DNA of 35,208 nt, taken from positions 1 through 35,208 of the forward strand of contig PLBW01000063.1 in assembly GCA_003135475.1 (NCBI GenBank). The letters run 5' to 3'. Position 1 is the stretch's first letter, and each line of letters begins with the position of its first letter. The stretch is from Acidobacteriaceae bacterium. GTDB taxonomy: Bacteria > Acidobacteriota > Terriglobia > Terriglobales > Acidobacteriaceae. The notes under the pieces were generated by a model, which saw nothing but the letters and a program-made list of their open reading frames with translations, was not told where the DNA came from and searched no databases. The position numbers were made by a program, and so were the translations under genes. Shown piece by piece: positions 1-35,208 of the stretch.

Positions 1-234
1 GGTCTATTCAACTCCAGCCTCGAGGGGAATGTCAGGCGCGCCATCGACATCCACGAAGGCGACAAGGTCGATGAGGCGGCCTTGAAGGACCTCATCCGCG
101 CTGCCGTGGCGCTCAATCTCAACCACCCCAACGAGTCCCCTTCGGCTACGCTCAGGGCAGGCTCCGGCGGGACTCGCCGGGGACCCCGGGCGGGCAAGAG
201 TAAGAGCAAGCCGAAGCGAACATCCCCACCCTAA
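1..234 (+). CDS. DUF1801 / YdeI-OmdA-like protein, C-terminal part
   Basis: The frame is open from the first base to TAA at 232-234 and gives 77 residues; the N-terminus lies outside the window. The first 40 or so residues (LFNSSLEGNVRRAIDIHEGD, then DEAALKDLIRAAVALN) resemble the C-terminal part of DUF1801 / YdeI-OmdA-type proteins, small cytoplasmic proteins of unsettled function. The last 33 residues are rich in Ser, Gly, Arg and Lys and do not resemble the family. That tail is encoded by dispersed repeat sequence: bases 140-168 recur near 24.77 kb and 179-217 recur at 276-307. The stop codon lies inside an inverted repeat. The family assignment is by recognition of the C-terminal pattern only. 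Confidence 0.6.
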   Translation, partial: GLFNSSLEGNVRRAIDIHEGDKVDEAALKDLIRAAVALNLNHPNESPSATLRAGSGGTRRGPRAGKSKSKPKRTSPP

Positions 235-266
235 ATTTCGCAAAGAACGCGAAATTTAGAATGGGG
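224..266. repeat. 18-bp inverted repeat with 7-base loop
   Basis: The arms 224-241 and 249-266 pair with two mismatches around the loop AAAGAAC. The left arm contains the stop codon of the DUF1801-like gene. No T-run follows on either strand, so a simple intrinsic terminator is not certain. The hairpin lies between two converging genes and belongs to a repeat-rich stretch (140-358). Confidence 0.7.
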
Positions 267-321
267 CACCCAGCCGGGGACCCCGGGCGGGCAAGAGCAA
301 GCCGAAGCCTCAGCCCCGTGC

Positions 322-358
322 CCCAGGTTCGCGTCCTTCTTTTGGACGCTAACCTGGG
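322..358. repeat. Dispersed hairpin repeat, copy 1
   Basis: The arms CCCAGGTTCGCGTCC (322-336) and GGACGCTAACCTGGG (344-358) pair with one mismatch across a 7-base loop. The same element in opposite orientation, with the same GGGGCAC flank, is found at 5712-5748, and a degenerate copy at 6852-6884. This copy lies just past the 3' end of the kinase gene, where it could end or stabilise transcripts. Confidence 0.75.
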
Positions 359-400
359 CCGAGGAAGTACGGGATTTGTGGATCTTTCAGCAGCCTGTCG

Positions 401-2029
401 CTACCGCCGTCCGAGGAAACCTTCCAGCTTACTAATTTCCGCGTTGGCCTGGTCCAGATAACGCCGGGCCCGGTCGGTGTCGGAGCCGTCCAGCGCCTGC
501 TTGGCTTTGGACATGTCGCTGCGCATGCTGGCGCGTGCGGAGACCATGTCTCCACGCAGGCCCAAACCGCTCTGACGCATCTGCTGCTCTAGGGCACCCA
601 GGCTGCTCTCGACCGCGGCTGCCCGGCTTTCCAGGTGATCGTCTTCAATCTCCATCGCGTCCAACAGCTTTTTCTGCTGTTCCATCGCGGCCCGCTCCGC
701 CAGCTCTTCCGCAGTCGGGCCCGGCGGATTCAGACGGGCTTGGGTTGTCTTTTTTGCGTTCGGGGACGTTGATGTGTCAGGTGCTGCTGTCCCAGAGGCG
801 CTCTGGTCAGGCGCCGCCGGAACGTCAATGTTCGCAGCGGACTGGTCCGGCGCTTGATTGCCCGCCGACGGGGCGGGCCTGGACGGCGCACTGCCGCCGG
901 GAGCCATGGCTCCGGCCGCCGCCGTGCTGGCCGCATTCTGCTTATAGCTGCGATAGGCCCGAGCTCCCGCCAAGGTCGCCAGCAAAAGGATGATCGCAAT
1001 TGCCAGAATCCAGTACGGCTGCCGCGATCCGGCCTTTGGCACGGGCGTAGTCTGGCTGGGCGTAGGCGTCGCAGCCGCATGGACTGGACTCGCTGCAGGC
1101 TGGCTTACCGGGATCGGCGGTCTTATATCGGAGGCTTGGGTTGGCGGAAGCTGCACAGGCCGTGGCGTCGCAGCAGCTACGACGGGTTTGGGCAAGCCAG
1201 GCGAGCCGCACGAGTCTCTGATCTGCGACAGGGCATTGCGGAAAGCATCAGCATTTTGAAAACGGTCCGCCGGATTCTTAGCCACCGACATGATGATTAT
1301 GTCGCTCAGCGGCTTGGGCAACGAGGGCTGCACTTCGATGGGCGCGCGTGGAGTCTCTTTGATTTGCGCCTCCATGATGGAGAAGCTGCTGGTGGCGCTG
1401 AACATCCGTTGGCCAGTCACCATTTCGTAGAGCGAAACTCCCACCGAGTACAAATCCGAGCGCCCATCCGTCGCCTGCGCTTGCACCTGCTCGGGAGACA
1501 TGTAATCCAGCGAACCCAGGGTTGTGCCGGTCACGGTGAGGCCCAAATCGTTGCCCGAGCGCGCAATACCGAAGTCCATCAGCTTTAAGACACCGTCCCG
1601 CGTCAGCATCATGTTTGCCGGCTTAATGTCGCGATGAATGATGCCCTTGGCATGGGCATAGCTCAGGGCGGCCAGCACCTGGTCGATGTAATTCAAGGCC
1701 TCGGCCGGGGGAAACGGTCCTCCCTCCAGACGATGGGCCAAGGTATCGCCTTCGACGTATTCCATGATCATGATGAGCTGATTGTCAGCCGAAAAAGCCG
1801 TTCGCAGCGCGGCAATGTTGGGATGATCGAGGCTGGCCAGCAGCTTGATCTCGCGCATGAAGCGGGCACCCAGGTCGCCCTGGTTCGCCAAGTCGGGAAG
1901 CAGGATCTTCATGGCCTCGATGCGGTCCGAAATGAGGTTGCGCACCAGGAAGACCTGGCCCATACCACCGTGGCCGAGTTCCCGGATGATCTCGTAGTCA
2001 CCGATTTGCTTGTGTACTGGATCTGTCAT
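401..2029 (-). CDS. Membrane-anchored Ser/Thr protein kinase (PknB-like)
   Basis: This 542-residue Hanks-type kinase phosphorylates Ser/Thr of protein targets. The catalytic domain spans about residues 12-275: glycine loop GHGGMG (19-24), ATP-binding K41, HRDIKPAN with catalytic D134, DFG with metal-binding D152, and SPE in the activation segment. A Pro/Ala/Thr-rich linker follows, then one membrane helix at about 338-359, a Pro/Ala/Ser-rich stretch, and a charged, probably coiled-coil C-terminus (about 440-542) that should lie outside the membrane. No PASTA repeats are seen, so the outer part is not a standard cell-wall sensor. The start at 2029 is chosen because GAGG lies 7 bases upstream and the next residues lead directly into the kinase fold; an upstream extension to 2287 is open but not protein-like. 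The substrate is unknown. Confidence 0.93.
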   Translation of the reverse strand: MTDPVHKQIGDYEIIRELGHGGMGQVFLVRNLISDRIEAMKILLPDLANQGDLGARFMREIKLLASLDHPNIAALRTAFSADNQLIMIMEYVEGDTLAHRLEGGPFPPAEALNYIDQVLAALSYAHAKGIIHRDIKPANMMLTRDGVLKLMDFGIARSGNDLGLTVTGTTLGSLDYMSPEQVQAQATDGRSDLYSVGVSLYEMVTGQRMFSATSSFSIMEAQIKETPRAPIEVQPSLPKPLSDIIIMSVAKNPADRFQNADAFRNALSQIRDSCGSPGLPKPVVAAATPRPVQLPPTQASDIRPPIPVSQPAASPVHAAATPTPSQTTPVPKAGSRQPYWILAIAIILLLATLAGARAYRSYKQNAASTAAAGAMAPGGSAPSRPAPSAGNQAPDQSAANIDVPAAPDQSASGTAAPDTSTSPNAKKTTQARLNPPGPTAEELAERAAMEQQKKLLDAMEIEDDHLESRAAAVESSLGALEQQMRQSGLGLRGDMVSARASMRSDMSKAKQALDGSDTDRARRYLDQANAEISKLEGFLGRR

Positions 2030-2454
2030 ATCAAAACCTCGAAACTTCGAGAGAGGACGGCCCGCGAACTCAGGAGCGATGCGAGACGAATTGGGCCCGA
2101 CGGAGCAGGCTGTCCGCAGGGCGCTAAGGCGCAAGGTCCGCTGATACAGGAGCGGCGTAATTATGCGCTCGTCTCCAGCCAGGGTCAAGCTGAACCGGGA
2201 CAGCTGAACCGGGACGTTTGCCAGCCTCTTCCGCTCGGTCCCGAGAACCCCGATTTGCAGAGGTTGGATGCTTGCCTGCCCGCCCATGATCGGCTTTTAC
2301 TTCACCATAAGAAAAGCGGCCCGCCGTGGGCCCCCCAGGAAAGAGATTTCTTGGCGATAACTTCCCCCAGGCCCGCGGCGGTTGCGACGTCCAAGGCAAA
2401 GGCGGCCCGCTGGCCGCCTGATTGGCTAACTATTGTTGTGGCTGCTCCACACCA
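2030..2454. other. Intergenic stretch between kinase and gvpL/F-like gene
   Basis: No convincing gene is seen. The side near 2030 carries the kinase ribosome binding site. The side near 2454 holds two GC hairpins (2318-2332 and 2401-2418, the latter a perfect 7-bp stem with loop CGCT) that lie downstream of the gvpL/F-like gene on the minus strand. Confidence 0.6.
2311..2333 (-). terminator. Possible intrinsic terminator of the gvpL/F-like gene
   Basis: On the minus strand a 5-bp GC stem (GGCCC/GGGCC, 2318-2332) is followed by GCTTTTCTT. The stem is short, so this is a weak call. The stronger hairpin at 2401-2418 lacks a T-run. Confidence 0.35.
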
Positions 2455-3192
2455 TCAATTTCCGCTAGAGACCGTGCGCAGCTTCCCCGGCATGAAGTGA
2501 TAGGGCGGCCAAGGTCCCGTGATGGTGATGTGGCAATCCTTGAAATGCCGGGTCGCAGCGCTGTAGCGGTTCTGATATTTCAGGACGGAGGTGGAATCGA
2601 TGAGGTGGGCAAAGTCGATCAGCATGCCGCCGGAGTCAGTGCGTTTGCAGATTACGTCTTCTTCGAGGGGTGAGAACAGCTTGTGCACTTGCATGGAGAG
2701 TGCCCGAGCTTTTGTCTGCCGTTCCCGGTCGCGTGTAGCCTGCTCCCGCAATTTGCGAAGGTACTCACCACCTACGCCGTTGGGAAGCTCGGCAATGGCT
2801 TCCCGCAATGTCCCATCCTTGAGCAGAAGCTTGAAATGCATTTCAGCTTTTCCCCGCAAACGGGCCACCGACTCCAGAAACGCTTTGCGATTCGCTCTAA
2901 CCGCTCGGCGCAGGGCTTCATCGGAGTCGAAGATGGTGCCAAAGCGAAATGGCAGGACGGTCAGGGTACGGAAGCATTCACTGACTACGTGAGCATGGTC
3001 CAGAATGGCTTGTTGATTGAGGGGTTGGGCAGCGGAGTGCTCGCTTACGATGACGGCGAATTCTCCGCTGGGACAGGCGAACACCGGAGCGTCGTTCACG
3101 CCTCGGAGATTTTCAATCGCCACCGGACGCCGGGCTCGGATACTACCTTGAAGGCCCTGCTGCTCGGTAATGCAGTACGCGTACCACGCCAT
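2455..3192 (-). CDS. GvpL/GvpF family protein
   Basis: The 245-residue product matches the GvpL/GvpF family: an N-terminal alpha/beta part opening MAWYAYCI, the family signature LPFRFGTIFDSDEAL in the middle, and a helical C-terminal part with a charged stretch REQATRDRERQTKARAL. GvpF and GvpL are minor structural or assembly proteins of gas vesicles. No gvpA, gvpN or other vesicle gene is in the window, so a gas vesicle role cannot be assumed; orphan members exist in non-floating soil bacteria. The start at 3192 is supported by AGGAGAG 6 bases upstream. It is transcribed in the same direction as the kinase but 425 bases separate them, so they are probably separate units. Confidence 0.85.
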   Translation of the reverse strand: MAWYAYCITEQQGLQGSIRARRPVAIENLRGVNDAPVFACPSGEFAVIVSEHSAAQPLNQQAILDHAHVVSECFRTLTVLPFRFGTIFDSDEALRRAVRANRKAFLESVARLRGKAEMHFKLLLKDGTLREAIAELPNGVGGEYLRKLREQATRDRERQTKARALSMQVHKLFSPLEEDVICKRTDSGGMLIDFAHLIDSTSVLKYQNRYSAATRHFKDCHITITGPWPPYHFMPGKLRTVSSGN

Positions 3193-3495
3193 CTCAGTCT
3201 CTCCTGGGAGTGATCGCACACAGTTTCTTTATCGCTGTGCATGATGGAATGCTGAACTTGCGAACGTGGGACTAAAGGGTCTGACTTCTGGAATCGGAGA
3301 TAGCCTGGAACCATCTCCAACCTCTTTATCCTAAGCCTTTCACCCCGGAAACTGCAACCTGATTTTTGCCTGCGAATGCATTTTTCTGCCATTGGACTGG
3401 AAAAAATCCCGATTCGACCCTCCTCCGAAGACCGCGGGCAGTGGCCATCTCCAGACCTCGCGGGAAATCTTCCGTGGCTTGGGGCACCAGGCTTC
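3193..3495. other. Intergenic stretch, nothing recognised
   Basis: It holds the gvpL/F-like gene's ribosome binding site next to 3193. I see no convincing hairpin, promoter pair or conserved small frame. Confidence 0.5.
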
Positions 3496-4692
3496 TCACC
3501 TACTGGCAAACGGCTGGCAAACGGCATGCTCACGCGTCCACTTAGCGGTGTTTTCGAGGATAGACGTCCAGGTGGCACGGACCGCTTGGTCTGGGGTAGC
3601 AGGAACAAACACCATAATGTAGAGGACTTCCTTCTTAGGAAATGGACTCAAAGAGTACCCAGAGTAGTCCTCGGCATCGCTCACGGTCTTGTCAATCATG
3701 GCATCAAGCGCACTCGCGAAAACGCGTCGCCTTTGGGTCGGGCCCAGGCAAGTCGGGTGCATGCTCTCTTGAAGGAGCGCAAACCGAATAACCGGACTAA
3801 GGGCGGCATGCGCTCTTTGGTGCACCTCCTCATCTGACTGGGCAAATAAGTCAGAGCGGTTTGTCGGCTTGCTCTGGAGGACCTTGGAAATCGGTAAGTT
3901 TATATCCTCTCGCTTTCTGGGGTCGAGCTGCCACACCCAGACACTGTCGTCCTGGAGGCTATAATTCGGGGTCAGGAACTCTGGCACTCGTTCTGCCGCG
4001 GAGTCCTGCGTAGATTGTGGCTGCGACGTACCAATGCCGACAAACCGATCGTCTATTCCGTACCAGTCGTTAAGCTGTTTCCTCAATTCCTGATTTTGAA
4101 AGACAACCACCCCTGCGCGCACATCACGTGCAAGCTGCGCAAACGTATGAGGTACGCGGGATTCGGCCAACTGTGGTGGAGGAGTTAAACCAGCGGCTAT
4201 ACATTGCCCGACTGGATCGTTGTCTTCACCAGACAACTCAGCCCGGCGCTGTTGACAGTCCCTGACGACGTGCGAGAGGTCTCGCCCCCACGCCTCCCAC
4301 GCATCTTTCGGACGAAGCAATACCACAATCAGGGCAATGGTCGCTCCCAATGCAACTATCCACACCACCACGGTGGGCACTCGGTTCAAATAGCCAAGTG
4401 CACGGACCAACGTTTTTTGACGATACATGACGCCGACGGCCACGATGAGGAGCAAAGCTACGGCAGCAACCGAATAATAAGCCGCGACTCGCGCCGGCAC
4501 GCCGCGCAGCTCACATATCACCTGAGTGATCGCAATAAAGCCGCCGACAATTTCTACAAACGGTAATAGTTCGCGCAGTCGAGCGCCGTGCCCGTTACGG
4601 GAGGACCCACGGACATGGGATTGCGCAGGGGTTGGTTTGCGTTTGTGCTCGGGACCATGCGGGACCTCTGGCCCCAGTGGCGGAGTGGCCAT
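3496..4692 (-). CDS. Unknown protein with three N-terminal membrane helices
   Basis: I do not recognise this 398-residue protein. A basic, Pro-rich N-terminus of about 40 residues is followed by three hydrophobic segments (about 43-63, 68-90 and 104-125). The remaining 270 residues are soluble, rich in Gln, Asp and Arg, with no motif I can name. The start at 4692 has GAAGG a few bases upstream. The gene stands alone between long intergenic stretches. Its flanks are AT-richer than most of the window (runs of A around 4790-4810), which could mean acquisition by transfer, but this is only an impression. Confidence 0.75.
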   Translation of the reverse strand: MATPPLGPEVPHGPEHKRKPTPAQSHVRGSSRNGHGARLRELLPFVEIVGGFIAITQVICELRGVPARVAAYYSVAAVALLLIVAVGVMYRQKTLVRALGYLNRVPTVVVWIVALGATIALIVVLLRPKDAWEAWGRDLSHVVRDCQQRRAELSGEDNDPVGQCIAAGLTPPPQLAESRVPHTFAQLARDVRAGVVVFQNQELRKQLNDWYGIDDRFVGIGTSQPQSTQDSAAERVPEFLTPNYSLQDDSVWVWQLDPRKREDINLPISKVLQSKPTNRSDLFAQSDEEVHQRAHAALSPVIRFALLQESMHPTCLGPTQRRRVFASALDAMIDKTVSDAEDYSGYSLSPFPKKEVLYIMVFVPATPDQAVRATWTSILENTAKWTREHAVCQPFASR

Positions 4693-5108
4693 AATACCTT
4701 CTAGGCTGAAGTTCTTCTTCCACAGTGCTCACGTTGCAGTGGCGAAAGCTGCACGGAGAGATTGCCGAAAAGGTATGCAACAAAAATCTGATTGTCAAGA
4801 AAAAAAACTGAAGGACGAGTGTTAGGACCCGCTTGACGGCCATAAGCGCAGCCGCGTGTAGAGGCCGTCGGACCAACGTCCGAAGGCAGCGGCGAGGAGC
4901 AGTAGGGCGGAGATGATCGCTGGCGGCTTGCTCAGCGGGCTTTGGTCTGTGTTCTCAGCGGCGATCTCCTGCGTTCGTGCTCGATGCCCTGCGTTGTTCT
5001 GAGCCTATCGTCCAGAGCTCGCCGGGCAGGCCCGTGGCCTGGCTCGATGGATTTATTGCATTTTAATGTGTGCATTCGTCCTCAATCGGCGTACAATTCG
5101 TCCTCACT
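4693..5108. other. Divergent intergenic stretch
   Basis: It separates the unknown membrane protein (minus) from the zinc-ribbon protein (plus). An A-rich run is at 4799-4810. On the minus strand a frame ending at 4822 encodes a short hydrophobic piece (PPAIISALLLLAAAFGRW) that could be debris of a small membrane protein; it has no convincing start. A candidate -10 TACAAT is at 5092-5097, upstream of the plus-strand gene. Confidence 0.5.
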
Positions 5109-5615
5109 ATGCCACTCACCTATTGCCGAGCATGCGGGAAAGAAGTTTCAGATCAGGCCGTGTCTTGTCCGCACTGCGGTCAGCCGATTGCCGCCGGACC
5201 GCCTCCAATGGTAGCGCCGCCGCCACGAACCTTTGTCAAGGTCGCCAAGGGACTCGCATGGCTGGTTGGCTTGGGGATTGTTATTCTCATCGTCGTCAGT
5301 ATCCTGTCAAAGAAAGCCTCCCCGCCACCGCCGACCGCGATTTTTGCAGTGACGGACACGCTTTCTGATGAGGAATGTACCCAGCTGGGGGACTACTGCA
5401 TCAGGGTCCACTGTACTTATCAAAATAACGGCGACGGCCCGGGAGAAAAGAGGGTCGGGGCTCAGCTTCTGGATGAAAACAAGGTGGTGGCGGAACGGCA
5501 ATCTTCTCTCACCTTGCTTCCCGGAAAAAGCCAGCGCCTTACCTTCAATTTCCCCGAGGCCGAACTGGGCGATCAGCATCACTACACATACAAGTGCATG
5601 ATCAGTGAAGATTAA
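5109..5615 (+). CDS. Zinc-ribbon membrane protein
   Basis: The 168-residue product begins with a zinc ribbon, YCRACGKEVSDQAVSCPHCG, whose four cysteines (C6, C9, C20, C23) should bind zinc on the cytoplasmic side. A Pro-rich linker, one membrane helix (about 48-66) and an outer domain of about 100 residues follow. That domain (CIRVHCTYQNNGDG, then LLPGKSQRLTFNF) looks like an Ig-like FxLYD-type fold for secreted beta-sandwich proteins. The architecture is common; the role is unknown. I take the ATG at 5109 because the protein starts at the ribbon there. No Shine-Dalgarno is visible; TACAAT ending 11 bases before the ATG suggests a very short or absent leader. The next gene converges on it. 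Confidence 0.8.
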   Translation: MPLTYCRACGKEVSDQAVSCPHCGQPIAAGPPPMVAPPPRTFVKVAKGLAWLVGLGIVILIVVSILSKKASPPPPTAIFAVTDTLSDEECTQLGDYCIRVHCTYQNNGDGPGEKRVGAQLLDENKVVAERQSSLTLLPGKSQRLTFNFPEAELGDQHHYTYKCMISED

Positions 5616-5711
5616 TAGTCCCACCACCCGCAGTGGCCGAAATTGAATCGGAGTGGACAGCCAGAGATCGCGAGTTGAAGATCTTCGGGGGCCCGCCCAG
5701 AGCTTCCTCTG

Positions 5712-5748
5712 CCCAGGTTAGCGCCCAACGGACGGACGCGAACCTGGG
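5712..5748. repeat. Dispersed hairpin repeat, copy 2
   Basis: The arms CCCAGGTTAGCGCCC (5712-5726) and GGACGCGAACCTGGG (5734-5748) pair with two mismatches. It is the reverse complement of copy 1 (322-358), including the CCTC and GGGGCAC flanks. It lies between two converging genes, so it may act as a bidirectional terminator or RNA stabiliser. Confidence 0.75.
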
Positions 5749-5816
5749 GCACCATGCGCCTTGTCAATCAGACCGAGATAGATTGGCATTCCTTTTGGCG
5801 CGGTCGACATGGCCCA

Positions 5817-6161
5817 TTACTCATTGCTCTCGCTCGCCGGCGTGCCGAAGCCACAGCGTCCCCGCCAACTTTGCCGGAATTTTTCCCGCTCTTCGGGCGT
5901 CATGCGTTCCCAGCGCTCGGCCATGCGACGGCGATAATTGGAGCGGTGCAACCCGCGGCCACTAACGCCGCCGAAGAGGATGCGGCACAGCACCAGCATC
6001 CCAAGCGCCTGCCAGAAGGTGATCAGGCGCCAGCCGAAAAGCGGCGGCAGCAGCCAGTTCCACAGATGCAGCACGATCTCGCCGCCGATAAAGACAAATA
6101 GCAGCATCCCCAGAATCGCCAGCGGAGCAATCCAAATCAGTTTCTTCACTTTCGGTCTCAT
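5817..6161 (-). CDS. Small two-helix membrane protein, partner of ECF sigma
   Basis: The 114-residue protein has two membrane helices (about 8-29 and 48-65) joined by LHLWNWLLPPLFGWRLITFW, a pattern I associate with a widespread family of small membrane proteins in Bacteroidetes and Acidobacteria. The C-terminus is cytoplasmic if both ends are inside, and carries RWERMTPEEREKFRQSWRGR. It starts 10 bases after the stop of the ECF sigma gene, with GAGGGA 6 bases before ATG 6161, so the two are surely cotranscribed. The position is that of an anti-sigma factor, but no zinc-binding HxxxCxxC or other known anti-sigma fold is visible. Its role is unproven. Confidence 0.8.
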   Translation of the reverse strand: MRPKVKKLIWIAPLAILGMLLFVFIGGEIVLHLWNWLLPPLFGWRLITFWQALGMLVLCRILFGGVSGRGLHRSNYRRRMAERWERMTPEEREKFRQSWRGRCGFGTPASESNE

Positions 6162-6171
6162 ATTCTGTCCC

Positions 6172-6756
6172 TCACGCTTTCGTAAATTCGTCGTAAATGC
6201 TTTGCAATCGCTCGCGCAGATGCAGCACGGCATAGCGTTTGCGCGAGAGCAGCGTATTCACGCTCACACCGGTTTCGGCCGCCATCTCCTTGAAGCTGCG
6301 CCCCTCCAACTCGTGCCCGACAAACACCTCGCGCTGCTCATCGGGTAGCTCGTCGAGCGCAAACTCCAGTTCGTCGAGCAGCACGCTGCGGGCGTAAAGA
6401 GCGTCCGGGCCGGCATCGGGCGAAGGCAGCAAGTCTTCCAACCGCAGCAACTCTTCGTCGTCGTTGGCCACGGCCGCATCGCTGAAGTTCTGCGGCTTCT
6501 TCTTGCGGAAGAGGTCGGTGATGCGGTTGCGTGCGACGCGGAAGAGCCAGCCGGTAACGTGTTCGATGGGCATCAGCAGGCGATTCGCTTCCACCAGCTC
6601 GTAGAACACTTCCTGCAGGATGTCTTCGGCGTCGAGCGGGTCCGGCACACGGCGACGAATGAAGTTGTGCAGCCGGGACTGCTCCCGCTTGACCACCTCG
6701 GAGATTCGCTGGTCCTGTTCGAGTGCCATTCGCTCCCGGCTCGCCGCTTCCTTCAT
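6172..6756 (-). CDS. ECF-type RNA polymerase sigma factor
   Basis: The 194-residue protein directs RNA polymerase to a specific promoter set. Region 2 is at about residues 25-85 (DPLDAEDILQEVFYELVEAN, then GWLFRVARNRITDLFRKKKP), with an acidic linker at 88-115. Region 4 is at about 130-185, with ALDELPDEQREVFVGHELEG and the helix-turn-helix MAAETGVSVNTLLSRKRYAV. Two starts are possible: ATG 6756 without a visible Shine-Dalgarno, or ATG 6729 with GGGAG close before it. I keep 6756; nine residues are at stake. A minus-strand TACAAT at 6789-6794 is a possible -10. The regulon is unknown. Confidence 0.93.
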   Translation of the reverse strand: MKEAASRERMALEQDQRISEVVKREQSRLHNFIRRRVPDPLDAEDILQEVFYELVEANRLLMPIEHVTGWLFRVARNRITDLFRKKKPQNFSDAAVANDDEELLRLEDLLPSPDAGPDALYARSVLLDELEFALDELPDEQREVFVGHELEGRSFKEMAAETGVSVNTLLSRKRYAVLHLRERLQSIYDEFTKA

Positions 6757-6847
6757 CTACGGATGTAGACGAATTGGGGGGTGCGAATATTGTAGGATCT
6801 CGCAAAACAGAGGCAGAGAAATTGCGGTTCTGGCGAGAGGGTGCCGC

Positions 6848-6884
6848 TCTGCCCAGCTTAGGTCCAAACGACGGACGTGAACCG
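6848..6884. repeat. Dispersed hairpin repeat, copy 3 (degenerate)
   Basis: Read on the plus strand, CTCTGCCCAGCTTAGGTCC then ACGACGGACGTGAACC aligns to copy 2 over its length, with a few changes that weaken the outer stem. It lies just past the aroDE stop and upstream of the ECF sigma gene. Confidence 0.55.
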
Positions 6885-6895
6885 GATGCAGCAAG

Positions 6896-8518
6896 CTACT
6901 TGCGGGAGGCCTTGGCCGGTTTGCGGGCTGTAGTCTTGGGCGCGGGTTTCGCGGCTTTCGTTTCTTCGGCTTCTTCTTGCGCGGCACGCCGTTCCAGCGC
7001 CTTGGTCACGACGTAACCCATCTCGGCGATGGGAGCAGGCTTGCCCGTCCAGATCTCGAATTGGCGGGCGCCCTGCTGGACAAACATCTCCAAGCCCGGT
7101 ATGACCTGCAGGTTCCTGGCGCGCGCCATCTTAGTGAGCTTGGTCTCGGCCGGGGTGTAAACCAAATCGAAAACGTACTTGGTGTTCAGCTCTTTGTCCT
7201 CCAGCGGAGACTGCTTGCCGTTGCCCATCCCCACGGGAGTAGCGTTGATGATCACGTCGAACGTAGTCTTCGCAATGTCGGCGCGTTTCAAATGCTTGGC
7301 TTTCGCCTGCCGCGCCAGGGTTTGCGCTTTCTCCGGAGTGCGGTTGGTCAGGAAGACCTCGGCGCCCTTGGCTTTCAATCCGAAAGCCGCGGCCCGCGCC
7401 ACTCCACCCGCGCCAATTATCAGGATACGCGCGCCCGCCAGGTGGAGGCGCTGCTCCAGCGGAGCTACGATCCCGCCGACATCGGTATTGAACCCGTACA
7501 GTTTGCCGTCGAGGCTGCGAACCACGGTGTTGCAGGCGCCAATTTGGCGGGTCAGCGGGTCGGAGTTCTCCAATGCGTCCACGATCGCCTGTTTGTATGG
7601 CATGGTGATGCTGAGACCGCGAATCGGTATGTCGCGCACGCAGGCCAGCAGGTCTTTCAAGCTCTTGGCGTGCAGCGACAAGTAAACGGCGTTCACCGAT
7701 TCGCGGCGAAGCGCGGCATTCATCATGATGGGCGAGAGCGAATGCTCGACCGGGTCGCCCGCCACTCCGTAAACCTGGGTTGCCGCGTCCACGTTATCGA
7801 TGCGGTAGATGTCCCTCAGTTCATTGAAGGGTACCTGTCCGGGAGCGGTCTCTTCGCCGCTCTTGGCCGCTCCGAAGGTGAAGATGCTGCCTGCCCTTAC
7901 TCCCAGGACCCGGCTGATGATCCCCTGTTCCCCCATGCACAAGCCCACCATCTCGTGCTTGGCCGAATTCGCCTCCAGGAACTTCATCATCGCCACGTTG
8001 TCGGAGAGATTGGTCGCCGTCGAGACCACCTTGTAAAAATCGGCGGGATACTTGCTCATCTCCGCGAACTGCTCTTCCAGTTTCTTGGTGGCACGGAAGT
8101 CGTGGTAGGAGATAATCAAGCCGACCCGGTCGCTAAGGCCGCGCAACTGGTCCGCCTTCAAACTCTTGGCGCTCTGTAACTCAATGTCCACCAAGGGGAA
8201 ACCAGCGTCTGCCGCCTTCAGCAAGAGCGCCAATTCAGCGGCAATCGAACCTTTGAATTTGCCTCCGTTGACCACTCGCCGGCAGGTGGCGATCGCCGTC
8301 GCCTCGGGGTGCATCTCCAGAAAATTCTTCAGCTTGGGGAGAGCTGCCGCTGGTTGCGGAAGGTAGTCTAACCTTAACTCCAGGAAAGGGTTATCACGCA
8401 CCACCGACTCGGCTCGTTCGATCATGGTGGCGGCGTCGGAGCCCACTACCGGCACACAAACCCGAGGCAGCCGGAAGCGATGGATCCGAGATGCGTAATT
8501 AGTCGTCGAAGAGCGCAT
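6896..8518 (-). CDS. aroDE: Bifunctional 3-dehydroquinate dehydratase / shikimate dehydrogenase
   Basis: This 540-residue fusion carries out steps 3 and 4 of the shikimate pathway: dehydroquinate to dehydroshikimate, then NADPH-dependent reduction to shikimate. Residues 15-235 are a type I dehydratase with ELRLDYL, ISYHDF (H139) and FYKVVS, whose K163 forms the Schiff base. Residues 250-520 are the dehydrogenase: GDPVEHSLSP (substrate binding), MPYK with catalytic K309, GACNTV, GFNTD (D346), and NADP loop GAGGVARAA (369-377). A Lys/Ala/Pro-rich tail of about 25 residues follows. The start at 8518 is the ATG closest to the conserved part; upstream there is only GGGC as a weak ribosome site. 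It stands alone. Confidence 0.95.
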   Translation of the reverse strand: MRSSTTNYASRIHRFRLPRVCVPVVGSDAATMIERAESVVRDNPFLELRLDYLPQPAAALPKLKNFLEMHPEATAIATCRRVVNGGKFKGSIAAELALLLKAADAGFPLVDIELQSAKSLKADQLRGLSDRVGLIISYHDFRATKKLEEQFAEMSKYPADFYKVVSTATNLSDNVAMMKFLEANSAKHEMVGLCMGEQGIISRVLGVRAGSIFTFGAAKSGEETAPGQVPFNELRDIYRIDNVDAATQVYGVAGDPVEHSLSPIMMNAALRRESVNAVYLSLHAKSLKDLLACVRDIPIRGLSITMPYKQAIVDALENSDPLTRQIGACNTVVRSLDGKLYGFNTDVGGIVAPLEQRLHLAGARILIIGAGGVARAAAFGLKAKGAEVFLTNRTPEKAQTLARQAKAKHLKRADIAKTTFDVIINATPVGMGNGKQSPLEDKELNTKYVFDLVYTPAETKLTKMARARNLQVIPGLEMFVQQGARQFEIWTGKPAPIAEMGYVVTKALERRAAQEEAEETKAAKPAPKTTARKPAKASRK

Positions 8519-8855
8519 GTAGCTGCCCGATGTTACAGATGCACAACAAGAGTTGCAACTATCTTCTTGCAGAATGTGCAAAAACAGCCGGAAAGGTCTA
8601 TCGGCGGGCACGAATCAGGCGTGCTACTAGGAGGCCATGTTATTGCTCAACAGGACTTTGTTTGCGCCTCTGGCTGCTTGGTACGGGCGTTGCGTCTCTA
8701 CAACGACAGCCTCGGAGAACTTGGGCCCGTGCCGCGGTTGGTCACCCGAGTGCCTTCACCTCCAAGCAGTGGGCTTCTGCCGGCAGCACCATGAGAAAAG
8801 CCGGAGCACTTGGCTCCGGCTTCCGATTAAGACCTTGGGGGAAGGGTCGAATTGA
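8519..8855. other. Intergenic stretch with terminator
   Basis: It contains the terminator of the PEP-CTERM gene at 8798-8822 and otherwise nothing recognised. A plus-strand frame from 8637 has AGGAGG, but only 2 bases from its ATG, and it runs through the terminator, so I do not call it. Confidence 0.6.
8794..8822 (-). terminator. Intrinsic terminator of the PEP-CTERM gene
   Basis: On the minus strand a perfect 10-bp stem AAGCCGGAGC / GCTCCGGCTT with a 5-base loop runs into TTTTCT. It lies 34 bases past the stop of the PEP-CTERM gene. Confidence 0.85.
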
Positions 8856-9485
8856 TTAGCGAGTCAGCTTGCGGCGCAGTACGCCAGCCAGGCCAAGGAT
8901 GCCAGAACCGAACAGCAGGATGCTGCTGGGCTCAGGAGTCGTTCCCGGGCTGGTGCTGCCGCCGGTCAGAGTGAAGGCTTCCGACGGAATCGAACCCAGG
9001 CTGTTCTCATAGGCCGTCGACGGTCCGCTGTTCTCATCCCAGTAAATCGGGTTGCTGATAGAGCAACCGGAGGTGGAGCAGGCGTTGCTCAGGGTCACAA
9101 AACCGCCGCTCGACGCAATGGGGCTGAACGTGTAATCAGCCTGGTACAGGTTGAAACCGTACTGGTTGGTTCCCAGGAAGGTGTTGGTGACGCCGGTCAA
9201 CGTGTGCGGAGTACCGCCGAATGACGTAGAGCCGAGCGCCATGTCCACGGTTGTCAGAAGGTCCGAGCTCGACGAATCCCAGTAAACAAGGTGTAGGTCG
9301 CCGATGGGGGTGCTACCTGCATCCGTGAAGGAGTCGCTGACGGAGAAGCCGAAGTTGATGGTCCAACCATCGTTGGTGCCGTTATATGGACCGTTGGAAT
9401 AGACAGTACCTGCCATGGCAGGAGCAACAGCCAGCACTAGGCAGGCGATTGTGAGCAGTGACAGAGAAGCGATACGCGTTTTCAA
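8856..9485 (-). CDS. PEP-CTERM sorting domain protein
   Basis: This 209-residue exported protein has a signal peptide (1-25, ending AMA-G) and a C-terminal sorting tag: PEP at 184-186, a hydrophobic helix SILLFGSGILGLAGV, then basic RRKLTR. In known systems exosortase (EpsH/XrtA) cleaves and sorts such proteins to the surface, often in exopolysaccharide producers. The middle is Ser/Thr/Gly/Asn-rich and beta-like, without an enzyme motif. It begins with TTG at 9483-9485: AAAGGAGGG lies 8 bases upstream and the signal peptide begins right there. A -24/-12 element lies at 9567-9582. No exosortase gene is in the window. Confidence 0.92.
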   Translation of the reverse strand: MKTRIASLSLLTIACLVLAVAPAMAGTVYSNGPYNGTNDGWTINFGFSVSDSFTDAGSTPIGDLHLVYWDSSSSDLLTTVDMALGSTSFGGTPHTLTGVTNTFLGTNQYGFNLYQADYTFSPIASSGGFVTLSNACSTSGCSISNPIYWDENSGPSTAYENSLGSIPSEAFTLTGGSTSPGTTPEPSSILLFGSGILGLAGVLRRKLTR

Positions 9486-9566
9486 GGATCGAACCCTCCT
9501 TTAAGGTTCAAATCAGAACTGTACCCACTGGGTAGCCCCCATAGCGAGAGAGGCTACCGGTAGAAG

Positions 9567-9582
9567 AGCAATTCACCTGCCA
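9567..9582 (-). promoter_or_regulatory. Sigma-54-type -24/-12 promoter, PEP-CTERM gene
   Basis: On the minus strand the sequence is TGGCAGGTGAATTGCT, against the consensus TGGCAC-N5-TTGCW. GG and GC are exactly 10 bases apart as RpoN requires. Transcription would start near 9556, giving a leader of about 70 bases. RpoN-dependent control of PEP-CTERM genes by PrsK/PrsR is known in other bacteria. Confidence 0.65.
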
Positions 9583-9825
9583 CCGTAAAGCCTGTAGATT
9601 CGTTACTTGGGTACCTCCGGTGTGCATGTCTTTGCGACATTGTTCTAGGGAATTTCCCTCCAAAGCGCCACTCCCCATTTCCGCGTAGCCTGCTTTCTTT
9701 CAACAGTTTGGCCATATTGGGGCACTCCGTTTTGTGTCCAATTTGTAACCAAATCGCTCTTGGCTGCGTCAATTGGACCGCAGCCCGGTCATTTTAGTCC
9801 GCCCAAACGCCTGGTTGCGCTAAGA

Positions 9826-9841
9826 TGGCTCACCGGTTGCC
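9826..9841 (+). promoter_or_regulatory. Possible sigma-54-type promoter, glycosyltransferase operon
   Basis: The sequence TGGCTCACCGGTTGCC has the invariant GG and GC 10 bases apart and the full TGGC-N7-TTGC frame, but A and W of the consensus are not matched. The start would be near 9852, leaving a leader of about 77 bases. Confidence 0.4.
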
Positions 9842-9928
9842 TCAGTTGGACATCGCTGGTCGATTGCCACCGCGGCGGCTGCAGCTTGTTAAGGGCGCTG
9901 CGTCAGCGACGTGCGCTAACGATTACGG

Positions 9929-11548
9929 ATGATGCAAAGAATGAAGCTTAACGCGTCGCAGTATTGGACTTACGGGCTGCTGCTGATGGTAATTCTGTTC
10001 TTTGCCCTCATCCGTTTCCACTTGCGGCAGTGCCCCCTGGAACGGGACGAAGGGGAATACGCCTACGCGGGCCAGTTGATGTTGCAGGGGATACCTCCCT
10101 ACCAGCTCGTTTACAGCATGAAGTTGCCCGGCACCTTCGCGGCCTATTCCGTGATCCTCGCACTTTTCGGGCAGACGCCCGGCGGGATTCATCTCGGTTT
10201 GCTCCTGGTCAATGCCGCCACCACGTTCCTGGTTTTTCTTTTGGCGCGGCGTCTGTTCGGCCCACTCGCTGGATTGGTCGCCGCTGCCAGCTACGCCGTG
10301 CTGTCCACTAGCCCATCCGTGGTGGGTTTCGCCGGACATGCTACGCATTTTGTCGTGCTCCCGGCGCTGGGTGGCATCCTGCTCCTGCTCATGGCAATCG
10401 AGACTAGACGCGTCTGGCTTTTCTTTATCAGCGGCGTGCTGCTGGGACTGGCCTTGCTGATGAAGCAGCCTGGGATCTTGTTTGCCGTTTTCGGCGGCCT
10501 GTATCTGGCTAAGAGCGAGTACCGCGATGGGCGGCTTGATTGGCGAGCCTTGGCGCCGAAGGCCGGAGCCTTGGTGCTTGGGACAGTCTTGCCTTTTGCA
10601 GTAACTTGCCTTGCTCTTTTCGCTGCGGGGAGCTTTCAGAAGTTTTGGTTCTGGACGTTCTTATATTCGCGAGAATATGCCTCCATCATCGGGATCAGAG
10701 AGGGTGCGCATTACTTTCTCCTGTTTGCTGCCGAAGTGGTAAGACCGGCGTGCTGGATTTGGGCCATTGCCGGAGTGGGTCTCACCGCTCTCGGGTGGAA
10801 CCATAAAGCCCGGGCTCAGGGCTGGTTTCTTGCAGGTTTCTTTTTCTTTTCCTGCGTAGCTGTGTGCCCAGGATTCTATTTCCGTCAGCACTACTTCATC
10901 CTGATGCTGCCCGCGATCGCGCTGCTGGCTGGAGTTGCGGTGAGCGCGGCAAGGCAGAGCCTGCTTGAGGGCCGGCACCGAGCGTGGTCGTTCGTGCCTG
11001 TGCTCGTTTTTCTCGTTGCCTTTGCGAACTCCATATTTTTGCAGCGAGAGTATTTCTTTACCACGGATCCGCTGACGGCCTGCCAGACGGTGTATGGCGC
11101 GAATCTCTTTCCCGAAGCGTTGCAGGTGGGCGAATACCTCAAGAGTCACTCCGGCCCAGGTGCGCGGATTGCGGTGATAGGCTCTGAGCCGGAGATTTAT
11201 TTTTACGCACACCGGCACTCGGCGACGGGTTACATCTACACCTACGGCCTGATGGAACCGCAAAGGTTTGCCTTGGAGATGCAGCAGGAAATGATCGCCG
11301 AGATTGAAGCCGCTCGGCCCGAGTTTGTGGTATTCGTCAATGTGCCGGAATCGTTCGGCAGGCTACCGACTTCGGAGACGCTGGTTCTCTCCTGGGCCGA
11401 CGCGTACTTGCGCAGTCAGTACGAGAAAGTGGGAACGGTGGATATGAACCAGCCGACAGAGTACATTTGGGGAGACGCTGCCCAAGCTTATCAGCCACGA
11501 TCGCGATCGTTCATCGATGTCTTCAGAAGAAAAGGGAGTGCGGATTAG
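9929..11548 (+). CDS. GT-C glycosyltransferase (PMT/ArnT-like, GT39 type)
   Basis: The 539-residue polytopic membrane protein has about 10-11 helices. After the first helix comes the outer loop motif RDEGEYAYAGQLMLQGIPPY, where the acidic residues match the catalytic Asp/Glu of GT-C enzymes, followed by YSMKLPGTFAAYS. Such enzymes move sugars from polyprenyl-phosphate carriers onto proteins, lipids or glycans outside the membrane. The C-terminal 150 residues form a soluble outer part (RIAVIGSEPEIYFYAHR). The start is uncertain: ATG 9929, 9932 or 9941, none with a good Shine-Dalgarno. The GloVer gene follows after 24 bases and is probably cotranscribed. Acceptor and donor are unknown. Confidence 0.85.
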   Translation: MMQRMKLNASQYWTYGLLLMVILFFALIRFHLRQCPLERDEGEYAYAGQLMLQGIPPYQLVYSMKLPGTFAAYSVILALFGQTPGGIHLGLLLVNAATTFLVFLLARRLFGPLAGLVAAASYAVLSTSPSVVGFAGHATHFVVLPALGGILLLLMAIETRRVWLFFISGVLLGLALLMKQPGILFAVFGGLYLAKSEYRDGRLDWRALAPKAGALVLGTVLPFAVTCLALFAAGSFQKFWFWTFLYSREYASIIGIREGAHYFLLFAAEVVRPACWIWAIAGVGLTALGWNHKARAQGWFLAGFFFFSCVAVCPGFYFRQHYFILMLPAIALLAGVAVSAARQSLLEGRHRAWSFVPVLVFLVAFANSIFLQREYFFTTDPLTACQTVYGANLFPEALQVGEYLKSHSGPGARIAVIGSEPEIYFYAHRHSATGYIYTYGLMEPQRFALEMQQEMIAEIEAARPEFVVFVNVPESFGRLPTSETLVLSWADAYLRSQYEKVGTVDMNQPTEYIWGDAAQAYQPRSRSFIDVFRRKGSAD

Positions 11549-11572
11549 TACCTTCGAAATGGAGAACGAGTA

Positions 11573-12916
11573 ATGAGTATGGTGAACCCAGGACAACATC
11601 GGATTTGGATTCTTGAGACCGGTCGGCGAGCCGCAGCCGCCGGGTTGGCGTTAGCAATCATGTTGGTGCTAATGCTCAGTGCGACCGAAGCGGTGCAGGC
11701 CCAGACCTACCAGGTGATTCACGACTTCACCGGCGGGGTCGATGGTGCCGAGCCAACCTTCGGCCTTACCATTGACGCAGCAGGAAATTTGTATGGAACC
11801 ACCTTTGAAGGCGACGCCGGTACTGGTACCGCCTACAAGCTAGCGCATAAAACCACGGGCTGGGCCTTGACCCCGCTTTACGTATTTACGATCACTAGTA
11901 ACGGCGTTATTCCATACTCCACACTCGTCATTGGCCGCGACGGCAAACTCTACGGTACTACTGGCTTTGGGGGAATTGGACCATGCCTGGCCTACGGGCA
12001 CACTGGCTGCGGCACCGTCTTCAGCCTGCAAACTCCGGGCACATTCTGTCACACCTCATATTGCCCCTGGATCGAAACCCCGTTGTATAAGTTTAGTGGA
12101 GGCGCTGATGGATCGAATCCCTACGGCGCCACTGTGGTCTTCGACGCGGCAGGTAATCTCTACGGCACGACTTACGGCGGCGGTGGTGGAAGCTGTTCGG
12201 GTGGCTGCGGCGTTGTTTATAAGCTGACGCGCGCCGGCAGCGGCTGGACGGAGAGTACGGTTTACACCTTCACAGGAGGCGCAGATGGGGCAGCCCCGTG
12301 GGCGGGCGTAACTCTCGATCCAGCCGGCAACCTCTACGGTACGACCTCCGCCGGCGGCGCATTCGGCGGCGGCACCATTTACGAATTGAGTCCCGCAGGC
12401 TCCGGTTGGACACAGAAGACTCTTCACAGTTTTCAACTCAGTCAAACGGACGGGGCGAATCCCTATGCCGGCCTCATTTTTGACCAATCCGGCAATCTTT
12501 ATGGCGCCACACAATACGGAGGTTCGGGTGGCGGCGGCACGGTTTTTGAGTTGAGCCCCTCAGGCGGCAACTGGGTCTTTACCACGCTGTATAGCTTTGT
12601 CGGGTCGGGCGGTGGCCGAGCCAAGGGTCCCGTCGCCGACTTAGTCATGGACGGTGCGGGCAACCTCTACGGCTCGACCGCGGGCGATGGAGTGTATCGC
12701 TTCGGTTCCGCTTTCAAGCTGACCCACGGAACCGGCGGTTGGACTTATACCTCGCTGCACGACTTTACCAATGGCTTGGATGGGGGATCTCTGCGCAGCA
12801 ACCTGGTGTTCGACAGCGCCGGTAATCTCTATGGCACGGCTTCCACCGGCGGCACAGGAAATCCGGCAAGCTGTGTCGGAAGTTGCGGCGGCGTCTGGCA
12901 GATCACACCGCACTGA
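11573..12916 (+). CDS. Secreted GloVer-repeat (TIGR03803-type) protein
   Basis: The 447-residue product has a long signal sequence (helix about 22-37, cut near AQA-Q44). It then carries about seven repeats of roughly 50 residues, each with DxAGNLYGTT, a Gly-rich turn (GGGGSCSGGCG, GGAFGGG) and GTVFxL, then a L/V-Y-x-F strand. This is the choice-of-anchor tandem repeat called GloVer, probably a beta-propeller or other beta-solenoid-like surface domain. In many relatives a PEP-CTERM or other anchor follows; here the protein ends right after the last repeat (VWQITPH), so it is likely released. The start ATG 11573 has GGAG 8 bases upstream. Function is unknown. Confidence 0.88.
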   Translation: MSMVNPGQHRIWILETGRRAAAAGLALAIMLVLMLSATEAVQAQTYQVIHDFTGGVDGAEPTFGLTIDAAGNLYGTTFEGDAGTGTAYKLAHKTTGWALTPLYVFTITSNGVIPYSTLVIGRDGKLYGTTGFGGIGPCLAYGHTGCGTVFSLQTPGTFCHTSYCPWIETPLYKFSGGADGSNPYGATVVFDAAGNLYGTTYGGGGGSCSGGCGVVYKLTRAGSGWTESTVYTFTGGADGAAPWAGVTLDPAGNLYGTTSAGGAFGGGTIYELSPAGSGWTQKTLHSFQLSQTDGANPYAGLIFDQSGNLYGATQYGGSGGGGTVFELSPSGGNWVFTTLYSFVGSGGGRAKGPVADLVMDGAGNLYGSTAGDGVYRFGSAFKLTHGTGGWTYTSLHDFTNGLDGGSLRSNLVFDSAGNLYGTASTGGTGNPASCVGSCGGVWQITPH

Positions 12917-12943
12917 ATGCCGGGCATCGGGTACGCAAGTGGA

Positions 12944-12979
12944 AGACATGTCAAAAGACATGTCCAAACTTATGTCTAA
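12944..12979. repeat. Three 12-base tandem units with GACATGTC palindromes
   Basis: The units are AGACATGTCAAA (12944-12955), AGACATGTCCAA (12956-12967) and the decayed ACTTATGTCTAA (12968-12979). The first two contain the perfect palindrome GACATGTC. They fill most of the 79-base gap between two converging genes. Confidence 0.7.
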
Positions 12980-12995
12980 ACCGATTGTAGCGCCC

Positions 12996-15074
12996 TTACT
13001 GCGCCAAAAGTCTCTCGGCAATGCGCTGGGCCTCGGCGAAGTTTGCGGACAGGACTTTAGCTCGCTGCGTGGCCGTAGCCGCTTCGTCGTGATGGCCGCT
13101 CTGCTCCAAGGCGCGAGCCAGCAGCAGATAACCGACATCCGTCGCCTTGACCTTCACCCCTGCGGAATATGCCTGGATGGCTCCAGCGAGGTCGCCGGAT
13201 TTCTGTTTCGCCAAACCCAGGTCAATCCATATTTCCATCTTGTGAGGGTCGAGCCTGATCGCCTCCTGTAGATTTTCGCGTGCCTGCGCCATGTCCCCGA
13301 GTTGGAGATAAGCATGTCCCATGTTGCCGAACGCCCGAGCATTCGTGCTGGTGTTCTGGCTCACGCTTATGGCTTTCCGGTATTGCTCGATGGCCTCCTG
13401 TAATTTCCCATGCTCATGGTCGTAGGTTGCGATGTACATGTGAGGAAGAGTCCGACGCGGATCGATCTCCGTCGCCTGGTAGAAGTGGGTCAGGGCGTCT
13501 GCTTGCTCTCCCTTTGCCAGCAGCGCTTCTCCTAGGTCTTCCTCGGCTTCGTAATTGCGGTTCGTGACCTGCAAGGTGTGCGACCACAGGGTCACGTTAT
13601 CGCCCCAGTAGTCGATCTGGCGATGAGTCACCAGCATCAGCGCCAGTAAGACGCCGGCGCAAACCGTGGCCAGCAAAATAGTGCTAATGGGCTGATGGCT
13701 ATTGGCTGCGTCCGCGCCAGCGGCCGTTAGGCTCCGGTGGCTTGCCAGCCAGCGGCTACTGGCCCCGACACAGTCTGCCACTCCCCAGCAGATCATGATG
13801 AACAGTCCGATGAACGGCAGATATGCGTATCGGTCAGCCATCGCCTGCCTGCCCACTTGCACCAGACCGATCATGGGTATCAACGCGCCCAGGAACCACA
13901 GCCATCCTACCGGAAGATACCGGTGACGCCGGGCGGCGATGACCAGCGCAGTGACCACCAGCAGGAAAAGCAATGCTGCGAACACCTCCGACTTAGCCAG
14001 CGAGTTGCCGGGATGGGGATACATAGGCGCGAGGCGTGTCGGCCAAAACGCTTTACCCACGTAGCGTGCGTAGCAGACGGCCGCGTTTGCCAGCCGCGCC
14101 GAAAGCGACAGCTCCGGATTGATGCCGCCGCCCACCCGTTGCGCTTTCATGGTGACCACCGCGCTAATTGCGGAGAGCGCGACTAGCGGGAGCTTTTCCA
14201 ATAGCAAGCGGGAAAAACTCCTTGGCGGGAAGACGGTCTCTGTTCCTGCTGCAGCGGGCTCGCCGTCGGCAAACATTCGCCGCAATGGCCAATAATCCCA
14301 AAGCAGCAGAACGAAGGGCAATGTAATCACCTGCGGCTTGGTCATCAGTCCCAGCGCGAACAAACATGCCACCGCGACGTAGCGCCCAGGTCGCGGTTCC
14401 CGCGCATACCATCGGTAAACTCCCAGCGCCAGCAGGAAAAACAACATGCTGAGCAGGTTCTTGCGCTCGGCCACCCACACGACCGATTCGACGTTGATGG
14501 GGTGCAGGGCAAACAGCGCAGCCACCATGAAACTGCGGCCTGTGGATCCGGTCGCCTGCAACAGGACCCAGAACAGCAGCGCTACATTGAGCGCATGTAG
14601 CAGTACATTGGTGGCGTGATGGCCAGCCGGATCGAGCTGAAAGAGTTGGCAATCCGAGGCGTGCGACAACCATGTCAGGGGATGCCAATTGGCAGCATCG
14701 TAGGTGGTGAAAGCCCATGCGACCGTATCCCAGTTAAGCCCGGTTTGAACGTGGACATTCTGGGTGACATAGACGTCGTCGTCGTAATTGACGAATGGGT
14801 GATGAATCGCCGGGTAGTAAAGAACGACGGTGGCGACTACGAGGACAACGCCGAGAACAAGCGTTCGCTTCTTCGGTCGTGTGAACCAGGCTCGAGTGAA
14901 CCAGGGTCGAGTGAAGCGGCCCGTTCCCGCCTGAGGCAAAGTCCGCTTCTCAGGTTTCTTGCGAGGATGTTTGGATTTCAAGCCAGCCGAAGTCACTCGT
15001 CCCCCGTTTCCGACGAGTATATTCGATGGGCTCGTTCCTCTGCGGGCTGAAGAGTGGGCTTTAAGGCGGGCCAC
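12996..15074 (-). CDS. TMTC-like polytopic membrane protein with C-terminal TPRs
   Basis: The 692-residue protein resembles bacterial relatives of TMTC O-mannosyltransferases: the first helix starts near residue 72, an outer loop carries FVNYDDDVYV (D98-D100) as the likely catalytic acidic motif, and FALHPINVESVVWVAERKN follows. About 10-11 helices are followed by four or five TPR units (about 520-690; for example AFGNMGHAYLQLGDMAQA). It may glycosylate exported proteins, but no activity is shown. The start is a GTG at 15072-15074; no in-frame ATG lies before the membrane part. The 70-residue N-terminus is basic and holds a tandem FTRPW-FTRAW-FTRPK encoded by 15-base repeats, so the true start may lie further in. 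The TPR protein upstream is 41 bases away. Confidence 0.85.
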   Translation of the reverse strand: MARLKAHSSARRGTSPSNILVGNGGRVTSAGLKSKHPRKKPEKRTLPQAGTGRFTRPWFTRAWFTRPKKRTLVLGVVLVVATVVLYYPAIHHPFVNYDDDVYVTQNVHVQTGLNWDTVAWAFTTYDAANWHPLTWLSHASDCQLFQLDPAGHHATNVLLHALNVALLFWVLLQATGSTGRSFMVAALFALHPINVESVVWVAERKNLLSMLFFLLALGVYRWYAREPRPGRYVAVACLFALGLMTKPQVITLPFVLLLWDYWPLRRMFADGEPAAAGTETVFPPRSFSRLLLEKLPLVALSAISAVVTMKAQRVGGGINPELSLSARLANAAVCYARYVGKAFWPTRLAPMYPHPGNSLAKSEVFAALLFLLVVTALVIAARRHRYLPVGWLWFLGALIPMIGLVQVGRQAMADRYAYLPFIGLFIMICWGVADCVGASSRWLASHRSLTAAGADAANSHQPISTILLATVCAGVLLALMLVTHRQIDYWGDNVTLWSHTLQVTNRNYEAEEDLGEALLAKGEQADALTHFYQATEIDPRRTLPHMYIATYDHEHGKLQEAIEQYRKAISVSQNTSTNARAFGNMGHAYLQLGDMAQARENLQEAIRLDPHKMEIWIDLGLAKQKSGDLAGAIQAYSAGVKVKATDVGYLLLARALEQSGHHDEAATATQRAKVLSANFAEAQRIAERLLAQ

Positions 15075-15115
15075 CTTGAGGCCGCCTGGGACTGGGCTGA
15101 ACTGCTGATTCCTAC

Positions 15116-15811
15116 TTACCCTTTGCTTCCGCTGGCCCCGTGCATCTTGGCGTCCTCAATCAACATCTTCACCTGGTCCTTCTGCGGATAATCAGGGTTC
15201 GTCTGCAAAAGTCTTTCCCAAGCTACGATTGCGCCCTTGGGATCTTTCTTTCCCTTCCATCTGACGATCCCGAGATTAAATAGCGTAGGCGCGTTATTGG
15301 GCCGGACGGCCAGCACTTTTTCGAAGCTCGCGATGGCCTTGTCAGCGTTGCCAGTGAACCAGTAGGCGGTGCCCAGGTCGGTACGAACATCGGCATTGTC
15401 GGGTTGCAGGGCGAGAGCTTTCTCGTAGTACTCGATCGCTTGCGGATAAGCCTGGCCATCGTAGTACAGATTCCCCAGCTTTACGACAGTGTCAAAGTCC
15501 TTCGGGTTGGTCTTCAGTTGGGCCAGTAGCGGTTCGGCTGCCTTGGCCAACACTTCCGGCGATGCGGCCTGCTGCTGTTGCGCGCTTCCGATACCCGGCA
15601 ACTGCGCAGAGCCCATCGGGGCGTTGCCCATTCCGGCGGGAGCGGAGGCAGTTGGCACGTTTTCGCCGGCAGGCGCCACCGGGGCCGATCCGCGGGCAAA
15701 GTAGCCTACCGCGATTCCGATGGCCAGCGTGATCACCGCCAGGGTGTAAGCTTGCACGTTGCTGAAGGCCAGGTTGTTCTTGTCGTTGTTGTTTTGTACA
15801 GCTTGAGACAT
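15116..15811 (-). CDS. Membrane-anchored TPR protein
   Basis: The 231-residue protein has a short cytoplasmic N-terminus, one membrane helix (about 20-38, ending FARGS), a Pro/Ala/Gly/Met-rich linker, and three to four TPR units (about 100-215; for example VKLGNLYYDGQAYPQAIEYY). The TPR part should be periplasmic. It resembles the TPR tail of CcmH/NrfG- and YbgF-like assembly factors, but no Cys-motif or haem protein is next to it. ATG 15811 is taken because AAGGAGT lies 9 bases upstream. It lies between hemA and the TMTC-like gene, all in one direction; the heptamer inverted repeat lies before it. Confidence 0.85.
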   Translation of the reverse strand: MSQAVQNNNDKNNLAFSNVQAYTLAVITLAIGIAVGYFARGSAPVAPAGENVPTASAPAGMGNAPMGSAQLPGIGSAQQQQAASPEVLAKAAEPLLAQLKTNPKDFDTVVKLGNLYYDGQAYPQAIEYYEKALALQPDNADVRTDLGTAYWFTGNADKAIASFEKVLAVRPNNAPTLFNLGIVRWKGKKDPKGAIVAWERLLQTNPDYPQKDQVKMLIEDAKMHGASGSKG

Positions 15812-15834
15812 TGGTTGTGTACTCCTTGTAGCGG

Positions 15835-15995
15835 TTGGCAATTAGCACTTAGCATTTAGCACTTAGCATTTGGCATTTGGTTGAACCGTTCGGCTTCCAA
15901 TGCTAAAGGTCCTTCGCTGATGCCGTTTTTCACTTAGAAGCGGTCTTGCTAAATGCTAAGTGCTAAATGCTAAATGCTAGTTGCTAGCCGCTAAC
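15835..15995. repeat. Inverted pair of heptamer tandem arrays
   Basis: The left array (15835-15883) has seven 7-base units: TTGGCAA, TTAGCAC, TTAGCAT, TTAGCAC, TTAGCAT, TTGGCAT, TTGGTTG. The right array (15947-15995) has seven units in the opposite sense: TGCTAAA, TGCTAAG, TGCTAAA, TGCTAAA, TGCTAGT, TGCTAGC, CGCTAAC. The arrays pair over more than 30 bases with a 63-base loop. The right array supplies the last hemA codons and its stop; the left ends 24 bases before the TPR gene start. Confidence 0.85.
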
Positions 15996-17296
15996 TCCTC
16001 GTTCTTGGCGCGGGCGACAACCGGTGACGGTTGTTCAAGGTGAAACAGGCGGCCCACCACTGCGGTCAGCACGTCCTGTTCCTTCCTTTCTGGAAGTTCC
16101 TTCAATTCACGGGCCAGGGAACTGGCGATTCGTTGCGTTATATGCATTGTAAGCGTTGTGAGTGCCTGGTCCTGATCTTCCGTGAACGGTCCATATTCCT
16201 GACGAAGGGTTTCCAATTCCTGGCGGCAAAGTTCATCGAGACGTTGACGCAGGGCGACGATGGTCGGGACCACTCGTTCCGCCATCAGTTTGCGACAAAA
16301 GCCCTGCACTTCCGCCTGCACAATCTTTTCCGCAGCTTCGGCGGCGGCCTGTCGTCCCACCGCATTGCGTTTCACCACGTGCTCCAGGTCGTCCATATCG
16401 AAGAGATGAATGCCCTCGACTTCGCGCACACCGGGATCGATGTCGCGTGGGACCGCAATGTCAATCATGACCATCGGCGCGCGGTGCCGTTGCCGGGCAA
16501 TCTCCTCGGCTTCCTGGCGGCTGAGGATGCAGTGCGGGCAAGCCGTCGAGCTCACAACAATGTCGGCCGTCCTCAGATGCTGTAAGCGATCGTCGAAGGA
16601 AACCGGCGCGGCGCCCATCTTCTGCGCCAATTCTTCGGCACGAGCCAGAGTGCGGTTCATCACCTTCATGTGGCTGGCGCCGGCTTTCGTCAGGTAGTGG
16701 GCGGCGAGTTCGCTCATTTTGCCAGCGCCGATCAGCAACACTTCGCGTCCTGCAAGTTCTCCCAGGATGCTTCTTGAAAGTTCCACGGTAGCGTAGGGCA
16801 CCGAAACTGCCGATGAGCCGATCGCAGTTTCCGTCCGGGCCCGCTTGGAGACGGTCAGCGCCTTCTGCGTGACTGCGTCCAGAAATCGCCCGGTCGTGCC
16901 TACCTCCTGCGCCAGGGCCCAGGCCTGCTTCACCTGCCCCGTGATTTCTGGCTCGCCCAGCACCATGGAATCGAGACCCGAAGTCACGCGGAAGACATGA
17001 GTGAGAGCCACGTCATCCATCAGACGATAAAAGTGAGACCACTCACACAGCTTGATTTGATATTCCTGGGTCAGAAACCGGAGCACGGAATTGGCTGCCG
17101 TGGGGACGTCGCTGGCCCACAGAATGAACTCGGTGCGATTGCAGGTGGTCACGACGATCACCTCTTCGACGCCTTCCGAGCGTACCAATTGGTGGAGTGC
17201 GTCGTAGCGGCGAGCTTCGCTGATCCAGAAGCGCTCGCGAACGGCGACTGGGGACGTTTGGAAGTTCAGACCTATCACTGCCAGCGTCGGATCCAT
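15977..17296 (-). CDS. hemA: Glutamyl-tRNA reductase
   Basis: The 439-residue enzyme reduces glutamyl-tRNA(Glu) with NADPH to glutamate-1-semialdehyde, the first committed step of C5-pathway haem synthesis. Seen: the N-terminal [23 protein letters not shown] with nucleophile C52, [17 protein letters not shown], the NADPH loop [13 protein letters not shown] (about 188-200), SSTACPH, and the helical dimerisation domain to the end. Length fits the family. ATG 17296 is chosen because conserved sequence starts right there and AAGG lies 5 bases upstream. The last residues (ELAASN) and stop are written in heptamer repeat sequence. It may be cotranscribed with the TPR gene. No other haem gene is nearby. 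Confidence 0.96.
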
Positions 17297-17610
17297 AGGG
17301 GCCTTCTTTCGGAAAGCGGTTCCTCTTAGTAAAGGCACAATCCATGCCAAACCAAGGAAGGCTTCTCGGCGATAACCTAAGTCGTTTAGATACAGAAGAT
17401 TAGTCCGGTGAACGATATCGGCAGCAGAGGCCCCCGGAGGCCGGTTTTGCGGCATATCACCCGCTCAAAGCGTTTTTTCCCTCCTGTTCCCACGGAAAGG
17501 GTATGGCGAAATCTGTCTTCGCGGAGTACAGTACTGTGGCCGTCAGTTAGCGGTGCTTTTGTACATATCCTGCTCCCCGAGAGGGTTGCTTTTCTGAGGG
17601 AATGAAAAAT
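17297..17610. other. Divergent intergenic stretch, hemA / cytochrome c
   Basis: It must hold the promoters of both genes. A short palindrome AGTACAGTACT is at 17525-17535. No promoter pair is clear enough to call. Confidence 0.45.
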
Positions 17611-17937
17611 ATGACGATGAAGTTACTGCAACGAATCGCTCTGTTCAGCTTGGTAATTGCACTCGCCCTGCCGCCGTTGGCTGTGGCGCAGGGTGGTATC
17701 GACACCTACAAGGCTAAATGTCAGGCGTGTCATGGCGCCGGAGGCATTCCCAGCGAGGGCATGGCCAAATCCATGGGATTGAAACCACTTGGCGGCCCTA
17801 GCGTGCAGTCGATATCGGACGCCGATTTGACCGCTGCGATCACCAATGGCAAAGGGAAAATGAAGGCCTTCAAAGGGACATTGACCGACGCGCAGATCAA
17901 AGACCTGGTTTCGTATATCCGCACATTGAAAAAGTAG
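17611..17937 (+). CDS. Small periplasmic c-type cytochrome
   Basis: The product of about 108 residues has a signal peptide (cut near AVA-Q27), one haem site CQACH (C37, C40, H41) and the likely axial Met in GKGKMKAF. The end, DAQIKDLVSYIRTLKK, is the usual last helix of class I cytochrome c. It should carry electrons in the periplasm. I choose ATG 17611 because GAGGGA is 9 bases upstream; ATG 17602 is immediately next to that site, though it would add only three residues. A terminator follows. The Tat-exported molybdo-hydroxylase operon lies 560 bases downstream on the same strand, so the cytochrome might be its acceptor; this is inference. Confidence 0.92.
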   Translation: MTMKLLQRIALFSLVIALALPPLAVAQGGIDTYKAKCQACHGAGGIPSEGMAKSMGLKPLGGPSVQSISDADLTAAITNGKGKMKAFKGTLTDAQIKDLVSYIRTLKK

Positions 17938-17964
17938 TTGCGCACTTCCTAATGACCCACTGGT

Positions 17965-17995
17965 CGGCGGCTCCCGCGGGAGTCGCCGATTTTTT
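17965..17995 (+). terminator. Intrinsic terminator of the cytochrome gene
   Basis: An 11-bp stem (CGGCGGCTCCC / GGGAGTCGCCG, one mismatch, loop GC) at 17965-17988 is followed by A and six T. It ends the cytochrome transcript before the hydroxylase operon. Confidence 0.85.
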
Positions 17996-18003
17996 CTTGC
18001 ATG

Positions 18004-18062
18004 GCTGTCATCTTGAGCGAAGCACGAGTCCGCCCTGGTGGAAGCGTGCGCAGTGGAAGGAC
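18004..18062. repeat. Dispersed intergenic repeat (GTCATC-TTGAGCGAAGC type)
   Basis: The start CTGTCATCTTGAGCGAAGC and end GTGGAAGGACC match a family of intergenic repeats I know from many soil bacterial genomes (usual form GTCATCCTGAGCGAAGC to CGAAGGACC). Only one copy is in the window, so the call rests on recognition. Confidence 0.45.
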
Positions 18063-18122
18063 CACCAGCAGACGCAAGCGAAATCGGCCCCATTGCGGCT
18101 AGTCTCACGAAACAATATGCGA

Positions 18123-18330
18123 TCAGCCCGAAGGGCGACATAATTCTAGCCCAGCACGTGAGTGCTGGGTTGGCATTATCAAATGAGACGAGTCCGGCCG
18201 GACGGCACCATCTGTTCAACATGTCACAAGTTACATTCAGGCAGTGCCGTCCCTAAAGGGACTCAGTTCATCCAAGACGCTCACCCAGGACTCACGTCCT
18301 GGGCTACGATTGTGTCGCCCTTCGGGCTGA
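18123..18330. repeat. REPIN-like inverted repeat element
   Basis: The 48-base end at 18123-18170 is repeated in inverted form at 18283-18330 with five differences. Each end has two hairpins: GCCCGAAGGGC, and CCCAGCAC-GTGA-GTGCTGGG (left) or CCCAGGAC-GTGA-GTCCTGGG (right, read inverted). The last two differences compensate each other and keep the stem. Inner pairs GAGTCC...GGACGGCAC / GTGCCGTCC...GGACTC extend the symmetry to about 18220-18265. No transposase is nearby. It fills most of the 558-base gap before the hydroxylase operon. Confidence 0.85.
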
Positions 18331-18495
18331 GGAGTCGTCGCTTTCTCGCTTCGGTACCCTGAACACTACCGCCTTTCAATCCCGCGAAAAAATCCCTACC
18401 GCCGGTCCCTGCATCATCGTCTATCCCGGAGTTATACTCGCAAATTGCGAGCAAACTAACCTGCTCGGGTGAACAACCACCGCGATGGAGGCACG

Positions 18496-19119
18496 ATGAA
18501 AGACGATCCCACACGCAAGCCTGAAACCACCTCGGGTGTTTCGCGTCGCGATTTCATGAAGATTTCGGGCGTCGGCGTTGCGCTTCCGTTGGTGCTCGGC
18601 CCCAAGATGGTCGAAGCCGCTGGTGAGGAAGTGGCCGTCCATGGGCCGGGCAAGGTCCCAGTCGCGCTCACCGTCAACGGCAAGAAGTTGAGCGCGCAGT
18701 TGGAGCCGCGGGTCACGCTGCTGGATGCACTGCGCGACAACTTCGATTTGACCGGCGCGAAGCGCGTCTGTGACCGCGGGGTTTGCGGGGCCTGCACCGT
18801 GTTGATGGACGGCAAGACCGTCTATGCGTGCGCCGTGCTGGCCATCGATGCGCAAGGGAAAAACATCACCACCATCGAAGGTCTCGCTAAAGGCGACGCG
18901 TTAACTCCCGTCATGCAGGCTTTCGTCGCGCACGATGCCCAGCAGTGCGGCTTCTGCACACCGGGATTCATCGTCGCGACGACTCATTTCCTCGAGCAGC
19001 ACCCCAACCCCAACGCGGAGGACATTCGCCGCGGACTGAGCGGCAATTACTGCCGCTGTGGGACCTACAACGGAATTCGCGCCGTCGCTTTGGCCAAACC
19101 AGAAGGGAGGGCGTCATGA
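18496..19119 (+). CDS. Tat-exported 2Fe-2S subunit of molybdenum hydroxylase
   Basis: The 207-residue protein starts with a twin-arginine signal (SRRDFMK at 16-22, then a hydrophobic stretch), so the folded enzyme is exported. Then comes a plant-type [2Fe-2S] domain with C92, C97, C100 and C112 (CDRGVCGAC...YAC), and a helical [2Fe-2S] domain with C151, C154, C186 and C188 (CGFC...CRC). Both clusters are complete. It passes electrons from the Mo site to FAD or another acceptor. The set resembles periplasmic aldehyde oxidoreductase PaoABC (YagTSR) of E. coli and isoquinoline oxidoreductase-type enzymes, but gene order differs. ATG 18496 has GGAGG 4 bases upstream. Its TGA overlaps the next ATG (ATGA). 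Confidence 0.94.
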   Translation: MKDDPTRKPETTSGVSRRDFMKISGVGVALPLVLGPKMVEAAGEEVAVHGPGKVPVALTVNGKKLSAQLEPRVTLLDALRDNFDLTGAKRVCDRGVCGACTVLMDGKTVYACAVLAIDAQGKNITTIEGLAKGDALTPVMQAFVAHDAQQCGFCTPGFIVATTHFLEQHPNPNAEDIRRGLSGNYCRCGTYNGIRAVALAKPEGRAS

Positions 19120-21482
19120 GCGAGTACACGTGGCCCGATCCCGCAACCCGTCCGCTGCTGGGCAAGCGCATTTCGCGAGTTGATGGTCCGGTGAAAGCTT
19201 CCGGCCGCGCGAAGTACACCTACGACTACAACCCCAATGGCTTGCTGGCGGGAAAGATTCTTCGCTGCCCGCACGCGCACGCGCGCATCGTCAGCATTGA
19301 CAGCAGCGCAGCCGAGAAGATGGCAGGCGTGAAGGCCGTCAAAGTATTGCAGACGCCGGGAACGGAGATTTTCTGGGCGGGCGATGAAGTAGTCGCGGTT
19401 GCGGCCGTAGATGAGTCAACCGCCGAGGATGCAATCCGCGCTATCAAGGTGCAGTACGAGGTGCTGCCTCACTTTGTCTCCGACGCCGAGCCGCCGAAGA
19501 ACATCGGTGTCAATAACGGGCCCATCAGCCGCGACGATTTTGAAGACATGGAGGACAACCAGGTCCCGGATGAGCAGGTGATCGCGGCCATCAAGGCGAA
19601 TGGCATCAGCTTCAAACCCGACGACAAGTATTTGAAGGACGCGCAAGCGTCCGGCGTCGATCCCCAGGTTGTCGAGGCATTGCGTTCCGCCAAGTACGCG
19701 GAGGGCAAAACTTCGCGCTCGCCTTACAAGAAAACGGCGGTGCAGAAGCAAGGCGATCCCGACAAGGCGTTCACTTCTGCGGCCGCCGTTTCCGAAGGGT
19801 TCTACGGCGCTTCCTGCATCACGCATTGCTGCCTTGAAACGCACGGTATGGCGTCGGAATGGCCCACCGACAAGGACCTTGTGGTACACGTGTCCACGCA
19901 AAACCTTTCCGGCATTGCTCCCCAAGTGTCGGAACCGCTCGGCATCCCCGCAGGAAATATTCAAGTGCTGCAGCAGTACATCGGCGGCGGATTCGGCAGC
20001 AAGTTCAGCCCCGATCGTTGGGGAATCGCCACAGCGCAGCTCTCGAAGGCTGCTGGCGGCAAGCCGGTGAAGATCATGCTGGAGCGTGATGCCGAACAGG
20101 AAGTCGCGGGCATGCGTCCATCAGGCTTTGCGCGCGTGAAGATTGCCGCCGACAAAGACGGCAAGCTTGTGGCCTGGGAATCACGCTCGTGGGGAACGGG
20201 CGGAATGGGCGGCGGGGGCACCCCTCCACTGCCGTACATCTTCGAAATTCCCAACCAACGCAAGCAGCACATTGCCATTTCCACCAACCAGGGAAGTGCC
20301 CGCGCGTGGCGTGCGCCGAACCATCCGCAGGCTGCTGTCATCACTATGACGGCGATCGAAGATCTCGCCGCCAAGATGAACATGGACCCGGTGGACCTCA
20401 TTACTCGCAATCTGGAACTGACGGGCCCGCGCGAAAAAATTTATCGCGATGAACTACCCATCGCCGCGGAGCTAATGGAATGGAAAAAGAAGTGGCATCC
20501 GCGCGGCGATAAATCCGCGGGGCCGATCAAGCGCGGACTCGGACTCTCGCTGCACACCTGGGGAGGCCGCGGGCACAACAGCGATTGCGATCTCACCATT
20601 CATCCCGATGGGTCCGTCGAAATCAAGATGGCCACCCAGGACCTCGGCACCGGCTGCCGCACCATCATTACGATCGTCGCGGCTGACACGCTCGGCATTC
20701 CGCTCGACAACATCAAGCTGCTGATCGGGGACAGCCGGTATCCCGTCTCCGGCGCGAGCGGTGGCAGCACGACCTCGGGCGGTGTTACGTCCTCTACGCG
20801 GCGCGCTGCCGTGGATGCACGCGATCAACTCTTCGCCAAAGTTGCTCCCGCATTGAAGGCGCAACCGAAAGAATTGGAGGCCGTGAATGCAACGGTGCGG
20901 GTGAAGAGCGATCCCAGCCGCAGCCTCCGGTGGAAGGAAGCCTGCGCCAAGATTGGCGCCATGCCGATGACGATTCGCGGCAAGAATCCCGACAAGTCAA
21001 AGCCGCCGGACTTGACCAACAGCGGCGTCGGCGGCGTGCAGATGGCCGATGTCTCCGTGGACACCGAGACCGGCATCGTGCGCGTGAACAAGATGGTTGC
21101 GGTGCAGGATTGCGGCCTGGTCGTGGATGTGAAGACTGCCGAAAGCCAGGTGCTGGGCGCGCTCATCATGGGCATCAGCTATGCGCTCTACGAGGAGAAA
21201 ATTCTCGATCCCGTTAGCGGGCGCATGTTGAACCCGAACATGGAGTTCTATCGGCTGGCGGGCATCGCCGACATTGGTGAAATGAAGGTCCACATGATGA
21301 TTGGCAAAGGTTACGACGAGCGCGGCGTCATCGGATTGGCGGAGCCGCCCGTGATTTCTCCTGGTGCGGCCATCTCGAACGCGATTGCTAATGCGATCGG
21401 CGTGCGCGTGCCATTTCTGCCGCTCACTCCCGCCCGCGTGCTGGAAGCACTGGAGAACGGAGGCACACATGCGACCGTTTGA
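19116..21482 (+). CDS. Molybdopterin-binding subunit of periplasmic hydroxylase
   Basis: The 788-residue subunit belongs to the xanthine dehydrogenase / aldehyde oxidase family and binds the Mo cofactor. Seen: the N-terminal DGPVKASGRAKYTYDY, IGGGFGSK (289-296) and SARAWRAPNHPQ for cofactor contact, QDLGTGCRTI, and GLAEPPVISPGAAISNAI with E743, the position of the base that activates the water ligand. It lacks its own signal and should travel with the Tat-bearing subunit. Odd: residues about 148-193 form a helical insert (VIAAIKANGISFKPDDKYLK, then GVDPQVVEALRSAK) in a loop where relatives have a short linker. Substrate cannot be told from sequence. It overlaps its upstream neighbour by 4 bases and its downstream one by 14. 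Confidence 0.94.
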   Translation: MSEYTWPDPATRPLLGKRISRVDGPVKASGRAKYTYDYNPNGLLAGKILRCPHAHARIVSIDSSAAEKMAGVKAVKVLQTPGTEIFWAGDEVVAVAAVDESTAEDAIRAIKVQYEVLPHFVSDAEPPKNIGVNNGPISRDDFEDMEDNQVPDEQVIAAIKANGISFKPDDKYLKDAQASGVDPQVVEALRSAKYAEGKTSRSPYKKTAVQKQGDPDKAFTSAAAVSEGFYGASCITHCCLETHGMASEWPTDKDLVVHVSTQNLSGIAPQVSEPLGIPAGNIQVLQQYIGGGFGSKFSPDRWGIATAQLSKAAGGKPVKIMLERDAEQEVAGMRPSGFARVKIAADKDGKLVAWESRSWGTGGMGGGGTPPLPYIFEIPNQRKQHIAISTNQGSARAWRAPNHPQAAVITMTAIEDLAAKMNMDPVDLITRNLELTGPREKIYRDELPIAAELMEWKKKWHPRGDKSAGPIKRGLGLSLHTWGGRGHNSDCDLTIHPDGSVEIKMATQDLGTGCRTIITIVAADTLGIPLDNIKLLIGDSRYPVSGASGGSTTSGGVTSSTRRAAVDARDQLFAKVAPALKAQPKELEAVNATVRVKSDPSRSLRWKEACAKIGAMPMTIRGKNPDKSKPPDLTNSGVGGVQMADVSVDTETGIVRVNKMVAVQDCGLVVDVKTAESQVLGALIMGISYALYEEKILDPVSGRMLNPNMEFYRLAGIADIGEMKVHMMIGKGYDERGVIGLAEPPVISPGAAISNAIANAIGVRVPFLPLTPARVLEALENGGTHATV

Positions 21483-22476
21483 ATACGTCAGCCCGACGAA
21501 CAAGGAGCAGGTCGCCACTCTGCTCGGCGAGTATGGTTCCATTCTCGCCGGCGGCACCGATCTGCTGGCGCTGATGAAGGATGACGTGGTCGCACCCCAG
21601 CGCCTGGTGAACATCAAGCACATCGACCAGTTGCGCGGCGTCACCTATCAACCCGGAAACGGATTGCGCGTCGGCGCGCTGACCACCATCGCCGAGTTCG
21701 CCGAAGATGCGAATGTGCGGCGTGTTTATCCCGTTCTGGCAGATGCCGCGCACGAGGTCGCCAGCCCGCAGATTCGCAACCTTGCAACCATCGGCGGCAA
21801 CATGTGTCAACGTCCGCGCTGCTGGTACTTTCGCAACGGCATAGGGCTGATGGCGAAGACCCCAGACGGCAAATCCATGGTACTCGAGGGCGACAATCGC
21901 TATGCTGCGATTCTTGGCAATGCCGGACCGGCGTACTTCGTCAGCCCGTCAACGCTTGCGCCGGTGCTCATTGCCTTAGGTGCGAAGATCCGGCTGTACT
22001 CTGCGAAGGCCGCGGGCAGTGGCGTGCGCGAGTTGCCGCTGGAAGAGTTTTTCGTCATCCCGAAATCCGAGCACGAACTCGAACACGACCTGAAACCCGG
22101 CGAGATGGTGATTGAGATCGTCGTCCCTCCGCCTTCGCAGAACCTGAAAGCTGCCAGCTACGAAGTGCGCCAACGGGCGGCATTCGACTGGCCGCTGGCC
22201 CAGGCGAGCGCGGCGCTCGAAATGGACGGCAGTACCGTGAAGAGCGCACGCGTTGTGCTCGGACACGTTGCTCCCATTCCGTGGATCTCGCCCGAAGCGG
22301 CGCAGGCGCTGGTAGGCAAGAGCATCTCTCCTGAAACCGCAATGGTTGCCGCGAACGCCGCAGTCGCGCAAGCCAAACCGCTCAGCCACAACAAGTACAA
22401 AATCACGCTGGCGAAGGCAGCCGTCAAGCGCGCCATCCTAGGCGCCGCGGGCCAGAGCACCGGAGGTGCCGCATGA
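21469..22476 (+). CDS. FAD-binding subunit of molybdenum hydroxylase
   Basis: The 335-residue protein is a CoxM/YagS-type flavin subunit: ILAGGTDLLALMK (25-37) and LATIGGNMCQ (105-114) for FAD binding, and a CO dehydrogenase flavoprotein C-terminal domain from about 215 on. It takes electrons from the 2Fe-2S subunit. After the second FAD motif it has RPRCWYFRNG, a loop like that of YagS/PaoB, which binds an extra [4Fe-4S] cluster; here only C113 and C118 are present and the further cysteines of that loop are missing. ATG 21469 lies inside the end of the Mo subunit gene, with GGAGG 5 bases upstream. Its TGA overlaps the ATG of the small Cys-rich gene. Confidence 0.92.
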   Translation: MRPFEYVSPTNKEQVATLLGEYGSILAGGTDLLALMKDDVVAPQRLVNIKHIDQLRGVTYQPGNGLRVGALTTIAEFAEDANVRRVYPVLADAAHEVASPQIRNLATIGGNMCQRPRCWYFRNGIGLMAKTPDGKSMVLEGDNRYAAILGNAGPAYFVSPSTLAPVLIALGAKIRLYSAKAAGSGVRELPLEEFFVIPKSEHELEHDLKPGEMVIEIVVPPPSQNLKAASYEVRQRAAFDWPLAQASAALEMDGSTVKSARVVLGHVAPIPWISPEAAQALVGKSISPETAMVAANAAVAQAKPLSHNKYKITLAKAAVKRAILGAAGQSTGGAA

Positions 22477-22712
22477 TGCTGAATCTCGACGCCGATCGCT
22501 TCACTACGAAACGCGAAGACCTTTGCCCGGCGCTGCGCTGGAAGGGACAATTCATCGAGGTGGAGCACGATTCCACGGTGCCTCCGACCAATGACGGCCT
22601 GTTCTGGTGCATGCACACCCAAACTTGTGTTGGGCCCGATGGTGAACTCGCCGAACCAGGAAATTGCTCGTCGAAGGTCCGCACGTGTCATGGAACCGGG
22701 AAGTGTGGCTAG
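22473..22712 (+). CDS. Small Cys-rich protein of the hydroxylase operon
   Basis: I do not recognise this 79-residue protein. It starts in an ATGA overlap with the FAD subunit gene, with GGAGG 6 bases before the ATG, so it is surely translated with the operon. It has six cysteines (C18, C46, C52, C65, C72, C78) and nearby histidines (FWCMHTQTC, RTCHGTGKC), which suggests metal or cluster binding or disulfides. There is no signal peptide; it would stay in the cytoplasm or leave with the Tat complex. It does not look like the XdhC/PaoD cofactor chaperones, which are much larger. A role in assembly or electron transfer is a guess. Confidence 0.8.
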   Translation: MMLNLDADRFTTKREDLCPALRWKGQFIEVEHDSTVPPTNDGLFWCMHTQTCVGPDGELAEPGNCSSKVRTCHGTGKCG

Positions 22713-22803
22713 ATGGCAGTTACCACTCTTGCCTTGGAAACCACTGAGCACGAGACAAGAAAAAATAAAGCGTGTCGCGGACGCCTCATGTTTTCTCCGC
22801 AGT

Positions 22804-22833
22804 GTTCCAGGTCATTCCAGGTCATTCCAGGTC
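22804..22833. repeat. Decamer tandem repeat at the vapC 3' end
   Basis: Three units of RTTCCAGGTC (G in the first, A in the next two) at 22804-22813, 22814-22823 and 22824-22833. The repeat begins inside the last codons of the PIN-toxin gene and runs past its stop. Confidence 0.75.
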
Positions 22834-23238
22834 GATCAAGAGTTGAAAACTCCGAGTCTTACGCCAGCGGTAGTGGGCAAAGTCGCGGTCGAGAGTGAGA
22901 ATTTCTCCCGTATTCAGTTCGTCTGCGAGATGAACCAGGCAAGCATCTGCGAAGTCCGCTGGCTGGTCTGAATACTTCCGCATGATTTTTCGAACCGGAG
23001 TGGCGGCGCGCGAAAGCTGAAATGGAATCAGGAAAACGCCCCGCGCGACGTTCTCCAGGACCGCCTCAGCCGCCCCGGAGAGATTGCGCAGCAAATAACA
23101 GCTCTCCGCAATCACCGCCTCGCAGGTCACCAACGGTCTTCCCAAACTAGTCACAACGTCGGCGCATTGGGGGTGATGTCTCTCGCTTCGGTCCAACAGA
23201 GCAACGACCACTCCAGTGTCGAGGAGCACCGGCTTCAT
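22822..23238 (-). CDS. PIN-domain toxin, VapC type
   Basis: The 138-residue protein is a PIN-domain ribonuclease; VapC toxins cut tRNA or rRNA and stop translation. The acidic metal-binding set is present: D7 (LLDTGVVVALLD), E45 (VIAESCYLL), D98 (DFADACLVHLAD) and D117/D119 (LTLDRDF). The antitoxin gene is just upstream: its TGA overlaps this ATG (23235-23238), as is usual in type II pairs. The toxin's stop is inside a decamer repeat. Whether the pair is active cannot be told. Confidence 0.92.
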   Translation of the reverse strand: MKPVLLDTGVVVALLDRSERHHPQCADVVTSLGRPLVTCEAVIAESCYLLRNLSGAAEAVLENVARGVFLIPFQLSRAATPVRKIMRKYSDQPADFADACLVHLADELNTGEILTLDRDFAHYRWRKTRSFQLLIDLE

Positions 23239-23465
23239 CGCCCGAATCCCTTCAAGTGCCGTTTATTGGAGCCGAGGTCAGAAACGTTCGAGGCGAAGCG
23301 CCCAATGCCAATTACCTTCCTTCTCGAAGTTGTGCCATAACAGGCCGCGAGCAGGCGCAGCCCCTCGCGCACCACCCGCGATGGGCTCCAGTCGAGCCGC
23401 CGCACCAGGCTCTCTAAAGCCGCCCGGGCTTCGCGGTCCAGCCGCGCCTGTACGTTTGCCTTCAC
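23235..23465 (-). CDS. Ribbon-helix-helix antitoxin, VapB-like
   Basis: The 76-residue protein opens KANVQARLD, the DNA-contacting strand, followed by REARAALESLVRRLDWSPSR and VVREGLRLLAACY, the two helices of a ribbon-helix-helix domain. The C-terminus (GRFASNVSDLGSNKRHLKGF) would wrap the toxin. I choose GTG at 23463-23465 because the domain starts there; a TTG at 23483 would lie in the operator. TACAAT at 23472-23477 (minus) ends 6 bases before the GTG, so the mRNA may be leaderless. The pair should repress its own promoter through the inverted repeat at 23474-23500. Confidence 0.85.
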   Translation of the reverse strand: MKANVQARLDREARAALESLVRRLDWSPSRVVREGLRLLAACYGTTSRRKVIGIGRFASNVSDLGSNKRHLKGFGR

Positions 23466-23473
23466 AACGCCAT

Positions 23474-23500
23474 TGTAATACAAACTGCAAATGTATTACA
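23474..23500 (-). promoter_or_regulatory. Operator of the VapBC-like operon
   Basis: A perfect inverted repeat TGTAATACA (23474-23482) / TGTATTACA (23492-23500) with a 9-base spacer overlaps the likely -10 TACAAT (minus, 23472-23477). This is where a ribbon-helix-helix antitoxin would bind to block transcription. Confidence 0.8.
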
Positions 23501-23540
23501 CATCTAATGGCACGCAATTGGGTTGGCGGTCGCTTTGTTC

Positions 23541-24041
23541 TTATCGGGTGTACTGCCTGATGTCCTCCGCCGCGTTCGGATACTGCTCAATCAAATGCTC
23601 GCGATCGCCATTTTCATAATCGGCGTAATCGAAGCCGGGGGACATGGTTGTTCCCATGAGCGCGAACTTCCCGCCGGGTGCGAGCTTGCATCCCTGCCAG
23701 ATGCCTCCACGAACCACGACTTGCGGCTGCTGTCCGCCGGCGAGGTCGCTTCCCAGCGTGATCATCTGCGAGTTTCCGTCGGGCAGCAACTGCAGCATAA
23801 TCGCGGGATCGCCAAGATAGAAGTGGAAGACCTCCGAGCCGGGCAGCCGATGCAGCGCCGAGAACGTCTCCGGCGTAATCATGTAGTAGATCGCCGTGCC
23901 GATGGAGCGTGGACCGCGAATGCCTTCAGGCAGGTGTTCCGCCGCGACGTTCCAGCGTGAGCGATAGGTTTCACGAAAGAAGCCGCCCTCAATTGCCAGC
24001 GGTTGCAGTTGCAGCAGTTGTTTGACCTCATCCGCAGTCAT
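23541..24041 (-). CDS. Cupin DUF985 family protein
   Basis: The 166-residue protein is a single-domain cupin of the DUF985 group: EGGFFRETYRS, AIYYMITPETFSALHRL, EVFHFYLGDPAIMLQLLPDG, and the later VVRGGIWQGCKL and GTTMSPGFDYADYE. The conserved His and Glu in strands (SALHRLPGSEVFHFY) could bind metal or a sugar-like ligand. Function of the family is not settled. ATG 24041 starts directly at the conserved MTADEVKQLL; no Shine-Dalgarno is seen. It is followed by the toxin-antitoxin pair in the same direction but with its own spacing. Confidence 0.92.
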   Translation of the reverse strand: MTADEVKQLLQLQPLAIEGGFFRETYRSRWNVAAEHLPEGIRGPRSIGTAIYYMITPETFSALHRLPGSEVFHFYLGDPAIMLQLLPDGNSQMITLGSDLAGGQQPQVVVRGGIWQGCKLAPGGKFALMGTTMSPGFDYADYENGDREHLIEQYPNAAEDIRQYTR

Positions 24042-24145
24042 TGTGGGAACAGCGTATCACTCCCCACAGAGTGAAACGCTAACCGTACTTTGTAGTCAGA
24101 TAATCGAGGCTGAGTTTGCGCCGGCTCGTTTCCACCACGGCTTCT

Positions 24146-24619
24146 TCAGTCGAGATCGAGTCCTCCATCGGCAAACATCGCAGCCGCGATCTGTTGCGGA
24201 CAAAGCTGGTACCTTCCCCCCGCCATGGCTTGTTTCAGCGAATCCACCCGCTGCTGCCGGATGTCTGGAACCTCGTCCAGGCGTGTCTTCAAGGTCTGGA
24301 CCGCCACGCTCCAGGTAAACAGATGGGTCACAGCTTCAGCATCGGCGGTCATGTCCTGGCCATTACTCCCGGCGCGCGTGCTGCGGTCCAGCGCCGGCAT
24401 GGCTTGCGGATTTAACAGGCTGCCGAAAAATAGGTCCCAACGGGTGTCGTGAAGCGGCGCATCTTCCGATGTGCCATTAAGCGCTTTGCTTTTGCCATTT
24501 TGGGCGGGCGAACCGGGGTCCCCGACGGGCGCAGTTTTCGCGCTGGTTGGGGTAAAGTTCAGCCCGCTGGAGATCTGCTTTTGGCACTTTTTCAGCAGGC
24601 TCTTTAAGTCAAATGTCAT
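24146..24619 (-). CDS. flgM: Anti-sigma-28 factor FlgM-like
   Basis: The 157-residue protein ends in the FlgM pattern: RVDSLKQAMAGGRYQLCPQQIAAAMF, the helices that bind sigma-28. FlgM holds FliA until the flagellar hook is complete and is then exported. The N-terminal two-thirds is low-complexity and probably disordered, as in FlgM, but longer than usual (about 100 residues). ATG 24619 has AGGAG 5 bases upstream. A near-perfect sigma-28 promoter lies at 24654-24680, and fliA is just upstream in the same direction. The pair would form a feedback loop. Confidence 0.8.
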   Translation of the reverse strand: MTFDLKSLLKKCQKQISSGLNFTPTSAKTAPVGDPGSPAQNGKSKALNGTSEDAPLHDTRWDLFFGSLLNPQAMPALDRSTRAGSNGQDMTADAEAVTHLFTWSVAVQTLKTRLDEVPDIRQQRVDSLKQAMAGGRYQLCPQQIAAAMFADGGLDLD

Positions 24620-24653
24620 CCCAGCTCCTCGTGCTATGTCCCCTGCAATTGAG

Positions 24654-24680
24654 TGATCGGCAGTAGTTAAGAAAACTTTA
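24654..24680 (-). promoter_or_regulatory. Sigma-28 (FliA) promoter of flgM
   Basis: On the minus strand TAAAGTTT (24673-24680), 11 bases, then GCCGATCA (24654-24661). The enterobacterial FliA consensus is TAAAGTTT-N11-GCCGATAA, so 15 of 16 bases match with exact spacing. It lies 35 bases upstream of the flgM start. Confidence 0.88.
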
Positions 24681-24766
24681 ATCTTCTTGTGCGAATTTCT
24701 TGCCGCCTGCTGATCGTCCCAGCCGTACCTATAGATTCCTCGCTCCGTCGAGAATCAATCACTACG

Positions 24767-24795
24767 CTTCGGCTTCACTCCGGGCAGGCTCCGGC
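24767..24795. repeat. Dispersed 29-base repeat, second copy
   Basis: This sequence matches 140-168 in 26 of 29 positions in the same orientation (common core GGGCAGGCTCCGGC). It lies in the 272-base gap between fliA and flgM, upstream of the sigma-28 promoter. Confidence 0.6.
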
Positions 24796-24891
24796 ACTCA
24801 GGACACAGAGTTTTCGGTTTCTATCGGGTTTTCTCCGTGTCTCCGTGGTTGACTTTCATCCGTATAGTTGGGTCGAAACCCCAGCTGACAC

Positions 24892-25704
24892 TCAGGAGCT
24901 CTTCCACATCCCCACCTGCGGGGTAGCGGCGTGAACGGACGCGGTGAGAGCGGCGGCGCGACTTTGGGCACTGTCCAGGCTGACCCGCAGCCGCGCCACC
25001 GCCATGGAATGAATCTGCGAGACGCGCGATTCTCCCACTCCCAGCACCGCTCCTACCTCCTTCATGGTGAGCTCTTCCTGGTAATACAGGGCGAGCACTT
25101 GCTGTTCGCGCGGCGGCAACTCTGCAATCGCATCCGCCAGCAACTGCCGACGCTCTCCCTGCAAGCAGAGAAACAGAGGATCCTGGTTGGCGGGCCCCGG
25201 AAGATTTTGCCCGAGATCGGTTTCCCGCCCATCTTCCAGCGATACGATCTGCAGGCTGCCTACCTCGAGGCCGCGAATTTCGTCCAGCAGGTGCTGAAAT
25301 TCCTCCAGGGTCATGCCCATGGCCAGCGCCAGCTCGGGCTCGGTGGCCGAGCGGCCCAGTTCGGTCTGCAACTTCTGCGTGGTGGTTTCCAGGCGGCGGG
25401 CTTTGCGGCGCAGGTCGCGCGGACTCCAGTCCATGTCCCGCAGACTGTCCAGAATGGCTCCCCGGATACGGAACTTGGCATAGGAGGCGAAGCGCACCTT
25501 CTTATCCGGGTTGAACTTGTGCACGGCGTCGATCAGGCCCACGATGCCAGCATGCAGAAGATCGTCGAAAGGAACGTGCTGCGGCAGCCGCTCGTGGATG
25601 CGACGTGCGATGTATTTTACCTGCGGCAGTTCTTCCAGCAGGAGCTCGTCCGTCATCTCAGCAGCCGGTTCACTAATCTGCTCGTAAGGGTGGGGCGCAA
25701 TCAT
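24892..25704 (-). CDS. fliA: Sigma-28 factor FliA/WhiG type
   Basis: The 270-residue sigma factor directs late flagellar and chemotaxis genes. Region 2 (about 25-100) contains DDLLHAGIVGLIDAVHKFNP, VRFASYAKFRIRGAILDSLR and DWSPRDLRRKARR; region 3 follows (LGRSATEPELALAMGMTLEE); region 4 (about 195-250) has LPPREQQVLALYYQEELTMK and the helix-turn-helix GAVLGVGESRVSQIHSMAVA. Length is slightly above the E. coli protein. ATG 25704 has GGAGG 4 bases upstream. The gene is the first of the pair fliA-flgM, and its product should read the flgM promoter. No flagellar structural genes are in the window, so the regulon must lie elsewhere. Confidence 0.95.
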   Translation of the reverse strand: MIAPHPYEQISEPAAEMTDELLLEELPQVKYIARRIHERLPQHVPFDDLLHAGIVGLIDAVHKFNPDKKVRFASYAKFRIRGAILDSLRDMDWSPRDLRRKARRLETTTQKLQTELGRSATEPELALAMGMTLEEFQHLLDEIRGLEVGSLQIVSLEDGRETDLGQNLPGPANQDPLFLCLQGERRQLLADAIAELPPREQQVLALYYQEELTMKEVGAVLGVGESRVSQIHSMAVARLRVSLDSAQSRAAALTASVHAATPQVGMWKSS

Positions 25705-25949
25705 GTCTCCTCCTTATCGAATCATTTCGACGACTGCACCGGCAGCACTGGGGGATAGTTGTCCGGGCGCCTCGACGGCGTCCGCGTCAAATCTCAGCAG
25801 GACTACGCAATGGTCGTCACAAAGACCGTTGTAGTCCGCCAACCTTAGAAATGGATTAGTAGGGAATTAGAAGTTTCTAGGAAACTGAAGAACTCTCGCG
25901 ATGCCGACGAAATATGCCCGTTGAGCCAGATCGCGCAGTCTGCCGTCGC

Positions 25950-26618
25950 TCAACCAATGCAGGGCAATCGCACAATCCAGACTCCGGGAAGGCCAGGGGA
26001 CGCGCCCCATATCAGGTCACCGCCAACCGCGCAAAAGGTTCGGCGGGCAATTTCCAGCTCACCGTTCCAATCAGGCTCGCAGCAATCGTCAGACGGCGCG
26101 GCATCAACGCGGGCCCCGCATCCCGCGATGCAGATCTCCACCTGCTGTTGGTCCTTGCGCTCTCCGCGCATGCTGAGACCGTGACTCGGGGAAGGGCAGC
26201 GGAGCAGGAACTCCAGGAGATAGAAGAAGCCGCGCACCAGCTTGGCTTCATTCGCTGCCACCTTCACCGCTGCGCAGGTCAGCTCAAAGGACCGTCCCGC
26301 GGACTCAAACAGGGGAAGTATATCCTCGCGCAGTTGCTGCAAAAGCCGATCGAGCGCAAGCGGCGCAGAAGTATCGCCGGCATCTTCCGCGTCGCTCAAT
26401 TCGCGCAGCAGCAGCAACCGCTGACGCAGCCGTTCGGCGTTTTGCAGGGCGGCTTCCACGCTGGCGCGAAATTCCTCGAGGGTTTGGTCGCGCACCAATG
26501 CGAGTTCCAGCGAGCACTGCAGAGCGGTGAGCGGCTGGCTGAGATCGTGAAACACGTTGGACGCGAAATCGCGGCGCGGAGCAAGCTCTGTGGCGGAGGC
26601 TGCGGCAGACGCGCTCAC
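25950..26618 (-). CDS. Degenerate histidine kinase, HisKA plus ATPase remnant
   Basis: The 222-residue protein has a dimerisation helix with FASNVFHDLSQPLTALQCSL and phospho-acceptor H24, but no sensor domain or membrane helix. The second half should be the ATP-binding domain, yet I find no N-box or clear glycine boxes; instead VKVAANEAKLVRGFFYLLEF and GDLIWGASPGLPGVW. It may therefore work as a phosphatase or phosphotransfer protein, somewhat like ChpT, rather than a kinase. The GTG start at 26616-26618 overlaps the TGA of the response regulator gene, so the two are coupled. Confidence 0.75.
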   Translation of the reverse strand: MSASAAASATELAPRRDFASNVFHDLSQPLTALQCSLELALVRDQTLEEFRASVEAALQNAERLRQRLLLLRELSDAEDAGDTSAPLALDRLLQQLREDILPLFESAGRSFELTCAAVKVAANEAKLVRGFFYLLEFLLRCPSPSHGLSMRGERKDQQQVEICIAGCGARVDAAPSDDCCEPDWNGELEIARRTFCAVGGDLIWGASPGLPGVWIVRLPCIG

Positions 26619-27301
26619 ATCGGCGCCCCGGCGTGGCAGCTCATTTCGTATCCCACACCGCGGACCGTGTGAATGAGATGGGGTACGTATTCACCATCCA
26701 CCTTCTTGCGCAGGTAGTTGATATAAACATCGACGATGTTGGTGGTGGTATCGAACGACAGGTTCCACACGTGCTCCACGATCATGGCACGGGTGATGCG
26801 GCGGCCCGCATTGCGCATGAGGTATTCAAGCAGGGCAAATTCTTTCGAAGTAAGCTCGATGCGCTTGCCGGCACGTTCCACCTTGCGTTCCACGCGATCG
26901 AGTTCCAGGTCGGCGAGTCGCAACACCGTCTCAACGGTTTGCGGGCCGCGGCGCAGCAGCGCCCGCACCCGCGCCGAAAGCTCGGTGAAGGAAAACGGTT
27001 TGATGAGGCAATCGTCGGCGCCGGTGTCGAGCGATTGCACCCGGTCTTCCACCCGGCTGCGCGCGGTGAGCACCAGCACCGGAAGCGACGGTTTCTTGGG
27101 ACGCACGGCGTTCAGCACGCCTATGCCGTCGAGCTTGGGAAGATTCAGATCGAGGATGAGCAGATCGTATTCGCTTTCCAAGGCCATCTGCCGGGCCTGT
27201 TCACCATCGGGCGCGACATCAACCGCATAGTGTTCCGCCTCCAGGCCCTTGCGGAGAAAGCTGGCGAGCGAAGCGTCGTCTTCCACAACCAGGATGCGCA
27301 T
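26615..27301 (-). CDS. OmpR/PhoB-type response regulator
   Basis: The 228-residue protein has a receiver (1-120) with the acidic pocket E7-D8-D9, phospho-acceptor D51 (LLILDLNLP), T79 and K101 (LIKPF), then a winged helix DNA-binding domain (about 128-225: LTSKEFALLEYLMRNAGRRI, TTTNIVDVYINYLRKKVDG, IHTVRGVGYEM). It should act as a DNA-binding switch with the coupled histidine-kinase-like protein. ATG 27301 has AAGG 7 bases upstream. GGTWACC-type sequences and a palindrome upstream may be its binding sites. Confidence 0.95.
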   Translation of the reverse strand: MRILVVEDDASLASFLRKGLEAEHYAVDVAPDGEQARQMALESEYDLLILDLNLPKLDGIGVLNAVRPKKPSLPVLVLTARSRVEDRVQSLDTGADDCLIKPFSFTELSARVRALLRRGPQTVETVLRLADLELDRVERKVERAGKRIELTSKEFALLEYLMRNAGRRITRAMIVEHVWNLSFDTTTNIVDVYINYLRKKVDGEYVPHLIHTVRGVGYEMSCHAGAPM

Positions 27302-27315
27302 ACCGTGACCTTGGC

Positions 27316-27458
27316 CAGTAACCAACCAATGGTTACCATGATCTTCGTCTTTTCCACAGGGCTCGTCAACATATCTCCGATCTCTGACAAGGCACGTTGT
27401 GCCGATTCAGGAAGGACCATATTGGACTGGTAACCAGTGAAGGGATGACGAAGATCAT
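27316..27458. promoter_or_regulatory. Possible operator cluster between regulator and 81-residue gene
   Basis: It contains a perfect 12-base inverted pair ATGATCTTCGTC (27338-27349) / GACGAAGATCAT (27447-27458), a perfect 13-base palindrome ACTGGTAACCAGT (27426-27438), and further GGTTACC (27331-27337) and CCAGTAACC (27316-27324) motifs. The spacing suits a looped or paired binding arrangement. Confidence 0.45.
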
Positions 27459-27546
27459 GCGCGTAAGGCTGTCACATTGCGTTGTGAGGGTGATGGGATT
27501 GAGGATCGCGCGCGATTTTTGCGTCGTGGAATCATTCCCGCGGCGC

Positions 27547-27552
27547 TATAAT
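27547..27552 (+). promoter_or_regulatory. -10 element of the 81-residue gene
   Basis: TATAAT ends 6 bases before the ATG, which would put the transcript start at or next to the start codon. No clear -35 is seen at 17 bases. Confidence 0.6.
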
Positions 27553-27558
27553 TCCATT

Positions 27559-27804
27559 ATGGCACGTGGTTGGGAAAGTAAATCTGTAGAAGCTCAAATA
27601 GAAGAGTCTGATTCCGAACCCTCCCTTAGCGAAACCCGCTCCTGCTCTGCTGAAGAAATGCAACTCCAGATGAAGAAAGCTGACCTCGAGCTTTCGCGCA
27701 AGCTGGTCCTTCAGCAAATGGAGCGGAGCGACAGCGAGCGTTATTCCGAGTTGCTGCGCCGAACGCTGGCCGGCCTCGACGCGCAAATCGCCGCCCTGGG
27801 CTGA
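27559..27804 (+). CDS. Small acidic conserved hypothetical protein
   Basis: The 81-residue protein begins MARGWESKSVEAQIEESDSE, a start I associate with small hypothetical proteins of Acidobacteria. A Ser/Glu-rich acidic part is followed by a charged helix (AEEMQLQMKKADLELSRKLV, then QQMERSDSERYSELLRRTLA), probably a coiled coil. No cysteine cluster, signal or membrane helix. The start is fixed by TATAAT 6 bases before the ATG and by the family start. The regulator gene diverges from it. Function is unknown. Confidence 0.75.
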   Translation: MARGWESKSVEAQIEESDSEPSLSETRSCSAEEMQLQMKKADLELSRKLVLQQMERSDSERYSELLRRTLAGLDAQIAALG

Positions 27805-27951
27805 TTGGCGGCTGGTCAGGTGTTGCCTTCTTGAAGGAGTTACCTCGTCTGGAGAAGGGCTATGCCGCGACTCGCGGCCGGTCGAAGCAGCCCTGCACGA
27901 GTCGAAATCTAAAACACTTTGAATGCAATTTGCGAAAGGTCACGCCAACCT

Positions 27952-29484
27952 CTAGGCGTTGACCGGTTCAACCGTTTCCGACTTAGCGCCGGGATTGGAC
28001 GTTCCACTGGTAGGCGGAGGGGTTAACCCGTCTCCCTGTTGCTTACGCGACTCCTGCACGGAACGATTGCGCGCCGCGCGCAGCTTGAGGAACGATTTGG
28101 CTTCGGTGTAGAGGCGCTTGCGGTCGGTAGAATTGAACGCCGCTCTCTTCACGATCCGGAAAATCGCCTTGGGGCGGAAGTAGTACTCGTCGTAGAAACG
28201 GTGCACCATTTCCAGGATATAGTCGCGAGAAATCCCCGGATACTCAATCATGGCGACCTGGTGTCCCATATCGTCCACCATCTGGGAGCCTTCGGCCTTA
28301 AGGAATCCGTTTGCTTTGGCGTAATCGTAAAGTTCCGTTCCCGGATAGGCGTGCGCCAGCGATACCTGAATGGTGTCCACATCCAGCTCCTTCGCGAAAT
28401 CGATCGTGCGCCGGATAGTCTCTTTGGTCTCGCCAGGCAGACCGAGGATGAAGTCGCCGTGTACTATGAGCCCGAGCTTCTTGCAGTCCCGGGTGAAGTC
28501 CCGCGCCCGTTGCACGGTCGCGCCCTTCTTGATGTTCTTGAGAATTTGCTGATCGCCCGACTCGTAGCCCACGATCAACAGCCGGCAGCCGGCCTCTTTC
28601 ATCGCCTTCAACGTTTCGTAATCGGTGGTGACGCGCGAGGTGCAAGACCAGGTCAGGTTCAACGGCTTCAGCTTGGTACAAAGTTCGATGGTGCGCGCCT
28701 TCTGAATGTTGAAGGTGTCGTCGTCGAAGAAAAACTCTTTCACCCACGGCCAATATTCCTTGGCCTTGGCCATCTCTGCGGCCACCTTGTCGGTCGAACG
28801 TTTGCGCCAGGGGTGTCCGCTGAGGGTCTGCGGCCACAAGCAGAACGTGCACTGCGCCGGGCAGCCGCGCGTGGTGTACAGCGAGACGAAGGGATAGAGC
28901 AGGAATGGGACGTTGTAGCGACGAGGATCGATGTCGCGCTTATACACATCCACCACGTCAGGCAAAGCATCCAGATCGGCCACTGCCGGGCGGTCGGCGT
29001 TGTGCAGTATCTGGCCATTCGGCCCACGATACGAAACGCCCAGAATCTCACTCAACGGCTTGCCATTCGCATACTCGACTACGGCGTAATCGAACTCCCG
29101 GCGCACTACGAAATCGAGCGCCGTGCCTTCCTGGAGAGACGCCTCCGGCAGGGTGGTTACGTGCGGTCCCACGAAGGCGATCTTCAGATTGGGATTGGCC
29201 GCCTTCATGGCAGCCGCCAGCTTGATGTCACCTTGAAAGCCCGGCGTGCTGGTAAACAGAACCAGGAATTCGTAATCCCTTCCAATTTGGATGGTCTCTT
29301 GCGCCGTCACCTTATGCGGAGAAGCGTCGAGCAGACGGGAGCCCTCCAGCATGCCTGCCGGGTAAGCCAGCCAGACCGGGTACCAATAGGACTCGATCTC
29401 GCGCGTGGCTGGCCAGCGCGAACTGGCGCCGCCGTCATAGTTCTCAAACGAAGGGGGATTCAATAACAGAGTTTTCAAAGGCAT
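27952..29484 (-). CDS. hpnJ: Hopanoid-associated radical SAM protein HpnJ
   Basis: The 510-residue protein combines an N-terminal B12-binding-type domain (NPPSFENYDGGASSRWPATR; 1-180) with a radical SAM domain carrying CxxxCxxC (C208, C212, C215 in TRGCPAQCTFCLW), and a C-terminal tail. The opening NPPSFENYDGGASSRWPATR, then YPVWLAYPA, is the HpnJ pattern. HpnJ is needed for the cyclitol ether head group of bacteriohopanetetrol, by ring contraction of the sugar. Partners HpnH, HpnI and HpnK are not in the window. The start ATG 29484 lacks a clear Shine-Dalgarno. The C-terminal 35 residues are Gly/Pro/Thr-rich and probably disordered. Confidence 0.9.
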   Translation of the reverse strand: MPLKTLLLNPPSFENYDGGASSRWPATREIESYWYPVWLAYPAGMLEGSRLLDASPHKVTAQETIQIGRDYEFLVLFTSTPGFQGDIKLAAAMKAANPNLKIAFVGPHVTTLPEASLQEGTALDFVVRREFDYAVVEYANGKPLSEILGVSYRGPNGQILHNADRPAVADLDALPDVVDVYKRDIDPRRYNVPFLLYPFVSLYTTRGCPAQCTFCLWPQTLSGHPWRKRSTDKVAAEMAKAKEYWPWVKEFFFDDDTFNIQKARTIELCTKLKPLNLTWSCTSRVTTDYETLKAMKEAGCRLLIVGYESGDQQILKNIKKGATVQRARDFTRDCKKLGLIVHGDFILGLPGETKETIRRTIDFAKELDVDTIQVSLAHAYPGTELYDYAKANGFLKAEGSQMVDDMGHQVAMIEYPGISRDYILEMVHRFYDEYYFRPKAIFRIVKRAAFNSTDRKRLYTEAKSFLKLRAARNRSVQESRKQQGDGLTPPPTSGTSNPGAKSETVEPVNA

Positions 29485-29598
29485 AGGATTAACTATCGTA
29501 TCACCTGCCGCTTGCTGGCGGAACTTCTTACCTATGTTTCGGTTAGATACATTTCACCGCCAGCGGGATACATTTTATGGCTGGCAGCGAACAGTTGA

Positions 29599-30951
29599 TT
29601 AGCGGGGTGGAATGGCCCATTTTTCCAGTTCGCCGGTAAACCGGAGCAGTTGCAGTTCGGCCCGGCTGAGCTCAAGCTGAGCGTCAAAATAGGCGGCGTG
29701 TTTATCTTCGGCATCGAGGCGGGCATTTTGCTGATCCCGGGTGTTGGCGTTGCCGGTCTCGATCCGACCCTTCACCGCCTCCAGGTCTCCTTGAGCAACT
29801 TCCCATTCCAATTTGGCCACGTCGCGCGCTGCTGCCAACTGTCGCAATGACCTTTGGAGCTTCAAGGCATCTTCGCTGACCTGGTTCTTTGTGATCTCTA
29901 CCTGCTTCTTCGCGATCAAGGCACTGGCATCAGCTTGCTCCGCCTTGGCTTTCTGCACCGAATTGAAGATGGGGAGCCTGATATTCAGGCCACCGCTGAA
30001 ATTGTTGGCAGTGTAGTTACGATAGTAGAGATCGTAGTTATTGTATTTGGCCAGATAAGCGTATTGCGATGCCAAATCGATGATGGGCATCGTAAGCGCC
30101 TTGTGTTCGCCCGTGGCTCGTGCCTGAGCGGCTGCTACTTTCTGTTCGGCCTGCTTCACGGCGAGACTGTTCTCCACAGCGCGAGCCGGCAGATCGTCAT
30201 CCTGCGAAATCGCGGGCAGATCAGGCATCGATGCAGGTTCGACCGCGATTGATTCGGCGGGTAATCCCAGCAGCTTGGATAGATGCTCGCGCAGCACGTC
30301 GGCTTGTCCCTGCGCCTCGGCAGTTCGCAATCGAATGCGAGCTGCCACCAACTGACTTTTGGTGAGGTCAAGCTTGCTGTCCACGCCCTGCTGCAGGCGC
30401 TGTTCGGTCACAAATTGTGCGTTGTCGGCCGCGCTTTGAGCTTCGCCTAACGCCTTCAGCTTGCCGGTGAGTTGATCGAGTTGGGCGTAGGTCAGCGCGG
30501 TATCCAGAATGACGGAGTCGCGCTTGTCTTGCACGTCCAGGGAAGTCGCATGCCAGTCAATCTTCGCAGCTTTGAGGAATTGCCGTAGCGAGAGGTTGAA
30601 TAACGACTGGGAGGAATTGAAGTTCACCACCGAGGGCGCCGAGCCTTCCAGGGTGAGCGGAAATCCATAAGAGTAGCCCAGGCCGGAACCAATTGTGATC
30701 TGCGGAATATAGTTCGCCCGAACCTCCTCATAGGCCTCGCGCGCTCGCCATTGGTTGACGGTCGCGATGCCCATGACACCGCTGTGCTGCAGCGCCAAGT
30801 CCACTGCTCTACGGAAGGAAATGGGTTCCGCAGCCGCAGCATCGGCGGCCACGCAAGGAGCACAAGAAAGGACAAGTGCGCAGGCGAGAGCGGCTACCCT
30901 CGCAGCACAGCCAACCCGGGTCATTCTGTAACAGCGGGGCCTTCGGGGCAT
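29599..30951 (-). CDS. TolC-family outer membrane efflux protein
   Basis: The 450-residue protein has a signal peptide (cut near VAA-D36) and the usual two-fold helical repeats with periodicity of TolC: SFRRAVDLALQHSGVMGIAT, EVRANYIPQITIGSGLGYSY, LGLPAE, VAAAQARATGEHKALTMPII. It should form an outer membrane channel as a trimer. It follows an adaptor and a TPR gene in one operon. Starts at 30951 or 30924 are both possible; the first has AAGG touching the ATG, so the exact start is open. Length fits the family. Confidence 0.92.
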   Translation of the reverse strand: MPRRPRCYRMTRVGCAARVAALACALVLSCAPCVAADAAAAEPISFRRAVDLALQHSGVMGIATVNQWRAREAYEEVRANYIPQITIGSGLGYSYGFPLTLEGSAPSVVNFNSSQSLFNLSLRQFLKAAKIDWHATSLDVQDKRDSVILDTALTYAQLDQLTGKLKALGEAQSAADNAQFVTEQRLQQGVDSKLDLTKSQLVAARIRLRTAEAQGQADVLREHLSKLLGLPAESIAVEPASMPDLPAISQDDDLPARAVENSLAVKQAEQKVAAAQARATGEHKALTMPIIDLASQYAYLAKYNNYDLYYRNYTANNFSGGLNIRLPIFNSVQKAKAEQADASALIAKKQVEITKNQVSEDALKLQRSLRQLAAARDVAKLEWEVAQGDLEAVKGRIETGNANTRDQQNARLDAEDKHAAYFDAQLELSRAELQLLRFTGELEKWAIPPR

Positions 30952-30984
30952 CCTTGCTCTACCTAGTGAAACGATTGAAGACGG

Positions 30985-31935
30985 CTACTGTAGCCGGTCA
31001 AGAGCTTTCCGCGCGCGGTCGAAACCGGACGCCAGAGCAAGTGACGCCTCATATTCCGAGGTGGCGTCCGCACCACGGCCCATCTTCTCGTAGATCTGAC
31101 CTAGCAGGTAGTGGGCGCGAAACGCCGGTGCATCCTCCACCAGTCCGCCAGAATCGAGATACTTCTGCAAATATTGCGTCGCGTCTGGAAAGTCACGACC
31201 GCTAAGGTACAGTTCATTGGCGGCGTCAAAATAGTTTTCGGCGGCCCGGCCGGGCAGCGCCATGGCCGTCAGCACCGTCTTCTGCACATCATCGAATCGT
31301 CCACGGAGACGGTAAAAATCGGCCAGTTGCAGCCAATAAGTCGCAGGATTGCGTGCCTCCTTGATAGCGCTGCGGAACTGGCTCTCAGCCTCATCGTACC
31401 GTTTTGCCTTGGCGGCAACCTGCGCCAGGATCGAATGTGCCTCCGCCGCGTCGTATTTGTTGACCTGCGCCGCCTGGTCGCGGGCCTTATCCAGCCCCCC
31501 TCCCATGACGGCCGGAGCTTGAACGTAGTACTTGGAAAGATCGCTGCGGGCCTCTACGTTCGCGGGATCCAGTTGCACGGCGCGCTCAAACTCATTCTTG
31601 GCCTTGCGCGCCAGCCCGGCCGCGGCCAGTGGACTCGAATCTCCCGCCTTCCTGCCATAGGCTCGTGCCAGCCAAAGATGATAACTCGCATCCTGGGGCC
31701 GCTCAGCGGTCGCACGTTCTCCCCATCTCACCGCATCGTCCCAGCGTTCCATGGCATAGTAGGCGCGAGAAAGCAGGTTGAGCGATTCCGCATCGCCGCG
31801 ATTGGACAACGCGCTGATCGCTTCATTCATGCGGCCACGGGATAGTAGCTGCACGGTCGCAGGATCGGCGGCGGCGATCGTGGTGACGGCCAGCAGCAGA
31901 AACAGAACAGCGAACTTGGAATACAAGAGCTTCAT
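30985..31935 (-). CDS. Periplasmic TPR protein
   Basis: The 316-residue protein has a signal peptide (1-23) and about seven TPR-like units (SLNLLSRAYYAMERWDDAVR; SYHLWLARAYGRK; AHSILAQVAAKAKRYDEAES; AHYLLGQIYEKMGRGADATS). It should bind proteins in the periplasm. The ATG at 31935 overlaps the adaptor's TGA (ATGA), and TolC follows 33 bases after its stop, so its job is tied to the export pair. The TPRs may guide a substrate or assemble the channel; no closer family is recognised. Confidence 0.88.
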   Translation of the reverse strand: MKLLYSKFAVLFLLLAVTTIAAADPATVQLLSRGRMNEAISALSNRGDAESLNLLSRAYYAMERWDDAVRWGERATAERPQDASYHLWLARAYGRKAGDSSPLAAAGLARKAKNEFERAVQLDPANVEARSDLSKYYVQAPAVMGGGLDKARDQAAQVNKYDAAEAHSILAQVAAKAKRYDEAESQFRSAIKEARNPATYWLQLADFYRLRGRFDDVQKTVLTAMALPGRAAENYFDAANELYLSGRDFPDATQYLQKYLDSGGLVEDAPAFRAHYLLGQIYEKMGRGADATSEYEASLALASGFDRARKALDRLQ

Positions 31936-33188
31936 GGATTAGCGATTTTCACCGGCATCCCTTCGCGGAGGGACTGCATGTTGATGGCGCCCAACGCCAG
32001 CACCGCATGGTCGGGGAGGCCGCTGGTGACTTCGATCCGCGTGAGGTTTTCGATTGAGGTTTTCACGTCGCGCCGCTGCAACTCTCCGTTGGTCACTTGG
32101 AATACGAATTGGCCGTTGGCGTCCTGATGTACGGCTTCACGAGGTACGGTTAGCGCGTCTTGCTGCCGCGCGATGACGACGGCGACACTGATATTGGTGT
32201 TAGGCAGCAGCTTGAGATCGCTGTTCTCGACCACACAGGTCGCTTCGCCGACCATTCGCGTCCCGCGCTGCACCACCGTCGTAGGCAGGGTTTCCAGCGT
32301 GCCTTGCCAGACCCGCCCGGGGATGGCGTCCCATGTGACTTCAACCAATTGGCCCTTTCGCAGTTTGCCGATCTCCGGTTCGTCGACAAATGCGCGTACT
32401 CGTACCTGGTGCAGGTCCGCTCCCTGCACCAGCAGATCTCCAGGGTTGACAAATGCACCTTGCCGCACCGGCAGGGAATAGACCATGCCAGCGCGCGGAG
32501 CGGCAATGTTTGAATTTCTCAGCAGCTCCTGGGCTGCGGCAAGCGAGGCGCGGGCTTCAGCCTGCTGGGACTGGACGTGGCCAACCTCCTGTGGTGAGTA
32601 GCGTCCGCTCAGTTTCTGTTGCAGCAATTGCACGTTGGCTTCGGCAATTTGAAACCGGCTCTGCGCGGTGTCCACCTCGGCTTGCGACGCCGCCCCACTC
32701 TGCAACAAGCGCTGCATCGCTTGCAGATTCCGTTGCGCGGCATCCCGATCAGCCTGGGCTTTCACCAGCGCATTGCGCGTGGTCAGCAATTCGTCCTTTG
32801 TGCCCCCGTTTTCCACAGCGTTGCTATCGGCTTCTGCGCCCTTCAATTGCGCCTCGGCTCGAGCTGCCTGCGACCGCGCATTGGCATCTTCCAGTTGCAC
32901 AAGCAATTGCCCGGGCTTTACCCATGAACCCTGCTGCACATAAATCTTTTTCACCGTGGTGGCCATAGGCGCGTAAGCCTCGAAGTTATTCAGGGCTTCG
33001 ATCTTGCCGTTGGTAGCGATGTTTTCGGTGATGGTTTCGCGATCGGCACGACCGATCCGGACAGCCACTTGAGAACGGTGCAGAGACACGAAAGCCGCCA
33101 GCACCACCACCGCCGCAGTCAGGCCAATAACGATGCCCCACCGTCTTCCGTTCACGCGATCATGGCCGTTCTCAGTTGCTGCTGCCAT
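31932..33188 (-). CDS. HlyD/RND-type periplasmic adaptor protein
   Basis: The 418-residue adaptor has one membrane helix (about 18-36), a lipoyl/barrel-sandwich half (TVKKIYVQQGSWVKPGQLLV), a long helical hairpin (about 105-215, rich in Ala/Gln), the second lipoyl half (APRAGMVYSLPVRQGAFVNP), a beta-barrel (VRVRAFVDEPEIGKLRKGQL) and a membrane-proximal end (ALTVPREAVHQDANGQFVFQ). It would bridge a pump in the inner membrane to TolC. A minus TATACT at 33206-33211 is a possible -10. It is the first gene of an adaptor-TPR-TolC operon with no pump next to it. Confidence 0.94.
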   Translation of the reverse strand: MAAATENGHDRVNGRRWGIVIGLTAAVVVLAAFVSLHRSQVAVRIGRADRETITENIATNGKIEALNNFEAYAPMATTVKKIYVQQGSWVKPGQLLVQLEDANARSQAARAEAQLKGAEADSNAVENGGTKDELLTTRNALVKAQADRDAAQRNLQAMQRLLQSGAASQAEVDTAQSRFQIAEANVQLLQQKLSGRYSPQEVGHVQSQQAEARASLAAAQELLRNSNIAAPRAGMVYSLPVRQGAFVNPGDLLVQGADLHQVRVRAFVDEPEIGKLRKGQLVEVTWDAIPGRVWQGTLETLPTTVVQRGTRMVGEATCVVENSDLKLLPNTNISVAVVIARQQDALTVPREAVHQDANGQFVFQVTNGELQRRDVKTSIENLTRIEVTSGLPDHAVLALGAINMQSLREGMPVKIANP

Positions 33189-33398
33189 TTTTGCTCGGAC
33201 CTATAAGTATAACGTAGGGCACAACTTCCACCTCGGCCAGCGCTAAGGCGAACCCGCTGAACATGGTCTCCTCCAGCCTGGGAAGGTCCCTGCTGCCTCT
33301 TCCTGTCTGATGTTCGAGCTGGCCCGAAGACGCAGCCAGCGCAGCCTGACTCGGGCCTTGACTCGCCATTTCTCATCTCGATAGCTCCGCGCGCTCGC

Positions 33399-33404
33399 TA
33401 CAAT
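33399..33404 (+). promoter_or_regulatory. -10 element of queF
   Basis: TACAAT ends 6 bases before the queF ATG, so the transcript would start at or next to the ATG. AGGG between them is too close to serve as a normal ribosome site. Confidence 0.5.
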
Positions 33405-33410
33405 AGGGCC

Positions 33411-33809
33411 ATGGCAAAAAGCGCACGCTATACGCCCGAGCACGCCGCGGCTGGCCTCTCTGCTAAATTTCCGCCGATCGAAACGTGGCCGAACCAATTT
33501 CCCGGCTACGAGATTGTGATTGACATACCCGAGTTCACCTCCGTATGTCCCAAGACCGGCCTGCCTGATTTCGGAACGCTGTGGATTCGTTACATGCCCG
33601 ACCAGGCCTGCCTCGAACTGAAATCGCTAAAGGAATACCTGATCGGCTATCGCAATCTTGGCATCTTCCAGGAAAACATCGTGAACCGCGTTCTCGAGGA
33701 CGTGGTGCGTGCCAGCAAGCCGAAATGGGCTGAGGTCAAAGGCGAGTTTCGTCCGCGCGGGGGTATCGGCACGGTCGTGATCGCGCGCTTCCCGAGACCG
33801 AAGAACTAG
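33411..33809 (+). CDS. queF: NADPH-dependent preQ0 reductase QueF
   Basis: The 132-residue enzyme reduces 7-cyano-7-deazaguanine to preQ1 in queuosine synthesis. It belongs to the short single-domain (unimodular) type. Seen: EFTSVCPKTGLPDFG with the catalytic Cys (C46) and Asp (D53), and LELKSLKEYLIGYRN, the QueF signature with substrate-binding Glu, Ser and Lys. The end FRPRGGIGTVVIARFPR is typical. A candidate -10 lies 6 bases before ATG 33411, suggesting a leaderless mRNA. The next gene converges with a gap of 10 bases. No other que gene is nearby. Confidence 0.95.
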   Translation: MAKSARYTPEHAAAGLSAKFPPIETWPNQFPGYEIVIDIPEFTSVCPKTGLPDFGTLWIRYMPDQACLELKSLKEYLIGYRNLGIFQENIVNRVLEDVVRASKPKWAEVKGEFRPRGGIGTVVIARFPRPKN

Positions 33810-33819
33810 TGCCGCAGTT

Positions 33820-34446
33820 TTAGTACGTGCCCTCCCGCCGGGTCCCGAAATACTTGCGTATTCCGAACGCATTGTAGCGGCCCCAGGGACCATTCGGACC
33901 CAGCCACGCCGGCCCCAAGGGCTGGTCGCGCGCTCCGAACCGCTGTATCAGCGGATGACTGGTTACGCGAAATTCAAATCGCTTAGGGAGATCGATCCCG
34001 ACGCCCCAGGAGTACTCCATACCAATTGGGCTCCATGACCAGGTGTACAGAGTTTGCGGAATATTCTTGCCGAACAGGAAAACGGGATCGTAAAAAACGT
34101 GTACCCGGCGCAGGAACGTGCGGCCGAAGGGACGCAACTCTACCGTCCCAGAGATCATGTAGCGCCCAAAAGCGTTGCACTGTGAATGCACGCCGCCGAA
34201 CTGTCCTGCGTTCGCCGCGCACAGGTTGGGATCGACCTCATTGTGGGGAGGAGTGATGTCGAACTGCGCCCATCCCCAATACCAATCCTTGGGAAAAAAC
34301 ATGCGGTCGGAATTAGCCGCAGCTTTGGTGCTGGCCGTTGGCTGCGAATCGGCCACGGCGGTGGCATCGGTTGCCGGCTTCGAATCTTGAGCCAGCAGGG
34401 TGACTTGCAACATCAGACAAACCAGGAACAGCAGCAAGCGTTTCAT
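33820..34446 (-). CDS. Secreted protein of unknown function
   Basis: The 208-residue protein has a signal peptide (1-20, cut near LLA-Q) and a Thr/Ala-rich linker. The rest is aromatic-rich with alternating strands (MFFPKDWYWGWAQFDITPPH; YMISGTVELRPFGRTF; VHVFYDPVFLF; YTWSWSPIGMEYSWGVGIDL; FEFRVTSHPLIQRF), which suggests an outer membrane or periplasmic beta-structure. I do not recognise a family. ATG 34446 is chosen since GGAG lies 5 bases upstream and the signal peptide begins there. Confidence 0.8.
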   Translation of the reverse strand: MKRLLLFLVCLMLQVTLLAQDSKPATDATAVADSQPTASTKAAANSDRMFFPKDWYWGWAQFDITPPHNEVDPNLCAANAGQFGGVHSQCNAFGRYMISGTVELRPFGRTFLRRVHVFYDPVFLFGKNIPQTLYTWSWSPIGMEYSWGVGIDLPKRFEFRVTSHPLIQRFGARDQPLGPAWLGPNGPWGRYNAFGIRKYFGTRREGTY

Positions 34447-34762
34447 ACACTCTCCAGGACGATAGTTTGGGTGCGACTGAGAAGGGATGGACAAGTGCCC
34501 CTCTCGCCGGCTCGCCCCAGCGGGCGCAGGCGAAAAGAATGCCGCGGTTAGGAGCTACCGCGCGCGTTCACTGGCCGATTCTTCTCCACGAGAGAGTATC
34601 TCGGTATCGTCAACATGGGAAGGGTTTTTGCAGCGGCCGCTATCAACATCTCTCAGTTCGCGGCGGCGAGAGTTGAGTCTGTAGCGAAAAGCGACCGGCG
34701 AGCAGCGAACAGCGAACAGCGAACAGCGTATCGCCGCCCCTCGTGGTATCCTCCGCCCACCC
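34447..34762. other. Divergent intergenic stretch with heptamer array
   Basis: It separates the secreted unknown protein from the MFS gene. Apart from the heptamer array at 34684-34725 I see nothing that I can name; no gene is called. Confidence 0.55.
34684..34725. repeat. Heptamer tandem array, six GCGANNN units
   Basis: Six units in perfect 7-base phase: GCGAAAA, GCGACCG, GCGAGCA, GCGAACA, GCGAACA, GCGAACA. It ends 37 bases before the MFS gene start. It shares the 7-base period, though not the sequence, with the arrays at 15.8-16.0 kb. Confidence 0.8.
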
Positions 34763-35208
34763 ATGTCTGCCAAGACCAATGCCTGGGTCGCGCTACTGCT
34801 GCTGACGGCGCTGAACTTTCTCAACTACATCGACCGTAATGTGCTGTTCGCAGTGCAGCCGTTGATCCAGAAGGAATTCACCCTCAGCGACAAGCAGGTC
34901 GGCTTTCTGACCTCCGCCTTTTTTGTCTGCTACATGATTGCCGCACCGCTAATCGTTCCCCTGGCCGATCGCTTTCCGCGCCGCTGGATCATGGCCGCGG
35001 GCGCCTTTGTCTGGAGCCTGGCGACGCTGCTGAGCGCGGTCACGCACAATTATGACGAACTCTTGCTGCGCCACGTCATCGTCGGTATCGGAGAAGCAAC
35101 CTTCGTCGCCATTTCGCCGGCGTTCCTGTCAGACCTTTTTCCGGAGACTGTCCGCGGGCGGGTGATGGGCCTTTTCTATCTCGCCACGCCGGTGGGCAGT
35201 GCGCTGGG
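34763..35208 (+). CDS. MFS transporter, N-terminal part (Spns-like)
   Basis: The frame is open from ATG 34763 to the window end (148 residues) and continues outside. It has the first helix with LNFLNYIDRNVLFAVQPLIQ, then LSDKQVGFLTSAFFVCYMIA, the loop 2-3 motif ADRFPRRW typical of the major facilitator superfamily, and VGIGEATFVAISPAFLSDLF. This pattern is like Spinster-type bacterial transporters, which move small organic molecules by proton exchange; the substrate cannot be told. No Shine-Dalgarno is clear; the ATG is the only one before the first helix. Confidence 0.88.
   Translation, partial: MSAKTNAWVALLLLTALNFLNYIDRNVLFAVQPLIQKEFTLSDKQVGFLTSAFFVCYMIAAPLIVPLADRFPRRWIMAAGAFVWSLATLLSAVTHNYDELLLRHVIVGIGEATFVAISPAFLSDLFPETVRGRVMGLFYLATPVGSAL

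Follow-up and report, generated by a model that had tools for sequence, protein, structure and literature searches.

The window analysed here is a 35,208-nucleotide stretch of DNA from an Acidobacteriaceae bacterium (contig PLBW01000063.1), and close to its middle lies a pair of inverted, structured ends. The outer part of the pair consists of two 48-nt arms (18123-18170 and 18283-18330) that are 90% complementary and differ at five sites, as a sequence-only reading of the locus had described. That reading also proposed that two of the five differences face each other in a hairpin stem and leave its pairing intact, and this is indeed the case: the middle stem has C18155-G18164 in the left arm and G18289-C18298 in the right arm. 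The arms it delimited stand, but its limits for the whole element, 18123-18330, are slightly short, and the repeated arm is longer than 48 nt, measuring approximately 87 nt on each side with a third, inner hairpin and leaving a core of only 35 nt. We refer to the ∼87 nt end with its three hairpins (A, outer; B, middle; C, inner) as the R unit. Our covariance model, R1, places the left unit on the minus strand at 18122-18208, with A, B and C following one another from the outside inwards on the plus strand (83.7 bits, E 2.2e-18 in a 913-kb search), and its inverted copy on the plus strand at 18244-18331 (93.9 bits, E 5.9e-21). These limits define the core, 18209-18243, which corresponds to the position of a transposase gene in full-length relatives.

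In the left end, hairpin A reads GCCC-gaa-GGGC (18126-18136), hairpin B CCCAGCAC-gtga-GTGCTGGG (18150-18169) and hairpin C GTCC-ggcc-GGAC (18192-18203); their counterparts in the right end are GTCCC-taaa-GGGAC for C (18249-18262), CCCAGGAC-tcac-GTCCTGGG for B (18284-18303) and GCCC-ttc-GGGC for A (18317-18327). Across a 45-copy alignment, 83% of the cells of helix 3 (hairpin A), 98% of those of helix 2 (B) and 97.8% of those of helix 1 (C) are paired. Conservation across ends further defines a one-sided tag beside hairpin B, TAG at 18147-18149 on the left and CTA at 18304-18306 on the right. The fold of the window element is far more stable than expected from shuffled sequences (z = -10.3 as DNA and -13.6 as RNA, with 0 of 200 shuffles as stable), and the stem pattern CCCAGSACGTGAGTSCTGGG is matched in the window by this element only, against a shuffle mean of 0.02. 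Two neighbouring features lie outside the R units. Just to the left, at 18003-18063, is a second, unrelated dispersed repeat (TGTCATCTTGAGCG...GGAAGGACC) with 80-85% matches in the congeners G002, G008 and G003, and further upstream, at 17962-17991, a strong terminator-like hairpin (13 pairs followed by a T run) is found 3′ of the upstream gene and is conserved in congeners.

The R unit is a dispersed repeat. BLAST returned 42 matches in the window's genome, and the covariance model, which was built from 45 copies, detected at least 106 there, with 150 of 1076 candidates scored, and between 24 and 139 in each of eight congeners, so that all nine genomes of the genus contain dispersed copies. 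The proposal that the element is a REPIN-like inverted pair is thus borne out, as the genome search found it to be multicopy and not a single occurrence. The geometry of the copies was taken from a 913-kb genome sample that holds 53 of them and includes regions chosen for having R hits: the 28 clusters tabulated include, besides the window pair, four divergent pairs arranged like that of the window, two convergent pairs and a few tandem arrangements, and consist mostly of single units. Copies avoid predicted genes, with 37% of their length in predicted open reading frames against 86% expected, the prediction of reading frames being naive. Another abundant repeat family of the genus, with a unit of about 103 nt (TCATTACGAGCGAAGCGAGGAATCTGCTGTT...), was encountered at L258 6912-7014 and has dozens of matches in four congeners.

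Folding energy does not separate local hairpins from pairing between the two arms, and we therefore relied on covariation. In the covariance model of the 45 aligned copies, 94.5% of stem cells are paired and double changes occur in 12 of the 17 pairs, a result reached by none of 500 shuffles; shifted structures scored far below the true one. A comparison of the two arms of 39 two-arm elements, in an alignment that was itself fitted to the structure, found 90 stem cells at which the arms differ, of which 46 are compensated within each arm, 13 are one-sided and 31 are broken in an arm. The structure that has been kept is therefore the local hairpin and not arm-to-arm pairing. The suggestion that structure was preserved while sequence changed therefore holds across the family as well as between the arms of single elements. 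The tag is also widely retained: hairpin B is followed by CT in 87 of 90 ends and by CTA in most of them, whereas the bases preceding the hairpin are unconserved. Read on the opposite strand, the CTA forms a 5′ TAG foot, giving a tag of the form NTAG, which is GTAG in part of the copies.

Comparison of corresponding sites in close relatives, which the sequence-only reading had put forward as a check, revealed presence/absence polymorphism. A block of the window at approximately 18000-18371, comprising the element and the second repeat beside it, is missing in congener G006, where both flanks match, and the element was not found at the corresponding place in G002, G008 or G003. Other copies behave similarly: G006 lacks both the C88 pair and the C225 unit, G002 also lacks the C225 unit, and G008 lacks the C123 unit. 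Some copies, in contrast, are common to congeners, as exemplified by the C202 unit in G006 and G008. From these sequence comparisons gain and loss are not always separable. Occupied and empty sites yielded neither base-exact ends, nor a defined cleavage site, nor an insertion target, because the junctions carry extra bases or neighbouring repeats.

R is associated with one particular gene. The window's genome has ten Y1_Tnp matches, and at two of these loci, L036 and L037, R-like units lie inverted on both sides of the gene. In the genus as a whole, the covariance model detects an inverted pair of flanking R units at 13 of 14 loci of this IS200-like gene, and the transposase gene stands between inverted R units at L036, L037, L096 and L107-L115; the sole exception among the 14, L045, is a decayed gene copy that has kept its right end. 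All 11 linked proteins compared (11/11) match the IS200-type model NCBIfam NF033573, the first of them above its cut-off, and their nearest solved relatives are the TnpA proteins of ISHp608 (E 5e-12) and ISDra2. The linked protein is about 148 aa long, consists of the core only, has a WQ motif and is encoded at low copy number, the two full-length genes of the window's genome being 72% identical to each other. HxH, Y, and then Q and HH, which together give the motif Y---Q--HH, are invariant in the 11 genus proteins, and by comparison of this motif with the published signature the gene is a candidate member of TnpA-Y1 subclass 1.2. Some of the loci show local reiterations of the outer hairpin: at L096 4300-4376 an outer-hairpin segment, GGGCTACGATTGTGTCGCCCTTC, occurs three times in tandem and adjoins the right end of the full-length element, and at L037 1690-1890 a segment containing the outer hairpin, AGTCCCGCTTGCGGGACGAAAAATCTTAG, is present about three times beyond the end that lies upstream of the transposase gene.

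When public genomes were searched, 80 relatives of the gene were retrieved from Acidobacteriota, Planctomycetota, Verrucomicrobiota, Bacteroidota, Calditrichota, Desulfobacterota and other phyla; four of these relatives (L163, L164, L177 and L178) are the genus loci L108, L110, L111 and L112 and are not independent. The Y---Q--HH signature is present in 79 of the 80. R is detected by the model on both sides in approximately 39; in 67, the sequence upstream of the gene is an inverted repeat of that downstream, with z > 4 relative to base shuffles; and approximately 13 are without clear inverted ends. The architecture of the ends varies, with several Bacteroidota missing the middle stem and retaining a CTATAATC-like linker, and with a gene of the same type in Desulfococcaceae bacterium HSG8 lying within arrays in which a two-hairpin unit of ∼70 nt is tandemly repeated more than 25 times (L197 995-1438 and 1979-3450). 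In the family to which the window belongs, sampled as 70 genomes from 69 genera, R occurs in all 28 genomes that have the gene and in 20 of the 42 that lack it (Fisher p 7e-7, phylogeny ignored), and is absent from the other 22. Eight of these 42 genomes have at least 10 R units and no good gene match, which may reflect loss of the gene or another source of the repeats.

The outer part of the R unit corresponds to a family that is already catalogued. In the left end, hairpins B and A match Rfam RF01687, Acido-Lenti-1, on the minus strand at 18125-18169 with 39.0 bits, which exceeds the family's gathering score of 37; in the right end, the same two hairpins match it on the plus strand at 18284-18328 with 34.9 bits (E 3.2e-6), slightly short of that score. 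Rfam files RF01687 as a 46-nt sRNA gene of unknown function. The Rfam family and the R unit agree over hairpins B and A in both sequence and structure; in our elements, however, these two hairpins make up only the outward portion of a longer transposon end, which continues inwards into hairpin C. RF01687 is present at tnpA loci both in Acidobacteriota and in further phyla, frequently at each of the two ends, and was found at none of 19 other Y1 loci. Within a phylum sample it occurs in 35 of 149 genomes, three of which have at least 38 matches. In three open-licence papers, the passages naming Acido-Lenti-1 are silent on any association with a transposase, and one of the three states that no transposase was seen near the Tannerella genes.

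Several known systems share features with the one described here. One is the REPtron, a RAYT gene with its REPs or REPINs, in which a Y1 gene likewise lies between palindromic units in inverted orientation; these units are scattered outside genes, carry a one-sided unpaired tag and show compensatory stem changes. The transposase of the R system is nevertheless IS200-type and not RAYT, its unit has three hairpins in ∼87 nt in place of one hairpin in 20-40 nt, and its tag is (N)TAG or lies on the CTA side, whereas that of REPtrons is a strict GTAG. IS200/IS605 elements such as IS608 and ISDra2, together with their non-autonomous derivatives, have a related transposase and hairpins at their ends; no long inverted repeats are described for those ends, whereas R ends are inverted copies, and active IS copies are near-identical, unlike our two diverged full-length genes. 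TIRYTs (Di Nocera 2013, PMC3733652) and class 3 TnpA-Y1 (Quentin 2018) also comprise Y1 genes, some of them in Acidobacteria, that are flanked by long inverted repeats or by atypical structures with repeated copies, but they belong to other transposase classes, TIRYTs being mostly of subclass 2.1 and class 3 having Y----Q and a CnGA foot. Two further assignments were considered and set aside: the CGTC-REP class (PMC3733652), suggested by CGTCCC at the inner hairpin, has an unpaired class tag, whereas here GTC is in the stem, and Quentin class 3, suggested by the CnGA-like foot that precedes the inner hairpin and by Acidobacteria hosts, differs in protein motif. For subclass 1.2 itself, Quentin et al. 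2018 (PMC6006769) report the signature Y---Q--HH, list "no" REP in their Table 1, and describe members that are generally without terminal structures and come mainly from Cyanobacteria and Bacteroidetes. Our gene shares with that subclass the signature, the WQ motif, the length of ∼148 aa and the low copy number, and departs from the published description in having inverted multi-hairpin ends, dispersed copies and hosts in many phyla. REP-type repeats for subclass 1.2, of the REPtron kind, are new relative to the published tables.

These observations bear on several ways of reading the window element. Movement of a REPIN by a RAYT (TnpA-REP), as the sequence-only reading supposed, would fit an inverted palindromic pair that is present in many copies, mostly outside predicted genes, and RAYT-type genes do exist in the window's genome. 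Those genes, however, are without R: none of the 17 other Y1 loci of the genus has R within ∼1.5 kb, although three of them (L038, L039 and L042) pass the RAYT model, and the RAYT-type candidate L137 has different inverted palindromes of its own. The R-linked gene, for its part, falls far below the RAYT cut-off, the first linked protein scoring 29 bits against a cut-off of 80. What survives of the original proposal is a transposase of folded single strands of the Y1 (HuH, tyrosine) kind; its attribution to TnpA-REP/RAYT does not, and we regard that attribution as quite improbable. At L137 the other-type Y1 gene is flanked at 1209-1245 and 1892-1928 by the inverted palindrome CCCACTCATTCG...CGAATGAGTGGG, which seems to be a repeat specific to that gene.

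It is also conceivable, though unlikely, that Acido-Lenti-1 is genuinely a gene for a small RNA, or a cis-regulatory RNA, and happens here to be duplicated as an inverted pair. The Rfam match, RNA-like covariation and the account of Weinberg et al. 2010, in which Acido-Lenti-1 was rated a probable RNA, speak for such a function. Against it, folded single-stranded DNA predicts covariation equally, many genomes have the repeat in inverted orientation at the two ends of a transposase gene, and congeners differ in its presence and absence. A scan of 17500-18700, which is a weak test, found no promoter-like site. R may have a dual role as DNA end and transcript. A function as transcription terminator or mRNA stabiliser of the neighbouring genes would suit an element that is intergenic and palindromic, and REP-like DNA can acquire such roles after insertion. 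We nonetheless consider it very improbable as an explanation of this element, since the terminator-like site returned by the scan lies outside it, and since G006 retains the flanks but not the element, which was also not found at this position in three further congeners.

We conclude that the window very probably holds a non-autonomous derivative of a single-stranded DNA transposon system, whose relatives carry an IS200-type Y1 HuH gene between the same inverted ends. Those ends flank the gene, are dispersed in many copies, retain their local hairpins through compensated substitutions and vary in occupancy at corresponding sites of close relatives. We infer that Acido-Lenti-1 "RNAs" are the ends of such a transposon and of its transposase-less derivatives, of which the window element is one. 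In its broader form, the proposal that Acido-Lenti-1 is not an RNA gene but the single-stranded DNA recognition end of TnpA-Y1 subclass 1.2, in a REPtron-like system with composite multi-hairpin ends that extends over several bacterial phyla, seems to us reasonably likely.

As a mechanism for the transposon, we envisage that the transposase would bind the hairpins while the strand is single, during replication or repair, and that its tyrosine would cut near them, moving single R units or pairs in trans. Which of the two is the moving unit is uncertain, because most copies are single units. The gene is low-copy and diverged, with two examples that are 72% identical, in comparison with many R copies, which suggests, by analogy with REPtrons, that R moves in trans and the gene stays put. 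The TAG located 5′ of hairpin B, on the strand in which the outer hairpin comes first, may guide the cut, much as tetranucleotides do in IS200/IS605 elements and in REPs. In characterised systems, the last two bases of the GTAG of REPs are thought to select cutting at CT (PMC8266576), and since the TAG foot resembles the REP GTAG, cleavage is predicted at CT or at a nearby dinucleotide set by the foot.

The association connects an orphan transposase subclass, for which no cognate repeats had been reported, with an equally orphan "small RNA" family of unknown function, and it bears on genome annotation in that these ends are labelled as ncRNAs by annotation pipelines. According to a suggestion made in 2026 (PMC13298647), Acido-Lenti-1 elements may regulate Tannerella proteases, and for these elements the transposon reading provides another testable account. 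Finally, the progression from one-hairpin REPs to two- and three-hairpin ends offers a natural series for understanding how Y1 enzymes recognise folded DNA and choose their cut sites.

Follow-up and report, generated by a model that had tools for sequence, protein, structure and literature searches.

A locus encoding the sigma factor FliA and its inhibitor FlgM in an Acidobacteriaceae bacterium is best explained as the remnant of a deleted flagellar cluster. The FliA–FlgM pair appears to have survived as a switch that controls a small regulon of non-flagellar genes, which probably includes a tad pilus; we put the probability of this reading at roughly 0.6. The locus lies in the window, the whole stretch of 35,208 nucleotides that was analyzed (contig PLBW01000063.1 of assembly GCA_003135475.1). 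The assembly, referred to as G000, comprises 3.9 Mb in 233 contigs and is 82% complete. The remnant would consist of genes for a response regulator, a kinase-like protein, FliA and FlgM, which are arranged as follows:

24146–24619, minus strand: flgM, anti-sigma-28 factor, its FlgM domain preceded by a long N-terminal extension (PF04316, TIGR03824)
24625–24629, minus strand: AGGAG, likely ribosome-binding site of flgM, read from the sequence
24654–24680, minus strand: sigma-28 promoter of flgM (-35 element at 24673–24680, -10 element at 24654–24661)
24892–25704, minus strand: fliA, sigma-28 factor (TIGR02479, 242 bits; 90 of 93 near-invariant columns kept)
25950–26618, minus strand: kinase-like HisKA protein (PF00512, 32.8 bits against a cut-off of 26.9), syntenic in relatives
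26615–27325, minus strand: OmpR-type response regulator (Response_reg and Trans_reg_C domains)

FliA and FlgM

FliA consists of 270 amino acids. Its TIGR02479 score lies well above the cut-off of 189.6, and Sigma70_r2, r3 and r4 all exceed their Pfam cut-offs, as expected of the FliA/WhiG family. A sequence search of the PDB returned FliA-type sigma factors as the best matches. The 157-residue FlgM matches PF04316 with 41.2 bits (cut-off 25), and passes TIGR03824 marginally (40.9 bits against 40.75). The PDB search gave a single match for it, weak at an E value of 0.13, to a chain with the name "negative regulator of flagellin synthesis". From these matches the protein is identified as FlgM, that is, as a member of the anti-sigma-28 family, with predicted binding and inhibition of sigma-28. 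The FlgM domain occupies residues 107–149. The preliminary description had called the FlgM N-terminus unusually long, in agreement with the lengths of 94 and 97 amino acids found in two flagellated relatives. The FlgM match of the sister species G157 spans only 84 amino acids, and the N-terminal extension is therefore not fixed in the genus.

The flgM promoter

The two genes lie next to each other on the same strand, as first described, and the near-perfect sigma-28 promoter proposed for flgM is confirmed by comparison with the E. coli consensus. The promoter reads TAAAGTTT-TCTTAACTACT-GCCGATCA on the minus strand, with one mismatch to TAAAGTTT-N11-GCCGATAA, and is the sole match with three or fewer mismatches in the whole window. 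Transcription is predicted to start near position 24647. The ATG of flgM, which ends at 24619, is located about 28 nt downstream of this position and 5 nt downstream of the AGGAG motif. No match with one mismatch or fewer occurred in 120 Mb of simulated DNA with the dinucleotide make-up of the window, and the entire G000 genome contains two. The promoter block is kept in all five species compared (G000, G115, G139, G157 and G187), with unalignable DNA upstream of it. The suggestion that FliA would drive its own inhibitor is thus consistent with both the genes and the promoter. Because the flagellated relatives also have a sigma-28 promoter before flgM, such feedback would be ordinary. In G244 and G176, two tandem sigma-28-type sites precede flgM (L119:9356–9437 and L120:10271–10349).

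Arrangement of the locus

The flagellar clusters of two flagellated relatives, G030 and G021, start with an OmpR-type regulator, a HisKA protein and an NtrC-type activator. The structural genes flgB, flgC, fliE, fliF and fliG come after the NtrC-type gene and, in G030, the series continues to flhB (names assigned by eye). The regulators heading these clusters are 82% and 76% identical, respectively, to the response regulator of the window (tblastn). In four flagellated relatives (loci L055, L056, L057 and L063, where most flagellar gene names were assigned by eye), fliA directly follows flhA, and flgM is found 6–11 kb further on, on the same strand and near flgJ. The flagellated order is formed by the response regulator, HisKA and NtrC-type genes, about 20 kb of structural genes, flhA–fliA, another 6–11 kb, and flgM. 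In the window, the response regulator, HisKA, fliA and flgM genes keep this order and strand, and the structural genes are missing. The best reading of this comparison is that the locus represents the regulatory skeleton left by the deletion of a flagellar cluster. The adjacency of fliA and flgM would be a consequence of the deletion of the structural genes that separate these regulators in the relatives.

The arrangement of the window is also found in G115, G139 and G187, and the NtrC-type gene is retained as well in G036, G244, G278 and G023. In G157, where fliA and flgM are on separate contigs, fliA is followed by an HDOD gene. This genome, which has no FlhA or flagellin match, contains a 316-residue FlgE-like relic (L116:9383–10333), located between fliA and the HisKA gene, that matches FlgE_D2 with 40 bits and Flg_bb_rod slightly below the cut-off.

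PF00512 was the sole match in a Pfam scan of the HisKA protein, in which an ATPase domain was not recognized. No sigma-54-like motif was found upstream of fliA in the five species examined. The region upstream of fliA in the window (25705–25870) contains a block conserved in four species, with TTCTAAT/CTAATCC-like repeats that possibly constitute a candidate response-regulator site. Elsewhere in the window, a GvpL/GvpF gas-vesicle protein gene is located at 2455–3219 (PF06386, 167 bits), and the protein encoded at 8856–9485, which has no match in the Pfam scan, ends in what resembles by eye a PEP-CTERM sorting signal.

Flagellar markers in the genome and the family

The preliminary description implied a flagellar setting, and held that a genome devoid of flagellar genes would argue against its proposal. 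Two markers, FlhA and flagellin, were used to judge flagellar absence. Neither was found in the 82%-complete G000 assembly, and with the adjacency of the pair attributed to deletion, the flagellar setting is not borne out. The same result could be obtained from a normal motile bacterium with its flagellar genes in the part of the genome missing from the assembly, as the incompleteness of G000 and the presence of flagellin-family proteins in three genomes of the genus would allow. However, G115 (100% complete) and G139 (99%) have the same locus and neither FlhA nor flagellin was found in them, and the structural genes expected inside the window locus itself are missing, which makes this explanation very improbable. 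The two markers were likewise not found in G157 and G187, which also carry the FliA–FlgM pair.

Nine genomes of the genus were searched, with FlhA found in none, FlgM in six, FliA in five and flagellin-family proteins in three (G063, G200 and G213). The latter three do not overlap with the five FliA-bearing genomes; G200 and G213 (71–74% complete) may be flagellated. In a sample of 300 genomes of the family, FlgM was found in 169 and FlhA in 145, both being present in 132, FlgM alone in 37 and FlhA alone in 13. The 37 genomes with FlgM alone and three more of the genus were searched for FliA, which was present at an E value of 1e-45 or better in 19 of the 40. Flagellin was not found in 15 of these 19. 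Among these 15 genomes, which also lack a FlhA match, fliA is interrupted by a stop in two (G163 and G188) and matched only in part in two others (G090 and G214); the pair is therefore decaying in some lineages. On a tree of FliA with 41 rows, at least seven changes are required to account for the flagellum-less state, three of them forced by well-supported branches, so this state probably arose more than once. Eight forks of the tree are weakly supported, and the number of flagellar losses is for this reason given as a range.

Flagellin genes are present in G011 (L060:2239–5658) and G015 (L061:5010–5735), two 99%-complete genomes in which neither FlhA nor FlgM was found. The flagellin gene of G011 is followed by genes resembling fliD and fliS.

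Candidate regulon of FliA

A search of the genome for the same element, expected at first before flagellin and chemotaxis genes, revealed two further conserved sites. The element is thus present before other genes, as anticipated, although these are a flp/tad operon and an unnamed gene rather than flagellin or chemotaxis genes. The second G000 match with one mismatch or fewer is positioned at the edge of contig C139, which ends before flp is assembled behind the promoter. Its counterpart in G115, G139 and G187 lies 197–207 bp before a tad-linked Flp pilin gene. The genes downstream of flp are a CpaB-like one, which matches Pfam RcpC in G115, and others of tad type, with an AAA ATPase match in G115 and a T2SSF match in G187. 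Conservation of the site across the four species starts just upstream of the -35 element. Two flp loci were scanned in G157, which has FliA, and no such sigma-28 site was found before their flp genes. The perfect form of the flp promoter occurs only in G115, G139 and G187 among the 30 loci scanned out of 38 matches listed; in the flagellated G031, a two-mismatch site is located 277 bp before flp.

All five species have the third site, in which the -35 and -10 elements are conserved and the spacer has diverged. It precedes the following gene:

L163:3901–4476, L165:1488–2069 and orthologues: unnamed gene of about 190 amino acids, third site upstream

No Pfam match was found in the two proteins of this group that were scanned. 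A relaxed pattern, built after the sites had been seen, matches the five genomes perfectly at 14 positions: five before flgM, five at the third site, two before flp and two at one other site shared by G139 and G157. In G139 and G187, the site before flp deviates from this pattern at one position. The flgM, flp and third-site groups account for 12 of the 14 matches, against a chance expectation of 0.18 matches in total. The extra site of G139 and G157, whose spacer is identical in both, was left uncounted. With up to three mismatches, the E. coli pattern matches G000 at 21 positions and the reversed pattern at 18. Enrichment of loose matches was rejected on these numbers, and only the best sites were used. 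In G115 and G139, a sigma-28-like site also marks the start of a PilZ-domain gene (L166:3737–4094 and L167:2934–3303); as it coincides with the start codon and was observed in just these two species, it is treated as a lead.

FliA and FlgM may also form a working switch without a tad target, the true regulon consisting of the unnamed gene and signalling genes. One further sigma-28 site precedes a CheR-HDOD-CheB operon in G244 and G176 (Pfam analysis on G176 only), where a Flp match was not found, and a site is located 45 bp upstream of an HDOD gene in G157. This distribution is in line with such a regulon, but in G000 only the flp site and the flgM promoter match with one mismatch or fewer, and the flp site is correctly oriented and common to four species. 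We consider a regulon devoid of tad genes improbable.

Conservation of the pair

Mean dN/dS values are about 0.24 for FliA and 0.48 for FlgM, compared with a range of 0.06–0.13 among five neighbours and a value of 0.05 in the response regulator. Other high values were obtained for the HisKA gene (0.29), hemA (0.28) and a cupin gene (0.52; partial match only in G139). FliA is less constrained than the five neighbours, and FlgM is weakly constrained; the end of flgM falls in an assembly gap in G187. FliA is intact in all five species of the genus. Of the columns that are near-invariant in 20 flagellated rows, the genus keeps 90 of 93, and region 4 retains every one of its 25 (eight of the 41 rows, comprising outgroups and divergent or partial sequences, were excluded from this alignment).

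The low constraint on FlgM, its variable extension and the interrupted or partial fliA genes in four of the 15 genomes described above would fit a decaying relic. In that case, recent common ancestry would explain why the genes and the flgM promoter are still present, with little function left to them, and the sites before flp and the unnamed gene would be due to chance or belong to another sigma factor. Against this stand the intact FliA with its near-invariant columns, the flgM promoter, which is kept although its upstream surroundings are not, and the third site, which is kept in five species although its spacer has diverged. A decaying relic is, on balance, rather unlikely, and a retained switch is the preferred reading.

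Discussion

The canonical FliA–FlgM checkpoint is that of enterobacteria, a textbook case of a sigma factor tied to the completion of a machine. The system described here resembles it in the sigma and anti-sigma families, the promoter consensus and the feedback on flgM, and differs in that the two genes are adjacent and no hook-basal body was found for the export of FlgM. In the proposed mechanism, FliA would start flgM from the observed sigma-28 promoter, a role compatible with its conserved residues. As this is the gene of its own inhibitor, the pair would constitute a self-limiting switch. No flagellar export machine was found, so the usual secretion of FlgM would be impossible; relief is anticipated to occur without export, and the simplest route would be proteolysis, which has been reported for Legionella oakridgensis. 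Released FliA would drive flgM, the unnamed gene and probably the Flp pilin/tad operon, a regulon suggested by the sites and their conservation. More speculatively, the response regulator probably sets the transcription of fliA.

In Legionella clade III the flagellar system is gone and fliA and flgM are kept; in L. oakridgensis, flgM is sigma-28 dependent and FlgM seems to be degraded, not exported, according to a review (PMC5655016). The pair described here is an orphan of the same type, with fliA and flgM in genomes without a FlhA or flagellin match and a sigma-28 promoter before flgM. The dependence of flgM on sigma-28, shown in Legionella, is here indicated by the promoter sequence. The present case belongs to another phylum, the two genes are adjacent, and a response regulator and a HisKA gene are linked to them. 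It also has a likely tad target, of which the available text of PMC5655016 makes no mention for clade III.

FliA of Bdellovibrio is reported to activate the TAD/flp1 promoter of that organism in E. coli (PMC5430801). The sigma-28 site before the tad-linked flp of G115, G139 and G187 is analogous, with promoter activity shown for Bdellovibrio and predicted here. By contrast, FliA of Bdellovibrio also drives flagellin, and the flagellum is present. By sequence, the genus would thus unite an orphan pair of the Legionella type with a tad site of the Bdellovibrio type. A FliA–FlgM leftover is known from another phylum and in another arrangement; what is new here is likely the tad target. Searches for FliA, FlgM or sigma-28 in Acidobacteria, and for sigma-28 with Flp or tad, found no Acidobacteria report in a literature collection from which subscription journals were mostly absent.

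We tentatively propose that repeated flagellar loss in the Acidobacteriaceae reduces the cluster to its regulators, and that in the genus the sigma-28/anti-sigma-28 switch may have been rewired from flagellin to Flp pilin and tad, with FlgM relieved otherwise than by export. Lineages that have kept the switch but no longer the machine offer a way to study the relief of an anti-sigma factor when export is unavailable, and the shift of a regulon between surface appendages. The several separate losses beside flagellated sisters in this family make a comparative study possible.
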